Shown: positions 1 through 64,000 of the stretch, one piece after another
How the letters are laid out: each line of letters begins with the position of its first letter
How positions within the stretch are numbered: position 1 is the stretch's first letter
NCBI GenBank assembly: GCA_028821775.1
Contig: JAPKFB010000020.1
Span: 1-64,000 of the forward strand
DNA length: 64,000 bases
Source: Roseibacillus sp.
GTDB lineage: Bacteria > Verrucomicrobiota > Verrucomicrobiia > Verrucomicrobiales > Akkermansiaceae
Direction of reading: 5' to 3'
Program-made: the position numbers and the translations under genes
The notes under the pieces: generated by a model
Seen by the model: the letters and a program-made list of their open reading frames with translations, nothing else
The model's database searches: none
What the model was told of the DNA's origin: nothing

Positions 1-2
1 AG

Positions 3-1874
3 GGTGGGCGTCGCGATGATCGGGGCGGTGGGCGCCGTGATGATCGGGGCGGTGGACGTCGTGATGATCGGGGCGGTGGACGTCGTGATGATCGGGGTGG
101 TGGGAGAGGTGGCCAAGGACGCAGTTTTGATAACCGTGACCGGGGCGGGTCCGGGCGGCGCGATGATGACCGAGGCGGCGGATCTCGCGACCGGGAGGAA
201 ATTCCGCCGCCGGCAGGATTCACTTCCGAAGTGATGCCGGTTGAGGATGGCCTCGATAGATTGGCGAAGGAGATTCTGGCGAGTGGCCGGACTTACTCGG
301 TCTTTGATTTGACGAAGCTCGTCCTGGGAGCGCGCGACCGCTTCAACGTAAATTTCCGCACGAAAGCCGAGGGCGGGATCATTCGGTGCAAGAAGGATGG
401 GTCGCTGTGGCTCACCAAAGAGGAGGCGATTCGTCACTTCTGGCACTCGGAGTGGCGGAAGGACTACTACGAGGAAGCCGTTTCCTCGTCCAAGCCTCCC
501 CAGGGAAATTTTCAGACCGTCGCTCGTTGCGGAATCAGCGGAGAGTGGCTGGGCCCGCCGAACTATCACGGTTATCAGCCCGCCCTCATGCAGTTGCACC
601 GCGAGCGCTTTGGGAACATGGCGCTTGAGACCTATAAAAGGAAGGTGCGGATGGAGCGCGGGGAGGAAGCGGTTGCAGCTTGGCTCGACAAGATGTCGAA
701 GCGGATTGCTTACCGCCCTACGGGGGGCGTGCGTCCGGGAGAAGCAGAGCCTGCCAACGAAGAATCGTCCAAAGGCGAGGCGGAAGAACCAGAGGTAGCG
801 ACAGAAGCCCCGGTCGCGGAAGAAACTCCCGTGGACGAAGGGGCCGCTGTTCCGGAAGAATCCGCTGAGGAACGCGAGTCGGCCACGGAGGACGCCACTA
901 TAGAATCTCCTGGCGAAGCTGAGTCCAAGGCGGACGAGGCCATGTCGGAGACGGAAGGGGAGGAGGCTCCAGCAGCTGCTTCCGAGGAGCTTGCTCCGAC
1001 CGAGAGCGATGAGCCACTGCTGGCAGAGAAGCGCGACGTGGAGCGGCATTTCGTGGAGAACTACTTCGAAGAGGCCTTCCAGTCCACCAATCGCGCGTGG
1101 GTGGGGGGCAATATTCCGGGCAATCATCTTTCGCCTGGATTGCTCACGCTCCTGCGCCTGACGGTGGCAGAAGAGCGGCGTTATCCCGGCAAGCTGACCC
1201 CGATGCTTTGTCGTCAACTTTCCGGCCGCCACGTGGCGGTCTTCAAGTGGCGCCGCAAGTTGAAGGCAGGGCCCTCGCGACCGCACCCCGTACCCGAGGA
1301 GATTGTGATTGCTGATCGGCCGAGGAGCTTGCTGAACTGGATCACGGAGAACTCGGGTAAGAAACTTGAGCCACTCTGGGGCGCCTTGCTTCCCAAGGAG
1401 GTCAGCGATGACGAGAAGCGGGAATGGTATCACGATCTTCACTGGTTGCTCAATCAGGGCTATGTCCTCCTGATGGCAGACAGCAGCGTTCATCGGGCCA
1501 AGAAGCCGGGCGAAGAAGCTAACAGTCCCCCGGCCAAGAAGGGGAAGACGAAGAAAACCCGCAGGGGGCAAGCTGAGGCGAGATCGAAAAAGCCCGCAGG
1601 TGGCGCTCCCCAAGAAAAATCTGCCGCAGGTGGCGCTCTCGATTCTGCTCCGAGGACCGAGGAGGCGGAGCCCGTGATTGCCTCGGTGACGATTGGGGGC
1701 ACCTCTGGGCTCTATGCCTTGGGAGGCCGTACTCTGAGCGGCGAGCCGAAATCGATTGAAGCCCTGACGGGCCGGGGATTGTGGCCTTCACGACACCGAC
1801 TCCAAGGTGAAGATGAGGACGAGGGCGAGGGCGATGAGTCTGATTCGAGCGACGGGGTTCTTGTTGACTCATAA
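3..1874 (+). CDS. RGG-repeat, acidic-linker protein of unknown function (5' partial)
   Basis: The frame is open from the left edge, so the true start lies upstream. The first in-frame GTG/ATG pair (231-236) is internal, because codons 3-230 in the same frame encode a Gly/Arg/Asp repeat (RRDDRGGG units) that runs directly into the rest. Three parts follow. A globular N-terminal block (about codons 77-240) contains a C-G-I-S-G-E-W-L-G-P-P-N motif and basic helices. A long Glu/Ala-rich acidic linker separates it from a second globular block (about 1030-1490) that reads like helices with several Trp. A Lys/Arg-rich stretch and an acidic Asp/Glu/Ser tail end the protein. RGG-type repeats usually bind RNA, so an RNA- or nucleoid-associated role is an inference only. 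I do not recognise a named family; I have a general impression of similar uncharacterised proteins in Verrucomicrobiota. The ORF readable from position 4 in another frame is a shadow of the repeat. Confidence 0.75.
   Translation, partial: GGRRDDRGGGRRDDRGGGRRDDRGGGRRDDRGGGRGGQGRSFDNRDRGGSGRRDDDRGGGSRDREEIPPPAGFTSEVMPVEDGLDRLAKEILASGRTYSVFDLTKLVLGARDRFNVNFRTKAEGGIIRCKKDGSLWLTKEEAIRHFWHSEWRKDYYEEAVSSSKPPQGNFQTVARCGISGEWLGPPNYHGYQPALMQLHRERFGNMALETYKRKVRMERGEEAVAAWLDKMSKRIAYRPTGGVRPGEAEPANEESSKGEAEEPEVATEAPVAEETPVDEGAAVPEESAEERESATEDATIESPGEAESKADEAMSETEGEEAPAAASEELAPTESDEPLLAEKRDVERHFVENYFEEAFQSTNRAWVGGNIPGNHLSPGLLTLLRLTVAEERRYPGKLTPMLCRQLSGRHVAVFKWRRKLKAGPSRPHPVPEEIVIADRPRSLLNWITENSGKKLEPLWGALLPKEVSDDEKREWYHDLHWLLNQGYVLLMADSSVHRAKKPGEEANSPPAKKGKTKKTRRGQAEARSKKPAGGAPQEKSAAGGALDSAPRTEEAEPVIASVTIGGTSGLYALGGRTLSGEPKSIEALTGRGLWPSRHRLQGEDEDEGEGDESDSSDGVLVDS
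15..110 (+). repeat. 24-bp in-frame tandem repeat encoding DDRGGGRR units
   Basis: Four consecutive 24-bp units start at 15, 39, 63 and 87. Units 2 and 3 are identical, unit 1 differs by a few third-position changes, and unit 4 decays into GGGRGGQGR. Each unit encodes Asp-Asp-Arg-Gly-Gly-Gly-Arg-Arg. A partial unit precedes at 3-14, so the array probably continues to the left of the window. Because 24 is a multiple of three, unit gain or loss keeps the frame, so copy number may vary between strains. Confidence 0.85.
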
Positions 1875-2002
1875 TCTGTTGATAGAAAGTGAGTAATGAG
1901 GTGTTTGAGCTGGAGCCGCACCCCCGGGTTGGAGCACTCCGTGATCCATGGCCTTCGAAATTGACTAAGACCGAGGTTTTGGCCCACGTTTGATGGCAGA
2001 GA

Positions 2003-2842
2003 GTGAGCTGTCCACCTCCATCACCCGACGGTTGGTTCGGTCGCCAAGACTATGAGCCGGCAGCTTTGCGTCTGGTCAGAGGACCGAACGTAACGCCTCG
2101 CGCGGCGGAGCTTTTTCCATTTTGGTTGGCGCTCGTCGTCGCAACCGTTGCTTTGGGATTGGGTGCGGTGGGAGCCCGCCAATGGATCCTCTCTGGCTTC
2201 TTCGTGATGCAACATGAGGTTCCGTCCGTGCTGGGCATCAGTATTGTTGAGTTGCGAGAGGAAGAGAAGCCGCGGGAAGCACATCTGCCAAGGGTCGCAC
2301 CGGCTCGGCCCTTCGCTCCGAGCACCGTGCGGCCGGTTCCCATTCCCTCGCTTCGCCCGGAGCTTGTGCAGGCGCCGCCCTTGCCCGCGAAGGTGGAGCC
2401 CTACGATCCTTCCGAAGACCTTGAGGCGGCGGCAGATCCATTTCCAACCAGGCCGGAGGCCAAGCCCGAACCGGTGGTGGCCGAGAGGAGGCCGAAGGAA
2501 ATTTCCAAGCCAGAGAGGCGCCGCCCGACCACCCGACAGAATGTGACACCCAAGCTTGTCGCCAAGGGGCCTTCTTATCCGGCTAAGGTGTTGCGTCGTT
2601 ACCAGCCAGCTTATCCCAGGAGCGCGCGTCGCGCCGGGGTGGAAGGGCGGGTGACCTTGTCGGTTCAAGTGCAGGCCGATGGCCGGGTGGGCTCGGTTCG
2701 TGTTTCGCTTTCCTCGGGCAGCGCGGCCCTGGACTCCGCGGCGATTTCCGCCATCAAACGATGGTCCTTTTCTCCGGAGCAGAAGAATGGAAAATCGGTG
2801 CCCACGCTGCTGAATGTGCCGTTCCGATTTGCACTGAATTAG
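2003..2842 (+). CDS. TonB-like energy transducer
   Basis: 279 residues from a GTG start. One hydrophobic segment at about residues 38-58 would anchor the protein in the inner membrane. A Pro/Glu/Lys-rich periplasmic spacer follows (about 75-190). The C-terminal 80 residues form a TonB C-terminal domain, with YQPAYPRSARRAGVEGRV followed by a V-x-V-x-x-D-G-R-V block and the SFSP and PF.F end strands. TonB couples the proton-motive force (through ExbB/ExbD) to outer-membrane TonB-dependent transporters. No exbBD genes lie beside it here, so it is an orphan copy or works with a distant complex. The start is uncertain: the residues before the membrane segment are weakly typical, and no strong Shine-Dalgarno sequence is seen. 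It converges on the ABC-F gene with only 21 bp between stop codons. Confidence 0.85.
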   Translation: MSCPPPSPDGWFGRQDYEPAALRLVRGPNVTPRAAELFPFWLALVVATVALGLGAVGARQWILSGFFVMQHEVPSVLGISIVELREEEKPREAHLPRVAPARPFAPSTVRPVPIPSLRPELVQAPPLPAKVEPYDPSEDLEAAADPFPTRPEAKPEPVVAERRPKEISKPERRRPTTRQNVTPKLVAKGPSYPAKVLRRYQPAYPRSARRAGVEGRVTLSVQVQADGRVGSVRVSLSSGSAALDSAAISAIKRWSFSPEQKNGKSVPTLLNVPFRFALN

Positions 2843-2863
2843 GACGTTGTTCCGAATCGAAAT

Positions 2864-4849
2864 CTAGAGCCCGGAGGTTTCAAGCGTTGTGCGCATGGTC
2901 TCGACCTCGTCAGAGAGCTCCGACCATTCGCTGAAGGCCTTTTCCAATTGGTCACTCACGGACTGAAAGGCTGAACTCGTCTTGCGAAGCTCGTCGGCGT
3001 CGCCGGCCACACCCGGGTTGGACATGTGCTCAGTGAGGGTCTCCTTGGCCGTTTCGTATTCGGAGATGCTCGTTTCGAGTTTCTCCAATCGTTCTTCGAG
3101 TGGTTTGAGGACGCGTTTGCGTTGTTGGCGCAGTTCGGCTTCACGGCGGCGCTGCTCCTTGCGGTTGCTCCCGGCCGTCGCTGCGGTGGAGGATTGGGGA
3201 TTTGCGGTGGGTGCACGGCCTTGCCGCGAGTTAACGGCTTCCTCTTCCGCGACTTTATCGAGGTAGTAGCTCAAGTTGCCATGGTAGAGCTTGGGCGAGC
3301 TGCCCTGGCGGAATTCGAGAGTGCGTTCCACCACCGGATCGAGGAATGAGCGATTGTGAGAGACGATGATGATTGTGCCCGGATAGCTGATGAGGGCGTG
3401 CTGAAGGACCTCCTGCGATTGCATGTCGAGGTGGTTGGTGGGCTCATCGAGAATGAGGAAGTTTGCAGGACGCACCAGCATGCGCACGAGCGCGACCCGC
3501 GAGCGTTCTCCTCCCGAAAGGACCCCCACGTCCTTGAAGACATCGTCCCCGCGAAAGAGAAAGCAGCCGAGGAGGTTGCGGACTAGCCCGATGTTTTCGC
3601 GGCTGGCGACTTCTTCCACCGTTTGGAGGACGGTCCGCCTGGAGGCCAGGTCGTCTGCATGGGTCTGTGAAAAGAAGGAAGGAAAGACCTTGGCGCCGAG
3701 TTCACGGGTGCCCTCGGAAGGATCTTCCTCGCCCGTGATGAGGCGGCAGAAGGTTGACTTGCCAGCGCCATTGGGACCGACCACCGCGATCTTTTGTCCG
3801 CGAGTGATTTCGAAGTCAAAATCCGCGAAGACGGAGAGGTCGCCGTAGCGCTGGGCACTTCCTTCGAGCTTTGCCACGCAGTGGGCACTGGGTGGGGGAG
3901 GGGGGAAGGTGAAGTTCATGGACCCCTCCTCCACCTCCAGAACGATGCGCTCCATCTTGTCGAGCTGCTTGATGCGGCTCTGCACTTGGGACGCTTTGGT
4001 GTTCTTGGAGCGGAAGCGATTGATCCACTTCTCGGTCTTTTCGATCTCGCGCTGCTGGGCGCGGTATTGTTTCTCGAGGATCTCCTTGCGCAGGGCGGCC
4101 TCCTTCACAAAGAAGGAGTAGTTGCCCGCGTATTCGGAAGCTTGTCCGCGTTCGAAGGCGATCGTTCGGGTAGTGAGGTCATCGAGGAGCGAGCGGTCGT
4201 GAGAGATGATCGCAATTGCGCCCTTATAATCGCGCAGGTGACCTTCCATCCAGCGTTGGGCGTCCACATCGAGGTGATTGGTGGGCTCGTCGAGGAGGAG
4301 GACGTCCGGTTCCTGAAGGAAGAGTTTCGCCATCGCGATGCGCATCTGCCAGCCCCCGGAAAATTCTCCGCAATCGCGTTGAAAGTCGCTCCGTGGAAAA
4401 CCGAGTCCCCCGAGGACGGATTCGATGCGCGGCTTGATGCGGGTGGGGTCAAAGTGCTCGAGTTTGAGTTCGAGGTCGCCGATTTCGTGAAGTTGATCGG
4501 AGTAGGGCGCGGAGCGGGGGTCGAGGTTTTCCAGTTCCTTGGAGAGGCGATCGATCTCCCGTTGCAGGTTTTTCGCTTCCGCGAAGGCGGACTCCGCTTC
4601 GTCCCACAGGCTGTGACCTTCGAGGTGGATGCCGTCCTGGGGCAGATAACCCACCCGGCAGCTCTTTGGTTTGGTGATGCGGCCGGCATTGGTTTCGATC
4701 ACGCCAGCGATGCATTTCATGAGGGTGGACTTGCCGGTTCCGTTGGATCCGGCGAATGAAATACGGTCTTCATTGCCCACGACAAAGGAGAGCCCGTCGA
4801 ACAAAACGCGGGCTCCGACCTCGACACGGAGTTGCTGAATGGCCAGCAC
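2864..4849 (-). CDS. ABC-F family ATPase (Uup/EttA-like)
   Basis: 661 residues with two ABC ATPase domains and no membrane segments, the ABC-F layout. Domain 1 has Walker A GSNGTGKST (34-42), signature FSGGWQMR (about 163-170) and Walker B DEPTNHLD (187-194). Domain 2 has Walker A GPNGAGKST (358-366), an LSGGERSR signature and a second DEPTNHLD. A basic inter-domain linker (about 250-310) corresponds to the ABC-F arm/linker that contacts tRNA or rRNA in characterised members. A charged coiled-coil tail (about 570-660) resembles the Uup C-terminal domain. ABC-F proteins act on the ribosome in translation or ribosome biogenesis; the specific paralogue cannot be assigned from this sequence alone. 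The ATG at 4849 begins immediately before the first beta strand, so the start is convincing. Confidence 0.93.
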   Translation of the reverse strand: MLAIQQLRVEVGARVLFDGLSFVVGNEDRISFAGSNGTGKSTLMKCIAGVIETNAGRITKPKSCRVGYLPQDGIHLEGHSLWDEAESAFAEAKNLQREIDRLSKELENLDPRSAPYSDQLHEIGDLELKLEHFDPTRIKPRIESVLGGLGFPRSDFQRDCGEFSGGWQMRIAMAKLFLQEPDVLLLDEPTNHLDVDAQRWMEGHLRDYKGAIAIISHDRSLLDDLTTRTIAFERGQASEYAGNYSFFVKEAALRKEILEKQYRAQQREIEKTEKWINRFRSKNTKASQVQSRIKQLDKMERIVLEVEEGSMNFTFPPPPPSAHCVAKLEGSAQRYGDLSVFADFDFEITRGQKIAVVGPNGAGKSTFCRLITGEEDPSEGTRELGAKVFPSFFSQTHADDLASRRTVLQTVEEVASRENIGLVRNLLGCFLFRGDDVFKDVGVLSGGERSRVALVRMLVRPANFLILDEPTNHLDMQSQEVLQHALISYPGTIIIVSHNRSFLDPVVERTLEFRQGSSPKLYHGNLSYYLDKVAEEEAVNSRQGRAPTANPQSSTAATAGSNRKEQRRREAELRQQRKRVLKPLEERLEKLETSISEYETAKETLTEHMSNPGVAGDADELRKTSSAFQSVSDQLEKAFSEWSELSDEVETMRTTLETSGL

Positions 4850-5118
4850 GGGGCGGAGGTTGGATATTTCGAGGGGAGGGGCAAGATGAAAGGTGTCGGA
4901 CGGGCATTGTGTTTCCAGCCTCGGGCGCTCAATCCAATTTATTCCCGCAAAATCATGGAGGGATAGGCATCCGGGGCTCCGGGAAAAAAGTGAAGGCGAG
5001 GGGTGGGAATCGAGATTCCCCTGACAAAACTAGGAGATTGCAAGCGTTCCCTTTTTTCAACAGAACAGTCCTACGCCGTCGCTTGCCCAAGTGACCCCAT
5101 CCCCCAACTTATTACCCC

Positions 5119-7491
5119 ATGATCACGCCTTGGAAGAAGTTCATCACCATCACGACCGCGGGCCTGCTCTTTGCAGGCATCTCGGCATCGTCTCTGGCCC
5201 AGGAGATGAAGGAGGCTCCGCTCGTGGGCAGCCTCAAGGATCTTCGCAAGTTGAGCAAGCAACTGGTGGCCATTTCCCAGTCGAGTGCGGAGGCTACGGT
5301 TTCTTTGGTCTCGCAAAGAGGGGGCGGAGCGGGAAGCGGAGTGATCGTGAGTAGCGAGGGGTTGATCCTGACCGCTGCTCACGTTGTGGCCGCGCTTTCC
5401 GATGATGTCATCGTCATTTTCCCGGATGGCTCGCGCAAAGAGGCCAAGAAGCTTGGGGGCGATTATGACCGTGATGCCGCGATGGTGCAGATCACGGAGG
5501 AGGGTGATTATCCGCATGCCAAGGTGGGGAAGAGCAGAGATTTGTTGCGCAACGAATGGTGTGTGGCCCTGGGGCATCCTGGGGGCTTCGATGTCGTGCG
5601 CACCCCGCCTGTGCGCCTTGGGCGGGTCTTGAGCAATGGGCAGTTCATCACCACGGACTGTGCAGTGGTGGGAGGCGACTCGGGTGGACCGCTCTTTGAT
5701 GTGAACGGAAAAGTGATCGGCATTCACTCCAACATCGGCGCCACCCTGACGGAGAACCGCCACGTGCCGATCGCGGTGTTTGTGGAAAAGTGGGAGACCC
5801 TGAAGTCCGGGGAGAACACCGGGCGGCGATTTGCCGGTGAGCAGCGCGTCAATCCGAATCGCCCGGTGCTCGGAGTCAATCTGGCCGATCCCGGTGAGGG
5901 TGGCGGAGTGCACTTGGAGAGCGTAATGCCGGAGTCACCTGCCGAGAGAGCGGGTCTGCAAGCGGGAGACCTCGTCTTGAAGATCAATGGAGATGTCGTG
6001 AACAATGCCCGCGAATTGATTCGCGCAGTGGGGGAGTTCAAAGTTGGAGATGAATTGAGCATCACCTACAAGCGGGAAGACAAGGAAGACAAGGTCAAGG
6101 TGAAACTGGCCCGCTGGGGAGACTTGATGGGAGAGCCGGAACGCCGGGAGCGTTCGCGACGTGGCCCGCGCCAAGAACGGGGTGAAGCTCCGAAGGCGGA
6201 GGAGGAGCCCAAAGAGAGAGAGGGCGACAAGGAGAAGAATCAGGAGGAGGTAGAGAAGACCAAAGCGCGGATCAAGGAACTCATGGAGAAGTCCCTGAAA
6301 AATGGGCAGCTCGAACTCGATGACGAGCAGTTGGAAAAGCTGGGTGGGATCAAGGAATTACAGAAGATGCTCGAGGAATTGGCAGAGACGATTGGGCCGG
6401 ATGGGTTGCGTGAAATGCTGGAATTGCGGGAAGAGCCCGATCTATTTTTTGCCTCTTCGATGAAGGCGCTGATCCCGGTGACGAACAAGGCCGCCAAGTC
6501 CACGGTGGTGGTTTTTGTGAATGGTAAGCCGGGAGTGTTTGGCACCGTGGTTTCGAAAGAGGGACACATCATCACCAAGAACAGCGAGACGGAGAAGGGT
6601 AAGATCACTCGCAAGGTTGGAGAGGAGAACTTGCCTCTTGAGCTGGTGAAGCGTTTTCCGCAGCGCGATCTCGCCCTCTTTAAAGGACCGGGGAAAGACC
6701 TGGAGCCGGTGCGCTGGAGCGGAGGCAAAGTGCCGGACCCGGTGGGAACTTTGCTGACCACTCCCGATCAGGTGGGGGAGCCGCTCGGAATCGGTTTGGT
6801 CAGCGTGCTCACCCGGCCGCTGAGGGATGTAGGATTCCTTGGGATCCAAGCAGGCGAAAGCGATGAGGGGGTGCGAATCAAGCTCACCGTGGAGGACGGC
6901 CCGGCCAAAAAGGCTGGCCTGAAACAAGACGATGTCATCACCCAAATCGATGGCCAGAAATTTAAGGGACCCGTCGAGTTTGGAGAAAAAATCCGTTCCT
7001 ATCGCGCCGGTGATGAAGTTGAGTTTACCTATCGGCGGGGTGAGAAGGAGGCGAAGCTCAAGGTGAAGCTGGCGGCCCGGGATCAAGGCCGGAGCGAACC
7101 TCGGTTCCGCAAGATGAATGAGATGAGTGGCCCGCTTTCGGAGCGGCTCTCGGGTTTCCCCTCCGCGTTGCAACATGACATCCCTCTCGACCCCAGCATG
7201 TGTGGCGGTCCCCTGCTCGATCTTAACGGACGCTGTATCGGGATCAATGTCTCTCGGGCGGGACGGGTCAAGACCTTGGCCATTCCGGCCAGCGATGTCC
7301 GCGAGTTGCTGGCGACGACCAAGGGCTTTCCTCAGGCCAATCACGCCCAGTCGACGCCCAATCCCAAGGCCCGTCCCACGAAAATGGAGGACCTGATGAA
7401 GGAACGTGGGAAGGTGCTCAAGGAGTTGCGTGCGGTCGAGGAGCGCCTGAAGAAGGTGGAGGAGGAATTGAAGAGCTTGAAATCCGGGTAA
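5119..7491 (+). CDS. Deg/HtrA-type secreted protease with a second, degenerate protease domain
   Basis: 790 residues with a Sec signal peptide (about 1-27, ASSLAQE). The first trypsin-like domain is intact: His88 in TAAHVV, Asp119 in RDAAM and Ser188 in GGDSGGPL. A PDZ domain follows (about 245-332), then a charged Glu/Lys/Arg linker (335-440). A second trypsin-like half (about 445-725) keeps the Asp (RDLAL, 517), but the His position reads TKNSE (Ser489) and the nucleophile loop reads PSMCGGPL (Cys695). A second PDZ (about 571-652) sits before that nucleophile loop, so it is inserted into the fold rather than following it. The tail is a short coiled coil. The expected role is periplasmic protein quality control. 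The second half is probably non-catalytic or altered and may be regulatory or substrate-binding (inference). It is transcribed divergently from the ABC-F gene. Confidence 0.92.
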   Translation: MITPWKKFITITTAGLLFAGISASSLAQEMKEAPLVGSLKDLRKLSKQLVAISQSSAEATVSLVSQRGGGAGSGVIVSSEGLILTAAHVVAALSDDVIVIFPDGSRKEAKKLGGDYDRDAAMVQITEEGDYPHAKVGKSRDLLRNEWCVALGHPGGFDVVRTPPVRLGRVLSNGQFITTDCAVVGGDSGGPLFDVNGKVIGIHSNIGATLTENRHVPIAVFVEKWETLKSGENTGRRFAGEQRVNPNRPVLGVNLADPGEGGGVHLESVMPESPAERAGLQAGDLVLKINGDVVNNARELIRAVGEFKVGDELSITYKREDKEDKVKVKLARWGDLMGEPERRERSRRGPRQERGEAPKAEEEPKEREGDKEKNQEEVEKTKARIKELMEKSLKNGQLELDDEQLEKLGGIKELQKMLEELAETIGPDGLREMLELREEPDLFFASSMKALIPVTNKAAKSTVVVFVNGKPGVFGTVVSKEGHIITKNSETEKGKITRKVGEENLPLELVKRFPQRDLALFKGPGKDLEPVRWSGGKVPDPVGTLLTTPDQVGEPLGIGLVSVLTRPLRDVGFLGIQAGESDEGVRIKLTVEDGPAKKAGLKQDDVITQIDGQKFKGPVEFGEKIRSYRAGDEVEFTYRRGEKEAKLKVKLAARDQGRSEPRFRKMNEMSGPLSERLSGFPSALQHDIPLDPSMCGGPLLDLNGRCIGINVSRAGRVKTLAIPASDVRELLATTKGFPQANHAQSTPNPKARPTKMEDLMKERGKVLKELRAVEERLKKVEEELKSLKSG

Positions 7492-7535
7492 GGGCCTCGG
7501 ACTTGGAGTCTAGCGGGGTTGCTCGGCGTCCTCCA

Positions 7536-7561
7536 CAGGGCGGCGCCCGGGCGCCATCCTG
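7536..7561. terminator. GC-rich hairpin between convergent genes
   Basis: A 14-bp perfect palindrome (7542-7555, GGCGCCCGGGCGCC) is extended by CAGG/CCTG arms to about 26 bp. It sits in the 148-bp gap between the convergent protease and cyclophilin genes. The position suggests bidirectional termination. There is no T-tract on either side, so the classification is tentative. Confidence 0.35.
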
Positions 7562-7639
7562 CCGCCGCGAGGGAGGGCGTAGTGCGAGTGCTTGCCGGAA
7601 CCGGGGCGGGCAACGGCAGTTTGCGATGGGAGGGGCCTC

Positions 7640-8137
7640 TTACGAGAGGGAACTATTCCAATCGTCGATCCGGCTCTGATTCGCGGCGAAGAGCTCGTCG
7701 GTGGAGCCGTGGATGGTGATCGATTCGAGCTCGTCGCCACCTTTGATGGTGTCGATCACGTCTTGTCCTTCGGTGGTCTCTCCGAAGACGGTGTGCTTGC
7801 CGTCGAGCCACGGAGTGGGCACATGGGTGATGAAAAACTGGCTGCCATTGGTGTTGGGGCCGGCATTGGCCATGGAGAGGATGCCGGGCTTGCTATGGGT
7901 GCGGTGGGCCTTGCACTCGTCCTCGAACTTGTAACCCGGGCCCCCGGTGCCGGTTCCCTGCGGGCAGCCGCCCTGCACCATGAAGTCGGGAATCACGCGG
8001 TGAAATTTCAGGCCGTCGTAGTAGCTCCGGGTTGCGAGGTTCAGGAAATTGGCGCAAGTGACGGGAGCGTCATCGGGAAAGAGGGTGAGATTGATGGCGC
8101 CCTTGGAGGTGTTGACTGTGATCTTGATGTCGTCCAT
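7640..8137 (-). CDS. Cyclophilin-type peptidyl-prolyl cis-trans isomerase
   Basis: 165 residues, the normal length for a single-domain bacterial cyclophilin. Family landmarks are present in order: [13 protein letters not shown] with the catalytic Arg, then GTGGPGY, then [16 protein letters not shown], then [10 protein letters not shown]. It catalyses cis-trans isomerisation of Xaa-Pro bonds and assists protein folding. There is no signal peptide, so it is probably cytoplasmic. It lies 24 bp downstream of the GluQ gene on the same strand and may be cotranscribed with it. An N-terminal [13 protein letters not shown] start fits the family well. Confidence 0.96.
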
Positions 8138-8161
8138 GGGAGTTGTTGTAGAGGCCGGGCT

Positions 8162-9040
8162 TCAAGTTTCAAGAGCAAGAGGCAGGCGAGTGCGGATCTT
8201 TGCCGGGGAGAGGCCCGACTCTCTGAGGACTGCGAGGCTGAGGGCCTCGGTCCGGGTGGCGAGGCGCTGCCCTGATGGATCGCAGACCAGTTCGTGGTGC
8301 AGGTAGCGGGGTTCGGGGAGATCGAGCAGGGCCTGGAGCATGCGGTGGGCGTGGGTGGAGGCCAGGAGGTCCTCGCCTCGGGTGACGTGGGTGACTTGCT
8401 GGTCCGCGTCGTCGACCACCACCGCAAGGTGATAGGAAGTGGCGATGTCCCTGCGGGCGAGGACGACATCTCCCAGGAGGGCAGGGTCAACCTGGTGGCT
8501 ACCCAAGCGGTCGTCGACGAAGGTGAGTGCTCCCGTGATTTCTGTTGCGCGGCGGGCATCGAGGCGCCAGGCGTGCGAATCTCCCGCGGAAATCCTCTGT
8601 TCGCATTCCAATTTGCTCAGCGACCTGCAGGTTCCGGGATAGAGGGTGCCCTCGGGGCCGTGGGGAGCGTTGGCGATGCGGGCAACCTCTTGGTTGATGT
8701 TGCGTCGGGTGCAGAAGCAGGGGTAGAGGGCGCCTCGTTCGCGAAGCGTATCGAGAGCGCGCTGGTAGTGAGGGAGGCGCTCGGATTGGCGAACGGGCGT
8801 GCTGTCCCATTCAATCCCAAGCCACTTCAAGTCGTCTTCGATTTCCTGGTAGAATTCGGGGCGCACGCGGGTGTGATCGATGTCCTCGAAGCGGAGGAGG
8901 AAGCGACCGCCAGCACGTCGCGCGAGATCGTGAGCGACCAAGGCGGCGTAGGCGTGGCCGAGATGAAGACGGCCCGTCGGGCTGGGCGCAAAGCGCGTGG
9001 TCACGAGGGAGAGTTCAAAGCTGGGAAGGTCAAGTGACAA
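8162..9040 (-). CDS. gluQ: Glutamyl-Q tRNA(Asp) synthetase
   Basis: 292 residues, the truncated GluRS paralogue size. The N-terminal TRFAPSPTGRLHLGHAYAAL block contains the HIGH-equivalent HLGH. A zinc-binding pattern, CFC followed by Y-P-G-T-C, matches the GluQ family. The catalytic core has RFEDID and HVTRGEDLL. The KMSKS position reads GQRLATR, and the anticodon-binding half of a full GluRS is missing. GluQ activates glutamate and attaches it to the queuosine base of tRNA(Asp). The ATG at 9040 gives a 12-residue leader before the conserved block; a start a few codons further in is possible. A cyclophilin gene follows 24 bp downstream. Confidence 0.94.
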   Translation of the reverse strand: MSLDLPSFELSLVTTRFAPSPTGRLHLGHAYAALVAHDLARRAGGRFLLRFEDIDHTRVRPEFYQEIEDDLKWLGIEWDSTPVRQSERLPHYQRALDTLRERGALYPCFCTRRNINQEVARIANAPHGPEGTLYPGTCRSLSKLECEQRISAGDSHAWRLDARRATEITGALTFVDDRLGSHQVDPALLGDVVLARRDIATSYHLAVVVDDADQQVTHVTRGEDLLASTHAHRMLQALLDLPEPRYLHHELVCDPSGQRLATRTEALSLAVLRESGLSPAKIRTRLPLALET

Positions 9041-9150
9041 GGTTGAAGTTGCAAGGGCTCTCTACAAATGAGAGCCCGCTGATGAGGGGAAGGAGCAATC
9101 TTTGAACTTGAACCTTTATCCTTCAAAGCAAGTAGCTGTAGGTTGGGAAT

Positions 9151-10383
9151 GTGATTCGCTTCTCCAGTGGGGATGGACTTCGCTACGAACCCATTTCTCC
9201 AAGACCCAGCCTCTTCTGGAACTGGGTGATGAAGGGGTATCGCAACAATTTCATTCGCAAGACCCACAATGTCAGTGGTTTTGTCTATGAAGAGATTGAT
9301 CGGCTCAAGGGGCTCGTCGGGAGTGATGCGCGGATCTTGATCGCGCCCAATCACTCCGATAACGCTGACGGACTGGTCCTCTATCGATTGGCGGAGGAGG
9401 TCGACAGCATGTTTTGCCAGATGGCGACCCGCGAGCTTTTCGAGGGGAATTTTGGGTTCCGCCACTTTATTTTTCCTCGCTGTGGAATCTTTCCCATTGA
9501 TCGCGAAGGCTCGGTGCTTGGGGCGCTCAAGTCTGCCAAGGATGTCCTGGTGCGGATCGCAAAGCCTCTCGTCGTCTATCCAGAAGGGGAAGTCTATCAT
9601 ACCAATGACCGACTGACACCCTTGCGCGAGGGCGCGGCCGCGATGGCCCTCACCTCGCAGAAGGCCCTGAAAGACGAGGCGCCGGTTTATATCGTGCCCG
9701 TCGCGCTGAAGTACCACTACCTCGACCCGGAAGCGGCGATGGTCGGGCTGGCCAAGCAGCTCACGGGATTGGAGTCGCGATTCAAGTGGGTTGCCAAGCC
9801 TGAGGAGTCCATCTCGCGGCGGATCTATCGCTTTGCGAGCGGGTTGCTCGCACTGAAGGAAGTCGAGTTCCTCGGATCGCCCGGATCCGGCACGGTGCCG
9901 GATCGAGTGGAGAATCTGCGCGATAAGTTATTGGAGCGGTTGGAAAACCGTCACCTGGGAAAATTGGGCAGCGGGGAGCTTCCTGATCGCATCAGCATGG
10001 TCCATCGTCGGATCGTGGAGCGAATCAAGGAGGAGGCGACCGATGAAACACGCAGGGCTTGCCGTCGGGACCTCGATCTTCTCTTCAGTGTGGTTCAGCT
10101 CTTCAGCTATCCCGGCGACTACATCCACGAGTATCCGACGGTGGAACGCATTGGGGAGACCCTCCTCAAATTTGAGCAGGATCTTGGTGACGGTGGCTAT
10201 GTGACACCTGTCAGCGCGCGCCGACTGACCTTTCGAATCGGGGAGGCCATTGATACGCGGGAGTATGTCAACCAGAAGTCGCGGGAGGCGGTGCGCGCGA
10301 TGACGGATGTGTTGTCTGAGCGCTTGCAGAAGGCTCTGGACGAGATCGGACCGGGAACTCACATCAAGGACCTCAAGGGTTGA
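9151..10383 (+). CDS. PlsC-like 1-acyl-glycerol-3-phosphate acyltransferase family protein
   Basis: 410 residues from a GTG start. The acyltransferase motifs are present: the H(X)4D box in NHSDNAD (His68, Asp73), a CGIFPIDREG block (about 111-120) and the PEG motif in VYPEGEVY (144-146). These position an acyl donor and a lysophospholipid-type acceptor. The catalytic module covers roughly residues 15-220. The remaining 190 residues are mostly helical and not recognised, longer than a minimal PlsC. No clear transmembrane helix is present, so the protein may associate peripherally with the membrane. The rhomboid gene starts 4 bp after its stop, so the two are almost certainly cotranscribed and translationally linked. 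Confidence 0.85.
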   Translation: MIRFSSGDGLRYEPISPRPSLFWNWVMKGYRNNFIRKTHNVSGFVYEEIDRLKGLVGSDARILIAPNHSDNADGLVLYRLAEEVDSMFCQMATRELFEGNFGFRHFIFPRCGIFPIDREGSVLGALKSAKDVLVRIAKPLVVYPEGEVYHTNDRLTPLREGAAAMALTSQKALKDEAPVYIVPVALKYHYLDPEAAMVGLAKQLTGLESRFKWVAKPEESISRRIYRFASGLLALKEVEFLGSPGSGTVPDRVENLRDKLLERLENRHLGKLGSGELPDRISMVHRRIVERIKEEATDETRRACRRDLDLLFSVVQLFSYPGDYIHEYPTVERIGETLLKFEQDLGDGGYVTPVSARRLTFRIGEAIDTREYVNQKSREAVRAMTDVLSERLQKALDEIGPGTHIKDLKG

Positions 10384-10387
10384 GCGG

Positions 10388-10987
10388 ATGAGTGGCGAGG
10401 GATTTCTTTCGGTCAAGACTCCGCAGCATCGGCGGGGAAATCGGTCCGAGTTTGGCCTGCTCCTCAGCATGGTGATGACGGCGTGGGCGATTGAGCTCAT
10501 TGACTTGGTCCTCCCCCTTGAGCTCGATCGCTTTGGGATCATTCCGCGCGAGCTGAGCGGGCTTCCCGGCATCCTCTTCTCGCCCTGGCTGCATGGTGAT
10601 TGGCAGCATCTCATCGCCAACACCCTGACCTTCTTCGGGCTCGGCATGATCGTGCTCATGGCGGAGGGAAAGCGATTTCTCTCCACCACCTTTGTGCTGG
10701 TGTTGATCAGCGGACTGGGAACATGGATCATTGGGCGTGAGAACTCCGTTCACATCGGCGCGAGCGGGCTCATTTATGGCTACTTTGGCTACATCCTTGG
10801 CCGTGCGATCTGGGAAGGGCGCCTCTCCTGGATTGTGATCGGGATTGTGGTAGCGACCATCTACGGAGGGATGATCTGGGGCATCCGCCCAACCACCTTT
10901 CCCATATCGTGGGAGGGGCACCTGACGGGATTGCTGGCCGGCGGGTGGCTCGGGAAGCAACACGCGGGAAGAAGAAAGCGCCGGTGA
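10388..10987 (+). CDS. Rhomboid family intramembrane serine protease
   Basis: 199 residues with six predicted hydrophobic segments. The catalytic Ser is Ser127 in IGASGLIYG and the catalytic His is His178 in WEGHLTG. The oxyanion-side HxxxN pattern is His74/Asn78 in WQHLIANTL. Rhomboids cleave transmembrane segments of other membrane proteins. The frame is open further upstream, but the ATG at 10388 is chosen because it lies 4 bp after the acyltransferase stop and avoids overlapping it. It is the first of two rhomboids in this window (the other is at 37003). Confidence 0.92.
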   Translation: MSGEGFLSVKTPQHRRGNRSEFGLLLSMVMTAWAIELIDLVLPLELDRFGIIPRELSGLPGILFSPWLHGDWQHLIANTLTFFGLGMIVLMAEGKRFLSTTFVLVLISGLGTWIIGRENSVHIGASGLIYGYFGYILGRAIWEGRLSWIVIGIVVATIYGGMIWGIRPTTFPISWEGHLTGLLAGGWLGKQHAGRRKRR

Positions 10988-11144
10988 GGGCTCAGGGATT
11001 GGGGTTCAGGGGAGGAGGTTGACTTGGGAGCGGGCCCTTGACGCATCGGGATTGCAGGGCGATGCTTGCAGCGGGCGTCTCATCGCTCTGGATAGAAGAT
11101 TGAGTCTTGCTCTAAGGCGCGGCTGTGGGGAGTAATGGCGCATC

Positions 11145-14100
11145 GTGAAACGCAACCTAGTTACTTTCGCAGCGGTGATTCTGGCTCCTCTGGGGGCCAT
11201 TGGGCAGAAGGAGCAAAAGCTCTTCAATGGGAAAGATCTTTCTGGCTGGGAGGGTGATCCGCGATTGTGGGCGGTGGTCGATGGCGTGTTGGTGGGGGAG
11301 ACCAACGGGAGCGACAAGAAAGTGAGTGCGAATACCTTTCTCATCTGGAAGGGCGGCGAGGTCGGAGACTTTGACTTCAAGATGACGGCGCGGGTGACAG
11401 GCGGGAATAACTCCGGGGTCCAGTATCGCTCCAAGGTGCTCGACAAGGCCAAGTCCTCGGTGGGCGGTTACCAGATGGACATGCACCCCAAGCAGGAGTA
11501 CCTCGGGATGCTCTTCGAGGAACGCGGTCGTGGCATTCAGTGTTTGCGGGGCGAGAAGGTGGTGTTGGAGAAGGGCGCGAAGAAGGCGAAGGTGACGGGA
11601 AAGCTTCCCGTGCCGGAAGTGGATCTTGCGAAATTCAACACCTACGCGATCTCGGCGCGGGGAAACAAGGTCATGCACTTCATCAATGGCCAGCAGGCCA
11701 CCGAGATTGTGGACAACGATCCGGAAAAGCGTTTGCTGAAAGGAGTCCTCGCGCTCCAACTGCACGCTGGCGCTCCCATGAAGTTGGAAGTGAAGGACAT
11801 CGTGCTGCGAACGATCGAAAGCAAGGCGGCAGCCCCTCGGAAGAAAGAGAAGAGGCAGCTCGCTTCCTGGATCTGGAGACCAGGGGCTCCCCCCACCACG
11901 GAAACAGTCTACTTGCGCAAGTCCTTCGAACTGGCGGAGAACGATCAGGCGGCCTCGCTGACCATGACCTGTGACAACGGCTACACCGTCTGGCTCAATG
12001 GCCAAAAGGTGGGTGAGGGCAAGGAATGGGCTCAACCGGGCACCTTCGAGGTGCGCCGGCAAATCAAGAAGGGCAAAAACGTCATCGCGGTTCGGGGGAC
12101 CAATGAAGGATCGATGGGTGGCCTCGCCGCTTCGCTTGCAATCAAGCTGCGTAGCGGCCCGAACGTCCAGATTGTGACCGACGGGTCCTGGGTAGGGACC
12201 GGACAGGAAACGGCTCGCTGGGAACAGAGTGACTTTGATGACTCTGCCTGGAAGCCGGTGGCGGTGCAGGGAAAGATGGGCATGAATCCGTGGGGCTTCC
12301 TCTTTGGGACGGGGCCCGGAGTACCAGGTGAGCCGCAGGAAGCACAGGATGCCACGGACCAGTTCAAGGTCGCGAAGGATTTCAAACTCGAGAAGCTCTA
12401 TACCGTGCCCAAGGCGCAGGGATCGTGGGTGTCGATGGCGGTTCTTCCCGATGGGCGCCTCATCGTTTGCGACCAGTATGGGGGACTGTATGAAATTGCA
12501 CCGCCTGCCTTGAGTGACGTAGAGGCGACCACGGCCGCCAAGCCGCTCGCTCTGGAGATTGGCGGGGCTCACGGATTGCTGTGGCATCGTGGAGCGCTCT
12601 ATGTCGCGGTGAATGAACGGGGGAAGGGCGCCAAGAAAAACGGTATTTACCGCGTGACGGACTCCACCGGGGATGGCGATCTCGACAAGATCGAACTCTT
12701 CAAGCAGTTCGGAGGCGGCGGCGAGCACGGCTTGCACTCGATGGTTCCCTCTCCGGATGGGGAATGGATCTACTTCATTCACGGGAATCACGCCAATCCA
12801 CCCGAGATGGATCACAATTGGATGTCCCGGAACTGGGCGGAGGATCACCTTCTGCCGCGCAATCCCGATGGGAACGGCCACGCCGCAGGAACGATGGCGC
12901 CGGGGGGCGGGATTTTGCGATTCAGACCCGACGGATCGCGATGGGAACGGGTGAGCAGCGGCTTCCGCAATCCCTTTGACCTCGCCTTCAACGAACACGG
13001 CGATCTCTTTGCCTACGATGCCGATATGGAGTGGGATCTCGGAATGCCCTGGTATCGTCCCACCCGGATGTGCCACGTCGTTCCTGGAGCGGAGTGGGGC
13101 TGGCGCAACGGGACTGGCAAATGGCCGGTCTATTATGAAGACAGTTTGCCGCCGGTGGTAAACATCGGTCCGGGATCACCGACCGGTGCGCTCTCCGGGC
13201 TCGGAGGTAAGTTCCCGGCGAAGTATCAAAAGGCGATATTCCTTTTTGATTGGACCTTCGCAACCATTCAAGCAATCCATCTTGAGGATGACGGATCGAC
13301 CTACAAAGGAAGGAAGGAAGAATTCGTCGCTGGTCCAGGTCTTCCGTTGACCGATGCGGAGTTTGGAAAGGACGGAGCGATGTACTTCATGACCGGTGGG
13401 CGCCGCACGGCCTCCGCCCTCTGGCGAGTCACCTACATAGGCAGTGAAAGCATTGCTCCGATCAAACGTGACTCGGCAGGCTCACCATTACCGGAGTTGT
13501 CCGCCGAACTTCTCAAGGCGCCCTACGAGAAAGTGATCGAGCACCTTGGCTCGAGTGATCGGTTTACACGGTTCCTGGCACGGGTCGAGGTTGAGCGCCG
13601 GTCCATGGATGAATTGAAGAAGGCGCTCAAGGACAGCAACGACCCCTGGCAGATCATTGACGGAGTTATCGCGCTCGCGAGGCAGGGCGCAAAGAGCGAT
13701 CGCGGCATCGCGCTGGATTGGCTTTTCAGGTTGAAGTGGGACGCGCTCGACAAGCCGAAGAAGCTCGCCTTACTTCGAGCCTATGCCTTGACCTTCTCAC
13801 GTCTGGGCGCGCCCGGGGAGACGGAATGGAAGGACACAATCGCGGCGCTCGACGCAGGATTTCCAGCGGGGGACGACGAACTCGATGCGGAGCTTTGCCG
13901 CGTGCTGTGTTTTCTCCAGGCTCCGCAGGTGGTTGACCGCACCCTGGTCCTGATGGCCGCGCGCAAGGACACGAAGTGGCCCGACTGGGCGGAGTTGGCG
14001 ACTCGCAATTCAGGCTACGGCGGTGCGGTGCTCAGCATGCTGCGCAATTCTCCTCCTGCTCTCGATATTCACTACGCATTTTGCGTGCGCAACGTGAAGG

Positions 14101-14783
14101 GGCCGTGGACGGAAGGGCAGCGTCGACAGATCATGGAATGGTACGCCAGCGTGCAGTCCAAAAGTGGCGGCAACAGTTACAAGAAATTCCTCGCCCGCAT
14201 GCAGGGCGACATGCTCAAGAATGCAACCGAAGGGGAGCGCAAGATGGTGGCGGGATGGAAGCTGCCGCAGCCCAAGAGTCTCTTTGACGGGATTCCCTCT
14301 CCGAAGGGCCCCGGAAAAACCTACACCGTGGCCGAGGTGGCGAAGATCGGGAGTGATCTCTCCCAGGCCAATCTCGAGAATGGCAAGAAAATGTTCAAGG
14401 CGACCCTCTGCTACGCCTGTCATCGGGTGGGTGGCGATGGGGGCTCCGCAGGGCCGGATCTTTCCGCGGTGGGCGGGCGGTTCACGGTGGCTGACATTGC
14501 CGATTCGCTGCTCGATCCCAACAAGGTGGTTTCGGACCAGTATCAGTTCAGTATTCTGACCAAGAAGGACGGATCGTCGGTTTGGGGGCGCGTAGTGCAG
14601 GAAAAAGACGGTGAGCTGACCGTCGCCAGCAATGCCTATGACTTCACCCAAACGCACGACCTTCCGCGTTCAGAGGTAAAGAGTATCAAACCATCTCCGG
14701 TTTCTCCCATGCCGGCGGGGCTGATTAATACTCTCAACGAAGAGGAATTGCGGGACCTCTTGGGATACCTGTTGAAGAAGTAG
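11145..14783 (+). CDS. Secreted DUF1080 / PVC-type propeller / cytochrome c multidomain protein
   Basis: 1212 residues from a GTG start with a clear Sec signal (about 1-20). The order of domains is: a DUF1080 (3-keto-disaccharide hydrolase-like, concanavalin-type) domain at about 22-228 with the FNGKDLSGW entry motif; a galactose-binding-like beta-sandwich (about 240-355, with TVWLNGQKVGEG); a PVC-type membrane-bound propeller (about 390-790); a helical HEAT-like stretch (about 800-1070); and a C-terminal monohaem cytochrome c with CYACH (Cys1089 to His1093) and PxxxVVSDQY. It is probably a periplasmic enzyme acting on glycans and passing electrons to the haem domain (inference from the family). 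It stands alone and converges on the sugar transporter genes. Confidence 0.9.
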   Translation: MKRNLVTFAAVILAPLGAIGQKEQKLFNGKDLSGWEGDPRLWAVVDGVLVGETNGSDKKVSANTFLIWKGGEVGDFDFKMTARVTGGNNSGVQYRSKVLDKAKSSVGGYQMDMHPKQEYLGMLFEERGRGIQCLRGEKVVLEKGAKKAKVTGKLPVPEVDLAKFNTYAISARGNKVMHFINGQQATEIVDNDPEKRLLKGVLALQLHAGAPMKLEVKDIVLRTIESKAAAPRKKEKRQLASWIWRPGAPPTTETVYLRKSFELAENDQAASLTMTCDNGYTVWLNGQKVGEGKEWAQPGTFEVRRQIKKGKNVIAVRGTNEGSMGGLAASLAIKLRSGPNVQIVTDGSWVGTGQETARWEQSDFDDSAWKPVAVQGKMGMNPWGFLFGTGPGVPGEPQEAQDATDQFKVAKDFKLEKLYTVPKAQGSWVSMAVLPDGRLIVCDQYGGLYEIAPPALSDVEATTAAKPLALEIGGAHGLLWHRGALYVAVNERGKGAKKNGIYRVTDSTGDGDLDKIELFKQFGGGGEHGLHSMVPSPDGEWIYFIHGNHANPPEMDHNWMSRNWAEDHLLPRNPDGNGHAAGTMAPGGGILRFRPDGSRWERVSSGFRNPFDLAFNEHGDLFAYDADMEWDLGMPWYRPTRMCHVVPGAEWGWRNGTGKWPVYYEDSLPPVVNIGPGSPTGALSGLGGKFPAKYQKAIFLFDWTFATIQAIHLEDDGSTYKGRKEEFVAGPGLPLTDAEFGKDGAMYFMTGGRRTASALWRVTYIGSESIAPIKRDSAGSPLPELSAELLKAPYEKVIEHLGSSDRFTRFLARVEVERRSMDELKKALKDSNDPWQIIDGVIALARQGAKSDRGIALDWLFRLKWDALDKPKKLALLRAYALTFSRLGAPGETEWKDTIAALDAGFPAGDDELDAELCRVLCFLQAPQVVDRTLVLMAARKDTKWPDWAELATRNSGYGGAVLSMLRNSPPALDIHYAFCVRNVKGPWTEGQRRQIMEWYASVQSKSGGNSYKKFLARMQGDMLKNATEGERKMVAGWKLPQPKSLFDGIPSPKGPGKTYTVAEVAKIGSDLSQANLENGKKMFKATLCYACHRVGGDGGSAGPDLSAVGGRFTVADIADSLLDPNKVVSDQYQFSILTKKDGSSVWGRVVQEKDGELTVASNAYDFTQTHDLPRSEVKSIKPSPVSPMPAGLINTLNEEELRDLLGYLLKK

Positions 14784-14841
14784 GAAGAATCAGAAGTCCC
14801 GGACCTCGAGCGGCACCAAAGTTCGTCGCTCGGGGGCGGGA

Positions 14842-15954
14842 TTACGCGGCTTTGGGTTTGCGCTTGAATAGGCGCTTGAACCCCGTCGCACCGTGTTGGT
14901 CGACGAGGACACCAATGAAAATCACTCCGCCCGTGATGGCGTCGCTCAGCGGTGTGGGATAGCCCATCAGGTTCACCATATTGCGCAACACGATGAGGAT
15001 GGTGGTTCCGATCAGAATTCCGGGAATCGATCCTTCGCCTCCGCGCAAGCTGCACCCACCCAAGACCGCTGCCGCGATGGCATAAAGTTCGAAGAAGGCC
15101 CCGTGGGTGGCGGGCTGGACAGAACCAGTGTAGATGCAAAACGGGATCGCTGCAAATGCAGTGCAAAAACCAGCAATGAGGTAGGCAATCGCGATGACCA
15201 TGCCGGTATTGACTCCGGAGTATTTGGTGGCCAATTCGTTGCGACCGGTAGCAAAGATATAACGCCCCAATACCGAGCGATGCAGGACGATGGTCGCGAC
15301 GACTGCAAAAACGATCAGGTAGATGAAGGTCATCGGCACGTTGTGCAACATCCCCTTTTCGGCGTTGCCGTAGAGGACATCCCCAAGACTGCCATCTCCC
15401 AGTTTGCGAGCCATGGACAGGTCTTGTGAGGCGTCGCCAACGTTTACGGTGGTGTCGTTGGCATAAAACCGCGCCAACCCCCGATAGGAAAGGAGACCGC
15501 AGAGGGTCACCACGAATGCCTGTAGCTTGAGTTTTCCCACCAGGAGGCCATGCAGGAAGCCCACCAAGGTCCCAATCACCAGGATCCAAAAGACAGCCAC
15601 AGGCCAGCTCACTTCAGGAATCCCACGGGCGAGGGCGGAGTCCGGGCGCGTCCCCGGCGGAGTGACGAAATAGAGGAAGATCACTCCTAACAGGGCCATG
15701 AGCGATCCCACCGATAGATCGATTCCCGCTGTGATGATGACGATGCCAACTCCGATGCTGAAGATGCCGTAGATTCCGATTGTTCGGGCCAGGTTCTTCA
15801 GGTTGTCCGGAGTGAGGAACATGCTGTTAAAGAGTCCTTCAATTCCTTCCTCAATGGTGCCGATTGTCGTGATGGAGACCAGAATGAAGAGGAGCCCCAG
15901 CATCCCGGTTTCGCGACGGTGCTGGTTTGCAAAGTTGACGATTGAGTTTGTCAT
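14842..15954 (-). CDS. Sugar ABC transporter permease (CUT2/RbsC-like)
   Basis: 370 residues with about nine or ten hydrophobic segments and the CUT2 permease signatures: GIDLSVGSLMAL (about 85-96), GLLVGKL.LQAFVVTLCGL, GRN..A..YSGVN and a long Gly-rich LGGCSLRGGEGS segment before the last membrane helices. It forms the transmembrane pore for a monosaccharide-type substrate. It is the last gene of the order binding protein, ATPase, permease on the minus strand, 39 bp after the ATPase. Compared with E. coli RbsC it has an extra loop (about 165-205) between hydrophobic segments. Confidence 0.92.
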   Translation of the reverse strand: MTNSIVNFANQHRRETGMLGLLFILVSITTIGTIEEGIEGLFNSMFLTPDNLKNLARTIGIYGIFSIGVGIVIITAGIDLSVGSLMALLGVIFLYFVTPPGTRPDSALARGIPEVSWPVAVFWILVIGTLVGFLHGLLVGKLKLQAFVVTLCGLLSYRGLARFYANDTTVNVGDASQDLSMARKLGDGSLGDVLYGNAEKGMLHNVPMTFIYLIVFAVVATIVLHRSVLGRYIFATGRNELATKYSGVNTGMVIAIAYLIAGFCTAFAAIPFCIYTGSVQPATHGAFFELYAIAAAVLGGCSLRGGEGSIPGILIGTTILIVLRNMVNLMGYPTPLSDAITGGVIFIGVLVDQHGATGFKRLFKRKPKAA

Positions 15955-15993
15955 GAAATGTTTGCCTTAAGGGTTGCCTCGCGGATGAGCAGC

Positions 15994-17520
15994 TTAGGTC
16001 TTCGGTCCCCCGACGGCGAGATGCATGATGGCCTCTTCTCCAAAGGCGTCGCGCTGGAGCTCCCCGGAAATGCGTCCTTCGTGCATGACGACGATGCGAT
16101 CACTCACCCCCAGCACTTCCTCCATATCGCTGGAAATCATCCAGATGGCGACTCCGCGCTCAGCCAATTTGCGGATGAGTTTGTAAATCTCATTCTTGGC
16201 CCCGACATCAATACCCCGGGTCGGTTCGTCGAAAATGATTACTTTGGGGTTCATCGAAAGCCATTTCCCCAAGACGACCTTTTGTTGGTTTCCCCCGCTG
16301 AGATTGATGGCGGCAGTGCACGCAGAGGGAGTCTTGATGCGCAGAGATTCGACTTGTCGCTCGGCTTCGGCTCGTTCGGCGTCTCGATCGATCAAGCCGA
16401 ACCTGGAAGCGTAGCTACCCAGCGATGCAAGGGTAATGTTCTGGATGATCTCAAATTCGAGCACGAGACCAGTCTGCTTCCGGTCCTCTGGTGCCAGATA
16501 GAGGCCGGCTCGAATCGACTCCTTCACGGAGCCTCGCTTCAGGGAGGCCCCATCGATGTTCACGCATCCTTCCAGCGGCGGGTCGACGCCAAAGGCAGCC
16601 TGTGCCAACTCGGAACGACCGGCCCCAACGAGCCCGGCCATCCCGAGAATCTCGCCGCCGGCAACTTCGAAGCTGACTTTGCGGTTGGGGTAGAGCGAGC
16701 TGCGTAAATTTGAGACGGTGAATCGCTTGGAATCGAGTGCTCGGGTCGAAACATGGGAGGGAGTGCGCTCCAGATCTCGGCCGACCATGAGCCGGACCAT
16801 GGCATCGTGATTGATCTCTTCGCGCCTCAACTCACCAGCATTGCATCCGTCTCGCAGGGCGACCACTCGATCCGCGCATTGGTTGACTTCACCGAGACGA
16901 TGGGAAATATAAATTACCGCGATGCCATTTTTGCCAAGATCGTGGATTACTTCGAGCAATCGCTCGGTTTCCGACAGGGTCAGGCTGGAGGTCGGCTCAT
17001 CCATGATGATGATCTTTGCATCCTTCGAGAGCGCCTTGGCGATTTCCACCATCTGCTGTTGGCCAATCGAGAGGGCTGCCAAGGGGGTCTCAGGATCAAC
17101 ATCGAGTCCCAGGACTTCGAGATAAGGGCGGGTGTCTGCCGCAATCTTCCTGCGATTGATCAGACCCAGCCGGCGGGGCTCTCGACCTAGATAGACGTTG
17201 GCTCCGACGTCCAGATTATCCAATATATTCAGCTCTTGGTGGACGAAGCCGACTCCCAGTGCGTTCGCGTCCGACACCGAACGGATTTTCGCGGCCTGCC
17301 CTGCAACTTCGATCTCTCCCTCGTCGGGCTGATGGACACCGCCCAAAATGTTCATGAGAGTCGATTTTCCGGCGCCATTTTCTCCGATCAGGGCGACAAT
17401 TTCACCTTCGCAAATCTCGAAGCGGACCTGCTCCAGAGCCACAACCCCTGGAAAGCGCTTCGTAATATTCTCCATGCGGAGAGCCGTCGCACGGGACTCG
17501 CCAGTTGTCGGCATTCGCAA
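15994..17520 (-). CDS. Sugar ABC transporter ATP-binding protein (CUT2/RbsA-like, two domains)
   Basis: 508 residues with two fused ABC domains. Domain 1 has Walker A GENGAGKST, signature LSIGQQQM and Walker B IIMDEPTSSL. Domain 2 has the degenerate P-loop GLVGAGRSEL normal for this family, signature LSGGNQQK and IIFDEPTRGID. It energises import by the neighbouring permease. The ATG at 17520 gives a 15-residue leader before MENITKRFPG; the second ATG (17475) is an equally good start. It lies between the binding-protein gene (31 bp upstream) and the permease gene (39 bp downstream). Confidence 0.94.
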   Translation of the reverse strand: MRMPTTGESRATALRMENITKRFPGVVALEQVRFEICEGEIVALIGENGAGKSTLMNILGGVHQPDEGEIEVAGQAAKIRSVSDANALGVGFVHQELNILDNLDVGANVYLGREPRRLGLINRRKIAADTRPYLEVLGLDVDPETPLAALSIGQQQMVEIAKALSKDAKIIIMDEPTSSLTLSETERLLEVIHDLGKNGIAVIYISHRLGEVNQCADRVVALRDGCNAGELRREEINHDAMVRLMVGRDLERTPSHVSTRALDSKRFTVSNLRSSLYPNRKVSFEVAGGEILGMAGLVGAGRSELAQAAFGVDPPLEGCVNIDGASLKRGSVKESIRAGLYLAPEDRKQTGLVLEFEIIQNITLASLGSYASRFGLIDRDAERAEAERQVESLRIKTPSACTAAINLSGGNQQKVVLGKWLSMNPKVIIFDEPTRGIDVGAKNEIYKLIRKLAERGVAIWMISSDMEEVLGVSDRIVVMHEGRISGELQRDAFGEEAIMHLAVGGPKT

Positions 17521-17551
17521 GGTCGGGTTGTGGCGGAGGGTTCCCCCAATC

Positions 17552-18556
17552 CTACTTGATGGAAGCCTTCCAAGCTTCGCATTTTTTCAGATAGTTCAAG
17601 CCCTCTCCCTTGCGGATGACGAGAGTCTCGATGAACTTCTGATTGGTGGCGGGGATCTCGAGATCCTTGGGAGTCTTCCCCTCAATGACCATCGCCCGGA
17701 GTGCCACGATCGCCTGGTAACCGAACTCGTAAGGCTTTTGCACGACCGTCCCGTGAATCTCACCCTTATCGATGGCTTTGAGCGTTCTGGGATCTTCGTC
17801 GAAGCCGATAATCTTCACCTGATCGAGGACCCCTTTGTCTCTCACGGCTTCAAGAATGAGTGGTGCGTTGTATGACCACAGGCCAACCATCCCCGCGATG
17901 TCGGGATAATTCGTCAGGGTATCTTCAGCGTTGCGCCGGGCCTTGCCGAAGTCGACCTCATCGGTGCGGAGATCGATGATCTCGATCTTGGTGCCTTCGA
18001 CGGCTTCCTTGAGGCCCCGGTAGCGCTCGACGGCATTTGCTTGATCGCCAAGACCAACAAAGGCCATGACCTTTCCACCGTTGGGAAGAGCCTCTTTCAG
18101 GAGTTCGCCGGCCTGGCGTCCGGCGGCGACGTTATCAGTGCCGAGGTAGAACTTCCGATTGGAGTCAACGGCATCACTATCCACCGTGATCAGAGCCGCC
18201 TTCTCTGCCCATTCATTGAGCATTTCTTTCTGGCCACTCGGGTTGGTCGGGCTGATCGCAATTCCCTTCACGCCGCGGACCAGGAGCGCCTCGCAGAGTT
18301 CGCGCTGCTTGGCCGCTGAGCCGTCCCCCACTTTGAATTCGACTTCAATGTCGTCGAACTCGGCCTCCGCCTGTCGGATTCCTGCTTGGGCATAGGCCCA
18401 AAAATCGGCTGAAGCATTGGTGACAAAAGCGAGGCGGACCTTCTTCTTGCCGCCGGATTTTTTACTGCCTCCGCAAGAGGTCAGGATCGAGGTAACACAT
18501 GTCAATGCGAGGAAGCAGAAAGCGCTTCTGGAAATAAGTGAGGTCATGAGTGTCAT
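17552..18556 (-). CDS. Sugar ABC transporter substrate-binding lipoprotein (RbsB-like)
   Basis: 334 residues from the ATG at 18556. The frame stays open to 18631, but starting at 18556 (or 18547) gives a typical lipoprotein signal with lipobox LTSC and acylated Cys28 followed by GGSKKSGGKKK. The body is a type I periplasmic binding fold: VRLAFVTNASADFW, GVKGIAISPTNP, ITVDSDAVDSNRKFYLGTDN, VKIIGFDEDPRTLKAI and GTVVQKPYEFGYQA are family landmarks. It captures a monosaccharide or related polyol outside the membrane and delivers it to the permease/ATPase encoded just downstream. The actual ligand cannot be read from sequence, but neighbouring dehydrogenase and altronate-dehydratase-type genes suggest a sugar leading to a sugar acid. 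Confidence 0.92.
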   Translation of the reverse strand: MTLMTSLISRSAFCFLALTCVTSILTSCGGSKKSGGKKKVRLAFVTNASADFWAYAQAGIRQAEAEFDDIEVEFKVGDGSAAKQRELCEALLVRGVKGIAISPTNPSGQKEMLNEWAEKAALITVDSDAVDSNRKFYLGTDNVAAGRQAGELLKEALPNGGKVMAFVGLGDQANAVERYRGLKEAVEGTKIEIIDLRTDEVDFGKARRNAEDTLTNYPDIAGMVGLWSYNAPLILEAVRDKGVLDQVKIIGFDEDPRTLKAIDKGEIHGTVVQKPYEFGYQAIVALRAMVIEGKTPKDLEIPATNQKFIETLVIRKGEGLNYLKKCEAWKASIK

Positions 18557-18895
18557 TGTGAGGCTGAGGGATATTCGAGAAGCCACGGCATGTTGGCCAG
18601 CAAAAACACTGGGTGGAGAGGAGCCCGCCATACTCGTCGAACGATGGACAAGGATGCGAAGAATGTCCGGAAAGTTTGAGATCGGACCAGAGGGGCAGGC
18701 TGGGATCGATTCCCGACCGTCGGAGGTGGGAATTGAGGATTTGAGCGCACTTCGGAGCCACAGGAGTGAAGCGTGGCACGAAGAAGGGATGGGGCCCTCT
18801 CTCAGCGTGTGCTGCCAAAGAAATTCAAAGACGGCAAGATGTTCGTATGATTTGTAAACTTTCGTTGAGTGCCAGGTGGGCCTGCTCGAGAAAGC
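18557..18895. other. Intergenic, no gene seen
   Basis: 339 bp between the SDR gene and the binding-protein gene, both on the minus strand. The open frames here lack protein-like composition. A promoter for the transporter genes may lie here, but I see no convincing -35/-10 pair. Confidence 0.5.
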
Positions 18896-19654
18896 CTACC
18901 AAGGCGTCATTCCGCCGTTCACGTAAAGAGTTTGGCCGGTGATAAAGGCGGCTTCCTCTGAAGCGAAGTAGCGGACCGCGTGGCCGACGTCATCGGGAGT
19001 TCCCCAGCGTCCGGCGGGAATCTGGGCGAGGTAGGCGTCCTTGTCTTCCTGGGCATCGTGTTCATGGCGTTCCACGGGGATCCAGCCGGGGCCGACCATG
19101 TTGACGGTGATTCCGAAGGGAGCGAGTTCCTTGGCCATGGAGCGTGACCAACCGATCTGTCCCCCCTTGGCGGCCACGTAGCCGGAGAAATTGGGAACGG
19201 AGTTGGAGAACACTTCGCTGACGATGTTCACGATCCGTCCCCACTTCTGTTCCTTCATGGCAGGGAGGGTGGCTTGGGCGAGGAGGAAGGGGCTCTTGAT
19301 GAAGAACTCGTACATCTCCTGGTAGAAGGCCTCGTCGTATTCCTCAATCGGCAACTGCGGTTGGGGTCCGGTGGCATTGGGAACGATGATGTCGATGGGT
19401 CCCAGCTTGTGGGCGACCTCCGCAACGAGGGTCTTGATGTCGCCTGCCTCGGAGACGTCAGCACCGATCGCGATCGCGGTTCCGCCACCATCCGTGATCT
19501 GATCGGCGATCCTTTGAGCTCCGGCGACGTTGTTGAAGGCATTGACGACCACCTTGGCTCCGGCGGAAGCGAGGTTTCTTACCACCGCAGCTCCGAGTCC
19601 CCTGCTGCTGCCAGTGACCAGGGCGACGTGCCCTTCGAGGGAGAAAGAAGACAT
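18896..19654 (-). CDS. Short-chain dehydrogenase/reductase
   Basis: 252 residues, a classical SDR. The cofactor motif is TGSSRGLG (14-21), the catalytic residues are Ser146, Tyr159 and Lys163 (GYVAAKGG), and the end has the FITGQTLYVNGG family signature. The adenine-side sequence lacks a strong acidic residue after beta-2 (VVVNAFN), so NADP preference is possible but not certain. The NNAG position reads NATG. Gene context, between an altronate-dehydratase-family gene and sugar transport genes, suggests oxidation or reduction of a sugar or sugar acid (inference). It lies 82 bp downstream of the dehydratase gene on the same strand. Confidence 0.93.
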   Translation of the reverse strand: MSSFSLEGHVALVTGSSRGLGAAVVRNLASAGAKVVVNAFNNVAGAQRIADQITDGGGTAIAIGADVSEAGDIKTLVAEVAHKLGPIDIIVPNATGPQPQLPIEEYDEAFYQEMYEFFIKSPFLLAQATLPAMKEQKWGRIVNIVSEVFSNSVPNFSGYVAAKGGQIGWSRSMAKELAPFGITVNMVGPGWIPVERHEHDAQEDKDAYLAQIPAGRWGTPDDVGHAVRYFASEEAAFITGQTLYVNGGMTPW

Positions 19655-19736
19655 GTGCGGAGGGTAGGAGGGAGCGGAAGATCGGGAAGTCTAAAGTCGG
19701 GTGGAATCGGAACTCGCGACTGGTTCTCGACACACC

Positions 19737-21266
19737 CTAGGTGATCGCTGAGATGCTCCAGGGAACAAATTCGTGATCACCGAAGCCCTGCGCTTCCGAT
19801 TTCGTGAGCGATCCACTCGCGACTTCAATCATGCGGGCGAGGATGCGCTCCGCGACTTGCTCGTGCGATTCCGTGCCGTCCGCGATGGTGCCCGCATTGA
19901 TGTCCATGTCCTCCTCCATGCGGTTGAACATGGAGGTGTTGGTGGCGATCTTGATCGAAGGGCAGGGCTTGTTGCCGTAGACGGAACCTCGGCCGGTCGT
20001 GAAGCAAATGAGGTTGGCCCCGCTGGCAACCTCGCCTGTGATGGACATGGGATCGTAGCCCGGGCTATCCATGAAGTGGAGTCCCGGTCCGCGGACTGGT
20101 TCAGCGTAGCGGAGGACGGATTGGAGGGTGGTGGTTCCGCCCTTGCTGATGGCCCCGAGGGATTTTTCGAGGATGGTGGTGAGCCCGCCCGCCTTGTTGC
20201 CGGGGGCCGGGTTGTTGCTGATGTCCCCGTCCAGTTTGGCGACGTAGTCTTCCCACCAGTGAATGAGCTCGATGAGTTTTTCGCCCACTTCCCTGGTGGC
20301 CGCGCGACGGGTAAGAAGGTGTTCGGCGCCGTAGACTTCGGGAGTCTCGGCCAGGATGGCCGAGCCGCCGCGCTGCACCAGTTTGTCGACCGCGAGGCCC
20401 AGGGCGGGGTTGGCGGTGATTCCCGAGTAACCGTCGGAACCGCCACATTGCAGGGCGACGACGAGTTCGCTGACGGAGATCGGTTCCCGTTTCGCCTCGT
20501 TGGCGAGCGGGAGGATCTCGTTGTGCAGCTTGTCGAGACAGGCCTCGATGGTGCGTCGGGTTCCGCCATTGTGTTGAATGGTGGTGAAGTGGAGGCTTCC
20601 TTCGGGCGGCTTGCCGAAGTGTTCGACCATCAGTGGAATCTGATTCGCTTCGCAGCCCAGTCCGACCATCATGGCGGACCCAAAATTCGGATGCCGGGCG
20701 TGTCCCCAGATGGTGCGTTGGAGCATGCGGAAGCCTTCGTTGACGGTGCTCACCGCACAGCCCACGCCGTGCGTGATGGCGACTATGCCATCGACATTGG
20801 GAAAATCTTCGAGGACCGCGCGTTTTTCGATTTCGCGGACGATGAGAGAGGCCACGGTGGCGGAGCAATTCACGGAGGAGATGATGCCCACGTAGTTACG
20901 CGTGCCGACTTTTCCGTCCCCGCGGCGATAGCCCATGAAGGTATCGCGATCACGATCGGGGAGGAGCACGGGCGAGCAGGCATCCTCGGCATAGGCGTAA
21001 TCGTTGCTGTGTGCGGACATCCTCAGGTTGTGCTCGTGCACATGTTGGCCGGGTGCGATCTCGCAGGTGGCCTGCCCGATGACCTGGCCGAACTTGATCA
21101 CGCTTTCACCAGCAGCGATGGCATTGACCGACATCTTGTGGCCACTCAAGACCAACTGGGCTGGAACGGTGGAGCAGCCTTCAATCGCCTCGCCGGGATT
21201 GAAGTTCCCGCCAGCCACGACGACGTTGTCAGAAGGGTGAAGTTGAAAGGCTTGAGTGGTTGGCAT
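19737..21266 (-). CDS. Altronate dehydratase family protein (UxaA/GarD-like)
   Basis: 509 residues, full length for the family. The N-terminal SAF-type domain (about 1-95) carries the VHEHNL motif (His77, His79, Asn80). The C-terminal catalytic domain has GYRRGDGKVGTRNYVGI, ITHGVGCAV, GLGCEANQ, LQCGGSDGYSGITANPALG, ILAETPEVYGAEHLL and CFTTGRGSVYG. UxaA-family enzymes dehydrate aldonates or aldarates such as altronate to 2-keto-3-deoxy sugar acids using a metal. Exact substrate is unknown. It is the first gene of a minus-strand run with the SDR and a CUT2 transporter, which points to import and breakdown of a hexose, hexuronate or related compound. Confidence 0.92.
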   Translation of the reverse strand: MPTTQAFQLHPSDNVVVAGGNFNPGEAIEGCSTVPAQLVLSGHKMSVNAIAAGESVIKFGQVIGQATCEIAPGQHVHEHNLRMSAHSNDYAYAEDACSPVLLPDRDRDTFMGYRRGDGKVGTRNYVGIISSVNCSATVASLIVREIEKRAVLEDFPNVDGIVAITHGVGCAVSTVNEGFRMLQRTIWGHARHPNFGSAMMVGLGCEANQIPLMVEHFGKPPEGSLHFTTIQHNGGTRRTIEACLDKLHNEILPLANEAKREPISVSELVVALQCGGSDGYSGITANPALGLAVDKLVQRGGSAILAETPEVYGAEHLLTRRAATREVGEKLIELIHWWEDYVAKLDGDISNNPAPGNKAGGLTTILEKSLGAISKGGTTTLQSVLRYAEPVRGPGLHFMDSPGYDPMSITGEVASGANLICFTTGRGSVYGNKPCPSIKIATNTSMFNRMEEDMDINAGTIADGTESHEQVAERILARMIEVASGSLTKSEAQGFGDHEFVPWSISAIT

Positions 21267-21377
21267 GAAGAGAGCCGCAGTCTCAAGAGGCTGCTGCGAA
21301 TGGCAAACCTGAATTGAAGCGGAGGCCTTAGCCTTCCGGGTGGGGGACCTTGGTCGGAGGGAAGGAAAGGCGTTCTG

Positions 21378-24002
21378 CTACTTCAGAGACTTGATATAGA
21401 GAATCAGGGATTCGATTTGATCGTCGCGCAAAACGCCGAGATAGGAGGGCATTCCCACCCCGGTTTTGGTGGTCTCGAAGCCCTTGGTCACATTCCGGGA
21501 GGGATCGAGGATCGATTCGCGGAGGTAGATCTCGTCCGCCTTTTTCACATAGGTTCCATCCGTGAACTTGCGCTTGGAACCGTAGAGCCCCTTCCAACTG
21601 GGCCCCACCATGAGGCTGGGATCTTCGGCGACCTTCTTCGTTCCATCCGCGCTATGGCAGGCGATACAGCCATAGGTGGTGGCGATCTTGTTGCCGAGTT
21701 CGGCGGATGGCTTGGGTCGCTTCGTGCCTGGAGTGACCGCTTGCGGAGTGAGGTCCACTTCTGTTTCTTCGAAGCCGAGGTTGGTAAGATGGATCGGGGA
21801 GAGATTGCGAATGGTCAGGAAGGCGTTCTGGACGTGTTGGGGCTCCACTTGGAAGGTCACGCGCAGGCTGTCGACGGGTTTCATCCCCGGGATCCCGAGG
21901 AACACCGATTGGTGGTCCTCGGTGATGAAAACGCAGGAGATGGCGAGGGACTCCTGTCCCGGGGTGCCATCCAATTTGTAGTGGCCGGATCCGTACTGAT
22001 TGCTGCGCTTGTAGTTCCAACGATCCACGGTGTAGTTCACGAGGTCAGTTGCCTGGGCGGGTTCGAGTTCGTGATCAAATTTGAGCACTAGGCCTTCCTG
22101 GTAGGCATGAATTTCGCGGGGGATGGTGCTCGGGGTTCCGGTCGGGCGCACGCGATAGAGCCCCTGAATCTTCTTGCCCACCGTGCCCCAGATGTTGAGT
22201 CCCCCGACATAAAGAAATCCGTCCTTGGGATTGATCCGCCCGCCGAGCAACCCGGTGGGAAACCCCTCGAGCAAGGGGACGATGGCGCCCTGCCGGTTCT
22301 TCTGGTCGAGGTAGAGCTTGAAAAGTGCGGGGCGGTTGTAGCCCAGGTGGATGAGGCAGTCGTTGAGGGCTCCCATCTTGGTGGTGCGGAGCCAGATCTG
22401 GCGTGCGCCAGATTGGTTGACGAAATGCGGAATCCAAAGCGGGGGTTCCTCAATCTGTCTGCCTTGGTTGGCGTTCGCTCCCAGGCGAGTCGGTTGAAAT
22501 CCGTAGTAGTCGCCCGGTCGAATGAGATAAAGGGGCGTCGCAGGCACCCAGTGACCCTGTTGATCGCTGGCAGTGAGGAGGCCGGTCTGTGAATCGACTC
22601 CGATGAAGGGTTGGCGTAGTCCGGTGGCGATGACCTTGAGCTTCTCACCATCGGCAGAGATCTCGACGAGGTTGCCGTTGTACTTTCCACGAGTGCTGCC
22701 AACCTGTCCTCCCTTGGCGAGGTAGTAGCCACCTCCGGGCTTGAGTTCGAAGCTCATGGGAAACTCGCGAGTTTCGGCAGTTTGAGCTGCGAGAGCAGAA
22801 AGTGATTCGTGATGGTCGGCTTCACCATTTCCGTCGCGATCGATCAGGCGAGTTAGCCCGTTGCGATCGAAGATCACGATCGTCCCGTCAAGGATCCGCA
22901 ATCCCATCGCTTCGTGAAGACCGCTGGTAAAACGACGCCAGGCGATTTCGGGGCGATGCTGTTCGATGCCATCTGCGATCCAAACGTCCCCATCAAAGGT
23001 GCAGAGCGCGAGGCGGCCATCGGGAAAAAAATCGAAGTCGGAAGGGCGCACATTGCGTTTCCAAGGATTGGGGAGGGGAAGGGGAACGTCCTCGAAGAGG
23101 AAGACTCCCTTGTTTGGTGCGGCCGGGGGGGCTGGCACGCGGACTTCTTCCTTCCAAATGCGGCGGGCTGCCTTCGCGGGGAGCGTCCCGGGTTCGACCA
23201 AGTTGGAGTGAGGCGGAGCTTGGACCGGCTGGCCCCCCAAGTGAGTGTCCACCGTCCAGAGGAGGTTGGCGGTTGGTGAAGGGTCGGCGGTGAACGAATG
23301 GGTAGAAGTGAGGGCAAAGGTGAGGGGTTTCCGGTGGGGCGCAATCTTGAGGGTGCGTCTGAAAACCATGGGCTGACCTTCGGAGAGCTCGAGGACGGCC
23401 CATTCTTCCTCGATCCGCGTTCCTTCGATTTGGTAGGTTAGCACAGGTCCCATTTCGTCGAGGCGCAGTCCAAGCCAGCGAGTCTCTTTTCCGGGCAAGG
23501 GACCGAGGCCAGGTTCCCCCGAATCCAGGCCTGGCGAGCGTGGATCTTTGCGAACCACGGTTTCTCCGATCTGCACGCCTGGATACAACCCGTTGGCCAA
23601 GACGGGTTTGCCAAGCGGGAGAGGGAGCTGGTCTTGTCCGGACGGGGACTTACGATTGGGCTGGCGGTAGGAACCGGGCGCCATCCCATTCATGCTGAGA
23701 TAGTGCGAACTCGAGGTCCCCTTCCAGAGGAGAGCGAGGCGGAGCAGGTCAGGATCGAAGCAGGCTTGGTAGCCGAAGCCAAGATGGAGGACTATTCCTC
23801 GGGGTGTGAGGTTGTCTGAGGGCCAGCCTACGCCGAGCTTGCGGGCATCGAGGGTCTGACCGAAGAAGGGAAGGCCATTGTCACCGTAGGTCCCGTAGGG
23901 GGACTTCAAGGAGGCATGATGCCGATCCTGCCCAAGGGCGAGCGGGCTTGGGACGAGGAGAATGAGAGCGGGGAGGAAAATGCGGCAGGCAACGCGGGAC
24001 AT
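21378..24002 (-). CDS. Secreted propeller protein with C-terminal cytochrome c
   Basis: 874 residues from the ATG at 24002, chosen because it begins a clean Sec signal (about 1-24, SPLALGQD). The frame is open for 87 codons further up, but that part is not protein-like in this frame. The N-terminal half (about 25-330) matches the style of verrucomicrobial DUF6797-type proteins. A haem-associated beta-propeller follows (about 330-640), then an Ig-like beta domain and a monohaem cytochrome c with CIACH (about Cys779) and a distal GMPSYLGVL. The role is probably periplasmic electron transfer linked to carbohydrate oxidation (inference). It lies 111 bp upstream of the altronate-dehydratase gene on the same strand, so cotranscription with the sugar operon is possible. 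Confidence 0.86.
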   Translation of the reverse strand: MSRVACRIFLPALILLVPSPLALGQDRHHASLKSPYGTYGDNGLPFFGQTLDARKLGVGWPSDNLTPRGIVLHLGFGYQACFDPDLLRLALLWKGTSSSHYLSMNGMAPGSYRQPNRKSPSGQDQLPLPLGKPVLANGLYPGVQIGETVVRKDPRSPGLDSGEPGLGPLPGKETRWLGLRLDEMGPVLTYQIEGTRIEEEWAVLELSEGQPMVFRRTLKIAPHRKPLTFALTSTHSFTADPSPTANLLWTVDTHLGGQPVQAPPHSNLVEPGTLPAKAARRIWKEEVRVPAPPAAPNKGVFLFEDVPLPLPNPWKRNVRPSDFDFFPDGRLALCTFDGDVWIADGIEQHRPEIAWRRFTSGLHEAMGLRILDGTIVIFDRNGLTRLIDRDGNGEADHHESLSALAAQTAETREFPMSFELKPGGGYYLAKGGQVGSTRGKYNGNLVEISADGEKLKVIATGLRQPFIGVDSQTGLLTASDQQGHWVPATPLYLIRPGDYYGFQPTRLGANANQGRQIEEPPLWIPHFVNQSGARQIWLRTTKMGALNDCLIHLGYNRPALFKLYLDQKNRQGAIVPLLEGFPTGLLGGRINPKDGFLYVGGLNIWGTVGKKIQGLYRVRPTGTPSTIPREIHAYQEGLVLKFDHELEPAQATDLVNYTVDRWNYKRSNQYGSGHYKLDGTPGQESLAISCVFITEDHQSVFLGIPGMKPVDSLRVTFQVEPQHVQNAFLTIRNLSPIHLTNLGFEETEVDLTPQAVTPGTKRPKPSAELGNKIATTYGCIACHSADGTKKVAEDPSLMVGPSWKGLYGSKRKFTDGTYVKKADEIYLRESILDPSRNVTKGFETTKTGVGMPSYLGVLRDDQIESLILYIKSLK

Positions 24003-24099
24003 GGCGACCCCGAACGCTAGGGGGTCCTTCGGAGCGTCGCCAACAGAAAACGCCCTGCAAGAGGGCCGGGAGTTTCGAGGGGAGAGTTCGGGCGATGGA

Positions 24100-24267
24100 T
24101 TAGCGATTGTCGTCGCCTTCCTCTTCGGCGTGGCGGAGATGCTCGAGCGGTTCCGGGAAATGCTCTTTGAGAAAGCTACGAACTTCGGATTTGGTGCGCA
24201 GGAAGATCTGGTGATCGTCCTCCCCATCGGTGTCCTCGGCGATACCAGGGAGTGCGATGGCAACCAG
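24100..24267 (-). CDS. Possible 55-residue acidic protein downstream of korB, CTG start
   Basis: Immediately after the korB stop codon (24269-24271) an open frame of 55 codons encodes a compact, protein-like sequence (VAIALPGIAEDTDGEDD, then a Lys/Arg/Glu helix and an acidic tail). No ATG, GTG or TTG exists in this frame in the interval. The only start-like codon is CTG at 24267, one base beyond the korB stop. The frame also extends back inside korB without sensible composition. It could be a translationally coupled small gene with a rare start, the tail of a degenerate gene, or a +1 extension of KorB. Function unknown. Confidence 0.35.
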   Translation of the reverse strand: MVAIALPGIAEDTDGEDDHQIFLRTKSEVRSFLKEHFPEPLEHLRHAEEEGDDNR

Positions 24268-24268
24268 T

Positions 24269-25168
24269 CTAGTGCATCGCCGCGAAGTTCTTCCGCATGA
24301 GATCCTGCGGTGAAATGTCACCAAGGTTGCCCTGCACTTCGTCGATCCACTTTTGCTCGAGATCGTTTTTGGAGGGGCGATCGTCCTGATAGAAGACGCC
24401 GAACTTGCCGGGAAACTCGAGCTGGGCAAGTTCGAAGGCATCATTGATGCAGGCCGTATCGTGTACCTCCTCGTCGATGAGATTGAACTCGCCGCCCTTG
24501 CGGGGAATGGCGGCATCGAAGGCGCCGGGATAGAACATGGTGCACTCGGAAAGCACTTCCACCACGGAGAATCCATTGTGATTGATGGCGCGTTCGAAGA
24601 TCTCGTTCATGTGTTTCACATGGGTGGCGTGGGAACGGCCAATGAAGGTCGCGCCACTGCCGAGCAGTTGCATCATGGGATTGATCGGGCGGTCAACGGA
24701 ACCATTTGGATCCGTCTTGGAACGGCGACCGATGGGAGTGGTGGGGCTCGTTTGGTTCTTGGTCAATCCATAGACAAAGTTGTCCATGATGATGTAGGTC
24801 AAATTGATGTTCTTGCGCGCGGCGTGATTGAGGTGGTTGCCGCCGATGGAAAAGCCGTCGCCATCACCGCCGAAGACGAAGACGTGTTGGTCGGGACGAC
24901 TGAGGGATATTCCGGTGGCGAGAGGAACGGCACGGCCATGAATGAAGTGAATTCCATGGGAGTTCACGAAATAGGGAATCCGACTGGAGCAGCCGATCCC
25001 AGCAACACAGACGAAATCGGTCTGAGTGAGTTCGAGTTTCTGAATGACGTTGAAGAAGGAGGCGAGAACGGCAAAGTCTCCGCAGGCGGGACACCAGGTC
25101 GGGTGGTCAGCCTTGAGTTGCTTCTTGGTGAGTTTCTCGGCGGGTTGCGCCGTTTTGTTGTCGGACAT
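24269..25168 (-). CDS. korB: 2-oxoacid:ferredoxin oxidoreductase, beta subunit
   Basis: 299 residues. Cluster-ligand Cys pairs are WCPACG (Cys26, Cys29), GIGC (Cys60) and a late Cys in SECTMFYPG. The thiamine-pyrophosphate motif starts at GDGDGFSIGGNHLNH (101 onward), with the Mg/TPP-binding end NFVYGLTKNQTSPT. With the alpha subunit it oxidatively decarboxylates a 2-oxoacid (2-oxoglutarate most often in this arrangement) to an acyl-CoA and reduces ferredoxin. It follows the alpha gene by 41 bp on the same strand. The size and motifs match the two-subunit KorAB class rather than four-subunit enzymes. Confidence 0.93.
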   Translation of the reverse strand: MSDNKTAQPAEKLTKKQLKADHPTWCPACGDFAVLASFFNVIQKLELTQTDFVCVAGIGCSSRIPYFVNSHGIHFIHGRAVPLATGISLSRPDQHVFVFGGDGDGFSIGGNHLNHAARKNINLTYIIMDNFVYGLTKNQTSPTTPIGRRSKTDPNGSVDRPINPMMQLLGSGATFIGRSHATHVKHMNEIFERAINHNGFSVVEVLSECTMFYPGAFDAAIPRKGGEFNLIDEEVHDTACINDAFELAQLEFPGKFGVFYQDDRPSKNDLEQKWIDEVQGNLGDISPQDLMRKNFAAMH

Positions 25169-25209
25169 CGGACTGGAGTTCCTTTCCTTGAGGGATGAGG
25201 GCTGAGAAT

Positions 25210-26991
25210 TCAGGCGAGAAACTGATCGACGCCTTCCACGATTTCACGGACGCGAAAGGCGAGGCCGTCAGTCTTGCAAATCGATTGGATGGCGGGATTG
25301 CAGTAGGCCGCGCGGAGGATGGTGGCGAGCTGCCCATTGCCGTAGAGGCCGGAATCGTTCAGCTCCACAACGAAGACGTGTTCGTATTTCTTCATCAATT
25401 CACCCATTTGCTGGGGGAGGGGATGGAGGTGGCGCAGGTGAGTGGCGCTGGCGCAGAGTCCCTTGTCCCGCAAGCGATCACAGGCTTCGCGGATCGGGCC
25501 GTAGGTGGATCCCCAACCGAGGAGGAGGATTTCGCCATCCTCTTCCCGATAGACGTCGGGGAGGGGGAGATCGGCCGCGAGTTTGACAAGCTTGTTGCGC
25601 CGCTTGTCGCTCATCATCTGGTGATTCTCAGGATTGCCCGAGGGGTGGCCCATTTCGTTGTGCTCAAGTCCGGTGACCTTGGGAAAGGTTCCTTCGTGCA
25701 TGGGTGTTCCTGGAGGAGCGTGCCGCGTCTGGTCCTCGAGCGGGTAGGGCTTGAATTCTTCGCCGCGATCACTGAGGTCGAGTTCGGGATCGATCCAGTG
25801 TTCCTCAAGATTGGGCTCAGGAAAGGCCTCGATGCGAGTGGCGAGGGCCTGGTCGCTCAGGATGATGACCGGACAGCTGCATCGCCTGGCCAGTTGGGCT
25901 GCTTCGAGGGCAATGTAGAAGCAGTCTTCCACATTCTTGGGTGCGAGGACGATGCGGGGGCTGTCGCCATGTGATCCGTAGATGGCCTGCAGGAGATCGC
26001 TTTGCTCCACGGAGGTGGGAAGACCGGTGGAGGGTCCGCCCCGTTGCACATTGATCACAAGCAGGGGAAGCTCGGCCATGCTGGCGTAACCCAAAGTCTC
26101 GGACTTGAGAGAAAGACCGGGACCGGAGCTTCCCGTGACCGCCAAGTGGCCCGCGTAGGCTGCGCCGAGAGCAATCGCCACGGCGGCGAGTTCATCTTCG
26201 GCTTGCATGAAGACGCCACCGTACTTCGGAAGTTCGCGGCGGAGAAGTTCCATGATGCTCGACCACGGGGTGATGGGATAACCTGCGCCGTAGCGAACTC
26301 CGGCTGCGATGAGGCCGAGGCCCAGCATGGTATTGCCGTCCGTGGAAAGACGCTTGGAATGGCCGGCCTCGCCAGGAGCGAATTGAAACTGGCGCAGGTC
26401 GGTGGTCTGAAAGGCAAAGCCCGCGTCGAAGGCGTTGAGGCAGTTGCGCAGGATATCTTCGCCTTTCTTGCCAAACTGGGCCTCGATGATTCCGACCAGC
26501 TTCTTCTTATCAAGGCGGAACATGGAGCAAAGGAGCCCAAGGACGAAGATGTTCTTCCCGCGATCCTTGGCGGTGCCGCCAATGGCTTCCACGGTGGCGG
26601 AGGTGAAGGGGATCGCGATATGATGAATCCCTCGCTCGTCCTTGATCTGCTCAACCTTCTCGGTGTCATAGAGGCAGATCCCGCCGTCCTTCAGGGCCCC
26701 GATGTGACTGTCGTAGCTGTGCTGATAGAAGGCCACCAGCACGTCGGCGTCGTCACCGGCGTGGAGAACCTCCCCCGAACCGAGATGGACCTGGAAGATG
26801 GAGGGGCCTCCCGAGATCGTTGAAGGGATGGTCATGTAGGTCATGACTTCCTGTGCAGTGCGGCCTGCCAAGCGGCCTAACATTCCGCCGACGGATTGAA
26901 TGCCGTCTTGCGAATTTCCTGCGAGGCGGATCACTGCATTTCGCAGCGCTTCGTCTGGGTTGGCCAATGGAGAGGCGCCGACTGATCTCAT
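25210..26991 (-). CDS. korA: 2-oxoacid:ferredoxin oxidoreductase, alpha subunit (gamma-alpha fusion)
   Basis: 593 residues, the fused form. Residues about 15-195 are the gamma-type domain (IRLAGNSQDGIQSVGGMLG start). About 205-400 is the pyrophosphate-binding alpha domain (GYPITPWSSIMELL, EDELAAVAIALGAAYAG, TGSSGPGLSL). The C-terminal transketolase-like domain ends with VVELNDSGLYGNGQL. With KorB it forms the CoA-dependent 2-oxoacid:ferredoxin oxidoreductase that feeds reduced ferredoxin from the TCA cycle. The ATG at 26991 lies just upstream of the conserved start. Confidence 0.93.
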   Translation of the reverse strand: MRSVGASPLANPDEALRNAVIRLAGNSQDGIQSVGGMLGRLAGRTAQEVMTYMTIPSTISGGPSIFQVHLGSGEVLHAGDDADVLVAFYQHSYDSHIGALKDGGICLYDTEKVEQIKDERGIHHIAIPFTSATVEAIGGTAKDRGKNIFVLGLLCSMFRLDKKKLVGIIEAQFGKKGEDILRNCLNAFDAGFAFQTTDLRQFQFAPGEAGHSKRLSTDGNTMLGLGLIAAGVRYGAGYPITPWSSIMELLRRELPKYGGVFMQAEDELAAVAIALGAAYAGHLAVTGSSGPGLSLKSETLGYASMAELPLLVINVQRGGPSTGLPTSVEQSDLLQAIYGSHGDSPRIVLAPKNVEDCFYIALEAAQLARRCSCPVIILSDQALATRIEAFPEPNLEEHWIDPELDLSDRGEEFKPYPLEDQTRHAPPGTPMHEGTFPKVTGLEHNEMGHPSGNPENHQMMSDKRRNKLVKLAADLPLPDVYREEDGEILLLGWGSTYGPIREACDRLRDKGLCASATHLRHLHPLPQQMGELMKKYEHVFVVELNDSGLYGNGQLATILRAAYCNPAIQSICKTDGLAFRVREIVEGVDQFLA

Positions 26992-27177
26992 GGGGTAAGT
27001 GAAATAAGGGATGCTAGATACGCGTGCTTTTGCCCCTTAGAAAGAAAAAAGGGCGGGCCAAGAGCCGAATTATCAAGTCTCCGAGAGCAGCTACGGTGGC
27101 AGCCTGCTCCAACTTGCGTGAAAGGCGGGGAAGGGCGCCCTGAATCCCTTCCCCGGAGAGGTGATCCAAAGGCGGGA

Positions 27178-28249
27178 TTATTCCTCTGGGAGGACATTGG
27201 GTTCTTCCGTGGCGCGGAAGAATCGGCGTCTCAGACCCGGCGTCCTCTCATCGACGATATGGATCGTCCCATCCAAGGAAATCAGGCAGAAGAGGGTCTC
27301 CCAATCACGCAGATTGGAGGTGCTTTCGATTCGGAAACACACTCCAGCCCGTCCCGGGAAGCAAAAGTGGAGCAGGCCGTCAGGGAGGGGGACACAACGA
27401 GGACGATCCGGATTTTCCATCCTGTAGTCGTAGATCACGGCATGAGCGCGGCGCGGAAACTCCAGGCTGTAAGGTCCTTCGTTCAAGATCAGCTTCACGG
27501 ACTCGGGTCCCTCGCGCTCCTCATCCGCGAGCGGGACAATGGGGACATGGACTCCGGATTCGCCGTCGGGAATGACCGCGGTGCCTGAAACCCGGTCGTA
27601 ATCGACTCCGTTCTCAGCATTCCCACCGATGGTGTAGGAGACGGTGAGGGGGCCCAGGGTGGAGCCATGGCGGCGGATGTGAAAGGTGGCGGGATTGGCC
27701 CGCTGGTGCTCGCTGGGTTCCACCGCGTGGGCATCGCGGGCAACCACGTTGACGACTGGTCGGGAATCGCGGGGAAGGATGGTGACATCCACCGGGCGGG
27801 ATCGCTGGCTCCCACCTTCGCCGTCGGTCGCGAGGACGGTGAGATCATAGCGGTCGGGCATGGGATGTTCCCAAAGGAAGGCAAAGCGCTGGGGTTGACC
27901 GTCGGGGGGACGGATGAGGAAGTTGATCTGCTGTTCGCCAATCTTCATTCCGTTGGCGAAGAACTCGACCCTGCTAATGAAGCCGTCCGGGTCTGCTCCC
28001 TCGGCGACAATCTCGATCGATTCACCGGCGGGGAACTGATCTGAGGAATGCGGGGATGTGATTCTCATTTCCGGCGGGCGGTTCGTGGGCGGGTCACCCA
28101 CGGAGATGCGGACTGGAGCGGAGGTGATGCGGGTGGCGCCAGAGCGGGAATCGGCGTGCGCGGTGAGTGCTGCCGCTCGGAGACCTGAGCCGCATTTCGC
28201 TTCTGCCCACCATGGGGCACTGCGGAGTGCGGGGGCGTGATCCGCAAGC
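27178..28249 (-). pseudogene. Truncated Ig-like/Calx-beta surface protein remnant
   Basis: The frame from a GTG at 28101 gives 307 residues but no signal peptide. The same frame remains open upstream to 28266, overlapping the end of the sulfatase gene. That upstream part (about 28185-28102) reads like the last strands of a preceding Ig-like repeat (ATRITSAPVRISVGDPP). It therefore looks like the C-terminal end of a larger secreted protein whose 5' portion is missing, cut where the sulfatase gene now ends. The visible domains are one Ig-like repeat (about 28090-27800), one Calx-beta-like domain (GVDYDRVSGTAVIPDGE) and a verrucomicrobial C-terminal domain (RIESTSNLRDWE, then VDERTPGLRRRFFRA). 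It may still be translated from the GTG, but export would fail without a signal. Confidence 0.6.
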
Positions 28250-29743
28250 TTACCCCGCGAGGGTTTTCAATTGGGACCGCACCTTGGGGTGCGCGCAGTA
28301 GGGATCCTTGTGCGTTTTTCCGTAGGTGATCAGATCTCGAGCGAGGGACTTGGCGACTTCACGATGCCGAAGGCCGCCGATGAAATTGGTGAGCTCATCG
28401 GGGTCTTCCTTGAGGTCGAGGAGCCACGGATCATCGGAGCTGGAGAGGATGAGTTTGTAGCGGGGGGTGACGGCGGAGATCCAGCCTACTCGTTCGTCGT
28501 TTGGTTTGCCGGTGGAGCGCATGAAAGTGACGTCATTCCACTTTGCGGGAGCCTGGGCGGCTGTGAAGAGTGCGGAGCAGTCGCGACCCTCTTCCTTGCC
28601 TGCAGTCTTCACCTTCATCATGGCCAGGATGGTGGGAAGGAAGTCCACGGTGTTCACGACCTTATCGATGCGGCGGCGGGCCGGAATGTTTTTTGGATAG
28701 CGGATCACGAATGGCACCTTGGCGGAAGCCTCGAGAGGGATGCCCTTGTTTTGCCGGTGGTGTTCGCCCCGCATGTCGCCGTGATCGGCGGTGAAGATGA
28801 GGATGGTGTCGTCGAGCAGTCCCAGTTGTTCCAAGTGCCTGGTGATGCGTCCCACGTTGTCGTCGATGCATTTCATCATGCCGTGGTACTGCGCCATCTT
28901 GTAGTTGCATTTTGGGCTGGGCTTGGCCCAGCTGGGAGCGCGGGCGGCGTCCTTGTCGAACGTGCGTGGCTTCTCCACCACGCGGTCATCGAACATGGAG
29001 TCGTAGGGGGCGCGGACTGTGTCGGGCCCGTGGGGATCGGGAATGCTCAGCATGTAACAGAAGGGTTGCTCCTTGTGCTCGTCGATGAACTCGATCGTCT
29101 TGGTCGAGAGCCAGTCGGTCGCGAAGGACTTGTCATCGGCTCCTTGCACGCTGTAGGAGGCCTTCCCGTTTGTGCGTGCTTTCACGCGCGGGCCCTGCGG
29201 GGTGTCCTCGAACTGTTTCCAATGGCCACGATTGAACATGTAGCGGTTGTCGGTGAAACCGAAATTTCGTTTTGGTTCCCACTGTGGCTTGCCTCCCCCG
29301 TCGAGATGCCATTTGCCCGCATAGCCCGTTGCGTATCCCGTCTGCTTGAGGAGTTCCGCGAAGGAGATGACCTCATCGCTGAGAATGAGATTGTTGTTGG
29401 TGACGGGAGTGTTCTGCGGGTACTGTCCGCTGAGAAGCGAGCTGCGTGAGGGGGAACAGACCGGGGTGGCGGCGTAGAACTTGGTGCAGAGCGCGCCTTC
29501 CCTCGCGAGGCGATCGATGTGAGGGGTCTCACAAACTGCGCCCTTGGCCTGACCCCACATGAAGGCTTGCTCCGGGGGAAGAGTATTGCGGTAGCAACCT
29601 AGGGTGCGGAAGTTCAGTTCGTCGCAGTGAATGATGACGAGGTTCGGTTTTCGCGGTGCGGTTCCCGTCTTGGCGAGGGCGGGCGTTGCGAGGGTGGCGC
29701 CGGAGGCGGCAGCCGAGTTCTTGAGGAAGCGGCGACGTTTCAT
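28250..29743 (-). CDS. Sulfatase, formylglycine type, with Tat-like signal
   Basis: 497 residues from the ATG at 29743. An ATG four codons upstream (29755) is also possible, but 29743 directly opens a twin-arginine-like leader (KRRRFLKNSAAASGATLA). The sulfatase nucleophile motif is CSPSR (Cys96), to be converted to formylglycine. The metal-binding start reads VIIHCDELNFRTLGC, and FTADHGDMRGEH is the second metal motif. It should hydrolyse sulfate esters, probably of sulfated polysaccharides, outside the cytoplasm. An FGly-generating enzyme must be encoded elsewhere. Its stop overlaps the open frame of the truncated Ig-like remnant. Confidence 0.92.
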   Translation of the reverse strand: MKRRRFLKNSAAASGATLATPALAKTGTAPRKPNLVIIHCDELNFRTLGCYRNTLPPEQAFMWGQAKGAVCETPHIDRLAREGALCTKFYAATPVCSPSRSSLLSGQYPQNTPVTNNNLILSDEVISFAELLKQTGYATGYAGKWHLDGGGKPQWEPKRNFGFTDNRYMFNRGHWKQFEDTPQGPRVKARTNGKASYSVQGADDKSFATDWLSTKTIEFIDEHKEQPFCYMLSIPDPHGPDTVRAPYDSMFDDRVVEKPRTFDKDAARAPSWAKPSPKCNYKMAQYHGMMKCIDDNVGRITRHLEQLGLLDDTILIFTADHGDMRGEHHRQNKGIPLEASAKVPFVIRYPKNIPARRRIDKVVNTVDFLPTILAMMKVKTAGKEEGRDCSALFTAAQAPAKWNDVTFMRSTGKPNDERVGWISAVTPRYKLILSSSDDPWLLDLKEDPDELTNFIGGLRHREVAKSLARDLITYGKTHKDPYCAHPKVRSQLKTLAG

Positions 29744-29909
29744 GCAGTCCGCCATAGCGTATGGTGAATCGGTGCACAAACATTCAGTGATCTGGAGCGC
29801 GCCCTGCTGCTCCGGACCCGGAGTCTCGCTCGGAGGGGGTTCGCGCATTCCGGCGTGGCGCGGGGGCTGGGATGTGCAGGTGGGAACGATCCGACGCTGC
29901 GGCCGCTCT

Positions 29910-31361
29910 TCAGAGCTGATCGGCGATTGACTCGATGAGAGGGCCGAGGCGCATCTCGGTTTCCTTCAAGGTAACCGGCTTGGAACACTCCATGTCGGGG
30001 CGGAAGACGACCGCTTCCAATTTCGCAATGAGACCAGGGTCGGAGAATGAGAGGTTGAGCTCGCGGTTGATACGCAAACTAAGGGTGTCGAGATTCGCGG
30101 AGCCCACTGTCGCCCAGCCGTCGCAGATCATGGCCTTGAGGTGAGTCATGCCGGGATAGTGATAGACCTTCACTCCGGCCCGCAGGAGATTGCGTGCGGT
30201 GACGAAATTTCCGGCGTCCATGATGCCATGGTTGGCTCGGGCAGGGAGGATGAGGCGCACGTCGACGCCGCGCGCGGCAGCGGCCTCCAGAGCATTCTCA
30301 ATGATGTCGGCGGCAAAGTAGGGAGTCTCGGTCCAAACGCGGGTCGTTGCGCCGCGGATCGCCTGCAACATCGCAACGAGAATCTCGCTGCGTCCCTCCA
30401 CGGCATCGGTCCGAAGAATGCGCAGAGGCACGCCTTCGCCCTTCGGGACATTGAGTGCCTTCGGCGGGTCAAAGAGGGCGAAGTCGCCACGTGGTCCGGT
30501 GCGTTCCCAAGTGGTGTCGAAGTCCCGAGCGAGGGCGGTCAGGATGGGCCCGCGCACGCTCACCATCAGGTCGTGCCACTCGTGCCGCGATTCCCGCCCC
30601 AGATTCATTCCTCCCAGGAAGGCGATCTCGCGGTCAACGATCTGAAGCTTGGTGTGATCGGTGACCAACCAGGGGTTGAGGGTCTGGTGGAGCTGGACCT
30701 GGGAGCCTTCGATCAGGTATTGGCCGATGTCCTTGGGTTGAACGAAGCCCTCGGGCAACCCGGTGGAGGGCAGGCGGCCGTGGGCGAAGGTGCTCCCGAG
30801 ATCATCGAGGATCAAGCGCACGGGAACATCCTTGGCGCGGGTGCGAAATAGGTCGGCGCAGTGAACGGAAACGTCATCGTTGTCGAAGATGAAGACCTGG
30901 ACGTCGATCGACTGCTGGGCCGCTGCAATTCGCCTTTCGAACTCGGTGAAGTAGGCGGTGCCGTCGACGAGGTAGTCCAGGTTGCCCACGATTGCTGCGG
31001 GCATGCCGAGGGCGTCGAGGTGCCGGGAAAACTCTGGGGTGCCTGGGATGGGAGGATGAGGGTGGGGAAGGGCGAGGGGAAACAGGAGCGGGAGGTTGTC
31101 TTCCATGAGCGCCATTCCCCGGCGCCAATACATCGCCTTGGCCAGGCGGAAGGTGGTGATCGGATGGCGGATGCCGGCCTCAATGGTGGAGCGGAAGGCG
31201 GTCTTCAAGAAGGCGCGCCTGGGGGGGGCAGTCCCTTGTTCGTGGAGGGTCTGCTGGGCTTGCTTTTCAAGCGGAGATGCGGGCGGAAGTTGTGAATGGG
31301 CAGGAGTGATCAAGGCGCAGCTCGCGAGCGCGACGAGGAGGGCAAGGCATTTGCGGATCAC
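29910..31361 (-). CDS. Phospholipase D-like / cardiolipin synthase-like protein
   Basis: 483 residues from a GTG at 31361. That start opens a short signal-like leader (VIRKCLALLVALASCALITPAHS). The frame is open up to 31718, but that upstream part belongs to a different, decayed gene (see 31446-31818). Two HKD motifs are present: HTKLQIVD (His236) followed by FLGGMN, and HLKAMICD (His407) followed by VGSAN. These form the phosphatidyl-transfer active site, and the spacing is typical of cardiolipin synthases and related PLDs. A secreted or periplasmic phospholipase is equally possible, because there is a signal rather than the usual two N-terminal membrane helices. Confidence 0.9.
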   Translation of the reverse strand: MIRKCLALLVALASCALITPAHSQLPPASPLEKQAQQTLHEQGTAPPRRAFLKTAFRSTIEAGIRHPITTFRLAKAMYWRRGMALMEDNLPLLFPLALPHPHPPIPGTPEFSRHLDALGMPAAIVGNLDYLVDGTAYFTEFERRIAAAQQSIDVQVFIFDNDDVSVHCADLFRTRAKDVPVRLILDDLGSTFAHGRLPSTGLPEGFVQPKDIGQYLIEGSQVQLHQTLNPWLVTDHTKLQIVDREIAFLGGMNLGRESRHEWHDLMVSVRGPILTALARDFDTTWERTGPRGDFALFDPPKALNVPKGEGVPLRILRTDAVEGRSEILVAMLQAIRGATTRVWTETPYFAADIIENALEAAAARGVDVRLILPARANHGIMDAGNFVTARNLLRAGVKVYHYPGMTHLKAMICDGWATVGSANLDTLSLRINRELNLSFSDPGLIAKLEAVVFRPDMECSKPVTLKETEMRLGPLIESIADQL

Positions 31362-31445
31362 TAAATCTGAGAATGCGGTATCGCAGGGTCCCGGGCAAGG
31401 GGTTTTGATTAGAGCGCTTGCGTCCCGCTCCGTGGATGATGGGAT

Positions 31446-31818
31446 CGGGGGAGGCGAGGAGAAGTGGCGTCCACCGCTCACTGGGAAGGAGACCGTCATT
31501 TGGAGGTCTTCCGGGGTCTGGGTCCGTCGGATCTTCTCGATGCCGAAGTAGTCGCTGGCGTCATTCGTGGTTGTATTGGCGATTGCTTTGGCCGTCGCCG
31601 TCGAGATCTTCGTCGGCGTCGTCACGGAAGGGATTGGTCCCACCCTTGATTTCCAGTTCGTCCGCGTTGTCGTGATCGGCGTCTGAGGACTTGCCGTCGA
31701 TGCCGTCGTGTTTGGCAAAGACGGCGGTGGTCGAAAGGGGAGTGGACCCCAGGAGGGTCACGGACGCGAAGGCAGCCGGGGCGGTGGTGTTGAGGGCTGA
31801 CTTGAAGGTGCCCTTCAT
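31446..31818 (-). pseudogene. Frameshifted remnant of a Ca-binding secreted protein
   Basis: From the ATG at 31818 a frame of 85 codons encodes a signal-like leader and type-III-thrombospondin-like Asp-rich repeats (DADHDNADELEIKGGTNP, then DADEDLDGDGQSN), ending at a TGA at 31563-31561. The protein-like sequence then resumes in another frame (about 31595-31446, TTTNDASDYFGIEKIRRT, then VSFPVSGGRHFSS). That continuation is how such verrucomicrobial C-termini normally proceed (compare DGDALNNFGEFALGSDP in the CotH protein at 49161). A single frameshift near 31580 would restore one ORF. The end is also missing, since the sequence stops before the expected C-terminal strands. It is therefore called a pseudogene. 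Confidence 0.6.
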
Positions 31819-32338
31819 TGGGTTTGGTGGTTTCAGGTTGATTGGTGTTGGCGACTTATTGGGCCTTCTCCCCACCGATCGTGAGGGCCGACTGCGATTC
31901 TCAGAAAAGGGGCAAGGCGTGTGGAAGAGAGCCCTGAAAACCAGATAGTTGGTGGATTTGCAGAAAACTCACGGAAGTGCTGCATAGACCCGCAGGAGGT
32001 TCGTCATGGGCGGTTCTTGAGGGGCCGAGGGGAGGTTTGATGTTTGGAATATGGAGGGATGAAATGGTCTCCAATTTAGTAAAACCCGACCCCGTGCGTT
32101 GCGGTTGAAGAAGCAGACCAACCAATCGCGGACCAATGATCACCAGAATCAAACTTCACCTCATTTGCCCTTGCGGGAACTGGCAGCAAGCACGCTTTCA
32201 CCTCGCCGGGATCGTCCGCGAGTTTATGCCAGACCGACTGCAGCAATTTGTCCGGTAACTGAGTTCTCCAGTCGACCGGGACGAAATTGCGGAACGACGA
32301 GCGGTTGTCACTCGTCATTTCCCAGGTAAGAGGGCAGG
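31819..32338. other. Intergenic, no convincing gene
   Basis: 520 bp between the remnant above and the helicase gene. The longest open frame (32076-32318, minus, 80 codons, from an ATG) has a fairly protein-like middle (PDKLLQSVWHKLADDPGE), but no family is recognised and no homology can be claimed. I see no tRNA, repeat or clear promoter. The stretch from about 31900 to 32130 is lower in GC than the surroundings. Confidence 0.4.
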
Positions 32339-33508
32339 GTGCGTCCGGTTACTCGATCCGCCGAAATCCCTCGGGAGGATTCACCCACCAGCGCAACCTT
32401 GGACACATTCAAAGATCTTGGGGTCCCTCCTGACCTGATCAAAGGGCTGGAAGAGCTCGGTATTCTCACCCCTACCGAGATTCAAGGGCTGGCGATTCCC
32501 TTCCTGATGGTGAATGGCGGCGATCTCATCGCTCAAGCCCAGACGGGCACGGGCAAGACTGCAGCCTTCGGGTTGCCGATGCTCACCAAGGTCGATCCCA
32601 AGTCGAAGGAGGTCCAGGGATTGGTGGTGGCGCCGACGAGGGAACTGGCCAAGCAAATCGGCAAACAGCTTTTTCGTTACACGAAGTATTCGACCAAGAT
32701 TTTTGTCGAGGTGGTGGGTGGGGGAGACAGTTTCGATCGTCAGGCTGCGGCACTGCAGCGACCTACCCAGATTGTGGTGGGCACTCCGGGGCGCATCCTC
32801 GACTTGATCCGGCGCAAGGCGCTCAACCTGTCGTCGGTGCGGCATCTCGTGCTCGATGAAGCCGATGAGATGCTGAGCATGGGATTCAAGAAGGAATTGA
32901 AACAGATCATCTACCTCGCCCGGGATCGGCGCAGTACCTGGTTGTTTTCTGCAACCTTCCCGGACGCGATTGAGGAGCTCATCAAAGGGTCCATGTCTCC
33001 GGACCCCCATTCGCTGAAGGTCGATGCCTCGCATGTCGTCAACCGGGACATTGAGCATCGCTACGCCACCTGTGGTCGGGGGGACAAGACCGATTTCGTG
33101 GCCGGATTTCTGAAACAGCAGAAGGAAAAGCGGGGCCTGATTTTTTGTCGAACCAAGGCCGGGGCCATGAAGCTCGGCCAGCAGTTGACGACCCTCGGGC
33201 TCTCGGTGGGAGTCCTCCAGGGGGACTTGGTGCAGAAAGAGCGGGACAAGGTGATGCGCGCCTTCAAGAAGGAACGGCTTCAGTTTCTCATTGCCACCGA
33301 TGTGGCGGCGCGTGGTATCGATGTGGAAGGATTAGCCTTCGTGATTCATCACCAGCTTCCCGATCAGATCGAGTACTACACCCACCGGAGCGGTCGAACC
33401 GCGAGGGCGGGCAAGAAAGGGGTCTCGATTGTCCTGATCGAATCGAAGGAGCGGCGGCGTTTGGAAAAGATCGAGGAAGAGTTGGGTTTGACCTTCACTC
33501 AGCTCTGA
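32339..33508 (+). CDS. DEAD-box ATP-dependent RNA helicase
   Basis: 389 residues from a GTG preceded by an AGGGCAGG-like ribosome-binding sequence. All core motifs are present: Q-motif and IQGLAIP (about 45-54), motif I QTGTGKT (68-74), PTREL, TPGR, motif II DEAD (172-175), SAT (203-205), a C-terminal ARGIDVEGL and HRSGRTARAG. It unwinds or remodels RNA duplexes, probably in ribosome assembly, RNA decay or cold adaptation. There is no long basic C-terminal extension, unlike CsdA/DeaD, so it is a minimal-core member. It converges on the sulfatase-SGNH gene. Confidence 0.95.
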   Translation: MRPVTRSAEIPREDSPTSATLDTFKDLGVPPDLIKGLEELGILTPTEIQGLAIPFLMVNGGDLIAQAQTGTGKTAAFGLPMLTKVDPKSKEVQGLVVAPTRELAKQIGKQLFRYTKYSTKIFVEVVGGGDSFDRQAAALQRPTQIVVGTPGRILDLIRRKALNLSSVRHLVLDEADEMLSMGFKKELKQIIYLARDRRSTWLFSATFPDAIEELIKGSMSPDPHSLKVDASHVVNRDIEHRYATCGRGDKTDFVAGFLKQQKEKRGLIFCRTKAGAMKLGQQLTTLGLSVGVLQGDLVQKERDKVMRAFKKERLQFLIATDVAARGIDVEGLAFVIHHQLPDQIEYYTHRSGRTARAGKKGVSIVLIESKERRRLEKIEEELGLTFTQL

Positions 33509-33583
33509 CCGGTGGTCGTCCGCGGGGAGACAGTGGGAGCGCTGGGGTTCGCAAGATAAAATGAGTTGTGGACCACGACTGCG

Positions 33584-35770
33584 CTACAGTCCGAGCTCCT
33601 TCAGTTTCGGCTCGATCGCGTCGGCCCAGATTCCGTATCCCTTTGGAGTAAGGTGAAGGAAGTCGGGCATGATGTCCTTGGTGAGGTGGCCGTTTTGGTC
33701 GAGGAACTTCTCACTGATGTCGAGGAAGTGCACCCGCTCGCCGTCGTCGAACTTTGAGATGATCTCATTGATCGCGACATTGATTTTGCGCTTCTCATCG
33801 GTGGGATAGGGATCGCGAGGGAAGACCCCGAGGAGGAGAATCTTGGTTTGCGGACAGCGGGCCCGCAGGATGGAGAGGATGCGCGCGATTCCGTCGGCAG
33901 TCTCGCTGGGGTCCTGCTTGGAGTGGCCTGTGTTGTTGGTGCCGATCATGATCACGGCCGCCTTCGCTGCCCGCTGATTGCGGAGGTTGCCATGGTTGAG
34001 GCGCCAGATCACGTGCTCGGTGCGATCTCCCGAGATGCCAAGGTTGAGAGCCTTTCGTTTTCCGTAGGACGTTTCCCACACTTTTTTGCCTCCGCCTTCC
34101 CAAGCCTGGGTGATCGAGTCGCCGATGAAGAGCAGGTCGTGCTTGTTGGCGTGGGCCTTCTTGTTCATGGCGGCGTGCCGTTTCTGCCAGTTGCCTCCTC
34201 GCGGGACGGGAAGGACGGCGCTGTGTGCGCGGTAGGCGCTTTTGATTTGAGCGTATTGCCCCTGGAGGTCCTTGAAGACAGTCGCGTAGGCGGGATCGTT
34301 GTGAACGCTCTTCATCTGCTGCGGGTCCTTCTCGTTGTCGAAGAGTTGCCACTCTTTGTATTTTGGAACGTAGAAGAGGGTGTAGCGCTCGGTACGAATC
34401 CCGTCGTGGGCGGCGACCTGGTGGGTCGCCTCACCGTAGTAGGTGTAGTAGACGGCCTTACGCCAGTCCGCGGGTGCCTTGCCACTGTTCTTCAGGATGG
34501 GCGCGATACTCTGGCCCTGCATGTCGGCGGGAATCTTTGCGCCGCAGACATCGAGAAAGGTCGGGCCGTAATCGATGTTCTGGATCAGCGCCTTGGTCTG
34601 GATTCCCGGCTTGATCGTTCCGGGCCAGCGAATCACGAAGGGCATCTCGAAACTTTCTTCAAACATCCAGCGCTTGTCATACCAGCCGTGTTCACCGAGG
34701 TAGAACCCCTGGTCGCTGGAGTAGATCACGATCGTGTTCTTCGCGAGGCCGCTCTTGTCGAGATACGTGAGAATCCTGCCCACGCTGTCATCCACGCTGG
34801 CGATGCTCTTGAGGTAATCCTTCACGTAGCGCTGATACTTCCAACGGAGGATCTCCTTCTTGGAGAGGTTGCCGGCCTCCAGATCGGCGAGGAATTTCTG
34901 GTTCTCCGGTTCGTAGACGGCGTCCCAGGCTTTCTTCTGGGTGTCGTTCATGCGCCGGTATTCCGCGTTGGGAATGCCGCTGGCGAAGTGCTCGGGGAAC
35001 TGGTTCTCGCCGTGAAACTTCATGTCATGTCCCCAGTACATGTGCTTGTCGATTCCCATTGCGTGTTCGGCGAGGACCTTGCTGCGATTGGCATAGTCAT
35101 CGAAGAGGGTCTCGGGTTCCGGCATGGTGACACCCTTGAAGAGATTGAGATGGCGCTCGGCAGCGGACCAGTTGCGGTGGGGAGCCTTGAATTGAATCAT
35201 GGCCACGAAGGGCTTCTTCTGGTCCCGGTCTTCCTTGAGCCATTTGAGGCCGAAGTCGGTCACGAGGTCGTTGCAGTGTCCCCCGTAGCGCTTCCGGCTG
35301 TTGTCCATCTCGATGAAGTCCGGGTTGTAGTAGGAACCCTGTCCGGGGAGAATGCGCCAGAAGTCAAAGCCGACCGGGTTGGAGTGGAGGTGCCACTTGC
35401 CGATCATGGCGGTCTGGTAGCCCTGGTTGCGGAGGAGTTGAGGGAAGGTTTGTTGCAATCCGTCGAAGTGCGACGAGTTGTTGTCGAGGAAGCCATTCAG
35501 GTGGCTGTGCTTGCCGGTGAGGATGTTCGCGCGGGACGGGCCGCAGATGGAATTCGCACAGAACGAGTTCTCGAAGAGCATGCCTTCCCTGGCGATACGA
35601 TCGATGTTGGGCGTGGGTGCGATCTTGTCGAAGAGGCCGCCGGGATACGCCGAGATGGCATTGCAGGCGTGGTCGTCCGAAAACATGAAGATGATATTCG
35701 GGCGCTCCATTGCGCCCGCGGAGGCGAGGAGCGAGAAGCAGAATGCAAGGATGAGGAGAATGTGTTTCAT
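33584..35770 (-). CDS. Sulfatase fused to SGNH/GDSL hydrolase
   Basis: 728 residues from the ATG at 35770, which opens a Sec signal (about 1-20, LLASAGAME). The frame is open upstream, but that part is not protein-like. Residues 22-505 form a sulfatase with the FGly motif CGPSR (Cys76), FMFSDDHACN and YSSDQGFYLGEHGWYDKR. Residues about 540-728 form an SGNH hydrolase with GDSI (Ser552), LNLGISGD, GTNNTGH and the D-x-x-H of DFLHLTP (about 703-706). One secreted chain could thus remove both sulfate and acetyl or other ester groups from a polysaccharide (inference). All catalytic residues of both halves appear intact. It converges on the helicase gene. Confidence 0.92.
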   Translation of the reverse strand: MKHILLILAFCFSLLASAGAMERPNIIFMFSDDHACNAISAYPGGLFDKIAPTPNIDRIAREGMLFENSFCANSICGPSRANILTGKHSHLNGFLDNNSSHFDGLQQTFPQLLRNQGYQTAMIGKWHLHSNPVGFDFWRILPGQGSYYNPDFIEMDNSRKRYGGHCNDLVTDFGLKWLKEDRDQKKPFVAMIQFKAPHRNWSAAERHLNLFKGVTMPEPETLFDDYANRSKVLAEHAMGIDKHMYWGHDMKFHGENQFPEHFASGIPNAEYRRMNDTQKKAWDAVYEPENQKFLADLEAGNLSKKEILRWKYQRYVKDYLKSIASVDDSVGRILTYLDKSGLAKNTIVIYSSDQGFYLGEHGWYDKRWMFEESFEMPFVIRWPGTIKPGIQTKALIQNIDYGPTFLDVCGAKIPADMQGQSIAPILKNSGKAPADWRKAVYYTYYGEATHQVAAHDGIRTERYTLFYVPKYKEWQLFDNEKDPQQMKSVHNDPAYATVFKDLQGQYAQIKSAYRAHSAVLPVPRGGNWQKRHAAMNKKAHANKHDLLFIGDSITQAWEGGGKKVWETSYGKRKALNLGISGDRTEHVIWRLNHGNLRNQRAAKAAVIMIGTNNTGHSKQDPSETADGIARILSILRARCPQTKILLLGVFPRDPYPTDEKRKINVAINEIISKFDDGERVHFLDISEKFLDQNGHLTKDIMPDFLHLTPKGYGIWADAIEPKLKELGL

Positions 35771-35826
35771 GAGGATGCGGGTTAGGAGAGCAGAGTGGGG
35801 GCGCAATGCAAGGGCCTTGCATGTGA

Positions 35827-36105
35827 TCAAAGATTGATCTCTGCGCAGACAATCTCCTCCTCGCGATAAGCTCCGCACGCACGCACCTCGCCATCGGGGT
35901 CCACCAGTATCGAGCATCCCACGCAGGGATGTCCCTCCCACGCGCCGTGGCGGATCTCGCCCACGTTGCTGCTACCCGCAATCCAGAGATGGTGCTCCTT
36001 CGCAACGCGGTCGTAGACATCGTGCCAAAGCTCCCTATAGGGTTCCTCTTCCTGATTGTGTTCGGGCCGCACGGCCAAGGCGCAGGGAGAGATGATGACT
36101 TTCAG
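35827..36105 (-). pseudogene. 3' fragment of a carbon-nitrogen hydrolase (nitrilase family)
   Basis: About 92 codons in one minus-strand frame match the C-terminal third of nitrilase-family amidases: ISPCALAV, LWHDVYDRVAKEHHLWIAGSSNVGEI, GCSILVDPDGEVRACGAYREEEIVCAEINL and a stop at 35827. The catalytic Glu, Lys and Cys that lie nearer the N-terminus are absent. Above about 36105 the same frame loses family character, although it stays open to 36258. The coding potential switches to the plus strand there. The fragment is probably a remnant. Confidence 0.6.
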
Positions 36106-36432
36106 TCTCCCGCCAAGCTGGTTGTGGCGGCCGGCACCGTGGTCAAGGACGATCGCGGCGATCTCCAGGGCGACGGGTTTAATGAAGGCGAGGAGTGCTA
36201 CGTGGTGAGGGTGAAGAAAGTGGCAACCCTTGTGGCAGAATCTCTTGCCCGGCATCAACCCGCGATCAAGTTTCTCGAGTGCGGGGTCGAGGGGATTCCG
36301 GACCTGTTAGTGGGCGGAAAATTAGCCGCCAGGGAACACTGCAATCTGGCCTGGACCGCTCCCAAGAACTTGTTGCTCCAGTGGTGCAAGGTGATCGAAG
36401 GGGGCGAGACGATTCGGTTCGAATTGAAGTAG
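36106..36432 (+). pseudogene. 3' fragment of an unidentified secreted-type protein
   Basis: From about 36106 the plus-strand frame reads protein-like to a TAG at 36430: DLQGDGFNEGEECYVVR, a middle helix, then IKFLECGVEGIPDLLVGGK and a C-terminal block LLLQWCKVIEGGETIRFELK. Upstream of 36106 the frame is just the antisense of the nitrilase fragment, so the N-terminal part of this protein is missing. It resembles C-terminal beta domains of large secreted PVC proteins in style, but I cannot name the family. There is no valid start of its own. Confidence 0.45.
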
Positions 36433-36592
36433 CGGCTTCGGGTCACATGGAGGGACGTGCGATGAGCTGCTTGATGTCGAGCGAGAGGGTGGCTCCGCGC
36501 TGCGCAGGAGGAGGTTGGCAACCGGTTTTCTCCAAGGGATGTGAGAAAGGAAGGTGGGGGCGCGTATCATCTCGAATGTCCTTTCAAAGTTC

Positions 36593-36946
36593 ATGACCTC
36601 TCGATGCTCTTTCTGCGGCATTCTCCTTCTTTCGGTTGCTCTCTTCCTGCCGGCTTCAGCGCAGAAGCCCGATCCGGCCAAGCTCTACCCGGAGGACCTG
36701 GATGTCACACCCCGGTCGCTGCGATCGGACAAGAAGATCGCTTACGATTTCGACATCGTCTACGTGCGATCACCCCGGCAGGGGGACAAGACGGCCTCGC
36801 GATGGGCTGAGATCGCGCACCCGGCCCTTATCGGTCCGGTCGCGGACCTCATGCTACTGCACCCCGATGGCAGGGAGGAAGTGCTGATGCCGGGAGGCGG
36901 GATGGGCCGCGGAAGATGGCAACGTCATCCCCGCTCACAATCTTAA
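36593..36946 (+). pseudogene. 5' fragment of an HzsA-like / large secreted PVC protein
   Basis: 118 codons from the ATG at 36593. They encode a Sec signal (about 1-22, LFLPASAQ) and the mature N-terminus IVYVRSPRQGDKTASRWAEI, then ADLMLLHPDGREEVLMPGGG. That pattern matches the start of proteins of roughly 900 residues called HzsA-related (hydrazine synthase subunit A-like) in PVC bacteria, from memory. After the GGG the frame ends within 15 codons in non-family sequence. A different frame (about 36905-37000) stays protein-like (AEDGNVIPAHNLNFGIT). The gene is truncated and probably inactive. Another fragment may be joined here. Confidence 0.5.
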
Positions 36947-37002
36947 TTTTGGCATCACCCGTGCCTCGCCAAGCGCCTTCGGGTCGGCTACCCCTAGTGG
37001 GG

Positions 37003-37677
37003 ATGAGTATGTATCAGCACGGAGTGCTTCGGCAGCAACGAGTGTTGTTAGGCCTGATCCTGGTGATGGCCGCAGCCTTCGTGTGGCAAATGATCGTCGA
37101 GCACGCGGGCTATTCGCCCTTCATGTGTCGCCCGGCGGAGGTGACTGCGAGCTGGCGCCGATTGACGGATGGGGGACTTAATTCCAGTGACATCGCGACC
37201 TTCGGGACCATGCTAAGCTGCGCCATTTTGCATGCCGACGGAGGGCACATATTGGGCAACATGTTGTTCCTATGGCTCTTCGCGGCGCTGGCGGTGGAGC
37301 TTCTCGGCTCCTTCTGGATGCTCACGATCTTCTTCTTCACCGCGCTCACTGGTTCGCTCGGGCACACGCTCTTAAATCCCTACGACTACACGCCAACTCT
37401 CGGGGCATCGGGTGCGGTGATGGGATTTGAAGGAGCCTATCTAGCCATGGCAGTGAGATGGAGGCTTCCCGATCCCCATGTCTTTCCGCTCTCTCGGCCG
37501 GTGCCTCCGACCAATCTTGCGATCATGGCGGTGGCCTATTTCGCACTGGACTGGTCGTCGGTGATGAATCATTCCGACTCGAATGTCGCCTTTGGCGCCC
37601 ACCTCGGGGGGTTCATGGGCGGGCTCTTCCTGACTTCGTTCATCGTGCCCAAGCCAAAGATGGCCGAGCTGCGGTAG
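37003..37677 (+). CDS. Rhomboid family intramembrane serine protease (second copy)
   Basis: 224 residues from the ATG at 37003. The frame is open back to 36916, but those codons are not protein-like. The active-site Ser136 is in LGASGAVMG, the catalytic His200 is in FGAHLGGFMGG, and His82/Asn86 are in GHILGNML. About seven hydrophobic segments are present. It cleaves membrane-spanning substrates. It differs clearly from the copy at 10388, so it is not a recent duplicate. Confidence 0.9.
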   Translation: MSMYQHGVLRQQRVLLGLILVMAAAFVWQMIVEHAGYSPFMCRPAEVTASWRRLTDGGLNSSDIATFGTMLSCAILHADGGHILGNMLFLWLFAALAVELLGSFWMLTIFFFTALTGSLGHTLLNPYDYTPTLGASGAVMGFEGAYLAMAVRWRLPDPHVFPLSRPVPPTNLAIMAVAYFALDWSSVMNHSDSNVAFGAHLGGFMGGLFLTSFIVPKPKMAELR

Positions 37678-37732
37678 GGAGATTCCGGATCTGGTCTTGC
37701 AGCCTCTGGGGATCTGATTCAGGGATGAGGAT

Positions 37733-38248
37733 GTGGACGGAAAGGATTTCATCGGAAGGGGCGCCGCGCTTGTCGTGGTGATGGGATTGATGGAATTGAT
37801 GGGGTGTGCGGGCTCGCTCTCCGGTGGGCGCGCGAAAGTGGAGGCTGTTCCCCCTCTTCCTGCAGGCTTTGTAGCACTGCCCTCGGAATCGACGGGGTTC
37901 CGATCGGCCTGGATCCAAACTCCCACCGGGAGATGGGTGATCAATTTCGATGACGCGATTACCAAGATAGAGACTTCGCCCTACGTGGTGACCAAGTTGG
38001 ATTCCAAGTGGTATCCAGAGGAAGGGGGAGCCGATGCCGCTCTCTGTCGGGGCTACCAGAAGGGGGAGGTGACCATGGTGAGGATGGAGGGATCCAGTAA
38101 GTTCAAGACCGAGGAGACGAGAATCTTGTTCGTCAACAGCAAGTTGAAGGAGATCATCAAGTATTCCCTCCCTGGAGAAGGGATGGCACCTGATGAGCTG
38201 GGCGAATGGGTGCCCTACGACAAGAGAGTGCTACGGGAATCCTTCTAG
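37733..38248 (+). CDS. Small lipoprotein of unknown function
   Basis: 171 residues from a GTG, with a GGATGAGGAT stretch just upstream that may serve as a ribosome-binding site. A hydrophobic leader ends in a lipobox-like LMGC (Cys25), followed by AGSLSGG. The mature part (about 45-171) is a compact beta/alpha sequence with conserved-looking WVINFDDAI and EWVPYDKRVL. No family is recognised. Confidence 0.7.
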   Translation: MDGKDFIGRGAALVVVMGLMELMGCAGSLSGGRAKVEAVPPLPAGFVALPSESTGFRSAWIQTPTGRWVINFDDAITKIETSPYVVTKLDSKWYPEEGGADAALCRGYQKGEVTMVRMEGSSKFKTEETRILFVNSKLKEIIKYSLPGEGMAPDELGEWVPYDKRVLRESF

Positions 38249-38330
38249 GGCATCGCGAGGCTGGGGGGCCTTGTGAAACATGTTGGGGATCTCAATGTTC
38301 TGGGATCCGTGGTCACGACGACCTTCGAGC

Positions 38331-38348
38331 TGAGCTCGTACGAGCTCA
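38331..38348. repeat. 18-bp perfect palindrome
   Basis: TGAGCTCGTACGAGCTCA reads the same on both strands. It lies between the lipoprotein gene and the inverted-repeat element. It may be a hairpin, a protein-binding site or part of the adjacent element. Confidence 0.6.
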
Positions 38349-38350
38349 AC

Positions 38351-38438
38351 TAGCAGACTGTTGAATTTCTCCACAACGCCGCGCCACTCCATCCAACGGG
38401 TTCCGCGCAGCATTCTCGAGAAATTCAACACCCTGCTA
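38351..38438. repeat. MITE/REP-like element with 21-bp imperfect inverted repeats
   Basis: The left arm (38351-38371) and the right arm (38418-38438) are reverse complements at 19 of 21 positions. They are built around GTTGAATTTCTC / GAGAAATTCAAC. The 46-bp interior is GC-rich with no ORF. The size and the terminal repeats fit a miniature transposable element or a REP-type palindrome. No second copy is obvious in this window. Confidence 0.55.
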
Positions 38439-38505
38439 AAAGGGCCGGGCCAAAGGAAAAAAGACTGCGACTCCTGTTTCGCTGAGGAGTTTGATCTCCT
38501 TGGAC

Positions 38506-39783
38506 ATGTTGGAGAACGCGAGAATCACAGGATTGGTGGCTGCCGTTGCCCTGAGTGGCATGGTGATGGCACAGGAGAATCGACCTGGAGCGGGCCGCGA
38601 TTCGTTGTTTCCCATCCTCGATAAAAATGGCGATGGAACACTGGGGCAGGGGGAACTTGACCTTGCGATCTCTTCGCTACGCAAACTGGATCGCAATCAG
38701 GATGGGACCATCTCGCAAGAGGAGTTGCGGGCAGATCAGGGGAGTGGAGGAAGTCCGCGTCCCGGAGGGAGTCCCCGCTCCGGAGGGCGAGCCATTGCTG
38801 CGCCGACGTGGTCTGAGATCGATCAGGATGGTGACGGGAAAGTGAATCTCAAGGAAGCGCCGGAACGCATGAAGGGGCGCTTTGATCGCATGGATCAGAA
38901 TGGCGATGGGTTTCTCGACAAAGAGGAGCAGGAGCGCATCGACCAAATGTTCCGTCGCATGAGAGGGGGCGGTGGGCAGTCCCCGGAAGGTCGTGGTCGC
39001 GGGCGCTCTCCCCGCGGTGGAGGCAGTGGGAGTGAGGACGTGTGGAAGATCCTTGCCGAAAAGTACGACAAGGATCGGAATGGGGAAATTTCCAAGGAGG
39101 AGTACACCCGCGGTGGGGAGAAGTTTACGCAGCTTGATCGCAATGAAGACGGGAAGCTCAACGAGGCGGATTTCCTCGGTGGGCGTAATAGAGGTGGGGG
39201 GCGTGGTGGTCGCGGTCGCGGGCCAGGAAGAGACGGTGGGGCGGGTGCGCGCAGTGGAGTTCCTGAGGAAGGAGCGGATGCTCCAGATTTTGAGTTGGCC
39301 TACGCCTCCAAGGATGGCACTGCCAAGAACGGCAGGAAGGTCAAGCTCTCCAGCTTCAAGGGAGACAAACCTGTCGCGCTCGTCTTTGGGAGCTACACCT
39401 GACCGCCCTTTCGCAGGGAAGCCGGTCGGCTTACCGAACTTTACAACAACTACCACAAAGAGGTTCAGTTTTTCCTGGTCTACATCAAGGAAGCCCATGC
39501 CCTCGACTCGCGCTCTCCAAGCAGCTTCAAGGGCATCGAGGATCCCATCACTTTGGAGGAGCGCAACAATGTTTGCGTGGCTGCGATCGAGGATCTCAAA
39601 CTGCCCCTTCCCGCGATTGTGGATGACATGAAGGATACCGCGAACAGGGCGTACTCGGCCCAGCCTGATCGGCTCTATCTCATCTCCAAGGACGGCACGA
39701 TCGCCTTCGGTGGTGGCAAGGGGCCGGGAGGCTTCAAGCCGGATGAGTTGGAGGACGCGATTAAGAAGGAACTCGCGAAGTAG
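38506..39783 (+). CDS. EF-hand, deiodinase-like selenoprotein (in-frame TGA = selenocysteine)
   Basis: 425 residues if the TGA at 39400-39402 is read as Sec299. A Sec signal (about 1-22, VMAQEN) opens the protein. Six EF-hand loops follow, starting at D39, D62, D106, D130, D188 and D211, each with a standard D-x-[DN]-x-[DN]-G pattern. A Gly/Arg-rich linker runs from about 230 to 262. The thioredoxin-fold domain (about 265-425) reads GDKPVALVFGSYT, then TGA, then PPFRREAGRL. This is the deiodinase active-site pattern (S-x-T-U-P-P-F), and the downstream VYIKEAHALDS matches the family's conserved EAH block. The frame remains open for 127 codons after TGA to TAG at 39781. Start choice: GAGGAG (38484-38489) is 16 nt from the ATG at 38506; an in-frame TTG at 38500 is better spaced. 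It is probably a secreted thiol/selenol reductase; halogen removal is only a family-based possibility. Confidence 0.85.
39400..39437 (+). promoter_or_regulatory. Candidate bacterial SECIS element
   Basis: A perfect inverted repeat AAGCC / GGCTT (39419-39423 and 39428-39432) closes a GGTC loop. The first loop G is 21 nt after the last base of TGA. Bacterial SECIS elements recognised by SelB lie directly behind the UGA within the coding region and usually show a short stem with G and U in the apical loop. Additional GG/CC pairing below the stem is possible (39416-39417 with 39434-39435). Folding was judged by eye. Confidence 0.6.
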
Positions 39784-39872
39784 CTCGCGAAGAAACTCGG
39801 GAAGGGATTCGAGAAGGAACAGGAGGGATTCGGCCTGAATTCTCGGCACCCTCCTTTTCGGACGGAGGCGAA

Positions 39873-41444
39873 TTGAATTTGCCAAAGCTGGTCCTGTCGC
39901 GAGGATCCGGGGGTGATGTTCAATGGGCAGAGGAGATGACGGGAGGAGTGCCATTCATCCTCGCGGCGTTCGGCCATCTTCGGGTGGCGGACGTGATTGT
40001 TCTGGCAATCTACCTTGCCGGAATCGTCGGATTGGGATGCTGGTTGATGCGTCGCAGCAAGACTGCGGAGGGATTCACGACCGGCAATCGGTCGATGGCG
40101 GGCTGGGTGGTGGGCTTCTCGATCTTTGGAACCTACGTGAGTAGCATCAGCTTCCTCGCCAATCCTGGGAAGAGCTACCTGGGCAATTGGAATCCTTTTG
40201 TCTTTGGTCTTGGGATTCCATTGGCCGCCTGGATTGCCACCAAATGGTTTGTGCCATTTTATCGTCGCGGGGGCTCCGTTTCGGCCTTCGCCCATCTGGA
40301 GGATCGCTTTGGGCTTTGGGCCCGGTGGTATGCCGGCATTTGTTTTGTGCTCATGCAGCTGAGCCGGATGGGCTCCATCCTCTTCCTAGTCGCGCTCGCG
40401 GTGGGTCAGTTGACGGGTTGGAGCACGGCCGGAATCATCGTGGGGGTCGGTCTCCTCGTTGTGGCCTATACCATGTTGGGAGGAATCGAAGCCGTGATCT
40501 GGACCGATGTGGTGCAGAGTATCGTGCTCACGGTAGGGGCGCTCATCGCTCTCTGGATTCTGCTCTCCGGTTCGCCGGAAGTGGCGGTGCACTTGCGCGA
40601 ACACGCGAGCGAGAAAATGAGCCTGGGAAGTCTTGGCGCGAGTCTCACGGAGTCGACCTTCTGGGTGGTCTTGATTTACGGCTTCTTCATGAATCTCAAC
40701 AATTTCGGGATCGATCAAACCTATGTTCAACGCTACCTCGCGGCGAAGAGTGACGAGTCCGCGAAACGCAGTGTGTGGCTGGGAGGGTTGATGTATCTGC
40801 CGGTCTCGGCGCTGCTCTTTCTCGTCGGCACGGCTTTGTTCTCCTACTACCAAGTGCACGCTCATGAGATGTCCGCGGAGCTTGCGGGACGACTGGCCGA
40901 GGGACAGGACGGGGACAAGGTGTTTCCTTTCTTCATCGCGACCCAGATGCCGGCTGGCATCACAGGGCTCCTGGTGGCGGCCATTCTTGCGGCGGCGATG
41001 AGTAGTGTGGACTCTTCGCTCAATTCTTCAGCCACCCTCGTGCTGGAGGACTTTGTGAGGCGCACCGGAATGGGGATGAGCAAGTCTCAGAAAGGGGAGC
41101 TCCGGGTGCTTCATCTCGCTACCGCGATTTTTGGATTGCTGGGAATTGGGGTGGCTCTTGCCATGATGGGAGTGTCGAGTGTGCTCGATACCTGGTGGAC
41201 CTTGGCGGGAATCTTTGCCGGCGGAGTGCTCGGACTGTTTTTGCTCGGGATGCTGGTGGCGAGGGTGAATACTCGCGCTGCGGGAATTGCAGCGGGGTGC
41301 GGAGTCGGCTTGATTGTGTTCTTGAGCCTGGATGCCAACCCGCTCCACAAATTTCTCACCGTCGTGATTGGAACGTCCGCAATCGTGATCATCGGATTCG
41401 TCCTGACGGTCGTTCTCGAACGAGGGCGAGGGGAGAGCCGCTGA
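39873..41444 (+). CDS. Sodium:solute symporter (SSS family)
   Basis: 523 residues from a TTG with GGAGG five bases upstream (39864-39868). An ATG at 39939 with AGAGGAG directly before it is the alternative. About 13 hydrophobic segments are present. Family landmarks are GFTTGNRSMAGWVVGFSIFGTYVSS, AYTMLGGIEAVIWTDVVQ (the SSS signature), FGIDQTYVQRYLAAKS and AAAMSSVDSSLNS. It imports a small solute with Na+. The substrate is not predictable; SSS members carry sugars, sialic acid, amino acids and, in animals, iodide. It starts 89 bp after the selenoprotein stop on the same strand, so the two may be cotranscribed. Confidence 0.92.
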   Translation: MNLPKLVLSRGSGGDVQWAEEMTGGVPFILAAFGHLRVADVIVLAIYLAGIVGLGCWLMRRSKTAEGFTTGNRSMAGWVVGFSIFGTYVSSISFLANPGKSYLGNWNPFVFGLGIPLAAWIATKWFVPFYRRGGSVSAFAHLEDRFGLWARWYAGICFVLMQLSRMGSILFLVALAVGQLTGWSTAGIIVGVGLLVVAYTMLGGIEAVIWTDVVQSIVLTVGALIALWILLSGSPEVAVHLREHASEKMSLGSLGASLTESTFWVVLIYGFFMNLNNFGIDQTYVQRYLAAKSDESAKRSVWLGGLMYLPVSALLFLVGTALFSYYQVHAHEMSAELAGRLAEGQDGDKVFPFFIATQMPAGITGLLVAAILAAAMSSVDSSLNSSATLVLEDFVRRTGMGMSKSQKGELRVLHLATAIFGLLGIGVALAMMGVSSVLDTWWTLAGIFAGGVLGLFLLGMLVARVNTRAAGIAAGCGVGLIVFLSLDANPLHKFLTVVIGTSAIVIIGFVLTVVLERGRGESR

Positions 41445-41492
41445 CCGATCGCGGCTTGATGGAGGGCGTGTTTCCAGAACGCCCGAGGCCCT

Positions 41493-41526
41493 GAAAACAA
41501 AATCGCCCGCATCACTGATGCGGACG
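41493..41526 (-). terminator. Rho-independent terminator of the small basic protein gene
   Basis: On the minus strand a 7-bp stem CCGCATC/GATGCGG with a 3-nt loop (41507-41523) is followed by ATTTTGTTTT. It lies 38 bp after the stop of the gene at 41564. The plus-strand side has no T-tract, so it serves the minus gene. Confidence 0.75.
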
Positions 41527-41563
41527 ATGGATGGGGAGATCGAAGGGTGAAGATCGTTTCTGA

Positions 41564-41743
41564 CTACTCGCTATCCTTGGCCACCTTGGCGGGATACTTG
41601 AGCATGTCGCGCACGTCTTTCTGATTCATCCTGGCCACGACTTCTGCTTCCACGCCGAGAGCGACGAGGCGCTTGCGATGGTCGGCTTGGCGACGACGTT
41701 TGGCTGCACCTCCCTTGCGAGGGCGGGTGAGCTGCGTCTTCAT
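41564..41743 (-). CDS. Small basic protein of unknown function
   Basis: 59 residues from the ATG at 41743; an ATG at 41764 would add seven residues. The sequence is strongly basic (RPRKGGAAKRRRQADHRKRLVALG), then a short helix ending MLKYPAKVAKDSE. Composition suggests nucleic-acid or ribosome association (inference). It has its own terminator, which supports a real gene. The family is not recognised. Confidence 0.75.
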   Translation of the reverse strand: MKTQLTRPRKGGAAKRRRQADHRKRLVALGVEAEVVARMNQKDVRDMLKYPAKVAKDSE

Positions 41744-41899
41744 GAACTTTCTTTTGGTTCGCATAACGGGGTCGTGTTGGGGTCGCGGAGGGGGCGGGTA
41801 AATAGGGTCTCTGGAGCGCCGGGTCAATCTCAATTCCGCCAATTTCCCGGCCCGAAAGCGCCTTGCCCTGCGGGAAAAGGGGCCCAGGATGCCGCTCCA

Positions 41900-42310
41900 G
41901 TGAGCGAAGAGTCCTACAGCGCAGTCTATGAGCAGGCCATGACGGTCCCCGCCTCGGTGATCGACGGCAATGGTCACGTCAACAATGTGGCCTATGTCCA
42001 GTGGATGCAGGACGTCGCGATCCTGCATTTCGAGGCCTTGGGCGGGGCAGGCATGATGGCCGAGCACGGCGCGGTCTGGGTGGCGCGATCCCACCAGATC
42101 GAGTATCTGCGTCCAGTCTTCCAGGATGACGAACTGGTCATGCGGACTTGGATTGCTGGCATGGAGCGCGTCAAATCCGTGCGGCACTACGAATTTGTTA
42201 AGGAGGGAGTAGTGATTGCGCAGGGTGAAACGGACTGGATCTTCGTCGATGCGCAGAGTGGCCGGCCCAAGCGAATTCCAGAGGAGATGAAGGCCACGGT
42301 GCGGAATTGA
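41900..42310 (+). CDS. Acyl-CoA thioesterase (4HBT/YbgC-like hotdog fold)
   Basis: 136 residues from a GTG at 41900. The frame is open upstream to 41678, but that part is antisense to the small basic protein and not protein-like. The active-site block DGNGHVNNVAYVQWMQD (Asp22, His26, Asn28) is the standard 4HBT signature. The typical LRPV and EFVKEGVVIAQGETDW blocks follow. It hydrolyses acyl-CoA or related thioesters in the cytoplasm. The alpha/beta hydrolase gene follows 10 bp after its stop and is probably cotranscribed. Confidence 0.9.
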   Translation: MSEESYSAVYEQAMTVPASVIDGNGHVNNVAYVQWMQDVAILHFEALGGAGMMAEHGAVWVARSHQIEYLRPVFQDDELVMRTWIAGMERVKSVRHYEFVKEGVVIAQGETDWIFVDAQSGRPKRIPEEMKATVRN

Positions 42311-42320
42311 GATCATCGGT

Positions 42321-44231
42321 TTGAAAGGAGGGTCGGTTGCGGTTCGTTGCAGCGCCGTGCAGATCGTTTACATCGCGTTCCGTTTGGTGCTCGTCCTTGG
42401 CTTGCTGGAAAGGATGGCGGCGGAGACCCTCCCTCCTCTCGACGGCAAGGAGCCGCCGCAGACTGTGGCCGAGCTCTGGTCCAGCTACGATCCTGACGCG
42501 GAACCGCTCGAAGTGAAGGTCATCAAGGAGTATCAGGAGGACGGGCTGACCATTCGCATGCTCACCTACACGATTGGAACGTTCAAGGGTGTGAAGTCCA
42601 AGATGGCGGCCTGGTACGCTTTTCCCGCCAAGCATGAGGGGAAGTTGCCGGCCTTGATCCAGATGCATGGTGGTGGTCAGCGGGCCGAGATCCACAGTGT
42701 GAAGTATGGCGCGCAGAACGGCTATGCCTGTCTCGCGATCAACTGGGGTGGCCGCCTGTTAGAGAGGGCGGGCGAGGATGATCCGGGGACGGATTGGGGT
42801 GCGGTGGATGCCACCCAGACAGGGCACAATGGGCACTACGGTTCTCTCCTGCCGGATGACAGGACGATCGATCCGGTCGAGTCGCCGAGAAACAACAATT
42901 GGTTTCTCATTGTGATCGGAGCGAAGCGGGGGGTCAGTTTTCTGTGTCGGCAACCCGAAGTGGATGCCAAGCGGATCGGGGCCTTCGGGCATTCCATGGG
43001 CGGCAAGCTCACCGTGATGCTCAGCGGTGCCGATCCGCGCATCAAAGTAGCCGCTCCATCCTGTGGTGGCTGCGGGAGTGCGCCGGACTCCATTCGCAAG
43101 CGACCCAATGCCGGGGTGCGTCCCAAGAAGAGTGCGCTCTATCACCAGACGATCGATGACACGCCCTATCTCGAGCGCATCACGGCTCCGATCCTCTACA
43201 TGGGGCCGCAGAACGACTTCAACGGAATTCTTGATAACGTCTATGCGAATTGGAAGAGCCTTCCGAGCAAGGTGGTCAACTACACGGTAACTCCCCACAT
43301 GAATCACCGGGCGACGGCAGAGCATGTCTATCCGGGGATGCTGTTCTTCGCGGATCATCTCAAAGGGACTTTCGAGTTTCCGGCCACCCCTGGGCTTGAG
43401 GTGAGGCTCAAGAACGAGAAAGGGATTCCGACTGCAGTTCTCGTTCCGGACCAGTTGGGAAACGTGGCCCGAGTGGAGATTTTTTACTCCGTGGATTCGC
43501 ACATCCTGACTCGTTTCTGGCGCACCGCGAAGGCGACCCGCCAGGGGCAGTCCTGGGGCGCGGAGCTCCCGTTCTTCAGCGCGGGCCAACCGCTCTTCGT
43601 GATGGCCAACGTCTACTACAAGTTGCAGCACAAGGTGGTCGGATACCCCTGGATGAAGAGGGCCCCCGAGACATTTGGTCTTTCCTCCAAGATGCTCAGC
43701 TACTCACCCGAAGAGCTCAAGAAGTCCGGCCTGCAGGGAAGTCCGGAACGGAGCAGGCTGATCGAAACCGACTTTGCAGACTATCAGGACTGGTACCGAC
43801 TCAACTGGCAAAATCCGCACCATTGGGGTGCCTATACCCGCAAGCTGAAGGATCCCGCCTTCGCGGCTCCGGATGGAGCGAGCCTGGCTCTCGAGGTCCG
43901 GCTGGAGCACGACCTGACATTTTTTATTCACCTTCAGAACAACAATTGGAATGCCTTCCCCGGGGAGAAGAGTGGGGAGTACTTCGCGCAGGTTGAGGTG
44001 GTGGGGTCGCAGGAATGGCAAACGATCAAAGTGAGCCTGGACGATTTCCAGCCGGTGCATGAGCGCAGTAGTGAGCCGCTGCGAAGCTGGGGTCATGTGA
44101 CGGAGTTTGGGCTGCGCGGGAAACTGACGCTGCAACGTGGCGGGAAGCAGCTGGAGCTTCCTGAAAGGGGAGTGAACGATCGCTGGTCGACTCCTCGATC
44201 CTTCCGAAATCTCCGATGGGAAGGTCCTTGA
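42321..44231 (+). CDS. Secreted alpha/beta hydrolase (acetyl-xylan-esterase/dienelactone-hydrolase-like)
   Basis: 636 residues from a TTG at 42321. An internal GTG at 42357 opens a cleaner hydrophobic leader (VYIAFRLVLVLGLLERMAAE) and may be the true start. The nucleophile motif is GHSMGG (Ser225), with HGGGQ as the oxyanion strand (about 116-120). A plausible acid in GPQNDFNG and the His in PHMNHRAT complete the triad. The C-terminal 260 residues form beta-rich extra domains (about 375-636) not found in minimal hydrolases. It probably de-esterifies a sugar or polysaccharide outside the cytoplasm. The class II aldolase gene starts 142 bp downstream. Confidence 0.82.
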   Translation: MKGGSVAVRCSAVQIVYIAFRLVLVLGLLERMAAETLPPLDGKEPPQTVAELWSSYDPDAEPLEVKVIKEYQEDGLTIRMLTYTIGTFKGVKSKMAAWYAFPAKHEGKLPALIQMHGGGQRAEIHSVKYGAQNGYACLAINWGGRLLERAGEDDPGTDWGAVDATQTGHNGHYGSLLPDDRTIDPVESPRNNNWFLIVIGAKRGVSFLCRQPEVDAKRIGAFGHSMGGKLTVMLSGADPRIKVAAPSCGGCGSAPDSIRKRPNAGVRPKKSALYHQTIDDTPYLERITAPILYMGPQNDFNGILDNVYANWKSLPSKVVNYTVTPHMNHRATAEHVYPGMLFFADHLKGTFEFPATPGLEVRLKNEKGIPTAVLVPDQLGNVARVEIFYSVDSHILTRFWRTAKATRQGQSWGAELPFFSAGQPLFVMANVYYKLQHKVVGYPWMKRAPETFGLSSKMLSYSPEELKKSGLQGSPERSRLIETDFADYQDWYRLNWQNPHHWGAYTRKLKDPAFAAPDGASLALEVRLEHDLTFFIHLQNNNWNAFPGEKSGEYFAQVEVVGSQEWQTIKVSLDDFQPVHERSSEPLRSWGHVTEFGLRGKLTLQRGGKQLELPERGVNDRWSTPRSFRNLRWEGP

Positions 44232-44373
44232 GGGGCCGCGGATTACGAAGCCGTGATCCTTGGGGGCCTCTGCGGTCGAGGGGAAGATCATCCTTTGCCT
44301 GCACCGCCGATGGAGGCACTTTTTCAAATGCAGAGTTGAACGATTCGTTCCGCTCCTCAGGGTGGACCTCGCC

Positions 44374-45129
44374 ATGAGCAAAGATCCATTGGATGAACTT
44401 CTCCGCCTCTCGCACGAAATTGGGCGAGAGGACCGCAAGTTGACAATTTTGGGAGAGGGAAACACCTCCGCGCAAATTTCCGATTCCGAATTCCTGGTCA
44501 AGGCCAGCGGTTCGTGTCTCGCGAACCTGAAAGCCGAACAGGTCACCCGTTGCCAGGTCGAGACCGTGCTCACCTTGTTGGAAGATCGCCCCTTTACCAA
44601 CGAGGAAGTGGACGAGGTGCTCCTGGCAAGCAGGGTCGATCCGGAGTCGAAGAAGCCCAGCATTGAAACCATGTTTCATGCCTGGTTGCTCACCTTGGAA
44701 GGGGTGGATTTTGTGGGACATTGCCACTCGGTGGCCGCCAATAAGATTCTCTGTTCTCCACGCGGCCGCGACTTTGCGGGCCATCGGATGTTTCCGGACG
44801 AGATCGTGTGCTGCGGGCGCGCCTCGGTGTTTGTCGAGAACTGCGATCCGGGCCTGCCCCTTGCAATTGGAATTCGCGAGCAGACCGCAAACTACGTCAA
44901 GCAACATGGGGAAGCGCCGCGGCTCATCCTCCTGGAGAATCACGGGATCATTGCCTTGGGGAAGACCGCCGACGCGGTCCTGGCCTGCACCTACATGGCC
45001 GATAAGGCCGCAACGATTTTTGCCGGGGCTGCCACCATGGGCGGCCCCGTCTTCCTGCCGCAAGAACAGATCGAGCGGATCGCGGGGAGACCGGATGAGG
45101 TCTACCGGCAGAAACAGTTGAATCTCTAG
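44374..45129 (+). CDS. Class II aldolase/adducin family protein
   Basis: 251 residues from the ATG at 44374, which has an AGGGTGGA stretch about 8 bases upstream. The frame is open upstream to 44260, but there it is not protein-like. Landmarks are LTILGEGNTSAQ, FLVKASGSCLANL, SIETMFHAWLLT, GHCHSVAANK (metal-binding His pair), and RLILLENHGIIALG. Class II aldolases of this type cleave sugar phosphates such as fuculose- or rhamnulose-1-phosphate into dihydroxyacetone phosphate and an aldehyde, using zinc. It is the first gene of a three-gene set with a FGGY kinase and a HAD phosphatase, which fits kinase-then-aldolase breakdown of a ketose. Confidence 0.9.
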   Translation: MSKDPLDELLRLSHEIGREDRKLTILGEGNTSAQISDSEFLVKASGSCLANLKAEQVTRCQVETVLTLLEDRPFTNEEVDEVLLASRVDPESKKPSIETMFHAWLLTLEGVDFVGHCHSVAANKILCSPRGRDFAGHRMFPDEIVCCGRASVFVENCDPGLPLAIGIREQTANYVKQHGEAPRLILLENHGIIALGKTADAVLACTYMADKAATIFAGAATMGGPVFLPQEQIERIAGRPDEVYRQKQLNL

Positions 45130-45173
45130 TGCGGGAATCGAGGCGGTATTGGATTCATTGATTGGAGTGAGCG

Positions 45174-46556
45174 ATGGCTTTTCTTGGAATTGATCTGGGC
45201 ACCGGTGGGGTGCGTTGTCTCCTAGTGGAGGACGATGGATCCATTCGCGCCGAGACCTCGTGCGGATTGAAGAATCTCAATGTCGCCACCGTTGAGCGCG
45301 GGTCGGAGCAGGATCCGCGAGAGTGGATTGAAGTGCTGGAGGCGGCCCTGGACGAGCTCTTTGCCGAGCCGGCCAACCGCCAGGTGCAAGCCATTGCGGT
45401 GGACAGCACTTCGGGCACTGTCCTGCCGGTGGCAGAGGATGGCACCCCGTTGGGAATGGCATTTCTCTACAATGACATGCGGGCGCAGGAGGAAGCGGAG
45501 CAATGTGCGGCTGTCTTTGGAGGCTCGTGTTCGCCAACCTTCTCCTTGCCCAAGATTCTTTGGATGCGCGCGCGCATGGACTTGGCCGACGATTGCCTGT
45601 TCCTCCATGCGGCCGACTACTTGAATAGTTGGTTGGCGGGGACCATCGAGGTGCCCACCGATTTCACCAACGCGATGAAGACTGGGGTGGATCTCAAAAC
45701 GGAGCAGTGGTCCGAGGCAATGCCTGTGTTGCGATTGCCCGAGGTCATCGCACCCGGGAAGAGGTTTGGAGTGCTGCGTCCGAAATTGCAGAAACGTTGG
45801 CAGCTGCCGCCCGACATTGTTCTCGTGAGTGGTGCGACCGATTCCAACGCCGCGTTCTATGCTTCTGGCGCCGCTGCGGCGGGGGACTGGTCCACCACGA
45901 TTGGCACGACCCTGGCGGTCAAGGGCCTCAGTGCATCGCGCCTCGATGATCCTGAAGCGCGTATCTATTGCCACAAGCATCCCGACGGCACGTGGCTTCC
46001 GGGTGGGGCCTCCAATGCCGGTGGCGAGATTGTGCGCGAGCGGTTTGCGAACCGGATGGAGGAACTGGAGGCGGCGGCCGCTGAGCGAGAGGAGAGCACA
46101 CACTTGATTTATCCCTCGGTGCGAACCGGAGAACGTCTGCCATTTTCATCGAGTTCCTTCGCGCCCTTCCTGGAGGGAGACCAGAGCGACGAAGTGGGTG
46201 TTTTTCTGGGCTGCCTCGAGGGGGTGGCCTTCGTTGAGGCACTGGTCTACGAGTTATTGGAAAGCCTGGGCGCGGCGGTGGGCGATACAATTTATGCCAC
46301 CGGTGGAGCGGCCAAGAGCAGGCTCGGCCTCCAGGTGCGGGCCGATCTCCTTCAAAAAAAGCTCTGCGTTCCCTCCCATCCGAACTCCGCGATGGGAGCG
46401 GCCATTCTCGCCGCAGCGGGATTCCTCGATCGGCCGGTGGGCCAACTTTCGCGGCAGTTGGTCACGATCGAAACAACGATCGATCCCCGGCCATCCTCTT
46501 CGCTACAGGATCGTCTCGCCAAGTTCCGTCAACGTTGTCAGCTAGCCCTCGCGTAA
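45174..46556 (+). CDS. FGGY family carbohydrate kinase
   Basis: 460 residues. The N-terminal phosphate-binding loop is LGIDLGTGGVRCLL. The second ATPase-fold motif includes VDSTSGTVLPV, and the C-terminal half has the GATDSNAAFYASGAA and TIGTTLAVKG segments and YATGGAAKSRLGLQVRADLL. FGGY kinases phosphorylate pentuloses, hexuloses or polyols with ATP. The specific sugar is not readable here. It is flanked by an aldolase (44 bp upstream) and a HAD phosphatase whose ATG is 2 bp after this stop. Confidence 0.93.
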   Translation: MAFLGIDLGTGGVRCLLVEDDGSIRAETSCGLKNLNVATVERGSEQDPREWIEVLEAALDELFAEPANRQVQAIAVDSTSGTVLPVAEDGTPLGMAFLYNDMRAQEEAEQCAAVFGGSCSPTFSLPKILWMRARMDLADDCLFLHAADYLNSWLAGTIEVPTDFTNAMKTGVDLKTEQWSEAMPVLRLPEVIAPGKRFGVLRPKLQKRWQLPPDIVLVSGATDSNAAFYASGAAAAGDWSTTIGTTLAVKGLSASRLDDPEARIYCHKHPDGTWLPGGASNAGGEIVRERFANRMEELEAAAAEREESTHLIYPSVRTGERLPFSSSSFAPFLEGDQSDEVGVFLGCLEGVAFVEALVYELLESLGAAVGDTIYATGGAAKSRLGLQVRADLLQKKLCVPSHPNSAMGAAILAAAGFLDRPVGQLSRQLVTIETTIDPRPSSSLQDRLAKFRQRCQLALA

Positions 46557-46558
46557 CC

Positions 46559-47269
46559 ATGCCACTGGAACTTGTTGTCTCCGATCTCGACGGGACCATC
46601 CTCGAAACCGAGGACTATCATCGTCGTGCCTACAACGTGCTCTTTGGGGAACTGGGCCTTGCTCAGCGATGGAGCAAGGAGGACTACAGCAAACGACTGG
46701 CAACCATGGGCGGGGAGAAATTCCGGGAAGTGTTTCGATGGCTGGATCGTCCCGCGGACGAGTTCGAGGAGACCCAAAAGGAGCTCTATGCACGGAAGAC
46801 GAAACTCTACGTCTCTTTGATTGGGGCTGATTTGAATCAGCAGAAGCTGCCCATGAGGCCCGGAGTGAAACGGCTTCTGGGCGATGTTCTCTCCGAGGGA
46901 ATCCCGCTCGCGATTGGGTCGGCCTGCGTCAAGTGGGCGGCTCTCGAGGTTTTGCATGCGGCCATGGGCGAGGAGTTCGTGTCCTCACTGGCGACGGTCT
47001 GTGCGGGGGATGATGTGAACCGCAAGAAACCTCACCCGGATATTTATCTGCTCGCTGCCGAGCAATGCGGAGAGGCGCCAGCAAACTGCCTTGTGCTGGA
47101 AGACACGGCCCATGGATTGCAGGCGGCCTTGAAGGCAGGGATGACTTGCGTGGTGACCCCGAGCGAGTTGGCCCTGGGTGATGATTTCACGGGGGCGCAC
47201 ATCCTGGCGGAGAGCCTCGAGGTGCCGGCGAGGATCGAGGTGGAGACCCTGAAAGCCTTGGTCGACTAA
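46559..47269 (+). CDS. HAD-superfamily phosphatase/phosphoglucomutase-like hydrolase
   Basis: 236 residues from the ATG at 46559, 2 bp beyond the kinase stop. The frame is open upstream to 46535 inside the kinase. Motif I is SDLDGTI (Asp9, Asp11), the motif II Ser is in GSACVKWA, the motif III Lys is in NRKKPHPDIYLLAA, and motif IV is VLEDTAHGLQAALKAGM. The sequence resembles the CbbY/beta-phosphoglucomutase class. It probably dephosphorylates or isomerises a sugar phosphate produced by the linked kinase/aldolase pair. The tight spacing supports a single operon. Confidence 0.92.
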   Translation: MPLELVVSDLDGTILETEDYHRRAYNVLFGELGLAQRWSKEDYSKRLATMGGEKFREVFRWLDRPADEFEETQKELYARKTKLYVSLIGADLNQQKLPMRPGVKRLLGDVLSEGIPLAIGSACVKWAALEVLHAAMGEEFVSSLATVCAGDDVNRKKPHPDIYLLAAEQCGEAPANCLVLEDTAHGLQAALKAGMTCVVTPSELALGDDFTGAHILAESLEVPARIEVETLKALVD

Positions 47270-47349
47270 GTCGCCAAAATGGCGTGGGAGAGCGATGGGG
47301 GATGACTTCTTCCCAATGACGCTAGCGGATCTCAGCGTGATCAACGCGC

Positions 47350-48708
47350 TCAGACCGCCCCATAGGCCAACATCGCTTCGGCGACCTTGAGGAAGCCTCC
47401 GATGTTGGCACCTTTGACATAGTTCACGAATTGATCATCGCCCTCGCGGCCATGCTCAACGCATTTCGAGTGGATTTCCCGCATGATGCTCTTGAGTCGA
47501 CGGTCGACTTCCTCATGATCCCAGGAGATTCTCAACGCATTCTGGCTCTGTTCCAAGCCGGACACGGCCACGCCCCCCGCATTTGCGGCCTTGGCCGGGC
47601 CAAAGAGAACTTTGGCTTTGAGAAAGGCGTGTACCCCCTCAAGTGCGGTCGGCATGTTGGCCCCTTCACAGACGGACTGCACGCCGTTCTTGATCAGGGA
47701 TTGAGCATCCTCTTCGCTGATTTCGTTTTGAGTGGCACAGGGCAGGGCGACCTCGGCGGGCACGCTCCATGGATTCTGCCCGGCGTGAAATTCGGCACGC
47801 CCGAATTTTTCCGCGTACTCATTGACGCGGCCCCGGCGGACTTCCTTGAGATCCTTGATGAAGGCGAGTTTCTCCTCGTCGATCCCGTCGGGGTCGAAGA
47901 CGAAGCCCGAGGAGTCCGAGAAGGTCAGGACCTTGGCGCCCATCTCGAGGGCTTTTTCGATACTGTAGATTGCAACGTTCCCCGAACCTGAAACGAGGCA
48001 ACGTTTTCCTTCAATGCTCTCGCCGCGGTGCTGGAACATGCTTTCGCAAAAGTAGACGCAACCGTAACCGGTTGCCTCGCGACGGCCGCAACTGCCACCG
48101 AAGGCCAGCCCCTTGCCGGTCAGGATCCCGGTAAAGCGGTTCTTCAACCGCTTGTATTGTCCGAAGAGATAGCTGATCTCGCGGGCTCCAACGCCAATGT
48201 CGCCCGCAGGTATGTCGGTGTCTTCGCCGATGAAGCGGTGCAGTTCGGTCATCATGGATTGGCAGAAGCGCATGACCTCATGATCGCTCTTGCCCTTGGG
48301 ATTGAAGTTGGATCCTCCCTTGCCGCCTCCCATCGGCAAGCCCGTCAAACTGTTTTTGAAAGTCTGCTCGAACCCGAGGAACTTCAAGACACTTTGGTTG
48401 ACGTCGGGGTGAAAGCGGAGTCCTCCTTTGTAGGGGCCGATCGAATTGTTAAATTGTACCCTCCACGCCCGGTTTGCTCGGAAGCAGCCCTCGTCGTCCT
48501 CCCAAGTGACGCGAAAAATGATGATGCGATCCGGTTCCGTCATGCGTTCGAGGATCTGCGTCTTTTGGTACTCAGGGTTATCGAGGATGATCGGCATGAG
48601 CGATTCCGTGACTTCGCGGACGGCCTGATGAAATTCAGGTTCCCCTGGATTTCGCTTCACCAATCCGTTCATGAACTGGTCGACTTCGTGTTGGGTTCTC
48701 TCGGACAT
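47350..48708 (-). CDS. gdhA: NADP-type glutamate dehydrogenase
   Basis: 452 residues, the length of hexameric NADP-dependent glutamate dehydrogenases. Signature blocks: YKGGLRFHPDVNQSVLKFLGFEQ (substrate-binding Lys region), GLPMGGGKGGSNFNPKG, TGKGLAFGGSCGRREATGYGC, VSGSGNVAIYSIEKA (nucleotide fold), and the C-terminal SMREIH-type block before GANIGGF. It interconverts 2-oxoglutarate plus ammonium and glutamate and serves nitrogen assimilation. The gene stands alone on the minus strand, divergent from the CotH gene. Its stop region converges on the HAD phosphatase gene. Confidence 0.95.
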   Translation of the reverse strand: MSERTQHEVDQFMNGLVKRNPGEPEFHQAVREVTESLMPIILDNPEYQKTQILERMTEPDRIIIFRVTWEDDEGCFRANRAWRVQFNNSIGPYKGGLRFHPDVNQSVLKFLGFEQTFKNSLTGLPMGGGKGGSNFNPKGKSDHEVMRFCQSMMTELHRFIGEDTDIPAGDIGVGAREISYLFGQYKRLKNRFTGILTGKGLAFGGSCGRREATGYGCVYFCESMFQHRGESIEGKRCLVSGSGNVAIYSIEKALEMGAKVLTFSDSSGFVFDPDGIDEEKLAFIKDLKEVRRGRVNEYAEKFGRAEFHAGQNPWSVPAEVALPCATQNEISEEDAQSLIKNGVQSVCEGANMPTALEGVHAFLKAKVLFGPAKAANAGGVAVSGLEQSQNALRISWDHEEVDRRLKSIMREIHSKCVEHGREGDDQFVNYVKGANIGGFLKVAEAMLAYGAV

Positions 48709-49160
48709 GGCGATGATTCTAGATTGAAGCGTTGTCTACTTCACCGCGACTTTGATCGCAGGACGAGCAGTTTCTTGATTTGCAGGTCCTCCATCGGGTG
48801 GGCGATTCCTCCCGTCCCCAGACAAAATGATTTGTTCCGCGAAAATAATTCGGTCAAAACGAATGGCGGTATGATCGTCTCCCATGAACGACGAGGCCGC
48901 AATTCTTGAATAGCCTCTCATGGCAAGAACCGATCTTGGAAGTGAACCGCCGCTCCTTGAGAGGAGGGAGGGGAAGATATCCCCGAAGGCCACGCCTGGG
49001 ATGGAGTGCGTGCAGGCCTCCGGAGCGGATCCTGATCGTGGTCAGGCGCTGGTGGTCTCGTGAGCGCAGGGTTGCTTTACGGATGATTGTATTCGACGGG
49101 GAGTGTGCAAATCTGGGGGCGCAGCAGGCAGAAACGTGCGCAAGCGCAACCCTATAGACT
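48709..49160. other. Divergent intergenic region between gdhA and the CotH gene
   Basis: 452 bp with open frames that look random. It should hold the promoters of both genes. A TATAGACT stretch lies directly before the ATG at 49161, too close to be its -10. I see no convincing promoter pair or regulator site. Confidence 0.45.
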
Positions 49161-52100
49161 ATGTTTACCACGCTCTTTGTCCGGACTTCCCCTGTTCTCA
49201 TGACAGCGCTGCTCGCATTCTCAAGCATGCAGGCGCAAGTGCGGATCAACGAGATTGGAGCATCCTCCAGCGAGCGCCTCTTGACGCGAAACAGCAATGG
49301 AATTGCCCACCTGGGTGGCGGAACCCAGTGGTGGGAACTGCAGTTTGACACTGCGATCTGGAAGAGCGGGCAGACCCCGATTGGATTCGGCTACGGCGGT
49401 CTTGCGACCGACGTGCGGGCGGGCATCCAGAATGTGACCCCCACTCTCTATGTCCGCCAGGAGTTTCAAGCTACCGCCGCCCAAGCCGGCTCGGGCACCA
49501 CCCTCTCCCTTCGGATTGATTTTGATGACGCCTTCATCGCGTACTTGAATGGCGTGGAAGTTGCCCGAGGCAATGCGGGCGCGCGAGACGGCTACCTCTA
49601 CGCCGACCAGAGCGCCTACCAAGCTCGCTCCGCGACCGGGGTCGGGGTCAACTTTCCGCTCGGTTCCGCGAACCAGCTTCTCCTGACCGGCGCCAATGTC
49701 CTGGCGGTGGAGGTGCATAACATCCTTCCGGGATCCCGCAACCTGAAGCTTGACACCATCCTCGGCATGTCGGGGGCGACCTTCCTCCAGAGCGGTGATC
49801 CCTGTGAATGGTTTCCGGGGGTGCTCTCCCCGTCCGGCGGGGTCTTTGATCCCTCACTGGTGGACGATGATCCCGGATTGCTGGTGGCGTGGGGCAGGCC
49901 CGGATTTGATGATTCCTCCTGGCCGGTCGGCGAGGGACCGCTCGGATTTGAATCAGGTGCGGACTATCTTCTCGGCACGAACCTCACCAGCATGCAGCAC
50001 AACCAGAGTGCGCTCTACATGCGGACGAGCTTCCATCTCAGCGCTGCGCAACTTGGTGCCATGACCGGGCTCGAGCTGGAACTCGATTACGATGACGGCT
50101 GCGTGATCTTCCTGAACGGCAGGGAGATCAGCCGGGGCAACCTGGGCAATGTCGGGGACCTGATTTCCTTTGCCCGCAAAGCGAACGGCGCGCACGGAGC
50201 GAGCACCGACGACGGAGGGGCCTTCTCACCTGCAGTGATCGTGCTCGATCCCAGTCAGTTGAGAGTCGGTGAGAACATTCTCGCCGGGCAGGTGTGCAAC
50301 GACCAGACAAGCGACTCCGATCTTCTCTTGCACATGCAGTTGCGCTCGGTCGGAGGAGGGGCGGTGGATCTGGTCCCCGCCGCTGCGTCCTATCGCTATT
50401 TTATCGGGACTTCCGAGCCCGCCCAAGCGGTGGTGAGACCGTCCTTGCCCGCTCCTGAGTTTGAAGACTGGATCGAGTTGTCCAACCCGGGTCCCCTCGG
50501 GGTCGACCTGTCCGGCTGGGGCCTCAGCGATGAGGTCGGTAATCCGCTGAAGTGGACCTTGCCGGCGGGCACCTTTCTGAGGTCGGGTGGTCTCCTTCTG
50601 GTCATCGCCGACGATCGCACAGAGCTCAACGGATTCACGACCTACCTCCACTCCAAGTTCAAGCTTTCCGCTGAGGGGGAGGCCCTCACTCTTTCCGATG
50701 CGACGGGCGTCCTTCAATCGGAGTTTCCGGGAGGTTTTCCCCCGCAGTATGCGGACCATTCCTACGGTTGGGATCCCGTCAGCGCCGCCTATGGCTACCT
50801 GGAAAACCCGACCCCCGGCGTTCCCAACAGCGGTCCGGTTCGGTCCGATCGCGTGGATGCTCCAGACTTCGACCCCAAGGGAGGATTCTACAGCTCCACG
50901 GTCACCCTCACACTGACCAGTTCCACTCCGGGTGCCACGATTCGCTACACCTTGGACGGAAGCGAACCGACGGAGAGCAATGGCATGAGCTATACCGATC
51001 CGTTGACCCTGACCGTGATCAACAACAAGACGGGACGAGTGGTACGGACCCGCGCCTACAAGAGCGGGCTGATCCCCTCCAAGCCCAAGAGCCACACCTA
51101 CCTGATCAACCAAGCCCGTGAAATCATGACCATCCCGGCTCTCATCTTCACCGGAGAGGCCGAGGAGGTTTTTTACAAGCCACACGGAGTGATGTCGATC
51201 GAAGGTGGCAATTACGTCAGCAATCGATGGCAGGCGAACGGGATCAATTCCTACAACATTCCCATGAATCGCGGCATCCAGTATGAGCGTCCGGTTCATC
51301 TCGAGTTTTATTACGCAGGCAACGAGCCCGGGTTTCGCAAGGACGCCGGAGTGAGACTGGCCGCCAGCAGCTACTCGCGTCCTCGTCTGCGTCTCGACAA
51401 CGTGAACTCGTCTCCGTGGCCGAGCAGCGGCCAGCAGAAGCCGTCTTTCAATCTCTACTTTCGCAACGAGTACGGCGAGCCGAGCCTCGACTTTCCGTGG
51501 CTCGGAGAGACTTATCCCGCCACCAGTTTCGAACAGCTGCGCATTCGGGCGGGAAAGAACGACATCCGCAACCCGTGGATCCGCGACGAGTTGATGCGCC
51601 GGCTCTATTCCGACATGGGCCAGGAGAGCAGCGTGGGCATCACGAACACCCTCTACATCAACGGGTCCTTCAAGGGGTTTTTCAACATGGCGGAGCGCCT
51701 GCGGGAACCCTTCATGCAGGCGCATCACGGGGGCAAGGAGGAATGGGACGTCCGACAGGTCGGGGACTTTCCGAACGGGGATTCGAGGGCCTGGGACCGG
51801 ATGATGGCGATCTTGAATCGAAACCTGGCCAACCTTGCGACTTGGCAGACGGCCGAGGCTTATCTGGATCCGGTCAACATGGCGGACTACTTTCTACTCA
51901 ATATCTATGGCACGACCTGGGACTGGCCGCAGAACAACTGGGTGGGGGCTCGGGAGCGCACTCCGGAGGGGAGGTTCCGCCTGTATATCTGGGACGCGGA
52001 AGGAGCCTTCGGCCACAGCTCAAGCTTCCCACCCTCCCGAGATTCCATCGTGGTGGATCTCCTCAACAAGACCAATCCGCTTTCCGATCTGTTCAAGCGT

Positions 52101-53612
52101 CTCATTTCGAGTTCGGAGTGGCGGCTCACTTTCGCGGACCGCGTTCACAAACATTTTTTCAATGGCGGAGTGCTCGACGACCGCCGCTCGGCCTCCAACA
52201 TGCGCGTGCGGGTGTTTCGGCTGCGTCGCGAGTTTCAGCCGATCCTGAGCTTCGTCCACGGGGAAACCCCCAACATCAATTTCTATTACACTTGGACCGC
52301 CCCCGTCACAGGGCGCCGGGCTTATCTCCTGGGGCCCACCCGAACCTACCTCGCGGATCACAGCCTCTGGCCGGCGATCGCACCGCCCGCCTACAACCAG
52401 CACGGAGGGGAGATTGCGGCTGGCTTCGAGCTCACCATCACCGCCGACCCCGGCCGGACCATCCACTACACCCTTGACGGTTCCGACCCGCGCCTTCCGG
52501 GAGGAGCGGTCAGTCCCGAGGCCACACCCTATGCTTCGCCCGTTGCGCTGAATGCTTCGCGGATGACTGTGAAGTCTCGAGCCTACGAGGCGGCCTCGGC
52601 GATTTGGAGCGCCTTGACGGAAGCGGAGTTCGTGAGCGGGTTGGTCGCTCCCGACCCGAGTGCCTTGGTCATTTCCGAACTGATGTATCATCCCGCCGAT
52701 GTGAGCGGGAGCGAGGCGGCAGCAGGCATCACCGATCAGGACGATTTCGAGTTTGTCGAGTTGAAGAACGTTTCGGGAAACGAACTTGATTTGAGCGAGG
52801 TTGCGTTCACGGCGGGGATCAATTTTTCCTTTGCGGGGAGCAACGTCACCACTCTCCTTCCGGGTGAGCGCGTCCTGGTGGTTGCCGAGCTCGCGGCCTT
52901 TCGGCAGCGCTACGGAACCTCGCTGGACAGCCGTATTGCGGGGGAGTTTGGCGGAAACTTGTCCAATCGGGAGGACACCGTGACGCTGAGCCTGGCGAGC
53001 GGGGGCGTCTCTCCTTTGCACAGTCTGACCTATCTCGATGTCGATCCCTGGCCGGACTGTGCGGATGGGCCCGGACACTCCATGCTCCTCGTCTCGCCCG
53101 ACAGTGCGCCCGACCACAATAATCCCGCCAACTGGATCTGCTCGTCCCACTTTGGGGGAGAACTCGGGGGCGAGGGCCTGGTGTTCGATTATGGGCAATG
53201 GGCGGGTTTCACCTTCGATGCGGCCGGGGCGGGCAATCCTGCGATCTCCGGAGCTCTTGCGAATCCCGACGGGGACGCCCTCAATAATTTCGGAGAGTTT
53301 GCCCTGGGCTCCGATCCCCTGGTCCATGATTTGGGTGGGCGACTTCCCTTCGTGAGGCGCACCCGGGATGGTGACCGCGAATACCTGGTCATGGAGTTCT
53401 GGCGTTCGCGCTTTCAACTTCCCGTGATCTACACCCTCCAGGTGAGTTCCGGGCTGACAAGCTGGAGGGATGTCCTCCCGGCCGAGATTGAAGCCGCCCC
53501 GCCGGAGGTTGAACTCGATGGAACGGTCCTCGAAAGTTGGCGTTTTCTTGAGCCCGCAGAGCAAGCGGGTGTACGCTTCCTGCGCCTCGTGGTGGAATCC
53601 TCCGGGCCCTGA
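49161..53612 (+). CDS. Giant secreted CotH/lamin-tail/chitobiase-C surface protein
   Basis: 1483 residues with a Sec signal (about 1-25, FSSMQAQ). Two similar beta-sandwich repeats lie at about 30-200 and 235-400; both have DFDD or DYDD-type loops followed by FLNG or YLNG. A lamin-tail domain (about 430-545) comes next, then a chitobiase-C-like repeat (about 570-640, with TIRYTLDGSEPT). A CotH-like kinase domain (about 655-1010) has YLDPVNMADYFLLN and the RLYIWDAEGAFG metal-binding Asp region. A second chitobiase-C-like repeat (TIHYTLDGSDPR) precedes a second lamin-tail domain and a verrucomicrobial C-terminal domain. CotH-family proteins phosphorylate proteins in Bacillus spores; in PVC bacteria the targets are unknown. 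It is probably a surface-exposed protein that modifies the envelope or polymers. Confidence 0.9.
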   Translation: MFTTLFVRTSPVLMTALLAFSSMQAQVRINEIGASSSERLLTRNSNGIAHLGGGTQWWELQFDTAIWKSGQTPIGFGYGGLATDVRAGIQNVTPTLYVRQEFQATAAQAGSGTTLSLRIDFDDAFIAYLNGVEVARGNAGARDGYLYADQSAYQARSATGVGVNFPLGSANQLLLTGANVLAVEVHNILPGSRNLKLDTILGMSGATFLQSGDPCEWFPGVLSPSGGVFDPSLVDDDPGLLVAWGRPGFDDSSWPVGEGPLGFESGADYLLGTNLTSMQHNQSALYMRTSFHLSAAQLGAMTGLELELDYDDGCVIFLNGREISRGNLGNVGDLISFARKANGAHGASTDDGGAFSPAVIVLDPSQLRVGENILAGQVCNDQTSDSDLLLHMQLRSVGGGAVDLVPAAASYRYFIGTSEPAQAVVRPSLPAPEFEDWIELSNPGPLGVDLSGWGLSDEVGNPLKWTLPAGTFLRSGGLLLVIADDRTELNGFTTYLHSKFKLSAEGEALTLSDATGVLQSEFPGGFPPQYADHSYGWDPVSAAYGYLENPTPGVPNSGPVRSDRVDAPDFDPKGGFYSSTVTLTLTSSTPGATIRYTLDGSEPTESNGMSYTDPLTLTVINNKTGRVVRTRAYKSGLIPSKPKSHTYLINQAREIMTIPALIFTGEAEEVFYKPHGVMSIEGGNYVSNRWQANGINSYNIPMNRGIQYERPVHLEFYYAGNEPGFRKDAGVRLAASSYSRPRLRLDNVNSSPWPSSGQQKPSFNLYFRNEYGEPSLDFPWLGETYPATSFEQLRIRAGKNDIRNPWIRDELMRRLYSDMGQESSVGITNTLYINGSFKGFFNMAERLREPFMQAHHGGKEEWDVRQVGDFPNGDSRAWDRMMAILNRNLANLATWQTAEAYLDPVNMADYFLLNIYGTTWDWPQNNWVGARERTPEGRFRLYIWDAEGAFGHSSSFPPSRDSIVVDLLNKTNPLSDLFKRLISSSEWRLTFADRVHKHFFNGGVLDDRRSASNMRVRVFRLRREFQPILSFVHGETPNINFYYTWTAPVTGRRAYLLGPTRTYLADHSLWPAIAPPAYNQHGGEIAAGFELTITADPGRTIHYTLDGSDPRLPGGAVSPEATPYASPVALNASRMTVKSRAYEAASAIWSALTEAEFVSGLVAPDPSALVISELMYHPADVSGSEAAAGITDQDDFEFVELKNVSGNELDLSEVAFTAGINFSFAGSNVTTLLPGERVLVVAELAAFRQRYGTSLDSRIAGEFGGNLSNREDTVTLSLASGGVSPLHSLTYLDVDPWPDCADGPGHSMLLVSPDSAPDHNNPANWICSSHFGGELGGEGLVFDYGQWAGFTFDAAGAGNPAISGALANPDGDALNNFGEFALGSDPLVHDLGGRLPFVRRTRDGDREYLVMEFWRSRFQLPVIYTLQVSSGLTSWRDVLPAEIEAAPPEVELDGTVLESWRFLEPAEQAGVRFLRLVVESSGP

Positions 53613-53878
53613 TCGCGGAACAAGCGTTGCGAATCAGGGGCAGCGATTGTGCACGCCCGGGCAGGGCTCCCCAAATGTCGCGCCCCGAGGGCTCGTTCTG
53701 GCGATAAACGAGGTCCATGATTTGCCGTTCGCGCCGACTAGATTCTTCTTCCATACGAGAAGTTTTTCTCATCCATTGAAGGTCAGTCGCTTGGAGGTCG
53801 CTGTGGTCAGATTGAATTGATAGATTGTTATCGCGTCGGACATATAGTCCTCTGTCGCTCCGCCGCATTTTTTCTCGC

Positions 53879-56182
53879 ATGTTCTTCCCGAAACTGCCTC
53901 CGGTCCTCTGCTGTGCCCTGCTTTGCTGGTCTGGAGTGATCTCGGCGCGCGGTGAAGAACTGGAGTTCAATCGGGACATTCGACCGATCCTCTCGGACAA
54001 GTGTTTTCAATGTCACGGACCGGATGAGAACAAGCGCGAGGCGAAGCTGCGCCTCGACGTGCGTGAGGAGGCCCTGAAGGTGATCAAGCCGGGCGATCCG
54101 GGGGCGAGCGAATTGATGGTGCGCGTGAAGCACCGCGATCCCGAAGAGCGCATGCCGCCCTTGAAGAGCCACAAGAAGTTGAGTGCTGGGCAGGTGGCTA
54201 CCTTGCAGCAGTGGATCTCGGAAGGAGCTCCCTATGCGCCGCACTGGGCCTTCGTGCCGGTGGTAAGACCAAGTTTCCCCGAAGTGAAGGACGCTCAGTG
54301 GTCGAAGAACGGGATCGATCGTTTCGTGCTCGCGCGTCTGGAACGGGAGGGGCTCGCGCCCTCGCCGCCGACGGACAAGATTACCTGGCTGCGTCGAATC
54401 ACCCTCGATCTTTGGGGGCTTCCCCCGACCGTGGAGGAGGTTGACGCCTTTGTGCAGGATGAGTCCAAGGCTGCTCATGAAAAGGTGGTCGATCGGTTGC
54501 TGGCGTCCACGCGTTACGCCGAATACATGGCCTCCTTTTGGCTCGATGCCGCGCGCTATGCGGACACCGATGGTTACCAGAATGATCGTTATCGCTATCA
54601 GTGGGTTTGGCGGGACTGGTTGATTCGCGCGCTGAATTCGAACCAGCCATTTGACCAGTTCGTGATCGATCAGCTCGCTGGCGACATGCTTCCGGAGGCG
54701 ACTCTCTACCAGCAGATCGCAACCGGATTCTGTCGGAATCATCGGATCAACTCGGAGGCAGGTTCCCTGCCGGCGGAATGGCACGTGGAGAATGTGGTGG
54801 ATCGGGTCGACACCCTGGGCACGGTCTTCCTGGGCCTCACGATTGGCTGTGCGCGTTGTCACGACCACAAGTTCGATCCCATCTCACAGCGGGAGTACTA
54901 CCAACTCTTTGCCTACTTCAACAATGTGCCCGAGTCCGGGCTTGGGCCGAACAACGGCAACAGCCCGCCGTACATTGAAGTGCCCAAGAGTTGGCCCAAG
55001 CTGAGCAAAGCAGAGAACCGGGCCATTCAACCGGGGCCCTTGGAGTTTCAGAGTGGGGGTTTTGGAGGGGGCGTGGTTCGTCCGAAGCCGGGGAGTCCCA
55101 AGACCGTCATGATCATGCACGAGATGGCGGAGCCGCGGGCGACCTATTTATTGGAGAGAGGGTACTATAGGAGCCCAGACAAATCTGAGATCCTGTCGCC
55201 CGGAGTGCCCGAGGTGCTCGAGCAGGTGCCCGGAGAGGCGCCTGGCAACCGCTTGGAGTTGGCGCGGTGGCTGGTGGATCCGAAGAATCCCCTTACGGCG
55301 CGAGTCACCGTGAATCGTTACTGGCAGCGATTTTTCGGAACAGGAATTGTGAAGACGAGTGAGAATTTTGGTTCCCAGGGAGAGCCTCCCAGTCATCCCG
55401 GCTTGCTCGACTGGCTGGCGGTGGAATTTGTGGAGGGTGGTTGGGATGTGAAGGCGATTCACAAGACGATCGTGATGAGTGCGAGCTATGGACAGTCCTC
55501 GCGAGTGACCCGCGCCCTGTTGGAGCGCGACCCGGAGAACCGGCTTCTGACGCGCGGGTCGCGCTACCGACTCCCGGCCTTTGCGCTTCGCGACCAGGCG
55601 CTCTACGTGAGCGGTCTCCTGGTCGAAAAAATCGGAGGTCCCTCGGCGAAGCCTTACATGCCTCCCAAGGTTTGGCGGGCCTTTTCCAACAACACCTACA
55701 AGCGCGACAAGGGGGAGAATCTCTACCGTCGCAGTCTCTACACTTACTGGCGCCGCACCATTCCGCCACCCACAATGGCCAACTTCAATGCCGCCGAACG
55801 GGATGTCTGCCTCGTGCGCAAGGAGAAGACCAACACCCCGTTGCAGGCGCTCACCATGATGAACAACGTCACCTTTGTGGAAGCCTCCCGTTTTATGGCG
55901 GAGCGCATGACTTTGGAAGGAGGTCCGGAGACGAAAGGGAAGCTGAGCCATGGGTTCCGTCTGGTGATCGGACGACGGCCGACCTCGCGGGAAATGAGTT
56001 CCCTGGTGCGAGCCTTTGGAAAATTTCACGAGCACTACACGGCCTCCGGGGCCTCGGCGGAAGAACTGCTGCAGGTCGGGGAGAAGGCGCGCGATGCCTC
56101 GATCGATCCCGCAGAACATGCTGCGATGACGATGGTGGCGTCCTTGATTTTGAACCTCGACGAGGCGATGACAAAGGAGTGA
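53879..56182 (+). CDS. DUF1549/DUF1553 domain protein with N-terminal cytochrome c (PSD1-type)
   Basis: 767 residues from the ATG at 53879, which begins a Sec signal (about 1-25). A TTG at 53825 in frame is also possible. The N-terminal domain has CFQCH (Cys42-His46) and the PVC-type cytochrome pattern with RPILSDKC and [12 protein letters not shown]. The DUF1549 part (about 120-360) has [16 protein letters not shown] and a second haem motif [12 protein letters not shown] (Cys324-His328). The DUF1553 part (about 430-730) has [23 protein letters not shown] and [17 protein letters not shown]. The DUF1501 gene follows 34 bp downstream, the classic PVC pair. The proposed role is periplasmic, in polymer breakdown with electron transfer. 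Confidence 0.92.
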
Positions 56183-56216
56183 GGGGAGACTACAAATTTC
56201 ACCCTTCAGATTAGAG

Positions 56217-57647
56217 ATGAATCCACAAAGAGAAAGAGCTCTTGAGCTGACCCGGCGTTCCTTTTTTGGAAAGTCTGCGACGGGTATCGGGACCCTAGCG
56301 CTGGGTTCGCTACTCAGTCCCCGGATGCTCGCGGAAGCGGGCGGTGGTCCGCATGCCTTGCCCAAGGCGAAGCGCATCATCTACCTCTTTCAATCCGGCG
56401 GGCCGGCGCAGATGGACTTGTTTGACTACAAGCCCGAGCTCTACAAACGTTTTGGCGAAGAGGTGCCGCGCTCGGTGTATCCCGATGATCGCAAGACCAC
56501 CATGAGCTCAGCGCAGAAGAGTTTTGCGACCGCGCCGAGCACATTCAAGTTTGAGCGCAAGGGGAGAGGAGGAATCTGGATGTCAGAGGCCATGCCTCAT
56601 CTCGGCGGAGTGGCGGACGAGCTCTGTGTCATCAAGTCGATGTTCACGGAAGCGATCAATCACGATCCGGCCATCACTTTCCTGCAGACGGGTTCGCAGA
56701 TTCCCGGGCGACCGAGTATGGGTTCGTGGCTGCACTACGGTCTTGGGTCGGAGTCGGAAAACCTGCCGGCCTTTGTGGCGATGAGTTCGAAGGGGAGTGC
56801 CAAGACAGGACAACCGCTCTATGACCGGTTGTGGGGGAGTGGGTTCCTGCCCTCGCGCTTTCAGGGGGTGAAGTTCCGCAATCAGGGCGCACCGGTTTTA
56901 GATATTCATGACCCGCCTGGAGTGGATCGAGAGACCCGGCGACTTCTCCTGGATGAGCTGGTTACTCTGAATGAATTGAAATATGCCCAAGCTGGAGACT
57001 CCGAAATCCAGACGCGGATTTCCCAGTATGAGCTGGCCTACCGGATGCAAATGTCGGTGCCTGAGTTGCTGGATTTTTCGGATGAGCCCAAGCACGTGCT
57101 CGATCTTTACGGAGCAGAGGTGAAGAAGCAGGGCAAGTATGCCTACAATTGCCTGGTGGCGCGGAGACTCGCCGAGCGAGGGGTGCGATTCATTCAATTG
57201 TTCCACCAGGGATGGGATGCGCACAACAATTGTCCGAAGGGCATTAGGGCGCAGTGCAAGGACACTGATCAGGCCACCGCCGGCTTGCTGACCGATCTCA
57301 AGAATCGCGGGATGCTCGACGACACCCTGGTGATCTGGGGAGGCGAATTTGGCCGCACGATCTATTCGCAAGGGAAACTCACCAAAGAGAACTACGGCCG
57401 CGATCACCACCCGAGTTGCTTCTCGATGTGGATGGCAGGGGCGGGCGTGAAACGCGGATTTTCCTACGGCAAGACGGACGACTACAGCGTGAACGTGGCG
57501 GAGAACGGGGTGCATGTTCACGATCTGCAGGCAACTATCCTGCAGCAAATGGGGATCGATCACGAGCAACTCACCTTCGCCTTCCAGGGCCGGGAATATC
57601 GCCTCACGGATGTGCATGGCAAGGTGGTTCGCGAGATCCTGGCGTAA
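56217..57647 (+). CDS. DUF1501 domain protein with Tat-type signal
   Basis: 476 residues from an ATG. The leader LTRRSFFGKSATGIGTLALG is a twin-arginine signal. The mature part has GGPAQMDLFDYKPEL, GVRFIQLFHQGWDAHNN, the metal-site-like GGEFGRT and a DHHPSCFSMWMAGAG segment, matching the DUF1501 family, which has an alkaline-phosphatase-like fold. It is almost always partnered with a DUF1549/1553 gene, as here (34 bp upstream). The activity of DUF1501 is uncertain; sulfatase- or phosphatase-like hydrolysis is suggested by fold. A PQQ-like propeller gene follows 28 bp downstream. Confidence 0.93.
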   Translation: MNPQRERALELTRRSFFGKSATGIGTLALGSLLSPRMLAEAGGGPHALPKAKRIIYLFQSGGPAQMDLFDYKPELYKRFGEEVPRSVYPDDRKTTMSSAQKSFATAPSTFKFERKGRGGIWMSEAMPHLGGVADELCVIKSMFTEAINHDPAITFLQTGSQIPGRPSMGSWLHYGLGSESENLPAFVAMSSKGSAKTGQPLYDRLWGSGFLPSRFQGVKFRNQGAPVLDIHDPPGVDRETRRLLLDELVTLNELKYAQAGDSEIQTRISQYELAYRMQMSVPELLDFSDEPKHVLDLYGAEVKKQGKYAYNCLVARRLAERGVRFIQLFHQGWDAHNNCPKGIRAQCKDTDQATAGLLTDLKNRGMLDDTLVIWGGEFGRTIYSQGKLTKENYGRDHHPSCFSMWMAGAGVKRGFSYGKTDDYSVNVAENGVHVHDLQATILQQMGIDHEQLTFAFQGREYRLTDVHGKVVREILA

Positions 57648-57675
57648 GGAGCCCCCACTTCATTTAAGACTCTTA

Positions 57676-59244
57676 ATGAAAGCACTTGCACTCTGCACTC
57701 TCCTCCTTTCGTCTTCTGGGAATGGCGCACCGGTTGGCGAGTGGCCGCAAGGGGCGGGACCCGGTGGCACCTTTGTCGTTCCGGAGGGAGAAGCTCCGCA
57801 ACGTTGGAGCGTGGTGCGTAACGAGAACATCGCGTGGCGCCGGACCCTGCCGGAAACGGGTCAGAGCACGGTGGTGTGTGCGGAGAAAAAGGTCTTCTTC
57901 ACGATCAACAAACCGGTGGAGAAGGATTCGTCGCTCGGGCATGATATCGTAGCCTATTGCTGCGCGGCCGCGACCGGGAAGGTGCTCTGGACCCGTGCGA
58001 TTTCCGGGCGGCACCCTCTGCGCTTGTCGGGATGCTTCAGTGATAGCACCGCGCCGCCACCGGTGATCGATGGGAAGCGAGTGGTCTTTTTCAATGCCTC
58101 AGGGACGATCGCCTGCTTTGATCTGGAGGGGGAGGAACAATGGTCCGTGGAGCGACTGGTGGTGGGGCGGACGCAGCCGTTTTTTCGGGAGGGCCTGGTT
58201 CACTACATCAGGCAGAGCTATCCGCCGGACGAGCAAGGACATTTCACGCACGAGCACAAGAACGCTCCCTTGGAGCAGTGGACCCAGTTGCAGGCTCTCG
58301 AGATCGTGAGCGGGAAAGTGAGGTGGACGACCAGTTGTGGCGTGAACATGGGTTCCGCCCCGATACCCCAACGGTTGAGTGATGGGAGAGAGGTTACCTT
58401 TGTTGGTCGGGGTGGGGGACATGGGCCCCCGGAGAAACCGGAGGGAGTTTCCATGATAGATCTCACCAACGGAAAGACGATCTGGTCCCTTGCCCTGCCC
58501 GGGTTCATGGCGACGCAGACGATCAGTGTGCATGGCGAGCACGCCATGGTGTTCCATGGATCAGATTTGCTGAGGGTGAAGGTGGCGGATGGTACCATTG
58601 CGAGGCGCATCTCCATCGTGGAGAAGATTCCGGCCCGGTTGCGGCGCGAGGGAAGATGGGTGACGGAGTCGATCACGATGAGTGCGAGCAAGAAGGGGCG
58701 TGAGATCACCCAGCACTCAAACCTGTTGGTGGGAGACATCCTGTGGTTCCGCAACTACCGGCGCAATTATCTCGGCCGCGTGAACTTGAAGAGCGACCAA
58801 GTGGAGTATCTGCAATTGCCGGTGCAACTGGTGAGAAAGAAGGAATGCGATGATGTCTTGCTCTGGAGCGCGGAGGGATCAATAGCGCCCTGGGGAAGGA
58901 AGAAGGCCAAGGGTGGGTTGAAACAGAATTACTGGTCCTTGGTGCACAACGACATGAAGAATTCCCGGGGATTCGAGGTGGTGGGGGACGAGCGTTCGCG
59001 TGGCAATGGCTGGGGGCATGTTGCGACCCAGGTGCCCACCGCGATCGGGGAACATCTTTACGTGCCGGTGATGGGCGGGACGGTCTATGTGCTCAAGCAT
59101 GAGGTGGCTCGATTGGACGAGAGGGCCTTGGTGTCGCTCAACGATCTCGGTCCCGCGGGTGAGGCCTGGAATCGGGCCAGCCTGAGCTTCTCCGAGGGCC
59201 GGCTCTTCGCACACACCATCAAAGAAGTCATTTGCATCAAGTAG
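57676..59244 (+). CDS. PQQ-like beta-propeller protein
   Basis: 522 residues from the ATG at 57676, which opens a Sec signal (about 1-17, LLLSSSGNGAP). The frame is open upstream but not protein-like. Propeller-blade signatures are spread through the chain (VAYCCAAATGKVLW, IACFDLEGEEQW, MIDLTNGKTIWSLAL, VYVLKHEV). PQQ-like propellers usually serve as scaffolds or binding modules rather than quinoprotein dehydrogenases when Trp-docking and catalytic motifs are absent, and I do not see those motifs here. It lies between DUF1501 and a sulfatase in a four-gene run. Confidence 0.86.
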   Translation: MKALALCTLLLSSSGNGAPVGEWPQGAGPGGTFVVPEGEAPQRWSVVRNENIAWRRTLPETGQSTVVCAEKKVFFTINKPVEKDSSLGHDIVAYCCAAATGKVLWTRAISGRHPLRLSGCFSDSTAPPPVIDGKRVVFFNASGTIACFDLEGEEQWSVERLVVGRTQPFFREGLVHYIRQSYPPDEQGHFTHEHKNAPLEQWTQLQALEIVSGKVRWTTSCGVNMGSAPIPQRLSDGREVTFVGRGGGHGPPEKPEGVSMIDLTNGKTIWSLALPGFMATQTISVHGEHAMVFHGSDLLRVKVADGTIARRISIVEKIPARLRREGRWVTESITMSASKKGREITQHSNLLVGDILWFRNYRRNYLGRVNLKSDQVEYLQLPVQLVRKKECDDVLLWSAEGSIAPWGRKKAKGGLKQNYWSLVHNDMKNSRGFEVVGDERSRGNGWGHVATQVPTAIGEHLYVPVMGGTVYVLKHEVARLDERALVSLNDLGPAGEAWNRASLSFSEGRLFAHTIKEVICIK

Positions 59245-59291
59245 GCACGAGGTTAGAACTCGCAGGCAGTCATCCTTTCTCGATCACCATC

Positions 59292-60590
59292 ATGAAACAC
59301 GGAATCATCCCCTTTCTGGCCAGTTGCGTCCTGCTTCAGGCTCCTCTTTCGGCCGTCAAACCCAACATCGTCTTTATCATGGCGGATGACTTCGGCTATG
59401 AGTGCGTGGGTGCGAATGGTGGGACCTCCTACCAGACCCCGGTCTTGGACCAGATGGCGAAGGAGGGCATGCGCTTTGAGCATTGTTACTCGCAGCCGAT
59501 CTGTACGCCGTCCCGAGTGAAATTGATGACCGGGATTTCCAATATGCGGAACTACGGAAAGTTCGGCTTCCTCGATCCCAAGCAGACCACCTTTGCGAAT
59601 CTCCTGAAGAAGGAAGGTTATGCGACCTGCATCGTGGGGAAGTGGCAACTGCAAGGTGGATTGGAGGGGCCGAACAAATTTGGCTTCGACGAGTATTGTC
59701 TCTGGCAGCTCAATCGTCGGCCCGGGCGCTATCCGAATGGAGGGTTGGAGATCAATGGCAAGCAGGTCGACTATACGAAGGGCGAGTACTGCCCTGACGT
59801 GGTGAATGATTTCGCGTGCGATTTCATTGCGAAGAACAAGGCGAAGCCCTTCCTGCTCTACTACCCGATGATCCTGACGCACTGCCCCTTCGAGCCCACT
59901 CCGGATTCCAAGGACTGGGATCCCAAGAGCAAGGGCTCGCCGAGCTACAAGGGGAAGGCGCAGTACTTTGGCGACATGGTGCGCTACATGGACAAGATGG
60001 TGGGCAAGATTCTCAAGAAGCTCGACGATGAGGGATTGCGTGAGAACACCCTGGTGGTCTTTGTCGGTGATAACGGAACGGATACGCCGGTGGTGTCGAT
60101 GATGAATGGCCGGAAAGTAGCAGGGGCGAAAGGAAAGATGCACGACGGTGGGAATCGGGTGCCCTGCATTGCCAGTTGGCCGGGAACCATTCCGGCCGGG
60201 CAGGTCTCCAGAGAGATCCTCGACTTCAGCGATTTCCTGCCGACCTTTTGTGAGATCGGAGAATGTCCCACCCCGACGAATGTCGATGGGAGGAGTTTGC
60301 TCAAGACTCTGAAGGGAAGCGACGCCAAGCACCGTGATTGGATCTACATGTGGTATTCGCGCAATGGAGGCAACAAGCAGGCCAGGGCATTTTCGCGCAA
60401 CCAACGGTACAAGCTTTATGACGATGGCCAGTTTTTCGACGTGAAGAACGACGTTCTTGAGAAGAGCCCTCTTAAGGGAAAATTGACTGATGAGGAGAAG
60501 GTCAACCAAGTTCTGCTCCTCGGCGCCTTGGATCAGTTTCAAGGCAAACGTCCCGCTCATCTCGGGAACGCGAAGAAGAAGAAGGGATAG
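59292..60590 (+). CDS. Sulfatase, formylglycine type (operon-encoded)
   Basis: 432 residues from the ATG at 59292 with a Sec signal (about 1-20, PLSAVKPN). The FGly motif is CTPSR (Cys71), the metal sites are ADDFGYECVGANGG and VFVGDNGTDTP, and TCIVGKWQLQG is the family's Lys/Trp block. It probably desulfates a glycan together with the upstream DUF1549/1501/PQQ genes. It is the last gene of the run, starting 48 bp after the PQQ-like gene. The protein ends in a Lys-rich AKKKKG tail. Confidence 0.94.
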   Translation: MKHGIIPFLASCVLLQAPLSAVKPNIVFIMADDFGYECVGANGGTSYQTPVLDQMAKEGMRFEHCYSQPICTPSRVKLMTGISNMRNYGKFGFLDPKQTTFANLLKKEGYATCIVGKWQLQGGLEGPNKFGFDEYCLWQLNRRPGRYPNGGLEINGKQVDYTKGEYCPDVVNDFACDFIAKNKAKPFLLYYPMILTHCPFEPTPDSKDWDPKSKGSPSYKGKAQYFGDMVRYMDKMVGKILKKLDDEGLRENTLVVFVGDNGTDTPVVSMMNGRKVAGAKGKMHDGGNRVPCIASWPGTIPAGQVSREILDFSDFLPTFCEIGECPTPTNVDGRSLLKTLKGSDAKHRDWIYMWYSRNGGNKQARAFSRNQRYKLYDDGQFFDVKNDVLEKSPLKGKLTDEEKVNQVLLLGALDQFQGKRPAHLGNAKKKKG

Positions 60591-60823
60591 AAGTAGTCCT
60601 TCCCTGTCGCGCCTAGGAAGAACTGGAGAATCGGGATTACGTGTTTTTTTGTTGGAGAACTGCCACAAGCATATCCGGCCGTTGCGCCAGAATAACCACA
60701 ATAGATACAAGCAGATGGAGGGCTTGATATTTTCTCTTTGTCACTTCCAGCGCTTTGGTTTTGACCATCTGCCTCCTGCTCTTTCTCTTTACAGCCCGAT
60801 GAGAGGACAAGCCCTACAAGCAA
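60557..60823 (-). pseudogene. Possible small lipoprotein with CxxC/C zinc-ribbon-like motif (degenerate)
   Basis: 88 codons from a TTG at 60823. The start LVGLVLSSGCKEKEQ looks like a lipoprotein signal with lipobox LSSGC, but it is too short and lacks basic residues. Upstream codons in the same frame (NLLLLVG) extend it to a stop without any start. The body contains SACIYCGYSGATAGYACGSSPTKKH, a Cys pair plus Cys pattern like small zinc-ribbon proteins. The C-terminal 25 codons (Phe-rich) overlap the end of the sulfatase gene antisense and are not credible. It may be a real gene with a hidden start or a decayed remnant in an AT-richer patch. Confidence 0.4.
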
Positions 60824-61129
60824 AAGAAGGTTAAATCAGGATCTCATGGGATGCCACGGGCCTTGGATACTCCGGAAGGGAGCGTTCGCTTTCGTGGAGG
60901 TGAGGGGACAATGCCGCATTTTGGGTAGTGGCTACAGAGAGAATGGACCCTCACAGGCAGGTCCGATGGGCTGACAGAGTGCGTCCATTAAAGCTTGGAT
61001 GGGTCTGCTAGATCCATGCAAATGTTGCTCAAGAGAAGAGAACCCTGCCGAACCGCCCTGAATGCGACAGGCCTCGCCGTGCCCCGACCTTCTTCGGCGT
61101 CGAGGATTTACGACAATTGGCGCGAATCG
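60824..61129. other. Intergenic, no gene seen
   Basis: 306 bp upstream of the TTG above and downstream of the minus-strand giant gene. The only plus frame (60995-61201) overlaps that gene and is not protein-like. No promoter, tRNA or terminator could be defined. Confidence 0.45.
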
Positions 61130-64000
61130 CTACGGCAACTCTCCCTCCGCAAGGAGTGGCAGTCCGCTCCAGATCCTGATCACGTTCTCTCCCTTGCGTA
61201 GTGTTTGCAGCGGTCCGGGAATTGCTGTGCCATCCTGCGGGACAGCATTCCTGAGGAAGTCCAGATCGACCTGGTGGTGATTGCTGGATCCGATCCCGGA
61301 GGGATCAAGCGGCATCGAAATGGTCAACTCGAGGGAGTCCTCCTCGTAGGTAGCGGTCATCCCCTCGAGGGTAATGCTGTGGCGGTCGTTGGGAAGATTG
61401 TGCGCGGACCAGAAGCTCCGCCACTCCTCGAGAGTGAGGGCCACTTTCGCTCCTCCGTGGAGCGCTTGGGGGCCGTTTGCGCCGACCTCCTTGCGAACCA
61501 GCGCAAAGAACTCCTCCGCTTGCCAGGGGGAGGGCTTGTCCGTGGCGCTGTTGATCAGGAACGTCCGTTCACCGGGAGAGGCATCATAGACATTGTGATC
61601 GAGGCGCTGGGGACCGCTGCGGTGCGCGGGATAGTTGATGTCGAGCATCACGCGGTGGTTGATGAAGAGATTGTTGAAGAACGAATGGTAGCCCGTTCTG
61701 GTTCGTGCGGAAACCTGGTAGATGTATGCGCCCTGGCCATACTTGGCGTCCTGCGGACTGTTCGCGAAGAGGTTGTGCATCACGGTAGAGCCCGAGGCAT
61801 CGTGCACATAGAACTGAATTCGGTGGTTGCCCACCGAGATGTTGTGATCGACCAGCGCGGCGTCGAACTTGTAATCGCTCATCTCGAGAAAGATCCCCCG
61901 CCCGCCGTTGTTCACCACCACGTTGCGCGTGATGCGGGTTCCTAAAAACTGGTTGTCGAGCCAGATGCCGTCGGAGCGCGGACTATTGGCAACATAGTTT
62001 CCCTCGATTACTCCGTCGCGAATGTAGTGACACTTGATGCCGGCGTGCTCGTAACGCTTGGGTCCGAGGAAGCCCTGCGTGTTGTTGCGCAGGATGACAT
62101 TTCCGCGGATGATCATGCGAGTGCTTTGGGAACCGACGAGGCCCGCCGCTCCGTTATCGAGGAGATAATTGTTCTCGATGAGATTGTCCTGGCCGAACGG
62201 TGCGCCTTCAATTTTTCTTGGAAGAAGTTCATTGTCGTTCCCGCCGGCGCCCACATCCATCGCGACCGTGTTCGCGTAACGGATCAGGTTGTTTCGCACG
62301 ATCCAGTGATGACCACCGCGCAGGCCGAGCGCTCCTGCCTGCGCCCACCGAGGGGTGTTCCAAAAGTTTGTGGGATATTGATTGGCGCAATGCTCCATCA
62401 CGAAGCCCTCGACCACGATGTGGCCAAGTCCGCGCACATGAGGCGCAAAGATGCGGCGGCGCGTGGTGATCTCAACGCTCTGTGCTACAGGAGCGAGACC
62501 GCCAAAATTGACGTAGATCCGGCCCGTCTCCCGCACATAGGTCCACGTCTTCTCTTGCCTCTCGACCTCCCTGAGGTACGGCCGCTGCTGCCAGGGCCTC
62601 CTGTTCACGATGACCTGGCCACAGGTAAAAATCAGGCTTGGGTCTCCCTTCTTGAATCTCTCTGCCTCCGGCTTTCCATCTCGATGATAGGGCGTCGATG
62701 CCAATTCGACCAAAAACGGATTACCACTGCCATCGAGGTAAAGGGTTCTCCCAAACAGACTCTCGTCCGGCACTGCAAAAAAGACCGTTCCCTTGTGCCT
62801 CTGCCAGTCCGGCTTCCACTCCTCGGAACCCCGGATGAAAACCCGGCCCAGTTGTTCACCCCGATAAGTGACCCCACTGCGCGGCGGGGCGACCCGTTCG
62901 CGATAGACTCCTGCCTTCACAAGCACGGTATCCCCTGCCCTGGCCACTTCGGCGGCCTCCGAAATGGTGCGGAACGGCCGCGCCACGGTGCCCTCTCCTC
63001 CATCCGCGCTCCGATTGGAAACCTGCCAGGTCCTGGTCTTGTCCTGGGCCTCCTGCCGCCCCTGATTCTGCTTCCGCACAGGCACAAACTTGAGCGGCCA
63101 CGTTCCGTTCGAAGAAGCTTGCGCGATGTAGAGATTGCCCTCGCGATCGATCCCCATGCCATGCGGGTGATGAAAGAGATGCGTGGTGTGGGCCATCTTT
63201 GCCAGCTTGCCCTCCGCGTCATACCTGGGAGCACTCCCGCTGAGGTTGGCGACCACTTTCAGGTCGCGATCTAGCACCGAGATGTAGCCCGGTGCGTTGC
63301 GGTCCTTGGGCCAGTTGTCGCCGAGGTGGTGCACGAAGAGATGATCCCGGTGGAAAACCACGTCCCGCGGATTGCTGCCGGGAAACGACTTGGTATCCAG
63401 CCAGGTTCCGTCCAGCTTGAATCGTTTCATCTTCTGCTGGTCGCTGAGGGCGAGAATCATCACGGGATTCCCGGCATCCGTGAAGTCGATCGCACCGCCA
63501 TGGGGCCCCCAGTGTTTGAGCTGCGCTTCGCCCTCCCCGAGGTTTCCGCCAAAGGCCGACTGCCATTTTCCCTCCGCGCTATAGCGATGGATGTAGTCTT
63601 TCCCGTAGCCATCGATCACGAAGAATTCGCCACCGGGCAGGTGCAGCGTCTTGGCCGGTTTGAACTCTGCCGGATTCTTGTAGAGATCGGACTCCATGGG
63701 ACAGGAGATCGTCATGAGGACCTCGCCATCGAGCGTGGTCTTGTAGACCTTCCCACCTGCGCTATGGTCGGAGATGAAGAGGACTTCGCGTTCCTTCTCC
63801 TTCACCACCGAGAGTCCATGCGCCGCGACGGTGAAGTCACCCCAGGCATCGAGCACCACGCCCTCCGGACTCAGGGCGATCAGGCAATGCTCCTTGCTGG
63901 TGTGCAAAAGCAGGATGCGCCCGCGCGAATCCTGGGCGATGGCATTGCAGTTCCCTAGTTTGTATTTCGCCGCGTTCTGCGTCGCCCACCCCGGCACCAA
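61130..64000 (-). CDS. Secreted NHL-like propeller plus right-handed beta-helix protein (5' partial)
   Basis: 956 codons to the right edge; the N-terminus with any signal peptide lies outside, and the TTG at 64000 is not a credible start. Residues about 1-330 are a six-bladed NHL/peptidyl-alpha-hydroxyglycine-lyase-like propeller (HHPHGMGIDREGNLYIA, LPGGEFFVIDGYGKDYIHRY). From about 345 the pattern AKPFRTIS-type block (here ARPFRTISEAAEVARAGDTV) and VKAGVYRERV mark a pectate-lyase-like parallel beta-helix, with stacked repeats (NNLIRYANTVAMD, NNYLLDNGAAGLVG, NYVANSPRSDGIWLDN, HNISVGNHRIQFYV). A beta-sandwich tail follows. Helix domains of this type bind or cleave polysaccharides. The fusion suggests a glycan-acting surface protein. 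Confidence 0.85.
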   Translation of the reverse strand: MVPGWATQNAAKYKLGNCNAIAQDSRGRILLLHTSKEHCLIALSPEGVVLDAWGDFTVAAHGLSVVKEKEREVLFISDHSAGGKVYKTTLDGEVLMTISCPMESDLYKNPAEFKPAKTLHLPGGEFFVIDGYGKDYIHRYSAEGKWQSAFGGNLGEGEAQLKHWGPHGGAIDFTDAGNPVMILALSDQQKMKRFKLDGTWLDTKSFPGSNPRDVVFHRDHLFVHHLGDNWPKDRNAPGYISVLDRDLKVVANLSGSAPRYDAEGKLAKMAHTTHLFHHPHGMGIDREGNLYIAQASSNGTWPLKFVPVRKQNQGRQEAQDKTRTWQVSNRSADGGEGTVARPFRTISEAAEVARAGDTVLVKAGVYRERVAPPRSGVTYRGEQLGRVFIRGSEEWKPDWQRHKGTVFFAVPDESLFGRTLYLDGSGNPFLVELASTPYHRDGKPEAERFKKGDPSLIFTCGQVIVNRRPWQQRPYLREVERQEKTWTYVRETGRIYVNFGGLAPVAQSVEITTRRRIFAPHVRGLGHIVVEGFVMEHCANQYPTNFWNTPRWAQAGALGLRGGHHWIVRNNLIRYANTVAMDVGAGGNDNELLPRKIEGAPFGQDNLIENNYLLDNGAAGLVGSQSTRMIIRGNVILRNNTQGFLGPKRYEHAGIKCHYIRDGVIEGNYVANSPRSDGIWLDNQFLGTRITRNVVVNNGGRGIFLEMSDYKFDAALVDHNISVGNHRIQFYVHDASGSTVMHNLFANSPQDAKYGQGAYIYQVSARTRTGYHSFFNNLFINHRVMLDINYPAHRSGPQRLDHNVYDASPGERTFLINSATDKPSPWQAEEFFALVRKEVGANGPQALHGGAKVALTLEEWRSFWSAHNLPNDRHSITLEGMTATYEEDSLELTISMPLDPSGIGSSNHHQVDLDFLRNAVPQDGTAIPGPLQTLRKGENVIRIWSGLPLLAEGELP

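Follow-up and report, generated by a model that had tools for sequence, protein, structure and literature searches.

A putative exported deiodinase-like selenoprotein with six EF-hands encoded in the genome of a Roseibacillus species

Introduction

Bacterial deiodinase-like proteins, in both selenocysteine (Sec) and cysteine forms, were described in 2005 from the Sargasso Sea (PMC1088965), and they reappear in a 2008 list and in subsequent reviews. A 2021 study of the Global Ocean Sampling data reported a fusion between a deiodinase-like selenoprotein and an EF-hand domain (PMC9402790, Figure 2B). For the mammalian enzymes, proton-relay residues have been described (PMC11592359), and a proximal Cys is needed by DIO1 for glutathione recycling and pairs with Sec as a selenenyl-sulfide in human DIO1 (PMC9141512). 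Calcium and a Sec redox site also meet in selenoprotein N, whose redox activity is described as being controlled by calcium (PMC7474598).

Here we describe a gene with an in-frame TGA in a 64,000-nucleotide stretch of a Roseibacillus genome (hereafter the window), which encodes a deiodinase-like domain preceded by six EF-hands. The protein shares the Sec position, a candidate SECIS-type hairpin and Cys-containing relatives with the bacterial deiodinase-like selenoproteins (PF00837, PMC1088965), to which it adds six EF-hands and a whole genome with Sec machinery. The combination in Figure 2B of PMC9402790 is the same, an EF-hand domain (PF13499) and a Sec deiodinase-like domain, but that fusion is known from metagenome sequence, whereas the window protein carries six hands and comes from an assembled genome. 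It has the fold, the Sec site and Ser, Thr, Tyr, Glu and His relay residues of mammalian Dio2 and Dio3; unlike these enzymes it is apparently exported rather than membrane-anchored, and EF-hands have been added.

The novelty is modest, this kind of protein being already known and the window gene a well-documented further case. An earlier note on this DNA treated a six-EF-hand fusion of this type as not known in Verrucomicrobiota; on novelty it needs correcting, as the joining of an EF-hand domain to a Sec deiodinase-like domain was already published (PMC9402790), and NCBIfam already has a model for deiodinase family proteins (NF038285). Apparently new are a six-hand form found together with the Sec machinery in one assembled genome, the recurrence of the architecture across one bacterial class and, alongside the gene in this genome, a member of a separate sister family that also has Sec. 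An architecture previously known from a metagenome survey is thereby given a genome-level context of Sec machinery, Cys relatives and structure.

Results and discussion

The gene and its in-frame TGA

Translation, ORF calls and the match to PF00837 place the gene at 38506–39783 on the forward strand, where it encodes 425 amino acids followed by a TAG stop when its single internal TGA (codon 299, 39400–39402) is read through. The start codon may be ATG 38506 or a TTG further upstream. The residues around the TGA read ALVFGSYT-U-PPFRREAGRL...VYIKEAHALDS, and both translation and homologue alignments put codon 299 at the catalytic position. The 126 codons 3′ of the TGA keep a coding composition (GC of 0.60/0.38/0.74 at positions 1/2/3) and this region could be aligned to 15 relatives at 37–44% identity. 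The earlier note had argued that the frame is continuous across the TGA, which is borne out by the intact 425-residue frame and by PF00837 spanning the codon, and that the downstream part keeps its coding character, with which both base composition and alignability agree. It had also foreseen that automated annotation would split the gene, and ORF calling under table 11 indeed returned two pieces, 38491–39402 (303 aa) and 39553–39783 (76 aa). Ordinary ORF calling stops at the TGA and so reports an EF-hand protein that lacks the active site; the exported selenoenzymes of this group have therefore probably been under-counted.

Sequence comparisons strongly support the reading of TGA 39400–39402 as selenocysteine. 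We consider the product to be an exported Ca2+-binding selenoprotein, in which Sec299 would be the nucleophile of a deiodinase-type thioredoxin fold with a probable role in thiol-dependent reduction, and give this reading a probability of about 0.85. The protein is very likely an exported redox enzyme that uses Sec299 as its catalytic selenol.

No close orthologue suited to a selection test was found, and an Rfam search of the whole window gave no match. Between the gene and its upstream neighbour an inverted repeat was noticed by eye (GTTGAATTTCTC ... GAGAAATTCAAC; 38363–38435). A second open frame, also of 425 aa, overlaps the gene on the opposite strand (38677–39954); it shows no sign of being a gene and might mislead gene callers.

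Fold and active site of the deiodinase-like domain

The domain covers residues 255–421 (39268–39768, forward strand) and matches PF00837 (iodothyronine deiodinase) across the TGA, with an E-value of 1.2e-23 and 84.1 bits against a gathering threshold of 27. The best curated NCBIfam model was NF038285, 'deiodinase family protein' (deiodinase_rel; E 1e-59, 202.5 bits with Sec scored as Cys), yet the score lies under the 250-bit cut-off of that model, as did those of all nine relatives tested. In a profile search of PDB sequences, mouse Dio3 (4tr3, 1.8e-35) and Dio2 (9h48, 2.8e-29) came far above thioredoxin-like proteins. Modelled with AlphaFold2 (pLDDT 90.5, pTM 0.88), the domain likewise had its best structural matches in mouse Dio2 (TM 0.83) and Dio3 (TM 0.82).

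At the active site, the S-x-T-Sec-P-P-F motif and EAH block recognised in the earlier note are both kept, as S-x-T-U-P-P-F and Y-x-x-E-A-H, and the alignment identifies the relay Ser, Thr, Tyr, Glu and His as S296, T298, Y326, E329 and H331. Three features of iodothyronine deiodinases are absent from the aligned window protein. Pro347 stands at the position of the second proton-relay His (Dio2 His182), the Dio loop Trp is missing, and Tyr297 replaces the proximal Cys two residues before Sec. The latter position holds His or Tyr in most Sec-type relatives, and elsewhere is DIO1 Cys124, DIO3 Cys168 or, in the mouse Dio2 sequence, Ala. With these three residues missing, deiodination of thyronines is unlikely, and the label 'deiodinase-like' should not be equated with thyroid-hormone deiodination.

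Cys357 (39574–39576) is the only Cys of the protein, the Sec position aside. In many Sec-type relatives the helix that follows the loop carries a Cys, near the Cys357 column but not in it; on this ground Cys357 is proposed as a candidate resolving thiol. Given the fold and the work on Dio enzymes, Sec299 would attack an electrophile, for example a peroxide or an organohalide, and become oxidised; recycling would then run through a selenenyl-sulfide, in which Cys357 may take part, and would draw on an external reductant. With the proximal Cys and second relay His replaced and Cys357 available as a candidate thiol, we favour a Sec-dependent thiol peroxidase or reductase acting outside the cytoplasm over hormone-type deiodination.

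A strict reductive dehalogenase, which removes iodine or bromine from aromatics as the Dio enzymes do, would fit the nearest solved structures being Dio2 and Dio3, the conservation of both active-site blocks and the placing of K405 at the Dio2-Lys241/Dio3-Arg275 position in alignments read by hand; however, the loss of all three features named above makes it improbable. A sodium:solute symporter gene (PF00474; 39873–41444, forward strand) lies directly downstream, and the family of such symporters includes iodide carriers. The possible link to iodide was dropped, as no such gene was seen beside the relatives, whose loci mostly covered about 1.5 kb of flank, and this too counts against a dehalogenase.

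Probable export signal and EF-hands

Residues 1 to approximately 22 (MLENARITGLVAAVALSGMVMA; 38506–38571) form a probable signal peptide, recognised by eye; an N-terminal hydrophobic stretch is common to the relatives, often with A-Q at its end. Six 12-residue loops of the canonical DxDxDG...E type then follow, all N-terminal to the deiodinase domain and identified by Pfam and by the loop pattern: DKNGDGTLGQGE (38620–38655, starting at D39), DRNQDGTISQEE (38689–38724, D62), DQDGDGKVNLKE (38821–38856, D106), DQNGDGFLDKEE (38893–38928, D130), DKDRNGEISKEE (39067–39102, D188) and DRNEDGKLNEAD (39136–39171, D211), all on the forward strand. Several EF-hand Pfam models match before PF00837, PF13499 with 85.8 bits against a cut-off of 30, and the count of six made in the earlier note stands.

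The six hands would bind Ca2+ outside the cytoplasm, where they may stabilise, localise or regulate the enzyme. A more specific proposal is that extracytoplasmic calcium switches or tunes Sec299, which would make the protein a calcium-sensing selenoenzyme and, with the sister protein described below, part of a group theme of exported Ca2+-binding selenoproteins; we regard this as speculative and improbable. Selenoprotein N (SELENON/SEPN1), as described in the source cited above, likewise combines an EF-hand with a Sec redox site and lies in a compartment other than the cytosol. If calcium does control the redox domain, the window protein would be a bacterial parallel to it; the likeness would at most be a functional one, and homology is not implied.

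A paralogue of the EF-hand half alone, 184 aa long and without the redox domain, is encoded on another contig of the same genome (C156, 1459–2013, reverse strand; L002); it is 54% identical to residues 10–177 and apparently exported. Its existence suggests that the N-terminal part may work alone, and Sec decoding in general competes with termination. These points would suit a selenium-dependent switch between two products, in which cells short of selenium would make a 298-residue EF-hand protein with no functional redox domain. Such a product would, however, still end in 44 residues of the thioredoxin fold, and many Sec relatives have no EF-hand at all. We think such a switch improbable.

Sec and Cys relatives

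PF00837 was found in 46 of the 387 genomes of the order and in 6/388 across the phylum, and a profile built from the Sec-type domains (A1) gave further matches in genomes of the family and class. The earlier note had asked whether homologues carry Cys or Sec at position 299: more than 40 distinct relatives, spread over many genera, have TGA there, and nearly all of the rest have a Cys codon. One Ala exception occurs in the first set (L067), a protein whose second domain has Cys. Named organisms with Cys relatives include Opitutaceae, Acidobacteriota, a Planctomycetia bacterium and others, the Opitutus/Opitutaceae proteins being 40–47% identical, although the scan that yielded them entered Sec as Cys and could detect Cys forms only. 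One further deiodinase-like Sec gene (L058/L103; G092 C2:322056-322572) has its match split over two frames and looks frameshifted or misassembled after the TGA.

The gene selA was present in 19/22 genomes with a TGA copy, the three misses being 83%, 59% (with a weak partial match) and 53% complete, compared with 10 of the 22 genomes with Cys copies only. Restricting the comparison to genomes of 84% completeness or more gave 18/18 and 9/20 (Fisher p 1.4e-4, an optimistic value since the genomes compared are related).

In the trees the window protein is sister to a Sec-type clade (support 96/91 with 16 others and 98/86 with 17 others), and this nearest clade is all-Sec. Its members, for example L137, L138, L141, L114 and L051, have zero to three recognisable upstream EF loops, so that the six of the window protein are the highest number in the clade by regular-expression counts. 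Across several families of one class the architecture recurs with 0 to 6 EF-hands. The EF-hand label requires at least four changes on the tree, which indicates that EF-hands were gained or lost repeatedly.

A candidate SECIS-like hairpin 3′ of the TGA

A candidate bacterial SECIS hairpin, GGGAAGCCGGTCGGCTTACC (39416–39435, forward strand), takes the form GGGAAGCC-GGUC-GGCUUACC and has its apical loop, GGUC, 21 nt downstream of the UGA. In most Sec-type genes a hairpin is possible whose loop lies 20–24 nt after the UGA and has a G near its start. With synonymous recodings as the reference, the 36 TGA loci had stronger hairpins than the 48 Cys loci (Mann-Whitney p 2e-7, uncorrected for relatedness). 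In an alignment of 21 TGA loci, 19 of them distinct, the named helix was paired in 81.6% of cells, against 27–43% when it was slid along the alignment, and the covariation score, with 14 double-changed cells, was reached by none of 500 shuffles; this count tests a pre-named helix rather than one predicted de novo, and RNAalifold returned no consensus structure for the same alignment. Taken alone the window hairpin is not unusual, 11% of synonymous recodings being equally stable. Its pairing is offset by one base from the family helix, and the minimum-energy fold (−12.4 kcal/mol) pairs the UGA region differently. As a set, the TGA copies thus appear to share a covarying SECIS-like hairpin, which that of the window fits while not being significant by itself. 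In the mechanism we propose, this hairpin just 3′ of the UGA, together with SelB and Sec-tRNA(UCA), would lead the ribosome to insert selenocysteine instead of stopping.

The TGA might instead be a nonsense mutation or a sequencing error in a Cys-type deiodinase-like gene. It is one base away from TGC or TGT, Cys relatives exist, and the window hairpin carries no significance of its own; against this, TGA recurs in the matching column of the relatives counted above, the nearest clade is all-Sec, the frame 3′ of the codon is intact and the genome holds a complete Sec machinery. A nonsense mutation is accordingly very improbable, and the sequencing error that the earlier note named as a possible refutation is excluded in practice by the occurrence of TGA in the matching column of independent genomes.

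Selenocysteine machinery of the genome

The assembly to which the window belongs comprises 5.24 Mb in 200 contigs and is 94.5% complete. It contains the whole set of genes whose presence the earlier note had proposed to check: selA (492 bits, cut-off 268), selB (300 bits, cut-off 242), selD (365 bits, cut-off 125) and selC, a tRNA-Sec with anticodon UCA (68.6 bits) on which ARAGORN agrees. A tRNA scan of the window found none, the tRNA-Sec sitting on another contig. The selD gene (L025; C109, reverse strand) itself contains an in-frame TGA, in the motif SCAGUASKLG, at the position where SelD usually has Sec.

A genome-wide altered code with TGA as an ordinary amino acid, though it would likewise leave the frame open, was rejected as next to impossible, since TGA still ends 14/37 long ORFs in the window (some of the 37 surely spurious), at least two of them with clear family matches (the Pfam-matched symporter at 39873–41444 and a helicase at 32339–33508), and since selABCD with tRNA-Sec is present.

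A sister Sec-type gene in the same genome

A second gene with an in-frame TGA was observed on contig C59 of the genome (P0002, L005; G000 C59:47526-51185, ORF around 916–3012; L003 covers the same gene). Its product has a thioredoxin-like domain with the motif GCLTUPPF, EF-hands on both sides of this domain and an extra beta-rich C-terminal domain, and shares 33% identity with the window protein across 127 residues. The own-genome copy did not reach the Pfam cut-offs for redox families, and a DsbD-like identity for the C-terminal domain was set aside as it had no Pfam support. Covariation of the SECIS region gave no double changes in this family, the sequences being too alike. The structural model, of lower confidence (pLDDT 75.9), resembles ResA-type thioredoxins; its best-scoring match was the C-terminal part of DipZ, which superposed poorly. 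In the trees the C59 family forms its own clade (support 100/100); it occurs, with the TGA as the sole internal stop, in 11 of the genus's 15 genomes, the own genome counted.
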